37,171 nt of DNA from Balneolales bacterium (GTDB lineage Bacteria; Bacteroidota; Rhodothermia; Balneolales; Cyclonatronaceae): the NCBI GenBank assembly GCA_020832405.1, contig JAFIET010000037.1, positions 1-37,171 of the forward strand. The letters are read 5' to 3'. Below the pieces are notes generated by a model. That model was not told the origin of the DNA and did no database searches. It was given only the letters and a program-made list of their open reading frames with translations. Below are positions 1 to 37,171 of this stretch, one piece after another. A program made the translations under genes and the position numbers. Positions within the stretch are counted from its first letter, which is position 1. Each line of letters starts with the position of its first letter.

Positions 1-15
1 ACCCCGAAAAAAAAG

Positions 16-69
16 CCCCTCTCCTGAAGACCATGCCCGTAAGGCCTCGTGGTACTTTCAGGAGAGGGG
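16..69. repeat. Inverted repeat with 13-bp perfect arms
   Basis: Bases 16-28 (CCCCTCTCCTGAA) are perfectly complementary to 57-69 (TTCAGGAGAGGGG), with a 28-base loop. The right arm runs on into TTGGGGTGAGGTC (70-82). From general knowledge, this wording resembles a short dispersed repeat seen in many bacterial genomes. I cannot confirm copy number from one window. A terminator is less likely: the run of A before the left arm (7-14) would give a U tract only for a transcript on the minus strand. Confidence 0.6.
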
Positions 70-99
70 TTGGGGTGAGGTCCGCCGACATAATGGCAC

Positions 100-117
100 G
101 CGGATCGGGCGGATCGG
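100..117. repeat. Two tandem 9-bp copies
   Basis: GCGGATCGG occurs twice back to back at 100-108 and 109-117. It is embedded in a run of related GCGGAT/CGGATT words that continues to 136. The words GCACGCGGAT (96-105) and ACGCGGATTG (127-136) recur together at 4021-4032. Confidence 0.6.
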
Positions 118-154
118 GCCGGATTTACGCGGATTGTTTGTTGATGTAGAATTC

Positions 155-189
155 AAACCTCCAAGGTTTTAAAAACCCTGGAGGTTTTT
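155..189 (+). terminator. Terminator-like hairpin
   Basis: AAACCTCCA (155-163) pairs with TGGAGGTTT (179-187). A second inner helix, GGTTTT (165-170) with AAAACC (172-177), extends the stem, and five T end the structure (185-189). It would end a plus-strand transcript coming from outside the window. A structurally similar hairpin, also preceded by GCACGCGGAT, lies at 4070-4104. Confidence 0.6.
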
Positions 190-331
190 CTGACCGCACG
201 GCTCCGGAGGCGCCAAAGCTTTGCAGCAACCGCCTCAGCCACCCCTACGCCCCTGTTGCCGGTTTCGTGCAACATCAATACATTGAACCATTCCACATTC
301 ACATGATAAAAATTATTGAAAGGCAAATTTT

Positions 332-1147
332 ATGGGGCAGCAGTCGGGACGGAAACGGTTGGCGGATTCGGTGGTCTGGATTACCGGGGCATCTTCGGGG
401 ATTGGCGAGGCCATGGCGTATGATTTCAGCAGGATGGGGGCGCGGCTGATTTTGTCGGCGCGGAGGTCCGGGGAGCTGGAACGGGTGAAGAAAAACTGCG
501 AAGGCGACCCCGGCAGGGTGCAGCTGCTCCCGCTTGATCTGTCTGATACCGGCAGCCTCCGGCAAAAAGCGGCGGAGGCCATCGCGTTTTGGGGCGAGGT
601 GGATGTGCTCATCAACAACGGCGGCATAAGTCAGCGGGCGCTTGCGGCCGAGGCCGATCTCAGCGTAATCCGCCGCATCATGGAGGTCAACTTTTTCGGT
701 ACTGTTGCCCTCACGCAGGCCATCCTCCCGCACTTCATCGCGCGGAAATCGGGCTACGTGGTGGTGGTGAGCAGCGTGATGGGCAAAATCGGCACCAAAT
801 TCCGCTCAACCTACGCGGCCTCCAAGCACGCGCTGCAGGGCTGGTTCGACTGCCTCCGACAGGAGATGTACGAGCATCAGGTGGATGTAACCCTTGTGTG
901 CCCCGGTTTCGTGAAAACAAGCATCACCCTCAATTCCGTTACGGCCGACGGCAAAACCTACGGGCAGATGGGCGAAGGACAAAGCAAGGCGATGAGCGCC
1001 GAGACCTTTAGCCGAAAGCTCATCCCCAAGTTAGAGAAGCGCAAGCCCGAAATTTTTATCGGCGGCCCCGAAATTGCAGCGGTGTGGGTCAAGCGGCTCA
1101 GCCCGGGGCTTCTGAACGCCATCCTCAGGCGCACCAAAGTAACCTGA
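332..1147 (+). CDS. SDR-family oxidoreductase, DHRS7-like
   Basis: A 271-residue classical short-chain dehydrogenase/reductase. It has the nucleotide-binding TGASSGIG (18-25), an NNGG version of the NNAG motif (95-98), a serine at 147-148 and the catalytic pair Tyr161/Lys165 in YAASK. The PGFVKTSI segment and a C-terminal tail ending in a basic patch recall DHRS7/DHRS7B-type SDRs, whose natural substrates are poorly defined. The Rossmann fold should bind NAD(P)H. I see no signal peptide, so it is probably cytoplasmic. It stands alone, with about 300 bases of non-coding sequence on each side. The ATG is preferred because the glycine motif follows at the usual distance. Substrate cannot be told from sequence. 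Confidence 0.88.
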   Translation: MGQQSGRKRLADSVVWITGASSGIGEAMAYDFSRMGARLILSARRSGELERVKKNCEGDPGRVQLLPLDLSDTGSLRQKAAEAIAFWGEVDVLINNGGISQRALAAEADLSVIRRIMEVNFFGTVALTQAILPHFIARKSGYVVVVSSVMGKIGTKFRSTYAASKHALQGWFDCLRQEMYEHQVDVTLVCPGFVKTSITLNSVTADGKTYGQMGEGQSKAMSAETFSRKLIPKLEKRKPEIFIGGPEIAAVWVKRLSPGLLNAILRRTKVT

Positions 1148-1452
1148 CCAACCTCCAATCCGGTGCCCGACCGACCACTGAAGCTGATCATGCCCGGAAA
1201 CACATCACTCTAAAAAAGCATTTGAGGAAGGTTTTTCGGGTGATGTGCTTCCGGATGGCCGCTATTTCCGCAGCCATAGCCAAACCAGGGGCCGGCAGCA
1301 GGGGCTTATTCGCCGGACGGGATTTCAGCCCGTAAACCGGCAAGGAAGGTTTCGGGCGGGCATAGAAACTTTGTATTTTGGGTGATGTTAAATTTCCCTT
1401 TAGGGGCGTTTGCTACGTGCTTCCCGAATCTCATCCGTAACTTATTTTGAAA
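1148..1452. other. Intergenic with long inverted repeat
   Basis: No gene is visible in these 305 bases. They contain an imperfect 15-bp inverted repeat (1194-1254, listed separately). Just before the protease gene, TATTTTG (1373-1379) fits the Bacteroidota -7 promoter consensus TAnnTTTG. The matching -33 element is not clear, so the promoter is tentative. Confidence 0.5.
1194..1254. repeat. 15-bp inverted repeat, one mismatch
   Basis: CCGGAAACACATCAC (1194-1208) pairs with GTGATGTGCTTCCGG (1240-1254) with a single A/C mismatch and a 31-base loop. There is no adjacent T run, so it does not look like a simple terminator. The word GCCCGGAAACACATC overlapping the left arm (1192-1206) recurs exactly at 2996-3010, between the M48 protease and ATP-grasp genes. 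That suggests a small dispersed element. Confidence 0.6.
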
Positions 1453-2976
1453 ATGAAAAGTCATCTTCGTTTAACTGTAAATCAGACCTGGCGCTCCCTT
1501 TTTCCGGCTGTGATGCTGGTGTTCCTGTTGTGGCAGACCGGCTGCGTGGCTCTCGAGCAAAACCCTGTTTCGGGTACTACCCGGGCCTTCGCTTATACCT
1601 GGGAGCAGGAAATTCAGATCGGGCGCGATGTAGATCAGGAAATTGTGGCTGAGTTCAGCATCTATGACAATCCCGAGCTTGAGGCTTACATTGTAGAACT
1701 TTCAGAGCTCATTCTTGCCCAAAGTCATCTTCGCAGGCCGGATGCGCCTGCGCAGTTCCGAAATACCGAGTTTACCTTCCGGCTGCTCGACAGCGATGTC
1801 GTTAACGCTTTTGCCCTGCCCGGCGGCTTTGTTTATTTCACCCGCGGCCTGCTTTCCCACATGAATAACGAGGCGCAGCTGGCAGTCGTAATTGGCCACG
1901 AAATCGGGCACGTTGCGGCCCGGCATGCCTCGCAGCGCATGCTGCAGCAGCAAATCGGGCAGATGGTTCTGGTTGGCGGCGCCATTGCGGGTCAGGAGCT
2001 TTTCGGCGTGTCCGCTGAAAATATCATGAATCTGGGCGGTACGGCGGCACAGTTGCTGTTTCTGAGCCACAGCCGCGATCACGAGCGCGAAAGCGACCGC
2101 CTTGGCGTCGAGTATGCAGCGAAGGCCGGTTTTGATGCTTCCGAAGGCTCTGCTTTTTTTCGTTCACTGCAGCGGCTGAGCGCACAGCACGGCGGCGGCA
2201 TCCCCACTTTTATGTCATCCCACCCCGATCCGGGTCAGCGGGAGCAGAGCATGCACACGCTTTCGCAGCAGTGGCGCGATCAGGGTTTTGAGCAGACCCG
2301 CCGCAACGAGCGCCGTTTTATGGAAATGATCGACGGCATGTCGATTGGCGAAAATCCCCGCAACGGATTTGTAAGGGACGGCACATTTTATCACCCTGAC
2401 CTCGCTTTTCAGTACCCGGTGCCATCCGGCTGGAATGTGCAGAACATGCCGAATCAGGTTGTGATGTTCGATGGCGATCAGCAAGGCATCAGCATTTTCA
2501 CCATTGCGTCGGATGCCTCGAATGCGCGTCAGGCGGTGGATCAGTTTACGGGTCAGGACGGCATCACTGTGGAATCGTCAGGTACGCAGAATGTAGGGAG
2601 CATTCGCGGGTACCGTGCCATTGCTACGGCTGCCACGCAGGACGGCACCGAGCTTAAAATCATGATTCAGGGCCTCGAGCACAACGGAAACGTGTACCGC
2701 TTCCTGAATTACTCGCCCGCTGCGCGCTATGAGAGCTATGAATCGGCTTTCGCGCAAATCGTGAACGGTTTCCGCACCCTCACAGATCAGTCCATACTGA
2801 GCATTCAGCCGACCCGGCTTCAGATTGTTACGGCCGACCGTGTTGGGCCGTTTAGCAGTTTTCTGCCCGGGCAGCTGCCTCCGGGCTTTACCGCTGAAAG
2901 TTTTGCCATCATGAATCAGGTTGAGCTGGATGAAACCATCACCCGCGGTCAGCGCCTCAAACTGCCGCGGCCTTAA
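1453..2976 (+). CDS. Secreted M48-family zinc metalloprotease
   Basis: About 507 residues from the ATG at 1453. A TTG six bases upstream is in frame but less likely. The N-terminus has a hydrophobic export signal (16-27) ending at Cys31 (WQTGC), an imperfect lipobox, so it may be a periplasmic lipoprotein. The gluzincin active site HEIGH (149-153) is intact, with the third zinc ligand probably Glu213 in ERESD. Family members in this subgroup are Zn-dependent proteases linked to envelope protein quality control. The C-terminal third (from about 300) is a non-catalytic region, and the last 60 residues look LysM-like and end in GQRLKLPRP, as in many homologues of this architecture. The catalytic call is firm; lipidation is uncertain. 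Confidence 0.9.
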   Translation: MKSHLRLTVNQTWRSLFPAVMLVFLLWQTGCVALEQNPVSGTTRAFAYTWEQEIQIGRDVDQEIVAEFSIYDNPELEAYIVELSELILAQSHLRRPDAPAQFRNTEFTFRLLDSDVVNAFALPGGFVYFTRGLLSHMNNEAQLAVVIGHEIGHVAARHASQRMLQQQIGQMVLVGGAIAGQELFGVSAENIMNLGGTAAQLLFLSHSRDHERESDRLGVEYAAKAGFDASEGSAFFRSLQRLSAQHGGGIPTFMSSHPDPGQREQSMHTLSQQWRDQGFEQTRRNERRFMEMIDGMSIGENPRNGFVRDGTFYHPDLAFQYPVPSGWNVQNMPNQVVMFDGDQQGISIFTIASDASNARQAVDQFTGQDGITVESSGTQNVGSIRGYRAIATAATQDGTELKIMIQGLEHNGNVYRFLNYSPAARYESYESAFAQIVNGFRTLTDQSILSIQPTRLQIVTADRVGPFSSFLPGQLPPGFTAESFAIMNQVELDETITRGQRLKLPRP

Positions 2977-2995
2977 AGGCACAAAGCGGGCTCAG

Positions 2996-3010
2996 GCCCG
3001 GAAACACATC
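2996..3010. repeat. Second copy of a 15-nt word
   Basis: GCCCGGAAACACATC is identical to 1192-1206. Here it has no partner arm. It sits in the 64-base gap between the protease and the ATP-grasp gene. Confidence 0.5.
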
Positions 3011-3040
3011 CACCGATAAAAACAAAAAAACAAGACAAAA

Positions 3041-3982
3041 TTGGCTGTACAACAGAAAGAGGGGTTCCGGGCCGACGTTGCGCTCCTGACCGAGCGCCGC
3101 TACGATGCTTCGGAAGCTGCGCCTGACGACTGGTACCTGGCGAATATGCTGCGGGATGATGCCCTGCTTCAGGAAGCGCTGAAAAAACGCGGACTGAGCT
3201 CGGTCCGTATCGACTGGGCCCGGCCCGAAGTGGATTGGTCGTTGTTTCGCTGCGCGGTTTTTCGCACAACCTGGGATTATTACGAGCGGGCCGCCGAGTT
3301 TTCGGCCTGGCTCGACCGTGTGCAGCATCACACGCTGCTGCTGAATCCGCCGGAGATGATTCGCTGGAATATGGACAAACATTACCTTGCCGATCTCGAG
3401 GCTAAGGGCGTCAATATTGTGCCGTCGGTTTTTATGGAAACGGGCTCTGATCCCGCGGAGATGGCCGGGCTGATGCAGCAGCAGGGCTGGGCGGAAGCTG
3501 TCGTGAAGCCTTGCGTATCGGGCGGGGCCTGGCACACCTACCGCGTGAACGCCGGAAATGCGCCGGAAGTAGCCGATAAAATCCGCCCTGTGCTGGCAAA
3601 GCAGAGTTTCATTCTGCAGCCCTTCATGCAGTCGATTGTGGACACGGGCGAGGATACCCTGATGGTGCTGAACGGCACCTATACCCATGCCGTGCGGAAG
3701 TGCGCGGCCAAGGGTGATTTTCGTGTGCAGGACGACTGGGGCGGCACGGTTCAGGCCTATGAGCCGGAACCGGCGCAGATCGCGCTGGCCGAGCAGGCAA
3801 TGGCTGCGGTGAGTCCGCAGCCGGTGTACGGCCGGGCCGACATGGTGCGCGATGCACACGGTAACTGGGCCATCATGGAGCTCGAACTGCTGGAACCTGA
3901 GCTTTGGATCCGCTATCATCCGCCATCAGCTGAGCCTTTTGCGGAAGCGATTGCTGTGGCGCTAAACCGCCCGGTTGGATAG
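3041..3982 (+). CDS. ATP-grasp ligase, glutathione-synthetase-like
   Basis: A 313-residue ATP-grasp protein that reads from a TTG. No in-frame ATG lies upstream, and the conserved first strand (ADVALLTERR, 11-20) must be included. Signature stretches are RTTWDY (75-80), WNMDKHYL (109-116), the phosphate-binding VVKPCVSGG (154-162) and the metal-binding acidic segment MELELLEPELW near 280. The pattern matches single-domain ATP-grasp enzymes related to prokaryotic glutathione synthetase and the cycloserine cyclo-ligase DcsG. These join a carboxylate to an amine or similar nucleophile using ATP. No biosynthetic partner is nearby, so the substrate is unknown. It lies 64 bases downstream of the protease and may be co-transcribed with it. 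Cytoplasmic. Confidence 0.8.
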   Translation: MAVQQKEGFRADVALLTERRYDASEAAPDDWYLANMLRDDALLQEALKKRGLSSVRIDWARPEVDWSLFRCAVFRTTWDYYERAAEFSAWLDRVQHHTLLLNPPEMIRWNMDKHYLADLEAKGVNIVPSVFMETGSDPAEMAGLMQQQGWAEAVVKPCVSGGAWHTYRVNAGNAPEVADKIRPVLAKQSFILQPFMQSIVDTGEDTLMVLNGTYTHAVRKCAAKGDFRVQDDWGGTVQAYEPEPAQIALAEQAMAAVSPQPVYGRADMVRDAHGNWAIMELELLEPELWIRYHPPSAEPFAEAIAVALNRPVG

Positions 3983-4020
3983 CCGGTTATTCAGGACCGG
4001 ACCGGAATGGCGGGTAAATT

Positions 4021-4036
4021 GCACGCGGATTGCGCG
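4021..4036. repeat. GCACGCGGATTG repeat word
   Basis: GCACGCGGATTGCGCG repeats words seen at 96-105 and 127-136. In both places a strong hairpin lies downstream within about 60 bases, which suggests the same composite repeat family. Confidence 0.45.
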
Positions 4037-4069
4037 GTTTTTTTTTGGAAGTTGTTTTAGCACAATGCA

Positions 4070-4116
4070 AACCCACCGGGGGGATTTTGAAACCCCGGTG
4101 GGTTGAATCATTTTTT
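4070..4116 (+). terminator. Terminator between convergent genes
   Basis: AACCCACCGGGG (4070-4081) pairs perfectly with CCCCGGTGGGTT (4093-4104). After GAATCA comes a run of six T (4111-4116). The T run favours ending plus-strand transcripts from the ATP-grasp gene. The stem could also block transcripts arriving from the TonB receptor gene on the other strand. Confidence 0.65.
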
Positions 4117-4125
4117 CTTTCCCCT

Positions 4126-6474
4126 TCAGAAGCGCCAGTTCAGCTCAAGGAAGAAGCGGCGGCCGGGTTCGGTGAGTTTGAAGCCTTCTTCATTTACCGC
4201 CGGGTTGATGTTCCGGTTCAGGTGTTCTGAGTAGGCTTCGTCAAAGAGGTTGCGCACGCCGGCGTTAAGGGTGAGGCTGCTCAGCACCCGGGTCCGCAGG
4301 CCGAGGTCGGCGAGCCAGAAGCCGTCGGTTTTTTGTTCGCCGAAACCGGTGTCGATACGATCCTGTGTGAGCACCCGCCGCAGGCCAATTTCGGGCATAA
4401 CCCGGCTGCTGAACAAGCCTGTTAGGGTAAGGCGGCTTTCAAAAGGCGGTATTTCCGCAACGGCGCTGCCGTCAGCGGTGTATTCGGAGTACGTATAGGC
4501 GGCACTCAGCCGGGCGCGCGCAACGGATGGCAGCCTGTATTCTGCAACGGCTTCGAAACCGGCTGTAAATACATCACCCCGGTTCTGAAACTCCATTACG
4601 CCCGGTGCCTCCGCCATGGGCTGCAGGTTTTCGTTTAGTACGCCGCCGATGTAATCCTGCATGAGGGCTGCGAAACTGTTGAGCTGCACGTTCAGGGCGC
4701 CGTCGGTGCTGCGGCTGCGGAACACAAGATCGAGCTGATTGGTGGCTTCCGGTTTCAGGTTCGGGTTGCCGGCGTACTCAAAAGCGCTGCGGCCGATGGC
4801 CAGGAAGTTGATGAAGCGCTCGGTGACATCCGGACTCCGCACCCCGCGACCGGCATACAGGCTGATGCCCGTGTTTGCGCTCAGCTCACGGCTCACACCG
4901 CCGCTCAGGCTCACATTAATATGTTCGCTTGCGGTATCGGTGCCCGCAAAACGGGGCGCAAGGTTCCGCGCTTCAGCGGTGTTGTAGTCGAGGCGGAAGC
5001 CTGCTGAAACCGTCCACGATTCATAGAAGTAATCAACGCCGGCAAAAAAGCCGGTATTTTGGATGATGGCATCCTGCCACAAATTGTAGGTCATGCTGTT
5101 TCCGGCATTGGGCCCGGCCTTAAGTTCAACAAACCGGGTGCCATCTATCTGCTGATTCGAGTAGGATGCGTTGAGGGTCCAGCGCAGTGTGTTCAGCATG
5201 CCGCCGGCTTCGGTTTGCAGCCCCCAGCTTTCAGTTTCCGCCAGGGCGACGGCATCCCGCATGGCGAAGTTGTCGCGCTCGTGGTTGTTCATTTCGTGAT
5301 CAACAAAGCTGTAGTAGGCATCGAAACTGAGCCCGCTGAAGCCCGCTATGTCAGCCGGATTCCAGCTGTAACCGCCTTTGAGTTTGAAGGTGTCGTCCAT
5401 GGCCATATCCATGGGCAGTGCCGGGAAATCGGCGTTTCGCACGTACGACTGAGAGAAGCCTGCATGCAGCTGATGCCCTTCGAACGGGCGGAAGTAAATC
5501 TCGGCCCCGAAATCACTGCTTTCGAAACCGGCCGGAACTTTGATGCCGTCGCCGCCGGTGTAATCGTTGGTAGCCGACAGTCCGCCGCTGAGCATGAGGT
5601 CATATCGGGCGTTGCCCAGGTGCAGCCGCGCATCGGTGATGCGGTTGCCCGTGTTGCTTTCAAGGGCAAGGCGCACATCACCCTGCACCCTGAATTGCGG
5701 GCTTGTCTCTGGTTTGTGCCGGATGAAATCGACCGTGCCGCCAAAAGCGGGACCAAAGCGAAGGGCGTGCGGACCGTGGTGGATTTCGACCCGTTCGATG
5801 TCGCTGAGGCGGATGTGTGAGGTGGGCGGATCCATACGGTTGGGGCAGGCGGCCGCGCTTGAGGCAACGCCGTCAACACGAATGTTGAGGCGGCTGCCGC
5901 TGTGGCCCCTAACAACGGGATCGATGCCGAAGCCGCCGCGCCTCACGCCGGAAACATTTTCCGCTTCGCGCAGGAAGGCACCCGAATCGATGGGCGTGAA
6001 GGCTGCCTCGCTGATATCAAGGCCGTTTTTAGGACGCCCGACGGTGTGATGCGCCACAACCGAGACAGGGCTCATGTTGAGGCGCACCGGGTCGAGCAGC
6101 AGTTCGGCGGGCAGCTCTGAGAGCGCCGCGAAGTTCACACTCAGGCTGCGGAAGCCAACATGCGAAACTTCGAGCGTGCCCGAAGTGAAGCCGGCCGGGA
6201 AGTGAAGCGAAAAGCTGCCGTCGGCCGCGCTAACGGCATGCACACCCGTGCTGCCTGTAACGCGAATGTGCGCATTCTGAAGCAGATGGCCGGTTTTGGC
6301 ACAGCGCACGATGCCGCGATAGGTTTCATTTTCGGTTTGGGCGCTTAGTGCAGCTGCATCATCAGCGGCAGCAAAAGTGCCGGAGGGAGTAGCCACAAGG
6401 CTGAGCCCGAGGAGGGGCAAAGCCACAAGCAGCATTTTTAATAGCTTGAATTTATTGGTGTTAAAGTCTTCCAT
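4126..6474 (-). CDS. OprC/NosA-like TonB-dependent copper receptor
   Basis: About 782 residues from the ATG at 6474. The frame stays open upstream to 6675, but that extension carries no signal sequence. Order: hydrophobic export signal (about 13-35), a carboxypeptidase-regulatory-like beta domain (52-132), plug (about 155-255), then a 22-strand-type barrel ending in aromatic NWRF. The plug has C210-P-N-R-M214 and the barrel has H393-E-M395. These match the CxxxM-HxM copper site described for Pseudomonas OprC, and the spacing (179 residues from M214 to H393) is close to OprC's. A methionine-rich run, PMDMAM (354-359), may guide copper. Predicted job: copper uptake across the outer membrane, powered by TonB. 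A Cys-rich exported protein is encoded 295 bases upstream on the same strand. Confidence 0.88.
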   Translation of the reverse strand: MEDFNTNKFKLLKMLLVALPLLGLSLVATPSGTFAAADDAAALSAQTENETYRGIVRCAKTGHLLQNAHIRVTGSTGVHAVSAADGSFSLHFPAGFTSGTLEVSHVGFRSLSVNFAALSELPAELLLDPVRLNMSPVSVVAHHTVGRPKNGLDISEAAFTPIDSGAFLREAENVSGVRRGGFGIDPVVRGHSGSRLNIRVDGVASSAAACPNRMDPPTSHIRLSDIERVEIHHGPHALRFGPAFGGTVDFIRHKPETSPQFRVQGDVRLALESNTGNRITDARLHLGNARYDLMLSGGLSATNDYTGGDGIKVPAGFESSDFGAEIYFRPFEGHQLHAGFSQSYVRNADFPALPMDMAMDDTFKLKGGYSWNPADIAGFSGLSFDAYYSFVDHEMNNHERDNFAMRDAVALAETESWGLQTEAGGMLNTLRWTLNASYSNQQIDGTRFVELKAGPNAGNSMTYNLWQDAIIQNTGFFAGVDYFYESWTVSAGFRLDYNTAEARNLAPRFAGTDTASEHINVSLSGGVSRELSANTGISLYAGRGVRSPDVTERFINFLAIGRSAFEYAGNPNLKPEATNQLDLVFRSRSTDGALNVQLNSFAALMQDYIGGVLNENLQPMAEAPGVMEFQNRGDVFTAGFEAVAEYRLPSVARARLSAAYTYSEYTADGSAVAEIPPFESRLTLTGLFSSRVMPEIGLRRVLTQDRIDTGFGEQKTDGFWLADLGLRTRVLSSLTLNAGVRNLFDEAYSEHLNRNINPAVNEEGFKLTEPGRRFFLELNWRF

Positions 6475-6769
6475 CGTAAAAAAATATTTCAAATGAGAGG
6501 TCGCATGAATAGCCGGCAGGGAACACGGATCCTGCATCATAGCCGTACCAACGGCATGATTTGGGTCCCCAAACCGGGATCTGATTGTGAGCGGGCCGCG
6601 CAGCTCCGGCACCTGATTACGGCTTGTTTGCCAGAATCGGGCTGATGCCTGTTTTCGAATCCGGACGCACTTCACCCGTGAAATTGCGGAATCTCAGCCG
6701 GGAAGGCTGATGCGGGGTGATGCGATTCTTGCCGGAAACAGGGTTCAGCGGAGCAAGACGCGGCTGTCT
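6475..6769. other. Gap between Cys-rich gene and receptor gene
   Basis: These 295 bases hold no gene I can support. The receptor's reading frame runs open as far as 6675, but that extension lacks a signal sequence. The 20 bases just upstream of the chosen ATG are A+T-rich. I see no clear terminator, so read-through from the Cys-rich gene into the receptor gene is possible. Confidence 0.4.
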
Positions 6770-7327
6770 TCAGGCGACGGGAGGATGGAAGACCTCATCG
6801 GGGAAGGCGGGATGGGTCTGCATTAGGTGGAAGCTTTGGCAAAGCCTGCGGAATTCGGGCGCTGCCGGCTCAGGAGAGCTGAGCAGGGTCACTTTATCGA
6901 GCGGCTTTATCAGGCCGTCGGTTTGGGCCGGGTCGCTGTGACCGCAGCTGCACATTTGGGCACTGTGGCCTTTGGCAAGTTTGGTTTCGGACTGCGCATC
7001 CGGGGCATCCTGTGCATCCTGCGTATCAGCACTGCCAGAGCAGCAGTCCGCTGCCTGAGCTGCATCAGCGGAAATCAGGGAGGGCGCAAGCAAGGGGATG
7101 CCGGCGGAGTTGAGCTGTGATGTGCCGGCATTGGTGCCCGGTTCAGCGTCCGGTTCGGAATCGGTGTGGGCACATCCGCAGGAAGTTCCGCAGGTACAGA
7201 GGATGTTGCTGCAGCCGTTACCGGCGAACTTCGCACCCACAAACAAACCCACACGGTTCACCTCTGCCACTGAAAACAACAGCGTAAATACAAGGGTGAT
7301 GCGGAGAAGGTTTTGGAGAAGCTTCAA
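6770..7327 (-). CDS. Exported Cys/His-rich protein by copper receptor
   Basis: 185 residues from a TTG start; no upstream in-frame ATG is available and the only internal Met near the front is absent. Residues 3-20 are hydrophobic, as in a signal peptide. Ten cysteines are clustered: C39, C44, C46, C50, C52, the pair C95-C96, C126, C128 and C163. Histidines lie beside them (H54, H130), and the end reads FHPPVA. The clusters CTCGTSCGCAH and MCSCGH look like soft-metal (Cu(I)-type) ligands. The middle (55-120) is Ala/Asp/Gln-rich and probably disordered. The family is not recognised with certainty; small Cys-rich exported proteins beside TonB receptors are common in Bacteroidota. Copper capture or sensing for the downstream receptor is inferred from position and composition only. 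Confidence 0.7.
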   Translation of the reverse strand: MKLLQNLLRITLVFTLLFSVAEVNRVGLFVGAKFAGNGCSNILCTCGTSCGCAHTDSEPDAEPGTNAGTSQLNSAGIPLLAPSLISADAAQAADCCSGSADTQDAQDAPDAQSETKLAKGHSAQMCSCGHSDPAQTDGLIKPLDKVTLLSSPEPAAPEFRRLCQSFHLMQTHPAFPDEVFHPPVA

Positions 7328-7363
7328 AACAAAGGGACTCTGACTGAGGAAAGTTTAGCTCTA

Positions 7364-7411
7364 CAAATTTACTCAATCAAAATATTAATCTCATATAAAG
7401 ATTAGATTAAT
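7364..7411 (-). promoter_or_regulatory. Candidate promoter and operator of copper locus
   Basis: Read on the minus strand, TAAATTTG (7371-7364) matches the Bacteroidota -7 consensus TAnnTTTG and sits about 40 bases before the TTG start at 7327. No good -33 element is seen. Just upstream are nested inverted repeats: TAATCT (7386-7391) with AGATTA (7399-7404), and ATTAATC (7384-7390) with GATTAAT (7405-7411). The repeats reach into the stop codon of the thioesterase gene. They could bind a dimeric regulator. Confidence 0.35.
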
Positions 7412-7877
7412 CGGCTTGTTCAGCGTTTTCCTGAATTCCGCCTGAACGGCCCTGATTTTTTCTGCCCGGGTACAGGCTGTTGTAGGCGTCGAGTACCAGC
7501 TGCGGGGGCTTCACCGGGCGGCCGTTTTGCATAAACACGGATGATATTTTGCCTATGGTCATGATTTGGCCGTCAGATACCCGCTCAATTTCCTGATAAA
7601 AAACGAAGCGGACGCCCTGCTGCTCGGCGGCAACCTTCACCCTGAAGCGGTCGCCTGAACGCAGCGGACGTTTGTAGTCTATCTCCACTTTATGCACGAC
7701 CCAATCGAAGCCATCGTCGTGCAGCCCCACGAAGCTGAGGTTCAGTTTCCGCAGCAGCTGATGCCGGGCATGTTCAAAATAGTGCTGATAGTTGGCATTG
7801 TTCACAATCCCCTGTGCGTCAAGCTCATAGTCGCGCACGTCAAGCTCGATTTCAAAAGGGTAATGGATTTTCTCCAT
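7407..7877 (-). CDS. Acyl-CoA thioesterase, YbgC/FadM hotdog family
   Basis: About 156 residues from the ATG at 7877; an in-frame TTG nine bases upstream is possible but unnecessary. The hotdog signature is clear at the N-terminus: VRDYELD then AQGIVNNANY (21-30), with Asp20 at the place of the catalytic aspartate of YbgC-type enzymes, followed by HYFEHAR on the long helix. The length is normal for the family. These proteins hydrolyse acyl-CoA thioesters in the cytoplasm. Chain-length preference cannot be read from the sequence. The last 20 residues (KNQGRSGGIQENAEQ) are polar and probably disordered. It lies downstream of the serine hydrolase on the same strand, about 100 bases away. Confidence 0.85.
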   Translation of the reverse strand: MEKIHYPFEIELDVRDYELDAQGIVNNANYQHYFEHARHQLLRKLNLSFVGLHDDGFDWVVHKVEIDYKRPLRSGDRFRVKVAAEQQGVRFVFYQEIERVSDGQIMTIGKISSVFMQNGRPVKPPQLVLDAYNSLYPGRKNQGRSGGIQENAEQAD

Positions 7878-7975
7878 AGCCTGCAAAATTGGTTAACGGT
7901 GTTAATGTGCTGAAAGGTACGAATTTGAAATCACAGCACAAACAGCGCGCATCCCAAAAAAGCAGCGCCCGAACA

Positions 7976-9349
7976 TCAGGGGATGCGCCGGCCCTCGATT
8001 ACGGCTCCGGCCTGATACAGCTTAAGCCGGTCAACAATGCCGGTTTCTGCATTGTTGATGAACTCCATCTGAATATCGAGCTGCCTCAGGAAAAACAAGG
8101 TAGGCGTTTCGGGAAAGATTTCGACTTCGGGCTGACCGGTGCCTTGTGCGAAAAGGCGTCCGTTTTCTTTCCGTACACGAATGCTGAAGCCGGGGTAAAG
8201 CTCGTAGGTGCCGGTAAAGCGGGTTAGCTCGGCGTCAGAAAGGGAGATCGGGGTGCGCACAACAGGCATATCGAATGACCGGCCGAACACTATTGAAACC
8301 ACATCCCGCATGATGGGCCCTACATTTGCGGCTTCATAATTAGAGAGGATCACAACCGTGAGGCTGTCAACCGGGAAAAACAGAAAGTTGGAAGCAAAGC
8401 CGTTGATGCCGCCGGCGTGCCCGATACTTGGCCGGTTGAGCACCGGGCCCGTACCGAAACCGTGTGCGTAGTTGCCGCTTTGTGGGTCGAGCAGTGCCCG
8501 GCGGGCAGCTTCACTGAGGAAACTTTCATCATACATGCGGCTGGTAAATGCGAGCAGGGCATCGCCGGTTGCGATGAGTCCGCCCGCCCCGAGCGGCAGC
8601 GACATGTGGATAAAACTGCTTTCAGCGAAGGAACTCAGGTCGGTGTAGCCTTTCACCAGCAGGGGATACTCCTCGTAGGGGCGCTCGTACTGCATGTCTT
8701 CAATCTCGAGTTCGTTTTGGATGAAGGCATCGATGGCATCCATAAAACCGAGGCCGGTTTGAGCTTCCATAATTGCGGAAAGCAGGATGAAGCCCGAATT
8801 GGAATAGCTGAAGGTGCTGCCCGGCTCACTGCTGAGCGGTAAATCCGAAAAGCGGGCGATGATTTCATCGACGGATTCGGGCAGGTGCAGGGTTTCGGGG
8901 AAGTCAGGCAGGGAGGTGTAGTTCGGGATGCCGGAGGTGTGTGCAAGCAGATGCGAAAGGGTGATGCCGGCCCAGTCGGTCTTGCCGGGGAACCAATTCG
9001 AAACGGGATCATCCAGGCTGAGGCTGCCCTCCTGAAAACGGCGACCGTACCAGGCTGCAACTACCGGCTTGGTGAGCGAACCGATGCGGAACAGGTTGTA
9101 CCGCTCAACGGGTCGAAGCCTGCTGAAATCAGCAAAACCCGTGTGCCATACTTCGGTCTGATCATGATGGCGGATGAACACACTGCCCGAAAAACCTGCA
9201 TTTTCCTGATGGGCCTGTAGGTAGGTTTCAACAGTTTGCTGAACGGTATCGCTCAGGTTTTGTGCTTGTGCTGCGGGCAGCATCAAAACACAAAGAGCGG
9301 AAACGAGAAAAAAAACAGGCCTTTGCAGTACGATTAGCAGCTGATTCAT
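7976..9349 (-). CDS. Secreted serine hydrolase, class C beta-lactamase fold
   Basis: About 457 residues from the ATG at 9349; the 23 extra residues of the open frame upstream are not needed. A hydrophobic signal peptide (10-28) ends at AQAQ, so it is exported. The three active-site elements of the serine beta-lactamase/DD-peptidase/esterase family are present: SLTK (91-94, nucleophile Ser91), YSN (182-184) and HAG (311-313) in place of KTG. Such proteins act as esterases, D-aminopeptidases or peptidases more often than as true beta-lactamases. The HxG box and the extra C-terminal domain (about 370-457) favour an esterase or peptidase role. No ampR-like regulator is adjacent. Family call firm, substrate unknown. 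Confidence 0.87.
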   Translation of the reverse strand: MNQLLIVLQRPVFFLVSALCVLMLPAAQAQNLSDTVQQTVETYLQAHQENAGFSGSVFIRHHDQTEVWHTGFADFSRLRPVERYNLFRIGSLTKPVVAAWYGRRFQEGSLSLDDPVSNWFPGKTDWAGITLSHLLAHTSGIPNYTSLPDFPETLHLPESVDEIIARFSDLPLSSEPGSTFSYSNSGFILLSAIMEAQTGLGFMDAIDAFIQNELEIEDMQYERPYEEYPLLVKGYTDLSSFAESSFIHMSLPLGAGGLIATGDALLAFTSRMYDESFLSEAARRALLDPQSGNYAHGFGTGPVLNRPSIGHAGGINGFASNFLFFPVDSLTVVILSNYEAANVGPIMRDVVSIVFGRSFDMPVVRTPISLSDAELTRFTGTYELYPGFSIRVRKENGRLFAQGTGQPEVEIFPETPTLFFLRQLDIQMEFINNAETGIVDRLKLYQAGAVIEGRRIP

Positions 9350-9688
9350 ATGTAAAAGGCAGTTGGAATTGAAAAAAATACAGCTGACCAGGCACAGTGT
9401 AAATCCGGCTGACAGCATTAAAGGCGGGTTGCTGACCGATCCGGTCTTTCCTCAAAAAATATGCTATCCCTGAAACAACTGTTTTCAAATAAGATGAAAG
9501 AAGCCTTTTTTTTAGCCGGATGCAAAACCAAAGCTTGTTATTAGGATATCATGCCAATCTAATACTTAAACAGTTCAGAATCAAACAGCTAAGAAAAATA
9601 AACACATTGATTATTCGGGGTGAAAGTGCTAAAATCAACATAGAAACTTCACTGAAATGAATCACAATTCCTAAACGGAGACACACCT
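9350..9688. other. A+T-rich intergenic region
   Basis: These 339 bases separate the divergent serine hydrolase and ankyrin genes. The right half is strongly A+T-rich and carries the candidate ankyrin promoter at 9607-9635. I see no further gene or stable hairpin. Confidence 0.5.
9607..9635 (+). promoter_or_regulatory. Sigma70-like promoter of ankyrin gene
   Basis: TTGATT (9607-9612), a 17-base spacer and TAAAAT (9630-9635) preceded by TGC form a near-consensus promoter. Transcription would start near 9642, leaving a leader of about 47 bases. A Shine-Dalgarno-like GGAG (9677-9680) stands eight bases before the ATG. Confidence 0.5.
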
Positions 9689-10066
9689 ATGGGGAATGAA
9701 AAATTACTTGAAGCAGTAGAGAGCGGCGATTTTGATTCTGTAAAGGCTCAGCTTGAAGCTGGTGCCGACGCCAACACTCAGGATGAACATCAGCGCAATG
9801 CCGCTTATAAAGCTTCCAAACACGGACACCTCGCAATTCTGAAGTTACTCAAAGAAAACGGAGCTGATCTCGATCAGCTTGATAACCGACACACCAACGG
9901 CCTCTATTGGGCGGCCATGAACGGACATAAAGATATTGTGTTATTCCTGCTCGAAAACGGCGCTTCCTCAGATATTACCGACGATCGCGGCTGGTCAATT
10001 ATGGACCATGTAGATAGTGCCGGAAATAAAGAAATGCACGAGTTGCTTGTGAGCCATCAGGCATAA
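9689..10066 (+). CDS. Small ankyrin-repeat protein
   Basis: 125 residues with no signal peptide, built almost entirely of ankyrin repeats. A first repeat starts near residue 3 (KLLEAVESGDF), and later ones show the GHLAILKLLKENGAD (about 48-62) and GHKDIVLFLLENGAS (about 81-95) helices, followed by a C-terminal capping half-repeat. Ankyrin repeats are protein-binding scaffolds, so it probably works by holding a partner in the cytoplasm; the partner cannot be told. The gene is a single unit with its own promoter-like sequence, a good ribosome-binding site (GGAG, eight bases upstream) and a strong terminator downstream. Its codons are more A+T-rich than those of the flanking genes. Confidence 0.85.
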   Translation: MGNEKLLEAVESGDFDSVKAQLEAGADANTQDEHQRNAAYKASKHGHLAILKLLKENGADLDQLDNRHTNGLYWAAMNGHKDIVLFLLENGASSDITDDRGWSIMDHVDSAGNKEMHELLVSHQA

Positions 10067-10223
10067 TTAAATTATTTGATTCTCATTTTTCCCACGTCTG
10101 AAAATAATATTTCGGTCAAAACCGATAACTGCCGGCACCTTCTGCAAAGAAAAATAATAATGCAGCGGTCCATTTCATATAAGGTGCAGCTTTAGTAAAC
10201 CCAACCAATAATCAAAACAGTAT

Positions 10224-10256
10224 GCCCGGACAGCTTTTCTGTCCGGGCTTTTTTTT
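10224..10256 (+). terminator. Strong Rho-independent terminator
   Basis: GCCCGGACAG (10224-10233) pairs perfectly with CTGTCCGGGC (10239-10248) around a CTTTT loop and is followed by eight T (10249-10256). It ends the ankyrin transcript about 160 bases after the stop codon. That leaves a sizeable 3' untranslated region in which I see no other feature. Confidence 0.85.
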
Positions 10257-10349
10257 ATCTTACGCCCCTTTATAATTCGGCAAATTACCGGGCTCTGTTT
10301 TATCCCTTTTTGTTCGTTTTACTTTCCTCCAAATAGTACCGTAATTTTT

Positions 10350-11219
10350 ATGTCCGCCTCCAAAAAGGTAACCCTCGGGCTTATTCAGACTTCCTCCGTG
10401 CATGCGCATGCGCCCAATGTTGAGAAAACCTTCACCCACATCAGAGAAGCAGCTGCCCGCGGGGCACAGGTGATCTGCACGCAGGAGCTGTACACCTCCG
10501 ATTATTTCTGCCAAACGCACGATGAGGCGCACTTCGATCTTGCCGTTGAAATTCCCGGGGAGCTTACTGCTCAGACCGGTGAGCTTGCCAAAGAGCTGGG
10601 CGTTGTGATCATTTCGTCGCTGTTTGAGAAGCGCGCACCGGGCGTATATCACAACACCGCGACGGTACACGACGCCGATGGGAGCATGTTAGGAATCTAC
10701 CGCAAGATGCACATCCCGGAAGATCCCGGCTTTCATGAAAAATTTTATTTCACACCCGGCGACACCGGTTTCAAAGTTTTTGACACCCGCTTCGGACGCC
10801 TCGGCGTGCTGATCTGCTGGGATCAGTGGTTCCCGGAAGCGGCGCGGCTCACGGCCATGCAGGGTGCCGAAATTCTGTTTTACCCCACGGCCATCGGCGT
10901 GCTGCCCGACGAGCCTGAAGCCCTCAAACGCGAATTTATGGATGCCTGGGAAATCATGCACCGCAGCCATGCCGTAGCCAACGGCTGTTATGTAGCGGCC
11001 GTGAACCGGGTCGGGCAGGAAGGTGACATCCGGTTCTGGGGCGACAGTTTTGTGTCAGGTCCGTTCGGGCAGATGCTCGCGCAGGCCGGCGATCAGCACG
11101 AAATTCTGCTCGCGGAGTGCGATCTCAGCCTGATCGAAAAACAGCGCCGTACATGGCCCTTCCTCCGCGACCGTCGCATCGATGCCTACGACGGCCTGCT
11201 GAAACGCCTCGGTCGTTGA
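10350..11219 (+). CDS. aguB: N-carbamoylputrescine amidase
   Basis: 289 residues, the usual length. It is a nitrilase-superfamily enzyme with the Glu-Lys-Cys triad: Glu46 (TQELYTSDYF), Lys119 (YRKMHIPED) and Cys156 (ICWDQWFPEAAR). The DQWFPEAAR context and GFHEKFYF segment are typical of AguB, which splits N-carbamoylputrescine into putrescine, ammonia and CO2. The next gene, 36 bases downstream, is agmatine deiminase, which makes this enzyme's substrate, so the pair completes putrescine synthesis from agmatine. No speA-like arginine decarboxylase is present in the window. Cytoplasmic. Confidence 0.93.
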   Translation: MSASKKVTLGLIQTSSVHAHAPNVEKTFTHIREAAARGAQVICTQELYTSDYFCQTHDEAHFDLAVEIPGELTAQTGELAKELGVVIISSLFEKRAPGVYHNTATVHDADGSMLGIYRKMHIPEDPGFHEKFYFTPGDTGFKVFDTRFGRLGVLICWDQWFPEAARLTAMQGAEILFYPTAIGVLPDEPEALKREFMDAWEIMHRSHAVANGCYVAAVNRVGQEGDIRFWGDSFVSGPFGQMLAQAGDQHEILLAECDLSLIEKQRRTWPFLRDRRIDAYDGLLKRLGR

Positions 11220-11255
11220 TTCAAATAACATCATTCCTCAAAAAAAGTAACGCTT

Positions 11256-12317
11256 ATGTCATCCCAAACGCCTGCTTCCCTCGGCTTCCGCATGCCTGCC
11301 GAGTGGGATAAGCACAGCGGAACCATGCTCAGCTGGCCCTGCAACCCGGAAACCTGGCCCGGCGAGCGCCTCGATCGCGTAGAAAAAGTCTTCACCCGTA
11401 TCGTGCAGGAAGTCACCAAAAGAGAGCATCTGCATCTCATCATTAATGATGACGCTACCCTTGAGCGTGCCGGGGCCTGCCTCGGCGCGCTGATTCAGGA
11501 TTCGGCGCGCATCACCCTGCACAAGCGCACGAGCAACGATTTGTGGGCGCGTGACTTCGGCCCGATTTTCGTGCGGAATCAGATCAGCGGAATGTACGCC
11601 ATCACCGATTGGGAGTACAATGCCTGGGGCGGCAAGTATCCTCCCTTCGACTCTGATAACGGCGTGCCCGGCTGGTTCAGCGCCAAATACGGCATTCAGC
11701 GGTTTAAGCCGGGAATCGTGCTTGAGGGCGGCTCCATCGAAACCAACGGCGACGGCGTGATGCTTACGACCGAATCGGTGCTGCTCAACCCGAACCGGAA
11801 TCCGGAACTCAGCAAGGCGCAGATTGAGCAGTATCTGAAAGACTGGCTGGGTCAGGAAAAAGTGATCTGGCTCAAAAACGGCCTTGCCGGCGATGATACC
11901 GACGGGCACATCGACGACCTTAGCCGTTTTCTCGATTCCCGCACCATCATGACCATGGTAACGGATGACAAGGATGATGTGAACTACGAAACCCTTCAGG
12001 AAAACTACGAGCTGCTCAAATCCGCAACCGATCAGCGCGGGGAGCCTTTTGAAATCGTGACCGTGCCCATGCCGCAAACGAGAGTGGAGGAAACAACGGT
12101 TGACGGCTCCGAGCATGTGCCGGCGAGCTATGCTAACTTTTATTTTGTAAACGGGGCCGTTCTGCTGCCGGTCTATGATCCGCGTTACGACGAGCAGGTC
12201 ATAACTCTGTTCAAAAAACACCTTCCGGATCATGAAATTGTGGCTATACCCTGCGCCGACCTCGTTTGGGGGCAGGGCAGCATTCACTGCATCAGTCAGC
12301 AGCTGTACGGGCTGTAA
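11256..12317 (+). CDS. aguA: Agmatine deiminase
   Basis: 353 residues, full length for the family. It shows the guanidino-modifying fold: NDLWARDFGP (94-103), LEGGSIETNGDG (156-167), DDTDGHID (213-220, catalytic His218) and the nucleophile Cys345 in GSIHCISQQ close to the C-terminus. It converts agmatine to N-carbamoylputrescine plus ammonia, feeding the AguB enzyme encoded just upstream. The two genes are probably one transcript, ended by the hairpin that follows at once. Confidence 0.94.
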   Translation: MSSQTPASLGFRMPAEWDKHSGTMLSWPCNPETWPGERLDRVEKVFTRIVQEVTKREHLHLIINDDATLERAGACLGALIQDSARITLHKRTSNDLWARDFGPIFVRNQISGMYAITDWEYNAWGGKYPPFDSDNGVPGWFSAKYGIQRFKPGIVLEGGSIETNGDGVMLTTESVLLNPNRNPELSKAQIEQYLKDWLGQEKVIWLKNGLAGDDTDGHIDDLSRFLDSRTIMTMVTDDKDDVNYETLQENYELLKSATDQRGEPFEIVTVPMPQTRVEETTVDGSEHVPASYANFYFVNGAVLLPVYDPRYDEQVITLFKKHLPDHEIVAIPCADLVWGQGSIHCISQQLYGL

Positions 12318-12324
12318 TTTCGGA

Positions 12325-12366
12325 GGCCGGCGGGTTAACTTTGCCCGACCCGCCGGCCGGCTTTTT
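12325..12366 (+). terminator. Terminator after the agmatine genes
   Basis: GGCCGGCGGGT (12325-12335) pairs perfectly with ACCCGCCGGCC (12348-12358) and is followed by GGC and five T (12362-12366). It begins only eight bases after the agmatine deiminase stop codon. Confidence 0.8.
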
Positions 12367-12532
12367 CGGGCTTCTGCCGGGATTAATTCCCGGAGGATAG
12401 CTTCGATAAATAGGGCAGTTTTTTGTAAATTGCAGGCTTGATACAAAACCGGGTGCAGCGCCCGTTTCGGGAGCTGCCTCAGCACGATACCCGCCTGGCG
12501 GCGGGACCGAACTTTTTTGTTAAGCTCAATTT

Positions 12533-13990
12533 ATGACTGCAACCCTCACGCAGGATACCGTTTTTGAAACCGTAATCGGACTTGAAGTTCACGCACAGCT
12601 GCTCACCGAAAGCAAGGCTTTTGCTCCGGTGAAGGCCGGCTTCGGCAGCGCACCCAACACCAACATAACGCCCCTCTGCCTCGGGCACCCCGGCACGCTT
12701 CCGGTTCTGAATGAAAACCTGGTGCGCTTTATCGTGAAAATGGGCCTGGCAACAAACTGTACCATCGCCCCGAAATCCATCTTCGCCCGTAAAAATTATT
12801 TTTACCCCGATTTGCCCAAGGGCTATCAGATTTCACAGTACGAAAATCCCATCTGTCAGAACGGGTGGATAGAAATCGAAGATGAAGCCGGAAATACCCG
12901 GAAGATTGGCATCACCCGCATTCACATGGAAGAAGATGCCGGCAAATCGATTCACGATCAGGATCCGCACAACACGCTGGTTGACCTCAACCGGGCTGGA
13001 ACCCCGCTGATGGAAATCGTTTCGGAGCCTGAGCTCCGCTCACCGGCCGAAGCCTGGGCCTACCTCACCCAAATCCGGCAGATTGTGCGCTATCTCGGCA
13101 TTTGCGACGGCAATATGGAGGAAGGAAGCCTGCGCTGCGATGCGAACGTCTCCATCCGGCCCAAAGGTCAGCAGGCGTTCGGCACCCGGACCGAGATCAA
13201 AAACCTGAACTCATTCCGGAATGTGGAGCGGGCCATTGCGTACGAAGTTGAGCGGCAAAAGCAGCTGCTGCTCAGCGGGGGCGAGGTCGTGCAGCAGACC
13301 CTGCTCTGGGATCCGAACCGCATGGAAACGCGTCAGCTGCGCTCCAAAGAGGAGGCGCACGATTACCGCTACTTCCCCGATCCCGATCTGCCGCCGGTTG
13401 TTGTAACCGATGCCATGCGGGAGGAAATCCGTGCCGAGCTGCCCGAACTGCCGCGGCAGCGCTCGCAACGGTTTACGGAACAGCTCGGTCTGCCGGCCTA
13501 CGATGCGCGGCTGCTCACCGAAGAGCGCGAATTTGCCGATTTTTTCGAGGCCCTTTGCGATGCCGGCGCCAACCCGAAGCTCAGCGCCAACCTCATGCTT
13601 TCTGAGGTGAAGCGTGTGCTAAACGAGCAAAACCTTTCCATCACCGCATTTCCAGCGGATGCCGCAAAGCTGGCCGGACTCATTCAGCTGCGCTCGGATA
13701 ACAAAATAAGCTCCTCAGCCATGCAGACCATTTTTAACGAGATGCTGAAGGGCGATGAGGATGCAGAAGCCATTGCCAAAAACCTCAACCTGATTCAGGT
13801 ATCGGACAGCAGTTTCCTCGAGCCGGTTGTTGATGAGGTGATCAGCAGCCATCCCGAAGAAGCAGAGCGCTTTCGGGCAGGCAACAAAAAGCTGATGGGT
13901 TTTTTTGTGGGAGCGGTAATGAAGCAGACCAAAGGCAAGGCCAACCCGCAGCTTGTAACCCAAATGGTGAAAGAAAAACTTGAAGGCTAA
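12533..13990 (+). CDS. gatB: Asp/Glu-tRNA amidotransferase subunit B
   Basis: 485 residues, full length. The N-terminal ETVIGLEVHAQL (10-21) and the kinase-like cradle domain with GSLRCDANVS and GTRTEIKNLNS are hallmarks of GatB. A helical domain and a YqeY-type tail domain follow (about 330-485, ending FFVGAVMKQTKGKANP) and contact the tRNA. GatB activates Glu-tRNA(Gln) or Asp-tRNA(Asn) by phosphorylation before amidation with ammonia delivered by GatA. gatA and gatC are not in the window, which is usual in genomes where the three genes are scattered. It leads a co-directional run towards tpiA and purD. Confidence 0.96.
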   Translation: MTATLTQDTVFETVIGLEVHAQLLTESKAFAPVKAGFGSAPNTNITPLCLGHPGTLPVLNENLVRFIVKMGLATNCTIAPKSIFARKNYFYPDLPKGYQISQYENPICQNGWIEIEDEAGNTRKIGITRIHMEEDAGKSIHDQDPHNTLVDLNRAGTPLMEIVSEPELRSPAEAWAYLTQIRQIVRYLGICDGNMEEGSLRCDANVSIRPKGQQAFGTRTEIKNLNSFRNVERAIAYEVERQKQLLLSGGEVVQQTLLWDPNRMETRQLRSKEEAHDYRYFPDPDLPPVVVTDAMREEIRAELPELPRQRSQRFTEQLGLPAYDARLLTEEREFADFFEALCDAGANPKLSANLMLSEVKRVLNEQNLSITAFPADAAKLAGLIQLRSDNKISSSAMQTIFNEMLKGDEDAEAIAKNLNLIQVSDSSFLEPVVDEVISSHPEEAERFRAGNKKLMGFFVGAVMKQTKGKANPQLVTQMVKEKLEG

Positions 13991-14040
13991 GCACAGTATT
14001 GAATTTCAAAGGAACATCATCCAACCACTAACTATCTGAA

Positions 14041-15441
14041 ATGATTACCGATCAATCGTTTACAAAACCCGGCCGCAACAGCGCAGCACTGCTGCTGGCG
14101 GCCATCCTGCTTTTTATGCCGGTTCTGCTTTTTGCGCAGGGCAGTGCGGGGAGCATGCGCGCCAACATATCAGGCACCATTACCGTTGACCGCAACCTCG
14201 ACCAGACCGGCGACTTTTCCGGCATCGGTGTTGCCATCGTAAATTTTGATGCGGCAGCCGGCGGGCTCGACACCCTGTTTTATGCCCGCACCGACCGCAG
14301 CGGAAACTTTTCCGGCACGGCCCGGTTCAGTGAACGCGACGAGTACGTGATTTCAATTACCCGCAACGAGCGGCTCATTTCGACATCTACCGTAGTGCTT
14401 GCCAACGGCGATCATATTACGATTACAGCAGAAATACCGGGTTTCAACGAGAGTTTCAGGGCGCAGTCCCGCGAGAATAATGCCGTGCACGATTACCGCC
14501 GGGTTGAACGGAATTTCAACCGGGTTGTGGAATTTATCAGCTCGGGCATGTCGGAGGTTACGCAGGATACCATACCGGTGCTGCTCCGTACCTGGAGCGA
14601 TTTGTTCTGGTCGGTTAACGAGTTGCACCCCGGCTCTCTCGCCGCCGAGACTTCAACCCTGCGGTCTATCGAAATCATGCAGGGTTGGGATGATGCCCTC
14701 GTGCTTCGCCGCGCAAGACAGGGCATAGGCAGCCTTAATCTGTTCAAGTCAGACCGCGCGATTCTGGCCTCAGACGCCCTCCTCCGCCTTGAAGGCATGG
14801 ATGCTGCAATTGCGTTTGTGGATTCTGTTCAAACGCTGAACATGCGCGAAGAAGACCGCATTTTGCTGCAGATGCGTAAAATTGAAATTCTGGCGCAGTT
14901 TAACCAAAACGAGCAGGCGCTGCGCATGCTGCGCGATTTCCGCATTCAGTTCAGCGACGACCCCACCCTGGCGCAGTGGGCTGATTTCTACATGTACGAT
15001 ATCGAAAACCTGGCTCCGGGCATGAAACTGCCCGACTTTGAGCTCCTGCTGCAGGATGAGCGCACCGTAACCAACGATTCCTACACCGGGCGCTATCTGC
15101 TGCTTGAAATTGCCAACCTGGCATCTCAGCGCTATCAGGGAGAACATGCGCTGATGCGCTTTCTGTACGAGGATGTGCGCAGCCGCGTGCAGTTCCTCAC
15201 CCTCCCGACCAACGACAGCCCGATCACCATCAGGGCCTTTTATGATGAGCGTCCGACCGGCTGGCCGGTTGCCAAAGCCCGGCAGGTACACAACGCTGAC
15301 CTGATTCGCCGGCTTAACGTAATTGTGCAGCCCACCCGAATTCTCGTAGCCCCGGATGGTACCATCGTCAGGAAATATTCGGGCACGGAATTCTCCATCA
15401 TCGAAAACGACATCCGTCAATTATTAAACCAAACCCCTTAA
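14041..15441 (+). CDS. Exported protein, cysteine-free thioredoxin-like domain
   Basis: 466 residues with a signal peptide (hydrophobic 15-31, ending LLFAQ). Next comes an N-terminal beta-rich region (about 40-145, resembling a carboxypeptidase-regulatory or transthyretin-like fold), a helical middle (150-320) and a C-terminal TlpA/AhpC-like thioredoxin domain (323-466). In that domain the opening GMKLPDFELLL and the proline-containing QPTRILVAPDG are kept. The CxxC site is replaced by LASQRY, and the whole protein has no cysteine. So it cannot do thiol-disulfide exchange and may be a structural or binding protein. It lies 50 bases after gatB and 11 before tpiA. Function unknown. Confidence 0.75.
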   Translation: MITDQSFTKPGRNSAALLLAAILLFMPVLLFAQGSAGSMRANISGTITVDRNLDQTGDFSGIGVAIVNFDAAAGGLDTLFYARTDRSGNFSGTARFSERDEYVISITRNERLISTSTVVLANGDHITITAEIPGFNESFRAQSRENNAVHDYRRVERNFNRVVEFISSGMSEVTQDTIPVLLRTWSDLFWSVNELHPGSLAAETSTLRSIEIMQGWDDALVLRRARQGIGSLNLFKSDRAILASDALLRLEGMDAAIAFVDSVQTLNMREEDRILLQMRKIEILAQFNQNEQALRMLRDFRIQFSDDPTLAQWADFYMYDIENLAPGMKLPDFELLLQDERTVTNDSYTGRYLLLEIANLASQRYQGEHALMRFLYEDVRSRVQFLTLPTNDSPITIRAFYDERPTGWPVAKARQVHNADLIRRLNVIVQPTRILVAPDGTIVRKYSGTEFSIIENDIRQLLNQTP

Positions 15442-15452
15442 AAGGATCCTTC

Positions 15453-16235
15453 ATGAGACCATTTTTGATTGCAGGTAACTGGAAAATGCATATGAACGCG
15501 GCCGAGACCCGCGCCTATTTCGAAACCTTTAAAGGCCTTGTAAGCGCGGCGCCTAATGGCGTGAGCATGCTGCTTTGTCCGACCTTCACTTCGCTCACAG
15601 CTGCGGCTGAGGCTTCAGCAGCCATCACCGGCATGCATATTGGTGCGCAAAATCTGCACTTTGAAGACAAAGGCGCCTTCACAGGCGAAATCACCGCTGA
15701 AATGATCAAAGAAACCGGTGCCGATCACGTGATTATCGGTCACTCTGAGCGCCGTCAGTACTACAATGAGACCGACGAAACCGTAAACAAGAAAACCAAA
15801 AAAGCCCTTAGCGCAGGCCTTACCCCCGTTGTTTGTGTGGGCGAGTTTCTGGAAGAGCGTAAGAAGGGCATTCACTTCGAAGTCGTTAAAAAGCAGATGG
15901 TTGCCGGCTACGAAGGCATTTCTGCCGATGATGCCAAAAAAACCGTTCTGGCTTACGAGCCGGTTTGGGCCATTGGAACCGGCGAAACGGCCTCGCCTGA
16001 GCAGGCACAGGAAATGCACGCTTTTATCCGTGCCGAATTCACAGCCCTTTACGGCGCTGATGTGGCTACCAAAATTCCGCTGCTTTACGGCGGAAGCATG
16101 AACGCAGCCAATGCCGACGAGCTGCTGTCGCAGGAAGATGTGGACGGCGGACTTATTGGCGGCGCGAGCCTTAAACCGGACAGCTTTCAGCAGATTGTGG
16201 GCTTCGCCGGTGAAATCTTCGCCAAAAATGGCTGA
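15453..16235 (+). CDS. tpiA: Triosephosphate isomerase
   Basis: 260 residues, close to the family norm of about 250. Active-site residues are in place: Lys11 in NWKMHMN, His97 in IIGHSERR, Glu168 in AYEPVWAIGTG, and the phosphate-binding YGGS and GGAS loops near the end. It interconverts dihydroxyacetone phosphate and glyceraldehyde-3-phosphate in glycolysis and gluconeogenesis. It starts 11 bases after the preceding gene (AAGGAT may serve as ribosome-binding site), and its end is next to or overlaps the start of purD. Confidence 0.97.
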   Translation: MRPFLIAGNWKMHMNAAETRAYFETFKGLVSAAPNGVSMLLCPTFTSLTAAAEASAAITGMHIGAQNLHFEDKGAFTGEITAEMIKETGADHVIIGHSERRQYYNETDETVNKKTKKALSAGLTPVVCVGEFLEERKKGIHFEVVKKQMVAGYEGISADDAKKTVLAYEPVWAIGTGETASPEQAQEMHAFIRAEFTALYGADVATKIPLLYGGSMNAANADELLSQEDVDGGLIGGASLKPDSFQQIVGFAGEIFAKNG

Positions 16236-16251
16236 TTCCGGATCCGGAAAA

Positions 16252-17535
16252 ATGAACGTTTTGCTGATTGGAAGCGGAGGGCGTGAGCATGCGCTGGCAT
16301 GGGCCCTCTGCAAATCGGCGCGGACCGGCAGCCTGTTTATAGCGCCGGGGAATCCCGGTACGGTCCGCTGCGGCACCAATGTCGCGCTTAATGCCTCTGA
16401 CCACGCGGCTGTGCTTGCATTTATTGAGGAGCACGAAATCGGCCTCACCGTTGTGGGGCCCGAACAGCCGCTGGTAGAAGGCATCACCGATTTCCTCACG
16501 GCGAACGGGAAGCTTGTTTTCGGACCGACACAGGCCGCTGCTCAGCTCGAAGGCAGCAAGAGCTTCGCCAAGGGCATCATGAAAAAATACGGCGTGCCTA
16601 CCGGCGATTACCTTGTTTTTGAAGGGCACGAGGCCGGTGCCGCCCGTGAGCACATCACCCGAAACAACAGCTGGCCGATGGTGCTGAAAGCCGACGGACT
16701 CGCGGCCGGCAAGGGCGTCTTCATCCCGCAAAACCTGGATGAAGCCCTGTGGTCGCTCGATGCCCTGCTCGCTGACGGCCTCTACGGCAAGCCGGGAAGC
16801 CGGCTGGTGATCGAAGAATTTCTGAGCGGTGAAGAAGTTTCGGTCTTTGCCGTTTGTGACGGCAAAAATACGCGCATCCTCATGCATGCGCAGGATCACA
16901 AGCGCATAGGCGACGGCGATACCGGCCTGAACACCGGCGGCATGGGTGCGTACGGCCCGACCCCGCTGCTCGACGAAGCCGGTCTCGAAGGCGTGCGCCT
17001 CACCGTTGTGGAGCCCATGCTGCGCGGCATGGCCGCTGAAGGTTCGCCTTACACCGGCGTGCTCTACTGCGGCCTGATGATGACGCCCGACGGCCCCAAA
17101 GTGATTGAGTTCAACTGCCGCTTCGGCGACCCGGAGTGTCAGGTCATTATGCCGGCGCTGCAGTCGGATTTCACCGAGCTGCTTTTGGCCGCCTGCGAAG
17201 GCCGGCTCGACTCCTACGAACCCGTAGTTGACACCCAAAGCTGGTACACCTGCCTGGTGCTGGCCTCGGGCGGTTACCCCGGCAGCTATGAAAAGGGCAA
17301 GGTGATCAGCGGCATCCCGGCGGAATCGGAGCAGGTACAGGTGTTTCATGCCGGTACCAAAACCGATGAATCCGGGCGGCTCGTTACCAACGGCGGCCGC
17401 GTGCTGAATGTCGTGGCCAAAGGCGAAACCCTGGCCGATTCCATAAGGCTTGCCTACGAGGCGGCGGCTCAGATTTCTTTTGAAGGCCTCTACAAACGAA
17501 CCGATATCGGTGCCAAAGGTCTGGCCCGCTTTTAG
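16252..17535 (+). CDS. purD: Phosphoribosylamine-glycine ligase (GAR synthetase)
   Basis: About 427 residues from the ATG at 16252, which puts the family's N-terminal MNVLLIGSGGREHAL at residue 1 behind a GGAAAA ribosome-binding site. An ATG at 16228, overlapping the tpiA stop by eight bases, is an alternative and would add eight residues. It is an ATP-grasp enzyme: KADGLAAGKGV (ATP loop), HDHKR-like AQDHKRIGDGD, GGMGAYGPTP and EFNCRFGDPECQ (metal and substrate). It makes glycinamide ribonucleotide, the second step of purine synthesis. purC, another step, lies at 25.2 kb on the other strand. Confidence 0.96.
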   Translation: MNVLLIGSGGREHALAWALCKSARTGSLFIAPGNPGTVRCGTNVALNASDHAAVLAFIEEHEIGLTVVGPEQPLVEGITDFLTANGKLVFGPTQAAAQLEGSKSFAKGIMKKYGVPTGDYLVFEGHEAGAAREHITRNNSWPMVLKADGLAAGKGVFIPQNLDEALWSLDALLADGLYGKPGSRLVIEEFLSGEEVSVFAVCDGKNTRILMHAQDHKRIGDGDTGLNTGGMGAYGPTPLLDEAGLEGVRLTVVEPMLRGMAAEGSPYTGVLYCGLMMTPDGPKVIEFNCRFGDPECQVIMPALQSDFTELLLAACEGRLDSYEPVVDTQSWYTCLVLASGGYPGSYEKGKVISGIPAESEQVQVFHAGTKTDESGRLVTNGGRVLNVVAKGETLADSIRLAYEAAAQISFEGLYKRTDIGAKGLARF

Positions 17536-17546
17536 GGTGTAACCGC

Positions 17547-18476
17547 ATGATTTTTTTTCGGATGATGGCACCCGGCCGGCTTCCGGTATTGCTGCTTGCT
17601 TTGCTGGCCTGGGGCTGCGGCACAACATCGGGTTCGGGCGTAAACGAAACCGGCGAAGGGGCCGAAACGGCCCAAACCGTAGAGGAGGAATTGCCCTGGC
17701 CTGTTTTGGTGAGCGGCCTGCGAGATGCGGCGGCCCTTGATGTTGTACCAACCGACGGCCGGATTTTAATCCTTGAGCGTGGCAGGCACCGGTTGCTGGT
17801 TATCGGGGATGACGGCACAAGGCTTGACTCCCTCGGAGTTCGCGGCCGCGGTAACTACCGCTTTGATACGCCTGAATCGCTTGATGCCACTAACGGGCTG
17901 CAGCTGTTTGTTTCTGACCTCAATAACGGTCGGGTGCAGCAGTTCGACCGGCGGCTGAGCTATCTGAGCAGCATCAAGCCATCGGGTGCAGCCGATTCGG
18001 ACGGATTTTTTAGGCCGGGTCCGCTGGTAGTAAACACGTTTGGTGAACTTTTTGTAACTGACGCCGACTCCGGAGAGTTGCTGCGTTTCGACCGGAACGG
18101 GCGGCTGCTGCAGCGTACCGATCTGCGCGACAGCGAGCTGATGCTCCCGGTAAGGGGCATGCTGGTAAGAGAAGATGTTCTTTTCATTTTAGAGAGTGGC
18201 CGCGGGCTGGTGCACGAGCTCGGCTCGCAGGGCAGCTGGCGCAGGTTTATTGCCGGCACTGAAGGCAGCATGGCTGTTGCTGCTGAGCGCGATCTGTTCT
18301 GGGTGATAAGTGCCGGAGAGCTTGCAGCCTTCAGCTGGGAAGGGCGGGAAATGCAGCGGTTCAGGCACGGAATTTCTGAACCGGCTACAGGGCTGGCCGC
18401 CGGAGTGGAGGCGCTCTATGTTTTAACCGCAACGGCCGTGTACCGCATACCGCGAAGTGCCATTACCGAAGGCTGA
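17547..18476 (+). CDS. Lipoprotein with NHL-like beta-propeller
   Basis: 309 residues. The hydrophobic N-terminus ends in LLAWGC, so Cys24 is a likely lipidation site and the protein probably sits in the periplasmic face of the envelope. After a Thr/Glu-rich linker (25-48) come repeated four-stranded blades with NHL-type wording such as LFVSDLNNGRVQQFDR (about 114-129) and LFVTDADSGELLRFDR (about 167-182). That pattern indicates a six-bladed propeller, often a binding module. No catalytic signature is seen. It begins 11 bases after purD and may be co-transcribed, but its role cannot be tied to purine synthesis. Confidence 0.75.
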   Translation: MIFFRMMAPGRLPVLLLALLAWGCGTTSGSGVNETGEGAETAQTVEEELPWPVLVSGLRDAAALDVVPTDGRILILERGRHRLLVIGDDGTRLDSLGVRGRGNYRFDTPESLDATNGLQLFVSDLNNGRVQQFDRRLSYLSSIKPSGAADSDGFFRPGPLVVNTFGELFVTDADSGELLRFDRNGRLLQRTDLRDSELMLPVRGMLVREDVLFILESGRGLVHELGSQGSWRRFIAGTEGSMAVAAERDLFWVISAGELAAFSWEGREMQRFRHGISEPATGLAAGVEALYVLTATAVYRIPRSAITEG

Positions 18477-18506
18477 AAGGCCACCGGAAATGATATCCCG
18501 CATAAA

Positions 18507-18534
18507 TTGATTATATTCTAAAGAGCTTTACTTT
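18507..18534 (+). promoter_or_regulatory. Sigma70-like promoter before small membrane protein
   Basis: TTGATT (18507-18512), a 16-base spacer and TACTTT (18529-18534) stand 22 bases before the ATG at 18556, so the transcript would have a short leader. The same -35 word, TTGATT, is seen before the ankyrin gene. The element may serve the small protein and mutL together. Confidence 0.35.
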
Positions 18535-18555
18535 ACACCGATACGACTTTTCATT

Positions 18556-18765
18556 ATGCTTGGACCCATCATCGGAAAACGAAAATCGCATAAACGCTTT
18601 GAGTATAAACCCCGCTATTACAACGAATCGAAAGAGCGGGCAAAACACGCGGGCCACAATATCCGGTTCGAAAGCAAATCAAGCCGCGGGCAGGTGCGCT
18701 CTATTTTGCTTTACGCGGCGCTGCTTTTTGGCCTGTTTTTTGTTTTTCTGCAGCTTGGGGCTTAG
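18556..18765 (+). CDS. Small basic single-pass membrane protein by mutL
   Basis: 69 residues: a basic front rich in Lys/Arg/Tyr (FEYKPRYYNESKERAK, about 15-30) followed by one membrane segment near the C-terminus (about 49-67). The FxYxPRYY wording resembles a short Bacteroidota family that some annotations misname riboflavin synthase beta; it has no enzyme residues. Another frame over the same bases is longer but Cys-rich and unlike any protein. Neighbour of mutL (79 bases to its start). Topology suggests a cytoplasmic basic head on a membrane anchor. Function unknown. Confidence 0.65.
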   Translation: MLGPIIGKRKSHKRFEYKPRYYNESKERAKHAGHNIRFESKSSRGQVRSILLYAALLFGLFFVFLQLGA

Positions 18766-18844
18766 GGCGTACTGCCAGGCCAGGCTGCTTCACCGGTTTT
18801 TTTTCCATCAGCACCTTTACGGATAAATCCTTCAACCCATCCCT

Positions 18845-20722
18845 TTGACTACTCCTTCAGACAGCGTTATTCATCTGTTACCATCAGAGCTTGCGAACAA
18901 AATAGCCGCCGGAGAGGTGGTAGAGCGACCTGCATCGGTGGTGAAAGAGCTGCTCGATAACGCCATTGACTCCGGTGCCGACAGCATCAAAGTGCTGATT
19001 CAGCAGTCCGGGCGCAGCATGATTCAGGTTACCGACAATGGTTGCGGTATGTCAAAAGAAGACCTTGTGATGTGTTTCAGGCGGCATGCAACATCCAAAA
19101 TAAGCAGCGCGGAAGATTTGTATAATATTCACACGCTGGGTTTCCGAGGTGAGGCTATGGCCTCGGTTGCCTCGGTTGCACAGGTTAACATCAAAACCCG
19201 GCGCATACAGGATGAAAGCGGCTGGGAGCATGAGGTTCGCGGCGGGCAGGAGAAAGAGCCGGTACCGGCTGCCACGCAGGCGGGTACAAGCGTAACGGTA
19301 CGCAATCTTTTTTTTAACGTACCGGCGCGGCGGGCTTTCCTGAAAACTGATGCAACCGAGCTGCGGCACATCATCATTGCTGTACAGCAGGCTGCACTGG
19401 CCCATCCTGAAATCGCATTTGAGTTCTCTGACGAAAAAGAAAATATTTACCGGCTGCCATCCGGGTCACTTGCAGACCGTATAGCCGGCATCTACGGTAA
19501 ATCATACCGGGCCAGCCTGCTGCCTGTGGAAGAATCAACCAGCCTGTTCACCCTTCGCGGGTATCTGATTGATCCCAAAATGGCCAAGAAAAACAGGGGC
19601 GAGCAGTTTTTGTTTGTAAACGGAAGGCCGTTCATGCACAGGCATCTCAACTACATTATTCAGAATGTTTATTCATCCTGGATCGGAAAAGAAATGTACC
19701 CCTTTTATGCGCTCTACTATGAGCTGGAGCCGGGAAAAATTGATGTAAATGTGCATCCCTCGAAGCTCGAAATCAAGTTTGAAGATGAGCGAAGCGTGGC
19801 CGCCTTCACAAGGTCAATCATTACGCGTTCATTGAATGAGCGGTTTAATGTGCCTGATGCATCTTTTGATGAAACCGGGGAGCGCCCTCCCCGGCAGCCG
19901 TTTACCTTTCCGGAGGGTTTCGGGGGAGGCAGCGGCAGCAGTTTGCCCGGCAACCGGGGCGGCAGCTGGCCTGACCGTTTCGGTACCGACAGTGACCGCA
20001 GAACTTTTGGAAATAAAGGCTTCAACGGCAACGAGATGATGGAAAAACTTTATCCTTCGGGAATTTCTGAACAGCTGGGGGGCACAGCCGGTTTCGGGCA
20101 GGCTGAAGGAGAGCAGGCAGCCTCACGCAGTGCGCAACCGGCTGAAAAAGTGTACGACAAACACCGCGGCTACTGGCAGCTGCACGATCAGTACATTATT
20201 TCACAGACCCGCTCGGGTATGTTCATTATCGATCAGTATGCGGCACACACCCGCATCATTTTTGAGCGGGCCACCAACAGTGCCGAAGCCGGCCTTCCGG
20301 GCACACAGCAGCTGCTGTTTCCGCAAATAATTGATTTTTCTGCTTCCGATTTTGCTTTATTGAAGGATGTGCTGCCAACCCTTAGAAAAATCGGATTCAA
20401 TATTCAGCTGATGAGCGGTAATTCTGCGCAGGTGCTTGGCGTACCTGCTGAACTTACCAAAATAGATGAGAAGCCCATCATCGAAAGTATTTTGCAAGAT
20501 TTTCAGAATATGGGTAACACGAGCGGCCTTGACCCGAAGGAAAAGCTGTTGTTTGCCTATGCTACCAAAGCGGCTATACCAAGAGGACGAAAACTTAATT
20601 TTCCGGAGATGGAAGCCCTCATAGACCAGCTTTTTGCGTGCAGCAATCCTTTCTTTGACCCGGTTAACAGACCAACGACAGTCTTTATCCCTCTGGACGA
20701 CATACACAAGCGGTTCCGGTAA
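18845..20722 (+). CDS. mutL: DNA mismatch repair protein MutL
   Basis: 625 residues read from a TTG; the conserved N-terminus (IHLLPSELANKIAAGEVVERP) leaves no room for a later start. The GHKL ATPase is intact: Glu35 and Asn39 in KELLDNAIDSGA, DNGCGM (64-69), RHATSKI (80-86) and LGFRGEA (98-104). A Gly/Ser-rich linker lies at about 345-450. The C-terminal dimerisation domain lacks the nuclease motif: DQHAxxE reads DQYAAHT (463-469), and the CPHGRP-type box reads DPVNRPT. So the protein probably acts as an ATP-driven matchmaker and not as a nicking enzyme, unless other ligands substitute. No mutS or mutH is present here. Confidence 0.94.
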   Translation: MTTPSDSVIHLLPSELANKIAAGEVVERPASVVKELLDNAIDSGADSIKVLIQQSGRSMIQVTDNGCGMSKEDLVMCFRRHATSKISSAEDLYNIHTLGFRGEAMASVASVAQVNIKTRRIQDESGWEHEVRGGQEKEPVPAATQAGTSVTVRNLFFNVPARRAFLKTDATELRHIIIAVQQAALAHPEIAFEFSDEKENIYRLPSGSLADRIAGIYGKSYRASLLPVEESTSLFTLRGYLIDPKMAKKNRGEQFLFVNGRPFMHRHLNYIIQNVYSSWIGKEMYPFYALYYELEPGKIDVNVHPSKLEIKFEDERSVAAFTRSIITRSLNERFNVPDASFDETGERPPRQPFTFPEGFGGGSGSSLPGNRGGSWPDRFGTDSDRRTFGNKGFNGNEMMEKLYPSGISEQLGGTAGFGQAEGEQAASRSAQPAEKVYDKHRGYWQLHDQYIISQTRSGMFIIDQYAAHTRIIFERATNSAEAGLPGTQQLLFPQIIDFSASDFALLKDVLPTLRKIGFNIQLMSGNSAQVLGVPAELTKIDEKPIIESILQDFQNMGNTSGLDPKEKLLFAYATKAAIPRGRKLNFPEMEALIDQLFACSNPFFDPVNRPTTVFIPLDDIHKRFR

Positions 20723-20801
20723 CAGAGTTTTTGCTGGCTGAATGTATCACCGCCGAAAATAGTTTTCTTAGCAACATCTGAAAACGAAATCTCTGCACGG
20801 T

Positions 20802-21170
20802 ATGGCTTCTTTCGCAATTATTGAATTCGGACTGCTCATAATCGCTTTGGTATTGACCTGGCTGCACGTTAACTGGCTCAAAAACCGAAAAGGACGGGTA
20901 AGTACTGAAGAACAGCTTAACAGCATGTTCAATCATGAATGGAACGGAAAGGATGAAGATGAAATCTATGCCTGGTACCGGGTTCGCTTTAAAGTGATGC
21001 AGCTGGAAAACGACGGCAGCCGCCGCAATCAAAAACTTGAGCGGATTGAAGCGTACATCCGCAGGCTGAGCAGCCGGCCCATGCGCTCCGCAGCTTACGT
21101 TACCCAAAAAGGAGAACTGGAAAATGCCGGCGATAACAACGACCCCGGCTTAGGGGTATTCACCAGCTGA
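20802..21170 (+). CDS. Small membrane-anchored protein, unknown function
   Basis: 122 residues. One N-terminal membrane helix (about 5-24, with no cleavage motif) is followed by a charged cytoplasmic or periplasmic tail. The tail includes a predicted helical, Arg/Glu-rich part with WYRVRFKVMQLEND and RRNQKLERIEAYIRRL, possibly a short coiled coil (60-90). It has no motif I recognise. It begins 79 bases after mutL, and its last 21 bases overlap the convergent YdjM-like gene. Good codon pattern and a plausible ATG make it likely real. Confidence 0.6.
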   Translation: MASFAIIEFGLLIIALVLTWLHVNWLKNRKGRVSTEEQLNSMFNHEWNGKDEDEIYAWYRVRFKVMQLENDGSRRNQKLERIEAYIRRLSSRPMRSAAYVTQKGELENAGDNNDPGLGVFTS

Positions 21171-22229
21171 ATGCAGTTTTTCCTTACCGGCATTGGCATT
21201 AAGGATGCGCTGCCACAGCAGCCGGAAAGATTCTGACTCCCGCCCGCGCTCAACCCTAAGGCGGATACGCTCAACCACAAAATCTGTGTCTATTTCGCTC
21301 CGGCTCAGGGTATAGGAGAAAGCATAAGGCGATGAAACCTCATCTGAAAACTCAGCTACACGGCCAAAACGGAGATCGTTAAACAGAAATCCGGTTTCGG
21401 TTTCTTCTATTTTGTAGAAACCTTCACTCACCCAGCGCAGCCGCTGTACCGGGCTTTTTCCGTGATAGGGAGCTAAGAGGTGATGGTTTCCCTCAACCTC
21501 TTCCAGTGCAATTACCTGCTGACCGTCTATCACTGAAAAGTAACCCACAACGTAGCGGTCTTCACCCCGCAGCTGAGCGATTCCGCGCCATAAAAGATTG
21601 TTGAACAGCGTAGGTTTGATGTCAGTTTTTGCTGCCTCATAACCCTGCTGCTTAAAAGCAGCGTGAAAAGCCCGTTCCACCTGTGTTTTATTCACTACTG
21701 TGAAAGCAAGGTAAGCTGTTGCCAGGAAAATGGCGGCCGTACTTATATAAAGGCGCCGCCGGTGATCTGTGCGGGCGATGAGCAGCCATGAAACGCCAAT
21801 CAGCAGTGGCAGCGTAAAAAGAGGATCGATTACGGAAATGGTGCTCAGGGCAATGGCATCCGGGATGAAAGGCAGAAAAAGCTGTGTGCCATACGAAGTA
21901 AAACTGTCGAGCAGGGTATGGGTGAGCTGAGCAAGAAACACGAGCAGGGTCCATTGCTGCCAGTTTGCCGTATGTTTATGGTTTCTGTGAATACGGTTTA
22001 TGAGCCATCCGTAAAGAGGCGAAGTTGCGATGATGAACAGCAGGCTGTGGGTAATACCCCGGTGAAAAATTAATTTATCAAGGTCAGACATAAAGGCCCC
22101 GGCCAGCACGTCGATATCCGGTGCAGTGGCTGCTACGGCTCCCCAAAGCATGGCTTTTTTGCCTGCATAACGGCCCAGTACGGCTTCCCCTATGGCAGCG
22201 CCGAGGAGGATGTGGGTGAGTGAATCCAT
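21150..22229 (-). CDS. YdjM-type membrane-bound metal-dependent hydrolase
   Basis: 359 residues. It has the signature of the YdjM/PF04307 family: MDSLTHILLG at residue 1 (His6), the acidic PDID (37-40), and HRGITHSL (56-63, His56 and His61). These His/Asp residues probably bind metal. Several membrane helices follow across residues 65-190, then a soluble tail (about 190-359). The family is annotated as inner-membrane hydrolases; the E. coli member is under LexA control. I see no SOS box upstream, so regulation here is unknown. Its 3' end overlaps the convergent gene by 21 bases. Confidence 0.85.
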   Translation of the reverse strand: MDSLTHILLGAAIGEAVLGRYAGKKAMLWGAVAATAPDIDVLAGAFMSDLDKLIFHRGITHSLLFIIATSPLYGWLINRIHRNHKHTANWQQWTLLVFLAQLTHTLLDSFTSYGTQLFLPFIPDAIALSTISVIDPLFTLPLLIGVSWLLIARTDHRRRLYISTAAIFLATAYLAFTVVNKTQVERAFHAAFKQQGYEAAKTDIKPTLFNNLLWRGIAQLRGEDRYVVGYFSVIDGQQVIALEEVEGNHHLLAPYHGKSPVQRLRWVSEGFYKIEETETGFLFNDLRFGRVAEFSDEVSSPYAFSYTLSRSEIDTDFVVERIRLRVERGRESESFRLLWQRILNANAGKEKLHSAGEYP

Positions 22230-22398
22230 AATAAAATGAGGGTGTGATGATGAACAGCTTAAAAGCTTACATGATTGACTGGAAGGTCTTGTAATTCAGG
22301 AACCTTAAATCAAAATTGATTATTTTTCGCAGGAATAATTCAAACGGGTGATGGTTTTCGGGACGCATCACCTATCAAAATAAACTAAAATACCGACT

Positions 22399-22890
22399 AT
22401 GCCATCATTCGACGCTGTTAACGAAATTGACCTACAGGAAGTAGATAACGCCATCAATAACACCATGAAAGAAATCCGGACCCGTTACGATTTTCGGGAT
22501 TCGAATGCGGAAGTTGAGTTTAACCGCAAAACCAAACTGATTTCTGTGCAGGTTGAAGACAATATGAAGCTTCGCGCCGTGCGTGATATGCTGGTAGCAA
22601 ACTTCATCAAGCGCAAGCTGAGCCCGAAAAGCATGGAATTTAAGGAAGAAGAAGGCACCTCACACGGAGGCCTGCGGCAAACAGTTGTACTTAAGGAAGG
22701 CATTGATAAAGAGAACGCCAAAAAAATTGTGAAGCTGGTGAAAGACAGCAAGATTAAAGTGCAGGCGGCTGTACACGACGACAAGGTGCGGGTAACCGGA
22801 AAGAAAATTGACGATTTGCAGGAAGTGATGGCCTTAATTAAAGGCTCAGAGCTTGAGCTTCCAATACAGTTTAATAATATGAAAAGTTAG
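22399..22890 (+). CDS. yajQ: YajQ-family nucleotide-binding protein
   Basis: 163 residues, the full family length. It opens MPSFDAVNEIDLQEVDNAIN and carries the ferredoxin-like repeats typical of YajQ, including RYDFRDSNAEVEF, EGIDKENAKKIVKLVKDSKIKVQAAV and VRVTGKKIDDLQ. In some bacteria YajQ-like proteins bind cyclic di-GMP and tune transcription factors; elsewhere the role is unclear. No diguanylate cyclase is encoded in this window. The gene is alone, with its end 11 bases from the end of the convergent patatin gene. Confidence 0.93.
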   Translation: MPSFDAVNEIDLQEVDNAINNTMKEIRTRYDFRDSNAEVEFNRKTKLISVQVEDNMKLRAVRDMLVANFIKRKLSPKSMEFKEEEGTSHGGLRQTVVLKEGIDKENAKKIVKLVKDSKIKVQAAVHDDKVRVTGKKIDDLQEVMALIKGSELELPIQFNNMKS

Positions 22891-22901
22891 TTACGGCCTT
22901 C

Positions 22902-25145
22902 TTAAAACGGAATCCCTACCGAGTACATAATCATCAGTGGATTCCGCTGGCTGCCCATAATGGCCGCCTGCATCGGGGCAATGCGTGTGTTAACCCCAAA
23001 ACCCAGGCCCCAGCCAACCCGAAGGGGTGTTTTCCTGAAATTGGTTTCATCAAGCCGTTCGGTGCTGCCAACACTTGTGCGTACCGATACGAAATACTCG
23101 GGCAAAAACTCATATCGCAGCCCGGTCTGAAAAATCCGGATATTGTTCGAGCTGATTTCATCAACCCTGAAGCCCGGATACTCAGGATAGCCGCCAAAGC
23201 GAAAACGCCAGTGCAGAGGGAGTTCAGCGCGGGTTGAGGTTCCGATACGTGCAGATGTAAGCAGTACAAGTTCCTCCCGGATCTCAAAATATCCCTGCCA
23301 GGAAGCAAATGCCTGAAAGAAATTGACGGCGGTATCGAGTATATCAACTGACTGAGATGCTTCAATGTTAAGCTGATGCCCCTTTTTGGTGAAGGTTACC
23401 CGGTCGGTATTGTCAAAATCGAAACGTGTAATGATCTGGCTGATGCTCGTTGAGCCAAACGGGAAAACTACTTCTCCTACCCGCGTATTGATATTAAAAA
23501 ACTCCTGCCTGAGGCCAACTGAAACCATGGACTGATTATCCATGTGGGGTACAAACATGCCTTCAAGAAAAAAGGAATTCGTATTAAAAGTTGAAACCCG
23601 GTTTCCGGCGTTGTTGAATTCATCGATTTGGTACAGGCTGTAGTTTGCTCTTAAGGCCAGCGCGTTGTTGTACTCGCTGCGCAGGTAGTTAAAGAAACGG
23701 ATATCAACCGATGGCTCTTCACCCAGTTTGAAGTTTGCCCGGGTTACCGAACTGGCGTAGAACATATTCCGGAACGTAGTATTGAGCAGCAGCGAAGCCC
23801 GGCGGTAGTTGTCATAATAGAAACCAAATCGGAACATATCCTGAACACGCTCAACGGCAACCAATTCAAGAATAAAAGCATCTTCGGCATTATCATAATC
23901 GTGATCGGGTACCAGCCGGAAACTGATGCTGTTAAAAAACTGGGTTCCGTACACGTTTTCGATACCAAGCTGAATATCCTGCTTGCTCAGCATATTACCG
24001 GGCTGCAGCATGAAGCGGCTCAGTGTGTTCAGTTCTGAAGCTGATTGAACACCTATAAGCCGGATGTCAGAAATGTAGTAGCGCATTGGTTCTTCAATCA
24101 TGCGCGGCACCCTTGTCGGGCCTCCTCTTATTTCATTAATTGAATGTGCGAGTGCACTCAGCTCATCATAGCGCGAGCGGGCCAGCTCTTCACCCAAACG
24201 AATGAGGTCAGCAGCTGATTCAAAATCGAGTACGCCAAAATCGGTGATACGGCTGTCCTGGAAGTTATAATCAGCCAGTGATTGTGATTGCTCAATACTT
24301 TTATAGATCTGAAAAGAAACAGTCTGATCGAGAATATCGATGATGTTAAACAGCTGGTCGGCTGACCTTAGCGGATCGCTGACATTTACAGCGAGTACGA
24401 TATCTGCTCCAAGTTCGAGGGCTTCTTCGACCGGCAGGTTTCTGACTACGCCGCCATCAACCAAAACACGCCCGTTTATTTGTTTGGGCATAAATGCGGT
24501 GGGGATGGAGATACTCGCCCGGATGGCTTCCGAGGGAAATCCTTCTGTAATCACTATGGCTTCACCGGTTTCCAGATCAGTTGCAACACAGGCAAACGGA
24601 ATGGGGAAATCCAGGAAGTTCTGTTCGCCTGGGTAGCGCCAGCTAAGCTGATTCAGCAGGAGCTCGATGCGGTGCCCGGCTACTACGCCGGCAGGCAGGG
24701 TGATAGCACGGCCTACGATGGGGAGGGTGAGCAGGTACAGGCCGTCCCAGGCTTTTTCTTCCATGGGGATGTGCCTTCTGCGAATGGTATCGCTAAAGAG
24801 GTCGTCCCAGTTAAGGCTCATGGTGAGCTCTTCGAGTTGTTCGGTTGTATAACCCATCGCGTAAAGCCCGCCCACAAGTGCACCCATGCTCGTGCCGGTG
24901 ATGTAATCGATGGGCAGGCCGATTTCTTCCAGAACTTTAATGAAGCCGAGATGTGCGAAACCTTTTGCGCCGCCGCCGCTTAGAGCGAGCCCTATGCGTG
25001 TTTCGGCAGTGATTTCGGTATCGGGCAGCCGGTCGCCGTTTTTCTGATCGGTTGCAGCGGAGTATCCGGCAGCCATAACAGAAGAAAAGAGCAACAGCGT
25101 GGTCAGCGATCCTGCAAGGAGGCCAAACAGCTTAAGTTGTCGCAT
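22902..25145 (-). CDS. Patatin-like phospholipase fused to BamA-type barrel
   Basis: 747 residues with a signal peptide (hydrophobic 7-26). Patatin domain 50-335: the oxyanion loop GGGAKG (57-62), nucleophile Ser86 in GTSMG (84-88) and Asp230 in VDGG form the Ser-Asp dyad. A POTRA-like region spans about 353-430. It is followed by a 16-strand-type Omp85 barrel to the C-terminal aromatic residue (YSVGIPF). This layout is that of PlpD-type (type Vd) proteins, in which the barrel sits in the outer membrane and the lipase is displayed or released. The likely substrate is membrane phospholipid. It lies 56 bases downstream of purC on the same strand. Confidence 0.9.
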   Translation of the reverse strand: MRQLKLFGLLAGSLTTLLLFSSVMAAGYSAATDQKNGDRLPDTEITAETRIGLALSGGGAKGFAHLGFIKVLEEIGLPIDYITGTSMGALVGGLYAMGYTTEQLEELTMSLNWDDLFSDTIRRRHIPMEEKAWDGLYLLTLPIVGRAITLPAGVVAGHRIELLLNQLSWRYPGEQNFLDFPIPFACVATDLETGEAIVITEGFPSEAIRASISIPTAFMPKQINGRVLVDGGVVRNLPVEEALELGADIVLAVNVSDPLRSADQLFNIIDILDQTVSFQIYKSIEQSQSLADYNFQDSRITDFGVLDFESAADLIRLGEELARSRYDELSALAHSINEIRGGPTRVPRMIEEPMRYYISDIRLIGVQSASELNTLSRFMLQPGNMLSKQDIQLGIENVYGTQFFNSISFRLVPDHDYDNAEDAFILELVAVERVQDMFRFGFYYDNYRRASLLLNTTFRNMFYASSVTRANFKLGEEPSVDIRFFNYLRSEYNNALALRANYSLYQIDEFNNAGNRVSTFNTNSFFLEGMFVPHMDNQSMVSVGLRQEFFNINTRVGEVVFPFGSTSISQIITRFDFDNTDRVTFTKKGHQLNIEASQSVDILDTAVNFFQAFASWQGYFEIREELVLLTSARIGTSTRAELPLHWRFRFGGYPEYPGFRVDEISSNNIRIFQTGLRYEFLPEYFVSVRTSVGSTERLDETNFRKTPLRVGWGLGFGVNTRIAPMQAAIMGSQRNPLMIMYSVGIPF

Positions 25146-25201
25146 AAAGGTATAAATTCAGCGTAATGCGGTTTGTAATGACCGGCCACTATCAGCTAAG
25201 C

Positions 25202-26155
25202 TTAGCTAAGTTCTTTTTGAAGAATAATTGTAAGTGTACGATCGAAATGAGGGGTAACAACCGGGATAAACTGTTCTTTGGTCATAATCTGATAAAGCAT
25301 AGCATAATTTCGATACATCTCAAGGCGCACATCATCAGGCAGTACAGGCATTTCCTGACCAGGCTGCCCCGTGAACCCCCGCTCACGCAGCCAATCGCGT
25401 ATAAATTCTTTTGAAAGCTGATAGGGTGTTCTGCCTTCAGCGCGAAGTTCATCAAATCTGGATTTGTAATAATACCGGGATGAATCCGGCGTGTGGATTT
25501 CGTCGATTAGGGTGATCGTGCTCCCATAAAAACCAAATTCATATTTGGTATCAGCAAGGATCAGGCCTCGGGAATCAGCAATTTGAGATCCTTTTTCAAA
25601 CAGAAGTAGGGCCGTCTTGCTGATTTTATCCCAAACGGGAGCCGTGAGCATGCCGCTTGCAATGATATCATCTGCAGAAATATCTTCATCATGGCCGGCC
25701 TCCGCTTTTGTAGTTGGTGTGATGAGGGGCTTTGGAAAGCGGTCGAACTGTTTCAGGCCGTCGGGCATTTTTTCACCGCAGATGGTACGGATACCTTTCT
25801 TATACAGCCGCCATGCATGCCCGGTAAGATAGCCCCGAACCACTACTTCAACGGGGATTGGCTCGCATTTCTTCGCTATCGTGATGTTGGGATGGGGGAC
25901 CTGAATCAGGTGTGTTGGCACAATACCCTCAACCTGACGCAATGACCATGCGGCCATTAGGTTGAGAATCTGACCTTTACAGGGAATAGTCTCCCCCAGA
26001 ATATGGTCATAAGCAGAAATACGGTCAGTAGCTACGATGGCAAGTTTGTTATCGGGCAACTGATAAACGTCTCTCACTTTTCCTCTGCGGGGTTCGTCAA
26101 AACCTTCGGCAGAGGTCAGCTTAATTGAGCGGGTGAGTAGTTTCGAAATGTTCAC
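25202..26155 (-). CDS. purC: Phosphoribosylaminoimidazole-succinocarboxamide synthase
   Basis: 317 residues starting at GTG (26155). GTGA overlaps the stop of the LacI-type regulator, so the start is fixed by translational coupling. The N-terminal GKVRDVYQL (25-33), the DRISAYDH segment (44-51), EVVVRGYLTGHAW and the central TPTTKAEAGHDE are PurC hallmarks. The length belongs to the longer class of bacterial PurC. It ligates CAIR and aspartate with ATP in purine synthesis. The protein is complete. Its direct pairing with a LacI-family regulator is the unusual point. Confidence 0.94.
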   Translation of the reverse strand: MNISKLLTRSIKLTSAEGFDEPRRGKVRDVYQLPDNKLAIVATDRISAYDHILGETIPCKGQILNLMAAWSLRQVEGIVPTHLIQVPHPNITIAKKCEPIPVEVVVRGYLTGHAWRLYKKGIRTICGEKMPDGLKQFDRFPKPLITPTTKAEAGHDEDISADDIIASGMLTAPVWDKISKTALLLFEKGSQIADSRGLILADTKYEFGFYGSTITLIDEIHTPDSSRYYYKSRFDELRAEGRTPYQLSKEFIRDWLRERGFTGQPGQEMPVLPDDVRLEMYRNYAMLYQIMTKEQFIPVVTPHFDRTLTIILQKELS

Positions 26156-27165
26156 TTTCGCGCTTTTGTTGATTTACGGGCAATGAGTTCAGGTTCAATT
26201 ATCGTTTGCTTGAGCTTGATGTTCTTATCTTTGTAACGCTCGGAAAGCCGCTGAATGGACCTGATACCTACATCATACATGGCCTGATCGATGGTGGAAA
26301 GATTCAGGTATTTGGAAATTTTGATATTGTCGTAACCCAAAATGGCGACATCCTCCGGTACGGAGAGGCCGAGTTCGCTGAGGGCATGCATTGCACCAAT
26401 GGCCTGCGCGTCGTTCGAGCAGAACAGCGCATCGGGAATGGCGTTACGCTCCTTGAGAATTTTGATCGCTTCATATCCGGCTTCTTCGCTGAAACCGGCA
26501 TGTTTACGGGTGATGCCGCTAACAAGCATATCTTCGTTAAGGTTAACTCCGCCTTCTTTGAGTGCATCCCGGAAGCCTCTTTCTCTTTCATCAGAAATAC
26601 TCGATTTGGTATGCGACCGGATAAAACCAATATTGCGGAATCCGTTTTCCACAAGATGCTTTCCGGCAATAAATCCGCCTTTGTAGTTATCCCAGTAGAA
26701 ATAATCATAACCGGGATGATTCGCACCTACCAGTATCACCGGGATATCATAATCCTGCAGACGTTTATGAACCTTCTCGTTAATATCAATCGAAAAAACA
26801 ACAAGCCCGTCGGGGATCCCGCGGTCAATGAAGCGTTTAAAATTTTCTTCCGGATCCTCAGAACCTGTATTGTAAATAATGAAATCAAGGTCAAGCTTGC
26901 TGATTTCATCTTTAACGCCTTTAAGAACTTCGTTAAAGAAGGGAGTTGTAAAGGTTGGTACGGCAACTGCTATAATCTGAGGCTGCCGCCTGGCAAGCAT
27001 TCGGGCACTTACCTGCGGGTGAAAATCAAGTTTATCAATAGAAGCCTGCACCTTATTTTTGGTTTCTTCTGAGACATAAGGTGAATCATTTAACACACGT
27101 GAAACAGTTGAAATAGCTACTCCTGCTTCCTTGGCTACATCGTAAATGGTGATTTTTTTTGCCAT
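26152..27165 (-). CDS. LacI-family transcriptional regulator
   Basis: 337 residues. The N-terminal helix-turn-helix reads ITIYDVAKEAGVAISTVSRVLN (5-26), with a hinge helix near 50-60 (VSARMLA). A periplasmic-binding-like effector domain follows (60-330), with VSRVLNDSPYV and LGYDNI typical of the family. It is in frame with, and overlaps by four bases, purC downstream. Classical LacI proteins sense sugars, but PurR of Enterobacteria senses hypoxanthine/guanine, so a purine-linked role is possible here. Effector residues cannot be assigned. The region upstream is a 588-base divergent intergenic space shared with the phytoene synthase gene. Confidence 0.92.
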   Translation of the reverse strand: MAKKITIYDVAKEAGVAISTVSRVLNDSPYVSEETKNKVQASIDKLDFHPQVSARMLARRQPQIIAVAVPTFTTPFFNEVLKGVKDEISKLDLDFIIYNTGSEDPEENFKRFIDRGIPDGLVVFSIDINEKVHKRLQDYDIPVILVGANHPGYDYFYWDNYKGGFIAGKHLVENGFRNIGFIRSHTKSSISDERERGFRDALKEGGVNLNEDMLVSGITRKHAGFSEEAGYEAIKILKERNAIPDALFCSNDAQAIGAMHALSELGLSVPEDVAILGYDNIKISKYLNLSTIDQAMYDVGIRSIQRLSERYKDKNIKLKQTIIEPELIARKSTKARK

Positions 27166-27753
27166 ATGGTTGATAGGGATATACTAAGTTTAGGAACCTG
27201 CTGAGAAAAATTGGCCGATTGTCTGAAAGTGTTTAATTGAGATTCCTGAAGGTAAGAGTTAATAATCGTTTTACTTTTCAGCCTGGCATTGTGCAGTACG
27301 AACAAAAGGTTTCGGTCAGAAATCCAAAAAAATACGTTCTGCAACAAACAGCAGAAGCTGAGATAGTTGATTTGTTTCGAATTTAAACGTGCCTGTTTTA
27401 ATCGTAAAATAGGTTTATGAGCGTGTTGCTAACTCAGAATTTAAGTAATTGAAGGCTCATTCCCATGTTTTATTATTGTTACTGTAAAATATAGGAGCCA
27501 AATCGTTGCTGATGTTTAGAAGAGGCCGGTATTGAAGGGTAAGCCTCAGATCAGGCCGTTCAAAACAGCCGTGGCTTACATTCAAGAACAAAAAAAGTGC
27601 CCTGCCGAGCAGGTGTTTAAAAAAAAATCGGAACTGAGCTTCATTAAAGGTATTATTATGCTGTACAGGAACGTTATTGCCACCGTTCAGATTCTGTTAC
27701 TATGACTCATTTCTACTGCTTCCTAACTACTTTAAGACTACCGATGTCTTGCT
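27166..27753. other. 588-base divergent intergenic region
   Basis: It is A+T-rich with no supported gene. Near the phytoene synthase gene, TTGCCA (27677-27682), 15 bases and TACTAT (27698-27703) make a weak promoter candidate. A poor inverted repeat, ACGAA / TTTCG, lies around 27298-27317. The length is large for two divergent promoters and could hold regulator sites. I could not confirm a small RNA. Confidence 0.4.
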
Positions 27754-28722
27754 ATGAATTATATACTTAAGCTTCCATATACAATTATAAGGCCGGTTTA
27801 TGAGCGTACGTCCCTGCACACGTCTGTAATAAATGAAGTAACCGGTACAGAGTTACGGCAGGCTTACACGCACTGCCGGCTGATCACAAGAGAATATGCC
27901 AAAACCTTTTACATGGCAACGAGGCTTCTTCCTAATAAAAAGCAAAGATCAATTTTTGCAATTTATGCGCTCTGCCGGTTTATCGATGATCTCGTGGATG
28001 AAGCTGAAGACCTGGTAATGAAAAAACAGCTGAACCCTGAGCAGATTGTTCAGATGCTCGAAAGCTGGAAAGATAAGCTTCAGCGAACCTACAACGGGGA
28101 GGTAATTGAACATCCGATTCTGCTTGCTATGTCCGATACGCTCAGGCAATACCACATTCCCATTGAGCTCACTTTTGAGCTTATGGAGGGTGTTTGCATG
28201 GACCTGACCAAAAACCGGTATGAAAATTTCGATGAGCTGTACACCTACAGCTACAAAGTAGCTTCGGTGGTTGGTTTAATGGTTAGTGAAGTGTTTGGCT
28301 ATAAAGACAAAAAGGCACTCAAACACGCGGTTGCGCTGGGAATAGCGATGCAGCTGACCAATATTCTCAGGGATATTGGGGAAGACCTCAGCCGCGATCG
28401 TATTTACCTGCCACAGGATGAGCTTCTGCAGTTCGGGATTACTGAAGCCGATTTGTTTGAACACCGTAATGACGACAAGTTTAAAGCATTCATGGAGTTT
28501 CAGATACAGCGCGCAGAACGATATTATGAAGATGCAGATAAGGGCATCCCCATGCTTTCGCGCGACAGCCATTACCCAGTAGCGATGGCGCGTTTGAACT
28601 ACAGCAAAATTCTGAACCGAATCCGTGATAATGATTATCAGGTGTTCACTCAGCGCGCTTACCTTAGTACGGCCGAAAAACTATCCATCATCCCCAAAAT
28701 CTGGTGGCGCAGAAAAAGCTGA
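27754..28722 (+). CDS. crtB: Phytoene/squalene synthase family protein
   Basis: 322 residues. The two aspartate-rich motifs of trans-isoprenyl diphosphate head-to-head synthases are intact: DDLVD (78-82) and DIGED (207-211) in the NILRDIGEDLSRDRIYLP block. ARLNYSKI follows, close to the C-terminus. Such enzymes join two prenyl diphosphates: geranylgeranyl diphosphate to phytoene for carotenoids, or farnesyl diphosphate to squalene or a related product. Desaturase (crtI) and cyclase genes are absent here, so the product remains open; carotenoid synthesis is the usual role in this group. A terminator follows. Cytoplasmic or membrane-associated. Confidence 0.88.
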   Translation: MNYILKLPYTIIRPVYERTSLHTSVINEVTGTELRQAYTHCRLITREYAKTFYMATRLLPNKKQRSIFAIYALCRFIDDLVDEAEDLVMKKQLNPEQIVQMLESWKDKLQRTYNGEVIEHPILLAMSDTLRQYHIPIELTFELMEGVCMDLTKNRYENFDELYTYSYKVASVVGLMVSEVFGYKDKKALKHAVALGIAMQLTNILRDIGEDLSRDRIYLPQDELLQFGITEADLFEHRNDDKFKAFMEFQIQRAERYYEDADKGIPMLSRDSHYPVAMARLNYSKILNRIRDNDYQVFTQRAYLSTAEKLSIIPKIWWRRKS

Positions 28723-28807
28723 GCTAAATTATTTCGGTTTCGCAAAAAAGCGCTTTTCTGAATAAAAATGATTGGTTAATACTGTTTATTTTCGTTTATC
28801 TTTAAGT

Positions 28808-28835
28808 CGTTGCCCTTACCGGCAACGGCTTTTTT
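28808..28835 (+). terminator. Terminator after phytoene synthase gene
   Basis: CGTTGCC (28808-28814) pairs with GGCAACG (28821-28827) around a six-base loop. The helix can extend by two pairs, and six T follow (28830-28835). Confidence 0.8.
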
Positions 28836-28924
28836 ATTATGAGCTGTATCCTAAACTGAAAAGCAAGACGCCGGCTAAAAGAAACCGGAACATATGCAGT
28901 TACCTGATATCCTCCAATTTGCTG

Positions 28925-28953
28925 TTACTAAAAAGTTTACAATCGGATATAAT
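28925..28953 (+). promoter_or_regulatory. Promoter with consensus -10
   Basis: TTACTA (28925-28930), 17 bases and an exact TATAAT (28948-28953). The -35 is weak (three of six matches). It would give the alpha/beta-hydrolase-like gene a leader of about 100 bases. Confidence 0.4.
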
Positions 28954-29063
28954 GGCAATTCGGCTTTTCTGAAAACAAAATATAATATTTAAAACCAGGC
29001 AATTTACCCGACACTCAAGCTGTCAATCGTCAATCAACCAACCCTATTAAATTTATCTTCGTC

Positions 29064-29771
29064 ATGAAATACGTAACCGAAACCTGGAACAGCCCAAGTC
29101 TGGGTGCTGATGTTGTAGTTCGTATTTACGGTACCGGCGGTACGCCTGTGCTGTTTTTTAACAGTTTATGTGATGCTGCCGATACAGACGCCGAATTTCT
29201 GGAAAGCATTGCATTTCAGATTGATAACCGTCTGAATATGGTAATTACCCTCGAAAAGCCTGATTACAGGCTCATTTTTGATGAAACGGAAGATCCGCGC
29301 CGCAGGCTTATTGAGTTTCTTCATGTCGAAAGCTTTGTGATTGATGAACTCATCCCAAGAATAAAGAAACTTGCCGGTAACGACTTTATCATTGTGGCCG
29401 GTGCAGGACACGGCGGTTATCTTGCCCTGAATATGCTGCTGCGGCATCCTTCAAAATTTGACAAGTGCATTTCAATCGGCGGAAAGTACGATATGCGTCC
29501 GCATTTCGATGGTGCGGCAGATGAAGACTTTTACTACAATAACCCGATCGAATACCTGCCCCATCTTTCAGATGAGTTTTACCTGGCCGATCTCCGTAAA
29601 ACGGATATCAGGATAGCAACTTATCCCGGTGATGACTTTTACGAGGACGCAGAATCAATCTCAGATTTTCTCGATAACCGAGGGATTTCCCATCAGTTTG
29701 ATGTCTTTCATGATCACTCAGAAAGCGATTATGAAACACATAAAAAACTGTTTGCCAACCATATTCCTTAA
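29064..29771 (+). CDS. Alpha/beta-hydrolase-like protein without Ser nucleophile
   Basis: 235 residues with the layout of the short esterase family: strand-rich front, then the elbow before a helix starting YLALN. The usual GxSxGG reads GAGHGG (113-118), so Gly115 (codon GGA at 29406) is where the nucleophilic serine should be. A late histidine-rich stretch, FHDHSESDYETHKKLF (about 214-229), may correspond to the region of the catalytic histidine. There is no signal peptide. It could be a non-enzymatic member that binds a ligand or a partner, or it may use a different chemistry. It has its own promoter and stands between crtB and accC. Confidence 0.7.
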   Translation: MKYVTETWNSPSLGADVVVRIYGTGGTPVLFFNSLCDAADTDAEFLESIAFQIDNRLNMVITLEKPDYRLIFDETEDPRRRLIEFLHVESFVIDELIPRIKKLAGNDFIIVAGAGHGGYLALNMLLRHPSKFDKCISIGGKYDMRPHFDGAADEDFYYNNPIEYLPHLSDEFYLADLRKTDIRIATYPGDDFYEDAESISDFLDNRGISHQFDVFHDHSESDYETHKKLFANHIP

Positions 29772-29930
29772 GTAAAAAAGAGAAATTCTTATTTTAAGGT
29801 AGTATATTCGAATATGTGTGTATAAAGCAGCCACACAGCATTTTGATAGTATTTAAATGGTTAAGCGGCTGTTCCGGATGGCTTTATATCCTTCAGTTTC
29901 CACGTAAATTATTAAACAAGCATTAACCTT

Positions 29931-31448
29931 ATGCCTGAGATTAAGAAAGTATTGATTGCGAACCGCGGTGAAATCGCCGTTCGCGTAATTCGCAGCTGCC
30001 GGCAGCTCGGCATCAAAACAGTTGCCGTTTATTCTGAAGTTGATGCGGGTATGCCGCATGTGCAGCTTGCCGACGAAGGGGTTTGTCTTGGTGAAGCCGC
30101 CTCTTCGAAGAGCTATCTTGTGATGGAAAAAATCCTGGAAGCTGCCCGCGTTACCGGGGCAGATGCCATCCATCCCGGTTACGGCTTTCTGAGCGAAAAC
30201 TCCGTTTTTGCCCGCAAATGCCGCGAAAACGATATCATTTTCATAGGCCCTACACCCGAAGCCATCGAAGCTATGGGCGATAAAACCAAGGCCCGCGAGC
30301 TGATGGAAGCCAACAAGGTGCCGCTGCCTCCGGGCACGGCTACCGCCCTGAAGGATGTTGCCGAGGCCGAGCGCGTTGCGGAGGAAATCGGCTATCCGGT
30401 TATGATTAAAGCTGCTGCCGGCGGCGGTGGCAAAGGGATGCGGATTGTTCATAAGAAAGAGGATTTCACATCAAGCATCCGCACTGCCAAGTCGGAGGCC
30501 ATGAGTGCTTTCGGCGACGACCGCGTGTATGTCGAGAAATACCTCGAAAACCCGCGCCATATTGAGTTTCAGATTATAGCCGATACGCACGGAAACGTGC
30601 TGCATGTGTTCGACCGGGAGTGCTCGGTGCAGCGCCGGCATCAGAAAGTGGTGGAAGAAGCCCCGAGCCCGTTTCTCGATGATGAGATGCGTGCTGCCAT
30701 GGCCGATGTGGCCGTAAAAGCCGCGCAAAGCTGCGGCTACGTGGGCGCCGGTACGGTTGAGTTCCTCGCCGACAAGCACCGGAATTTCTACTTCCTTGAA
30801 ATGAATACCCGCCTGCAGGTGGAGCATCCGGTAACGGAGTTTATTACCGGTCTCGATCTCGTTGCCCTTCAGCTGCTCGTAGCCGAAGGCAAAAAGCTGC
30901 CGCTGAAGCAGTCTGACATCACCATTAAAGGCCATGCGATGGAGTGCCGGATCTGCGCCGAAGACCCCGAGGAAAACTTCATGCCAAGCACGGGCTACCT
31001 CAAGCGGTTCAAACTGCCCTCCGGACCAGGCGTACGTGTGGATGCCGGTATCGAAGCGGGTCAGTCGGTCACCATCAACTACGATCCGCTCCTCGCCAAG
31101 CTCGTTACCTACGGCAAAGACCGTGACGAAGCCATCCGCCGGATGCGGGTTGCGCTCGAAGAGTTCCAGATCGACGGCTGCAAAACGACTATCCCGTTCT
31201 GCCATTTCACCATGGAGCACCCGGTATTCAATTCCGGAACCTACGACACGCACTTCATTCAGAATTATTACAAACCAGCCGAGCTTCGGATGAATGAGGA
31301 TGTTTCCCACCTTGCTGCGGCACTGCTGCATGAGCACTTTGTGCCGGATGTGCACGCAACGGTACCCATGAACGGCAAGAAAAAAGATCCCGATTTTGAT
31401 GAAATGGCGCACGCCAGTTCATTGTGGTGGCGCAACAGACGTTCATAG
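29931..31448 (+). CDS. accC: Biotin carboxylase subunit (acyl-CoA carboxylase)
   Basis: 505 residues, longer than the 449-residue E. coli AccC mainly at the C-terminus. It has N-terminal VLIANRGEIAVRVIR (8-22), HPGYGFLSEN (81-90), ATP-grasp GGGGKGM (164-170) and catalytic EMNTRLQVEHPVTE (290-303). The tail after about residue 450 (DVSHLAAALLHEHF) resembles those found in propionyl- or acyl-CoA carboxylase alpha subunits but has no biotinyl domain (no AMKM motif). So it carboxylates a biotin carried on a separate protein, not encoded nearby. It could be AccC proper or the subunit of a related carboxylase. murQ follows 27 bases later. Confidence 0.9.
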   Translation: MPEIKKVLIANRGEIAVRVIRSCRQLGIKTVAVYSEVDAGMPHVQLADEGVCLGEAASSKSYLVMEKILEAARVTGADAIHPGYGFLSENSVFARKCRENDIIFIGPTPEAIEAMGDKTKARELMEANKVPLPPGTATALKDVAEAERVAEEIGYPVMIKAAAGGGGKGMRIVHKKEDFTSSIRTAKSEAMSAFGDDRVYVEKYLENPRHIEFQIIADTHGNVLHVFDRECSVQRRHQKVVEEAPSPFLDDEMRAAMADVAVKAAQSCGYVGAGTVEFLADKHRNFYFLEMNTRLQVEHPVTEFITGLDLVALQLLVAEGKKLPLKQSDITIKGHAMECRICAEDPEENFMPSTGYLKRFKLPSGPGVRVDAGIEAGQSVTINYDPLLAKLVTYGKDRDEAIRRMRVALEEFQIDGCKTTIPFCHFTMEHPVFNSGTYDTHFIQNYYKPAELRMNEDVSHLAAALLHEHFVPDVHATVPMNGKKKDPDFDEMAHASSLWWRNRRS

Positions 31449-31475
31449 CCGAAGTGATTTTAATCGTAGCCTGTT

Positions 31476-32420
31476 TTGTCTGATTCCCCCAAGCCACATG
31501 ATTTGCTTAGCCGACTTGGTACGGAGCAGATTAACCCGCAAACCCGCGAAATCGACCTTGCTTCTCCGCTCGAAATTGCGGAGCTGATGAATGCACAGGA
31601 CGAGCTCGTGGCAAAGGCAGTAGGCAGGCAAAAGCATGCCATTGCAGCAGCCATTGAGCAGGTTTCGCAGTCTTTTAAACAGGGCGGCCGTCTCGTTTAT
31701 GCCGGTTCCGGCACGAGCGGCCGCCTTGGTATTTTAGATGCCTCAGAGTGCCCGCCCACTTTCGGAAGCCCGCCCGAAATGGTGCAGGGACTTATTGCCG
31801 GCGGCCCCGAAGCAATGTTCCGGGCACAGGAGGGCGCCGAAGACAGCCCCGAACAGGGCGCAGCCGATGTGCGGAATCTGAATCTTGGCCCGCACGATAC
31901 CCTTTGCGGACTCGCAGCAAGCGGCCGCACCCCCTACGTGCTTGGCGCCATGGCCGAAGCCCGGCAGCGCGGCGCCGCAACCGTTTTCGTCTGCTGTGTT
32001 AAGCCCGAACATCTCCCCGAAGGCCTGCTGACCGACATCCTCATAGCTGTAGAGGTTGGCCCCGAGGTTATCGCCGGCAGCACCCGCCTGAAAAGCGGCA
32101 CCGCGCAAAAAATGGTCTGCAATATGATCACCACCGGGGCCATGATCCGCCTCGGCAAAGTCTGGCAGAACGTGATGGTCGATTTGCAGCTCACCAATCA
32201 AAAGCTTCACGAACGGGCACGCCGCATTTTGATGACTTACGGCGGGGTTTCCTATGATGAAGCTGTTAGCCTGCTGCAGCAAACCAACGGACACGTGAAA
32301 ACCGCTTTGCTGATGGCACTCGGTAATTTCAGCGAAGCAGAAGCCCGGCTGCAACTCAAACGGGCTAACGGATTTATCCGGAAAGCCTTAACTTCCCAGG
32401 AAAAAAACTCAGATGAATAA
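31476..32420 (+). CDS. murQ: N-acetylmuramic acid 6-phosphate etherase
   Basis: 314 residues, slightly longer than E. coli MurQ (298). The start is a TTG, since no in-frame ATG precedes the conserved front LGTEQINPQTREID. The SIS-domain phosphate site is YAGSGTSGRLGILDASECPPTF (about 74-95), whose glutamate in ASEC is a candidate catalytic residue. AGGPEAMFRAQEGAEDS and VIAGSTRLKSGTAQKM follow. It splits the lactyl ether of MurNAc-6-phosphate in cell-wall recycling. Its own kinase or PTS gene is not nearby. It ends inside the plsC start (eight-base overlap). Confidence 0.95.
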   Translation: MSDSPKPHDLLSRLGTEQINPQTREIDLASPLEIAELMNAQDELVAKAVGRQKHAIAAAIEQVSQSFKQGGRLVYAGSGTSGRLGILDASECPPTFGSPPEMVQGLIAGGPEAMFRAQEGAEDSPEQGAADVRNLNLGPHDTLCGLAASGRTPYVLGAMAEARQRGAATVFVCCVKPEHLPEGLLTDILIAVEVGPEVIAGSTRLKSGTAQKMVCNMITTGAMIRLGKVWQNVMVDLQLTNQKLHERARRILMTYGGVSYDEAVSLLQQTNGHVKTALLMALGNFSEAEARLQLKRANGFIRKALTSQEKNSDE

Positions 32421-33156
32421 ACTGCTTAGTGCCCTGCTTTGGCTCGTTTACGGAATTTCCTTTGTGCTTTCGTTTCTGTTTGCGTTTTTCGTGAGGGTTT
32501 TCACCTTCCCGTTCGATCCGCATCACCGCTACCCCAATGCGGTAATGATGTTTTTTGGGAAATCGATCATGGTGCTTAATCCGTTTTGGAAGCGTCACTA
32601 TTACGGCCTTGAAAAGCTCAGTAATTCCAAAGGCATGATCCGGATTGCCAACCATCAGAGTTTTCTGGATATGCCGCTGATGGCAACCCTGCCTGTTGAG
32701 ATGAAGTGGGTTTCCAAAAAAGAGCTGTTTAAGCTCCCCATCGTGGGCTGGCTGATGCACCTTGCCGGGCATATTTCGGTGGACCGCGGATCGAAAGGCG
32801 CCGCCAGATCCCTGCAAAAAATGATTGCCCCGATTGAAGACGGCACAAGCGTGATGATTTTCCCCGAGGGCACCCGCTCCCGCGACGGTAACATCAAGCC
32901 GTTTAAAAAGGGAGCTTTTCACGCCTCGGTGGATAACGGTTTTCTTGTTCAGCCCATCGTGATGGAGGGCACGTTTTCCTGCATTAAGCCCGATACCTGG
33001 GAAATGAACCTGCGCGGCGATCTGCACGTGTCCGTGCTCGATCCGGTTGACCCCGCTGATTTTGATTCCGTTGATGAAATGACGGCACACGTGCACAAGC
33101 TGGTTTCAGACGAGTTCCTGCGGCTCAAAAGTCTGAACAGCGCCGGCAAACGATAA
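32413..33156 (+). CDS. plsC: 1-acylglycerol-3-phosphate acyltransferase
   Basis: 247 residues; the ATG overlaps the murQ stop by eight bases, indicating coupled translation. A hydrophobic N-terminal segment (about 5-30) anchors it in the inner membrane. Acyltransferase blocks are intact: NHQSFLD (80-86, H-x4-D), VDRG (123-126), FPEGTR (150-155) and the VQPIVM end of the substrate pocket. It should add the second acyl chain to lysophosphatidic acid. Together with accC upstream it makes a lipid-synthesis flavour to this run, while murQ does not obviously fit. Confidence 0.92.
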   Translation: MNKLLSALLWLVYGISFVLSFLFAFFVRVFTFPFDPHHRYPNAVMMFFGKSIMVLNPFWKRHYYGLEKLSNSKGMIRIANHQSFLDMPLMATLPVEMKWVSKKELFKLPIVGWLMHLAGHISVDRGSKGAARSLQKMIAPIEDGTSVMIFPEGTRSRDGNIKPFKKGAFHASVDNGFLVQPIVMEGTFSCIKPDTWEMNLRGDLHVSVLDPVDPADFDSVDEMTAHVHKLVSDEFLRLKSLNSAGKR

Positions 33157-33174
33157 ACGCTCCCGCTTGCGTTG

Positions 33175-33837
33175 ATGCATTCCATGAACCGGAACGTCAT
33201 CATCATATTTGGCCATAGCCTAACCTATCATCAGCGGGTGAAATGCGCCCTTGTTGCAGCACTGCTCATAAGCCTGCTCATTTTCCGGTTTGCCGACTGG
33301 CGCTCTGATGAAAAAATGATGAGCGGCATGATTTGGGATGAGCTGGTAATAGACGAGATCGCCATAACCGTACAGGCAGAAGCCCTCCCGCCGCCGCCTC
33401 GACCGCGATTTGCCCCGCCGGAAGTCAGCGATGTCGTGATCGAAGACGAGCTTGACCTCCCCGAGTTCGATTTGTTTCCGGATTTTGACGGCTTCGAAGC
33501 CCCGCAGCAGGCACAGCAGGGCGTTGTCGGAAACCCCGACCGGCCGGCGCGTGTTCGCCGCATCGTTGAAGCCGTTACCCCGCAGCAGGCCCGCGACCTC
33601 GGCTTTCAGGTAGAAGTACAGGTCACCCTGCTCGTAAATGAAGAAGGCCGCGTTGACGAAGTTACGATCTCCGCCATACACCTCCTTTACCCCGACGGCA
33701 CCCGCGAGCAGGTACAGTCCATTGGCTACGGCATCATGGAAGAAAGTATCCGCGCGGCGAGCAGCTGGGTATTTATGCCCGCACAACACAACGGCGAGGC
33801 AGTGCCGGCCTATTCAAGACACCGCTTTTTGTTTTAG
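33175..33837 (+). CDS. tonB: Energy transducer TonB
   Basis: About 220 residues from the ATG at 33175; a TTG at 33172 is also in frame. One membrane helix (23-39) is followed by a proline-rich stretch (LPPPPRPRFAPP, 71-82), an acidic linker (83-105) and a C-terminal TonB domain (about 135-220) ending in VFMPAQHNGEAVPAYSRHRFLF. TonB passes energy from ExbB-ExbD in the inner membrane to outer-membrane receptors such as the copper receptor at 4.1-6.5 kb. exbB and exbD are not in the window. It begins 18 bases after plsC and is probably the end of the run started by accC. Confidence 0.9.
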   Translation: MHSMNRNVIIIFGHSLTYHQRVKCALVAALLISLLIFRFADWRSDEKMMSGMIWDELVIDEIAITVQAEALPPPPRPRFAPPEVSDVVIEDELDLPEFDLFPDFDGFEAPQQAQQGVVGNPDRPARVRRIVEAVTPQQARDLGFQVEVQVTLLVNEEGRVDEVTISAIHLLYPDGTREQVQSIGYGIMEESIRAASSWVFMPAQHNGEAVPAYSRHRFLF

Positions 33838-34022
33838 AAGGGGATAGCAGGTCCGGCGCTCTTACTTAAAAAAACCGCATACTGCCACATAAGCCATTAT
33901 TTTTTTGGATAAACTCCGTGCACATCAAGGTCAGCAGTGTCAGCTCCTGACACCCCAAATCGGCGGATAAGCCCTTGCTTTTTGGTTTCGGCGCAAAGTG
34001 CTGATTGCGGAAGCTGACAAAT

Positions 34023-34066
34023 AAAAAGCCCGACCTGAGTATGCTTACACTCAGGCCGGGCTTTTT
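34023..34066. terminator. Bidirectional terminator after tRNA-Ser
   Basis: AAAAAGCCCGACCTGAGT (34023-34040) pairs with ACTCAGGCCGGGCTTTTT (34049-34066), with one mismatch. It has A/T runs on both sides, so it works for either strand. It lies just beyond the 3' end of the minus-strand tRNA. Confidence 0.8.
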
Positions 34067-34072
34067 GTTTTG

Positions 34073-34160
34073 CGGAGAAGGAGGGATTCGAACCCTCGGT
34101 ACCCGGTTAGGGCACACTCGCTTTCCAGGCGAGCCCATTCGACCGCTCTGGCACCTCTCC
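34073..34160 (-). tRNA. tRNA-Ser(GGA)
   Basis: Read on the minus strand, an 88-base tRNA starts GGAGAGG. It has a seven-pair acceptor stem with 34074-34080 (one G-U pair), anticodon stem CTCGC/GCGAG around the loop CTGGAAA (anticodon GGA, bases 34126-34124), the long variable arm of class II serine tRNAs, and the T-loop GTTCGAATCC. The discriminator is G (34073). CCA is not encoded. It reads UCC and UCU codons. No other tRNA is nearby. Confidence 0.96.
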
Positions 34161-34434
34161 ATTGGTCGAATCAAATTGAATCAAGATTTCAAATATACGG
34201 CAAGAGTGCGCCTGTTTCAAGCCCAAGTTATCCACAGAAAATCCTGTGTGAAGCAACGCGCTTAGCCGGACTGCGCTGCGCGCCGGTGTCTGTATCCCGC
34301 ATTCCTGTTGTGAAAGCTTTGACGTACAGCTTAGCATTTTTTAGCATATCCCGTGTTTTATATTGGTTTTTTTTCTGCAATTTCAGCCTTTAGTATATTT
34401 CCTCGTGTAAACCTCTGAACCTAATAATTAGCGT
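34161..34434. other. Intergenic between tRNA and peptidase gene
   Basis: It carries one perfect DnaA-box word, TTATCCACA (34228-34236), beside a small inverted repeat, CACAG / CTGTG (34233-34248). Near 34350-34405 there is A+T-rich sequence that probably holds the peptidase promoter. No gene is supported. Confidence 0.4.
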
Positions 34435-36081
34435 ATGAATCAGCTACTACGAAATATCGGGCTCAGCCTGCTGCTGTCCGCCTTTGTTTTTTCTGCACAA
34501 CCGGCTACGGCCCAATCTATCGATGAGCCAACGGTCGATATGGAAATGGTCGCCAAGTTTATTGAAGAAGGCATTGAGCGTTCTGAGATTATGGCGAAGG
34601 CGAGCTACCTCACCGATGTGATCGGGCCCCGCCTCACCAATTCCCCGCAAATGTACCGCGCCAACGAATGGGCCGCGGAAGTGATGGAAGGCTTCGGTCT
34701 TCAGAATGTGTATCAGCACGAGTGGGGGCCGTTTGGCCGTGGCTGGGAGCTTACCCGCTTTGCGATGCACGCCCAAAGCGAGCAGACTTATTTTCCGATA
34801 ATTGCCTATCCGAAAGCCTGGTCGCCGGGTTACGACGGGCCGGTTTCCGGTGAGGTTGTATTTCTGGAAATTACTGAGGAGAAAAACTTCGACTACTGGC
34901 GCGGCAAGCTCAGCGGCAAGTTTGTAATGATCGCCGAGCCCGCACAGCCGCAACTGCACTGGGATGCCATCGCACGCCGCCATACCGACGAAAGCCTGCT
35001 CCGCCTTGCCAACGCAACACAGCGCATCGCAAGCGGTCAGCAGGGTGGTCAGACACCCAACGCGGCCTTTATTGCGCGACAGCAGGCCGCTTACGAGCGT
35101 GCACAGTTCCTGATGGAGGAGCGCCCGCTTGCCATCCTCGATGAAAGCTACCGCGGCTGGAGCGGTCAGGTTGCCATTTCCGGTGCTACGCTTCCCGCGG
35201 CTCCGGGCACACCCTGGGCCGAGCGTCCGCGTCCGCACGAGGTAGATGCCCCGACCCCGGTTCCGCAAATTTCGCTGGCCCGTGAGCATTACGGCCGCAT
35301 CTACCGCATGCTTCAGCACGGCAAAACCGTAGAGCTGGAAATGGACCTGCGTGTACGGTTTCAGGATGAAAACCTGATGGGCTGGAACACCATTGGCGAA
35401 ATTCCCGGCACGGACCCTGATCTGAAAGATGAATTTGTGGTTATTGGTGCTCACATGGACAGCTGGCACACAGGTACCGGCGCGACCGATAACGCCGCCG
35501 GCTCCGTTGTTATGCTCGAAGCCATGCGCATTTTGCAGGCCGCCGGCGTTCAGCCGCGCCGCACCATTAAAATCGCCCTCTGGAGCGGTGAAGAGCAGGG
35601 CCTGATCGGGTCCCGCGAGTTCGTGGAAACCTACCTCGCCCGTCCCGAAGGTAACCCCGGTGCGCCTACATCCATCACCCGCCTTGACGGCTACGACAAG
35701 TTCTCGGCCTACTACAACGTGGATAACGGCGGCGGACAAATCCGTGGTATTTACTTGCAGCAGAACGATGCCGTCCGCAATCTGTTCCGCACCTGGCTGC
35801 TTCCGTTCGCCGAGTGGGGTACCGAAACCGTATCCTGGGCGAATACCGGCTCAACCGATCACGTCGTTTTCGACCGCGTGGGTCTGCCCGGCTTCCAGTT
35901 CATTCAGGATCCGCTCGAGTACTTCACGCTCAGCCATCACTCCAATATGGATACCTACGAGCGCCTCGTGCCGCAGGATCTGATGCGAAACGCGGTAATC
36001 GTAGCGACCTTCGCCTACCATACCGCCATGCTCGATGAGCGCCTCCCGCGCAAACCGGGTCCGGAGCTTACGGCCAACTAA
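34435..36081 (+). CDS. Secreted M28-family metallopeptidase
   Basis: 548 residues with a signal peptide (hydrophobic 8-22, cut near ATAQ). A prodomain and PA-like insertion occupy about 60-310. The M28 catalytic domain follows, with zinc ligands His340 (GAHMDSW), Asp352 (GATDNAAG), Glu386-Glu387 (SGEEQG), an aspartate in NVDNGGG and His in SHHSNMD near the end. Two zinc ions would be bound, and the glutamate acts as base. Such enzymes are exported aminopeptidases or carboxypeptidases that digest peptides in the periplasm or outside. All ligands appear intact. It is a single gene closed by a strong terminator. Confidence 0.93.
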   Translation: MNQLLRNIGLSLLLSAFVFSAQPATAQSIDEPTVDMEMVAKFIEEGIERSEIMAKASYLTDVIGPRLTNSPQMYRANEWAAEVMEGFGLQNVYQHEWGPFGRGWELTRFAMHAQSEQTYFPIIAYPKAWSPGYDGPVSGEVVFLEITEEKNFDYWRGKLSGKFVMIAEPAQPQLHWDAIARRHTDESLLRLANATQRIASGQQGGQTPNAAFIARQQAAYERAQFLMEERPLAILDESYRGWSGQVAISGATLPAAPGTPWAERPRPHEVDAPTPVPQISLAREHYGRIYRMLQHGKTVELEMDLRVRFQDENLMGWNTIGEIPGTDPDLKDEFVVIGAHMDSWHTGTGATDNAAGSVVMLEAMRILQAAGVQPRRTIKIALWSGEEQGLIGSREFVETYLARPEGNPGAPTSITRLDGYDKFSAYYNVDNGGGQIRGIYLQQNDAVRNLFRTWLLPFAEWGTETVSWANTGSTDHVVFDRVGLPGFQFIQDPLEYFTLSHHSNMDTYERLVPQDLMRNAVIVATFAYHTAMLDERLPRKPGPELTAN

Positions 36082-36384
36082 GCATTTCATAAGGGCTGGG
36101 TGCCATCACCCATGACTTCCCCGAAACATAAAAAAGCCTGCCTGAATTTTGTTCGGGCAGGCTTTTTGTGTTTATCTGCTTTTGCGGTTACTGCCAGCAA
36201 TTCGGAGGATTGGGACGGATTCCGGTGATGTAATTATGCTGCGAAAAAAAGCAGGGGACCGGCCGTTGGCCCGGGAGTTCTGAACTTTCACGGATGACCG
36301 TGATGCGCACGGAGTTTCCCCCCCAAAAATAATGTGACTCAGAGATGGCGGGAGGCCGGGTTTTGGGGTGAATTGTTGCGCTGC
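36082..36384. other. Intergenic between convergent genes
   Basis: This gap of 303 bases holds the terminator at 36131-36167. The rest shows only a small inverted repeat, CACGG / CCGTG (36289-36302), and no supported gene. Confidence 0.5.
36131..36167. terminator. Bidirectional terminator after M28 peptidase
   Basis: AAAAAGCCTGCCTGAA (36131-36146) pairs with TTCGGGCAGGCTTTTT (36152-36167), with one T-G pair and a five-base loop. It has a T run on both strands and can stop transcripts from the peptidase and from the convergent SDR gene. Confidence 0.85.
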
Positions 36385-37098
36385 TTAGTCGGGGCGCTTG
36401 GGATTGAGCGGGCGCAGGGTGATTTCATCAATCAGGAAATTATCCGGAGTTTCGAGGATGTGCACGATGGTGGAGGCTACGTCTTCGGCCTGCATCATGT
36501 TAGGATGCGCGCTTGACCCGGCGAGGTCGAAGAACTCGGTCGCAATGGAGCCAGGGAACACGCAGGTCACTTTGATGGCGTCGTAGCGCAGCTCCTTGAA
36601 GAGGGCATCGGAAAAGCCGCGGAGGCCGAACTTGGTTACGTTGTAGCCCGAAATGGTTGGATTGCCCATCAGGCCGGCTACGGATGCGATATTGATGATG
36701 TGGCAGTGCGCCGGGTTGGCCTTCATCAGCGGCACGATTTTGCGGGTGAGGTAGAAAACCCCGTTCAGGTTCACGTTCATCATGCTGTGCCAGTCGTCGA
36801 GGCTGAGGTCTTCCACGTTGCCGAATTTGCCGAGTCCGGCATTGTTGATGAGCGCATCGGGGTAATTCTCAGCACTGAAGGTAGTATCGACCCACGTACT
36901 AACCGCGGGCTCATCGGTGATATCGAGCACCACGGGGTGGAAGCTGTCGCCCAGCATTTCCTGCAGCTGCTGCAGGCGGTCCTGCCGGCGGGCGATGCCG
37001 TACACAATGCCACCTTTTTCGGTGATGGCTTTTGCAAATGCAGCGCCGATACCGCTGCTTGCCCCCGTAATGATAACTTTCTTGCCTGTGAGATTCAT
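36385..37098 (-). CDS. SDR-family NAD(P)-dependent oxidoreductase
   Basis: 237 residues. Classical short-chain dehydrogenase: TGASSGIG (11-18), NNAG (85-88), Ser139, Tyr152 and Lys156 in YNVTK. The IARR segment after the second strand (35-38) suggests NADP preference. The C-terminal part (SIATEFF, then LIDEITLRPLNP) resembles SDRs of the YdfG/serine or sepiapterin-reductase-like type. Substrate not assigned. Not a close copy of the DHRS7-like SDR at 332. Its promoter lies in the 73 bases at the right end of the window. Confidence 0.9.
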   Translation of the reverse strand: MNLTGKKVIITGASSGIGAAFAKAITEKGGIVYGIARRQDRLQQLQEMLGDSFHPVVLDITDEPAVSTWVDTTFSAENYPDALINNAGLGKFGNVEDLSLDDWHSMMNVNLNGVFYLTRKIVPLMKANPAHCHIINIASVAGLMGNPTISGYNVTKFGLRGFSDALFKELRYDAIKVTCVFPGSIATEFFDLAGSSAHPNMMQAEDVASTIVHILETPDNFLIDEITLRPLNPKRPD

Positions 37099-37171
37099 AA
37101 ACTCAGATTTTGGTGAACAGTTAAGGAATTTGATTATGCCCTGATAACATCACCCTGAAGCCCAATCGTTT

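Follow-up and report, generated by a model that had tools for sequence, protein, structure and literature searches.

A cysteine-rich leader peptide proposed to gate an OprC-like copper receptor gene by start-codon masking in Balneolales

The window (the whole stretch of 37,171 nt analysed here, from a Balneolales bacterium) carries on its minus strand the gene of an OprC-like TonB-dependent receptor, preceded by a small Cys-rich open reading frame (the uORF). The features are listed below in the direction of transcription, with the basis of each in parentheses.

6770..7327, minus strand: Cys-rich exported uORF of 185 aa with a TTG start, proposed copper-sensing arrest leader (ORF calls; homologues upstream of the same receptor)
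7172..7213, minus strand: N-terminal Cys cluster, C39-x4-C-x-C-x3-C-x-C52 (alignment)
6944..6952, minus strand: C126-S-C128, the CxC located 53 residues ahead of PP and proposed to sense copper (alignment)
6779..6796, minus strand: conserved C-terminal EVFHPP, two residues short of the stop codon and proposed to arrest the ribosome (alignment)
6784..6796, minus strand: anti-start sequence GAGGTCTTCCATC within the EVFHP codons (13-bp helix with the receptor start)
6475..6769, minus strand: intergenic leader of 295 nt (leader fold z -3.1)
6463..6475, minus strand: start region of the receptor gene, GATGGAAGACTTT, which the anti-start would mask (predicted pairing)
4126..6474, minus strand: OprC-like TonB-dependent copper receptor of 782 aa (TIGR01778, Pfam barrel and plug, AlphaFold2, Foldseek)
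5833..5847, minus strand: C210-P-N-R-M214, plug half of the predicted copper site (aligned to OprC C143/M147; invariant)
5398..5412, minus strand: M355-D-M-A-M359 (Met355 aligned to Met286 of the OprC methionine track)
5290..5298, minus strand: H393-E-M395, barrel half of the predicted copper site (aligned to OprC H323/M325; invariant)

Elsewhere in the window, at 10350-12317 on the plus strand, a carbon-nitrogen hydrolase gene is followed by a PAD_porph (agmatine-deiminase-like) gene; judging from the family matches, this is probably an ordinary polyamine-pathway pair.

The receptor start was assigned to the ATG at 6474 (MEDFN...), and the residue numbering of the earlier note was reproduced from this position. 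An 849-aa ORF beginning with GTG at 6675 was rejected as over-extended, since the ATG start matches the receptor of a same-genus relative, L045, which begins with MEDYY (MED[FY]). The receptor frame stays open for about 200 nt on the 5' side of the likely ATG (6675-6475, minus strand), and automatic annotation may therefore misplace the start and hide the leader. Among the NCBIfam models, TIGR01778 (TonB-dependent copper receptor) gave the best match, with a score of 220.2 bits that lies below the curated equivalog cut-off of 472.45 bits. Both the barrel and plug domains of Pfam were matched, and the plug is preceded by an N-terminal carboxypeptidase-regulatory-like segment, for which the Pfam match was below its cut-off. 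OprC was the first match in a phmmer search against PDB (E 3e-34). The AlphaFold2 model (pLDDT 84) retrieved OprC in the first 28 places of a Foldseek search (TMt 0.84-0.88), the identity over the fold match being 22-24%. As judged by sequence and predicted structure, the receptor is OprC-like, sharing site and fold with OprC as a member of a distant subfamily.

The agreement extends to the copper site. In the phmmer alignment, C210/M214 fall on C143/M147 and H393/M395 on H323/M325 of OprC, and Met355 falls on Met286, a methionine-track residue (for the roles of these OprC residues, see PMC8610252). C210, M214, H393, M395, Met355 and Asp356 were all invariant in an alignment of 31 homologues, Proteobacteria included. 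The CxxxM and HxM pair that the earlier note had recognized as that of OprC is thus in register and invariant, and its Met-rich run was found again, with Met at 355, 357 and 359. The same note had asked whether the four ligands might lie far apart; at the level of sequence register and overall fold, they are placed as in OprC. Agreement of this kind at the site lies well outside what chance would give. Four distant receptors (L040, L041, L043 and L044) keep HxMxN and have no CxxxM in the plug, and a PP-ending Cys-motif ORF is still present upstream of each; these receptors may have a different metal site or ligand.

The uORF directly upstream of the receptor contains, as noted earlier, ten Cys (positions 39, 44, 46, 50, 52, 95, 96, 126, 128 and 163), and six His were counted. 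The TTG start and the N-terminal hydrophobic segment, indicating putative export, are plausible. Neither the uORF nor its relatives matched any family in Pfam or NCBIfam, and the uORF gave no match to PF11162 (DUF2946); for one relative, a subtilase-cytotoxin-B-like model scored 19.6 bits against a cut-off of 257 and was discarded as noise. A search of the complete genome with the DNA pattern for EVFHPP gave a single occurrence.

The nearest relatives of the locus are in Balneolales. The Cys-rich ORF was detected by sequence in 6 of 129 Balneolales genomes, always beside the receptor. When related FCB (Bacteroidota/Balneolales) receptors with at least 600 nt of upstream sequence were examined, 45 of the 49 were preceded on the same strand by an exported Cys-motif ORF ending with x-Pro-Pro, mostly within 300 nt of the receptor and in a few cases up to 1.3 kb away. 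As a control, of 196 further long ORFs from these loci, 4 passed the strict filter, all four being receptor relatives, and such an ORF lay upstream of none of the roughly 187 unrelated long ORFs. The two genes keep together in relatives, contrary to the lack of co-occurrence that the earlier note had named as a refutation.

The most conserved element of the Cys-rich ORF is its extreme C-terminus: the Balneolales ORFs end near the stop codon with [DES][IV]F[HR]PP. Many relatives of the window uORF are shorter than it, at 120-150 aa. In all 19 Balneolales ORFs, 52, 53 or 54 residues separate the last CxC from PP, while the distance between the first Cys and the CxC ranges from 35 to 87 among the complete ones. 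The 30 residues before FHPP have little sequence in common. Close relatives keep the N-terminal Cys cluster as well.

A second family of small exported proteins, with a C-x9-C-x-G-x-C motif and ending with F[HQK]PP or PPP, was observed before OprC-like receptors across Bacteroidota (upstream ORFs of L065, L066, L083, L084, L121 and L125-L138). This family is unrelated to the CxC uORFs, matches no Pfam or NCBIfam model, carries the motif 57-69 residues before PP, and is present in 44 of 129 Balneolales genomes, there also beside other genes. In Marinomonas, a true DUF2946/CruR protein (PF11162 match) sits before the OprC-like gene. Common to these upstream families are the N-terminal hydrophobic segment, the Cys motif, the terminal PP and the OprC-like gene that follows.

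In the window, the end of the uORF is the best partner of the receptor start region within 1.2 kb. GAGGTCTTCCATC and GATGGAAGACTTT are predicted to form a helix of 13 bp (-19.6 kcal/mol; shuffle p 0.0006), which includes the receptor start codon and is present in the minimum free energy fold of the 421-nt leader. With PP in its P and A sites, a stalled ribosome would sit over the whole anti-start, and masking of its footprint raised the unpaired probability of the ATG from 0.03 to 0.33. Counting against such a switch, the loop between the two arms is long, about 300 nt. A search of the leader against Rfam gave only one match, a viral pseudoknot below threshold, which was taken as chance.

Elsewhere in Balneolales, the pairing with the receptor start is made by the uORF stop codon and the adjoining nucleotides, in the combinations TAA-TTATG, TAG-CTATG and TGA-TCATG. 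The pairing between uORF end and receptor start averaged -14.6 kcal/mol for partners from the same locus versus -8.9 kcal/mol for cross-locus pairs, reached p<=0.01 in 14 of 18 loci, and was never attained with permuted partners; control tandem gene pairs gave a flat p distribution (2 of 48 at p<=0.05). The covariation score was 0.425 against 0.289 +/- 0.048 for shuffled alignments (1 in 500), a value that supports the helix short of proof, since it is based on nine distinct short rows with the register set by hand. On average, ATG accessibility was 0.12 before and 0.30 after footprint masking (Wilcoxon p 0.002), even though at several loci masking failed to free the ATG. The pairing was weak at L056 and L058 and not significant at L064, a same-genus relative. 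For the CxGxC family, the start pairing was mostly at p>0.05, and the start-masking claim is therefore not extended to it; the Marinomonas DUF2946-oprC pairs gave no significant pairing at ATG starts. A generic hairpin immediately after the uORF was visible in one clade with a mean z of only -1.1, and for this reason is not claimed as general. In some Rhodohalobacter-like loci (L050 at 6274-6350, and the intergenic regions of L056, L059, L074 and L077), an extra hairpin, GCTGC...GCAGC, was observed 3' of the uORF stop codon, within the loop closed by the stop/start helix.

We propose that the two genes form a copper-import unit in which an arrest leader peptide gates the OprC-like receptor in cis by start masking, a reading to which we give a probability of about 0.68. 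The assignment as a leader peptide derives from the F[HR]PP end, the near-constant CxC-PP distance and the pairing of the uORF 3' end with the receptor start. The receptor would bind ionic copper at C210, M214, H393 and M395, and the exported leader peptide encoded by the first gene would control the second gene in cis. Under scarce copper, the ribosome would stall at the C-terminal F-H-P-P and cover the anti-start, leaving the receptor start codon free for synthesis of the receptor; copper bound on the nascent CxC would relieve the stall, the helix would re-form and the receptor would be turned off. The CxC, 53 residues behind the stall point, would in a chain undergoing export have reached or passed the translocon exit, and a fixed length without a fixed sequence between CxC and PP is the pattern expected where a nascent chain runs through the ribosome tunnel. 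We infer both the stalling at F[HR]PP and copper as the ligand of the nascent CxC. The sign of the response, copper shutting the receptor off, is suggested by the function of the receptor as an importer and, by analogy, by the repression that copper exerts on oprC and the CruR operon. Two further observations count against the scheme: F[HR]PP is absent from the tested RAPP-like motifs, and a pure CxC sensor has no need of the conserved N-terminal Cys cluster, which may supply extra ligands or serve a second role.

The earlier note had instead read the Cys-rich ORF as a copper-capture protein. A stable exported capture protein or chaperone that delivers copper to the receptor or buffers it, the helix then reflecting ordinary translational coupling, would account for the ten Cys and the C-x-C-x3-C-x-C cluster kept in close relatives, as well as for the adjoining copper receptor in every relative that possesses the ORF. 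Against this stand the poor conservation of a fixed-length sequence between the motifs, the concentration of conservation at the extreme C-terminus, and the occupation of the same site before homologous receptors by the unrelated PP-ending CxGxC family, something normal for leader peptides but surprising in a specific binding partner. We consider a capture protein unlikely; the C-terminal motif, the CxC spacing and the start pairing favour a sensor acting in cis. Of the joint copper role once suggested for the two genes, the OprC-like receptor and the conserved pairing of the genes stand, while the uORF as capture partner finds no support.

If the uORF is regulatory, its main output could be transcription attenuation through Rho, as for CruR (PMC9426467), rather than start masking. 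The long intergenic region of the window (295 nt) would fit, but many relatives have short ones (66-112 nt), the covarying stop/start helix favours control of initiation, and the Marinomonas DUF2946-oprC pairs are without that helix; attenuation as the main output is slightly less probable still than a capture protein. A CutF-like sign, in which copper promotes stalling and the receptor is copper-induced, is very improbable: in CutF, the same parts occur together with a stem-loop that covers the initiation site of the next gene (PMC9973294), but a copper-induced importer makes little physiological sense and copper represses oprC (PMC8610252, PMC9426467).

For the preferred reading, start masking by an arrest leader, CruR and CutF serve as precedents. 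The earlier note had thought that a Cys-rich capture protein paired with an OprC-like receptor would be new for the phylum. In general, a Cys-motif ORF ahead of an OprC-type gene is not new: in Pseudomonas, oprC follows CruR (DUF2946) (PMC9426467), and ORFs of the CutF-like type have been listed in Bacteroidota, with TonB-like genes as frequent neighbours (PMC9973294). The arrest by CruR has been demonstrated in vitro, and RAPP/RGPP copper uORFs were missing from Bacteroidota in one survey (PMC12992588). The window uORF is more likely a copper-sensing arrest uORF of the CruR/CutF kind, different from DUF2946, with an F[HR]PP motif and start-codon masking. A copper-sensing leader switch is known in Proteobacteria and appears to be undescribed in the Balneolales/Bacteroidota group; among the papers searched, largely open-access ones, none dealt with Balneolales, with stop-start pairing or with an arrest motif of the F[HR]PP type. 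The balance tilts slightly toward a new class of arrest peptide (F[HR]PP, with CxC about 53 residues upstream) and helix-gated copper import in Balneolales, together with a separate CxGxC leader family. If true, the CxGxC leaders in the same place across Bacteroidota would mean that nascent-chain copper sensing has arisen or diversified repeatedly. Outside Proteobacteria, little is known of how copper is acquired and how this is controlled, and the Balneolales loci suggest that copper leaders exist in Bacteroidota with another arrest motif. The output suggested by the stop/start helix is simple and open to test; the loci also caution that a small Cys-rich ORF next to a metal receptor may regulate in cis and need not encode a metal-binding protein.

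Among the known systems, OprC/NosA of Pseudomonas (TIGR01778) shares with the window receptor the CxxxM plug and HxM barrel motifs, the TonB receptor fold and the methionine equivalent to Met286 (Met355), and oprC also has a Cys-motif uORF upstream (PMC9426467). The window receptor differs in its score (220 against the 472-bit cut-off), its 22-24% identity and its extra N-terminal segment. CruR of Bordetella pertussis is likewise a short exported Cys-motif ORF that heads a TonB-receptor operon, with the leader gene directly upstream of the receptor gene on the same strand, Pro-Pro near the C-terminus and a fixed spacing from Cys motif to PP. CruR, however, belongs to DUF2946, has its CxxC about 45 residues before RAPP where the window uORF has CxC 53 residues before FHPP, and uses Rho termination in place of the predicted start-masking helix. 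CutF of Rhodobacter capsulatus resembles the window uORF as an exported sensor with a C-terminal PP and a structure, here a computed one, over the downstream initiation site. In contrast to CutF, which precedes a multicopper oxidase, the window uORF precedes an importer, and the opposite sign of response is expected; it also exceeds, with 185 aa, the filter of the CutF-like list (<150 aa), and the pairing engages the arrest or stop codons of the uORF itself. In SecM-secA, a stalled ribosome exposes the RNA that conceals the initiation site of the next gene (summarised in PMC9973294), but the signal there is export status instead of copper, and the SecM arrest sequence ends with RAGP.
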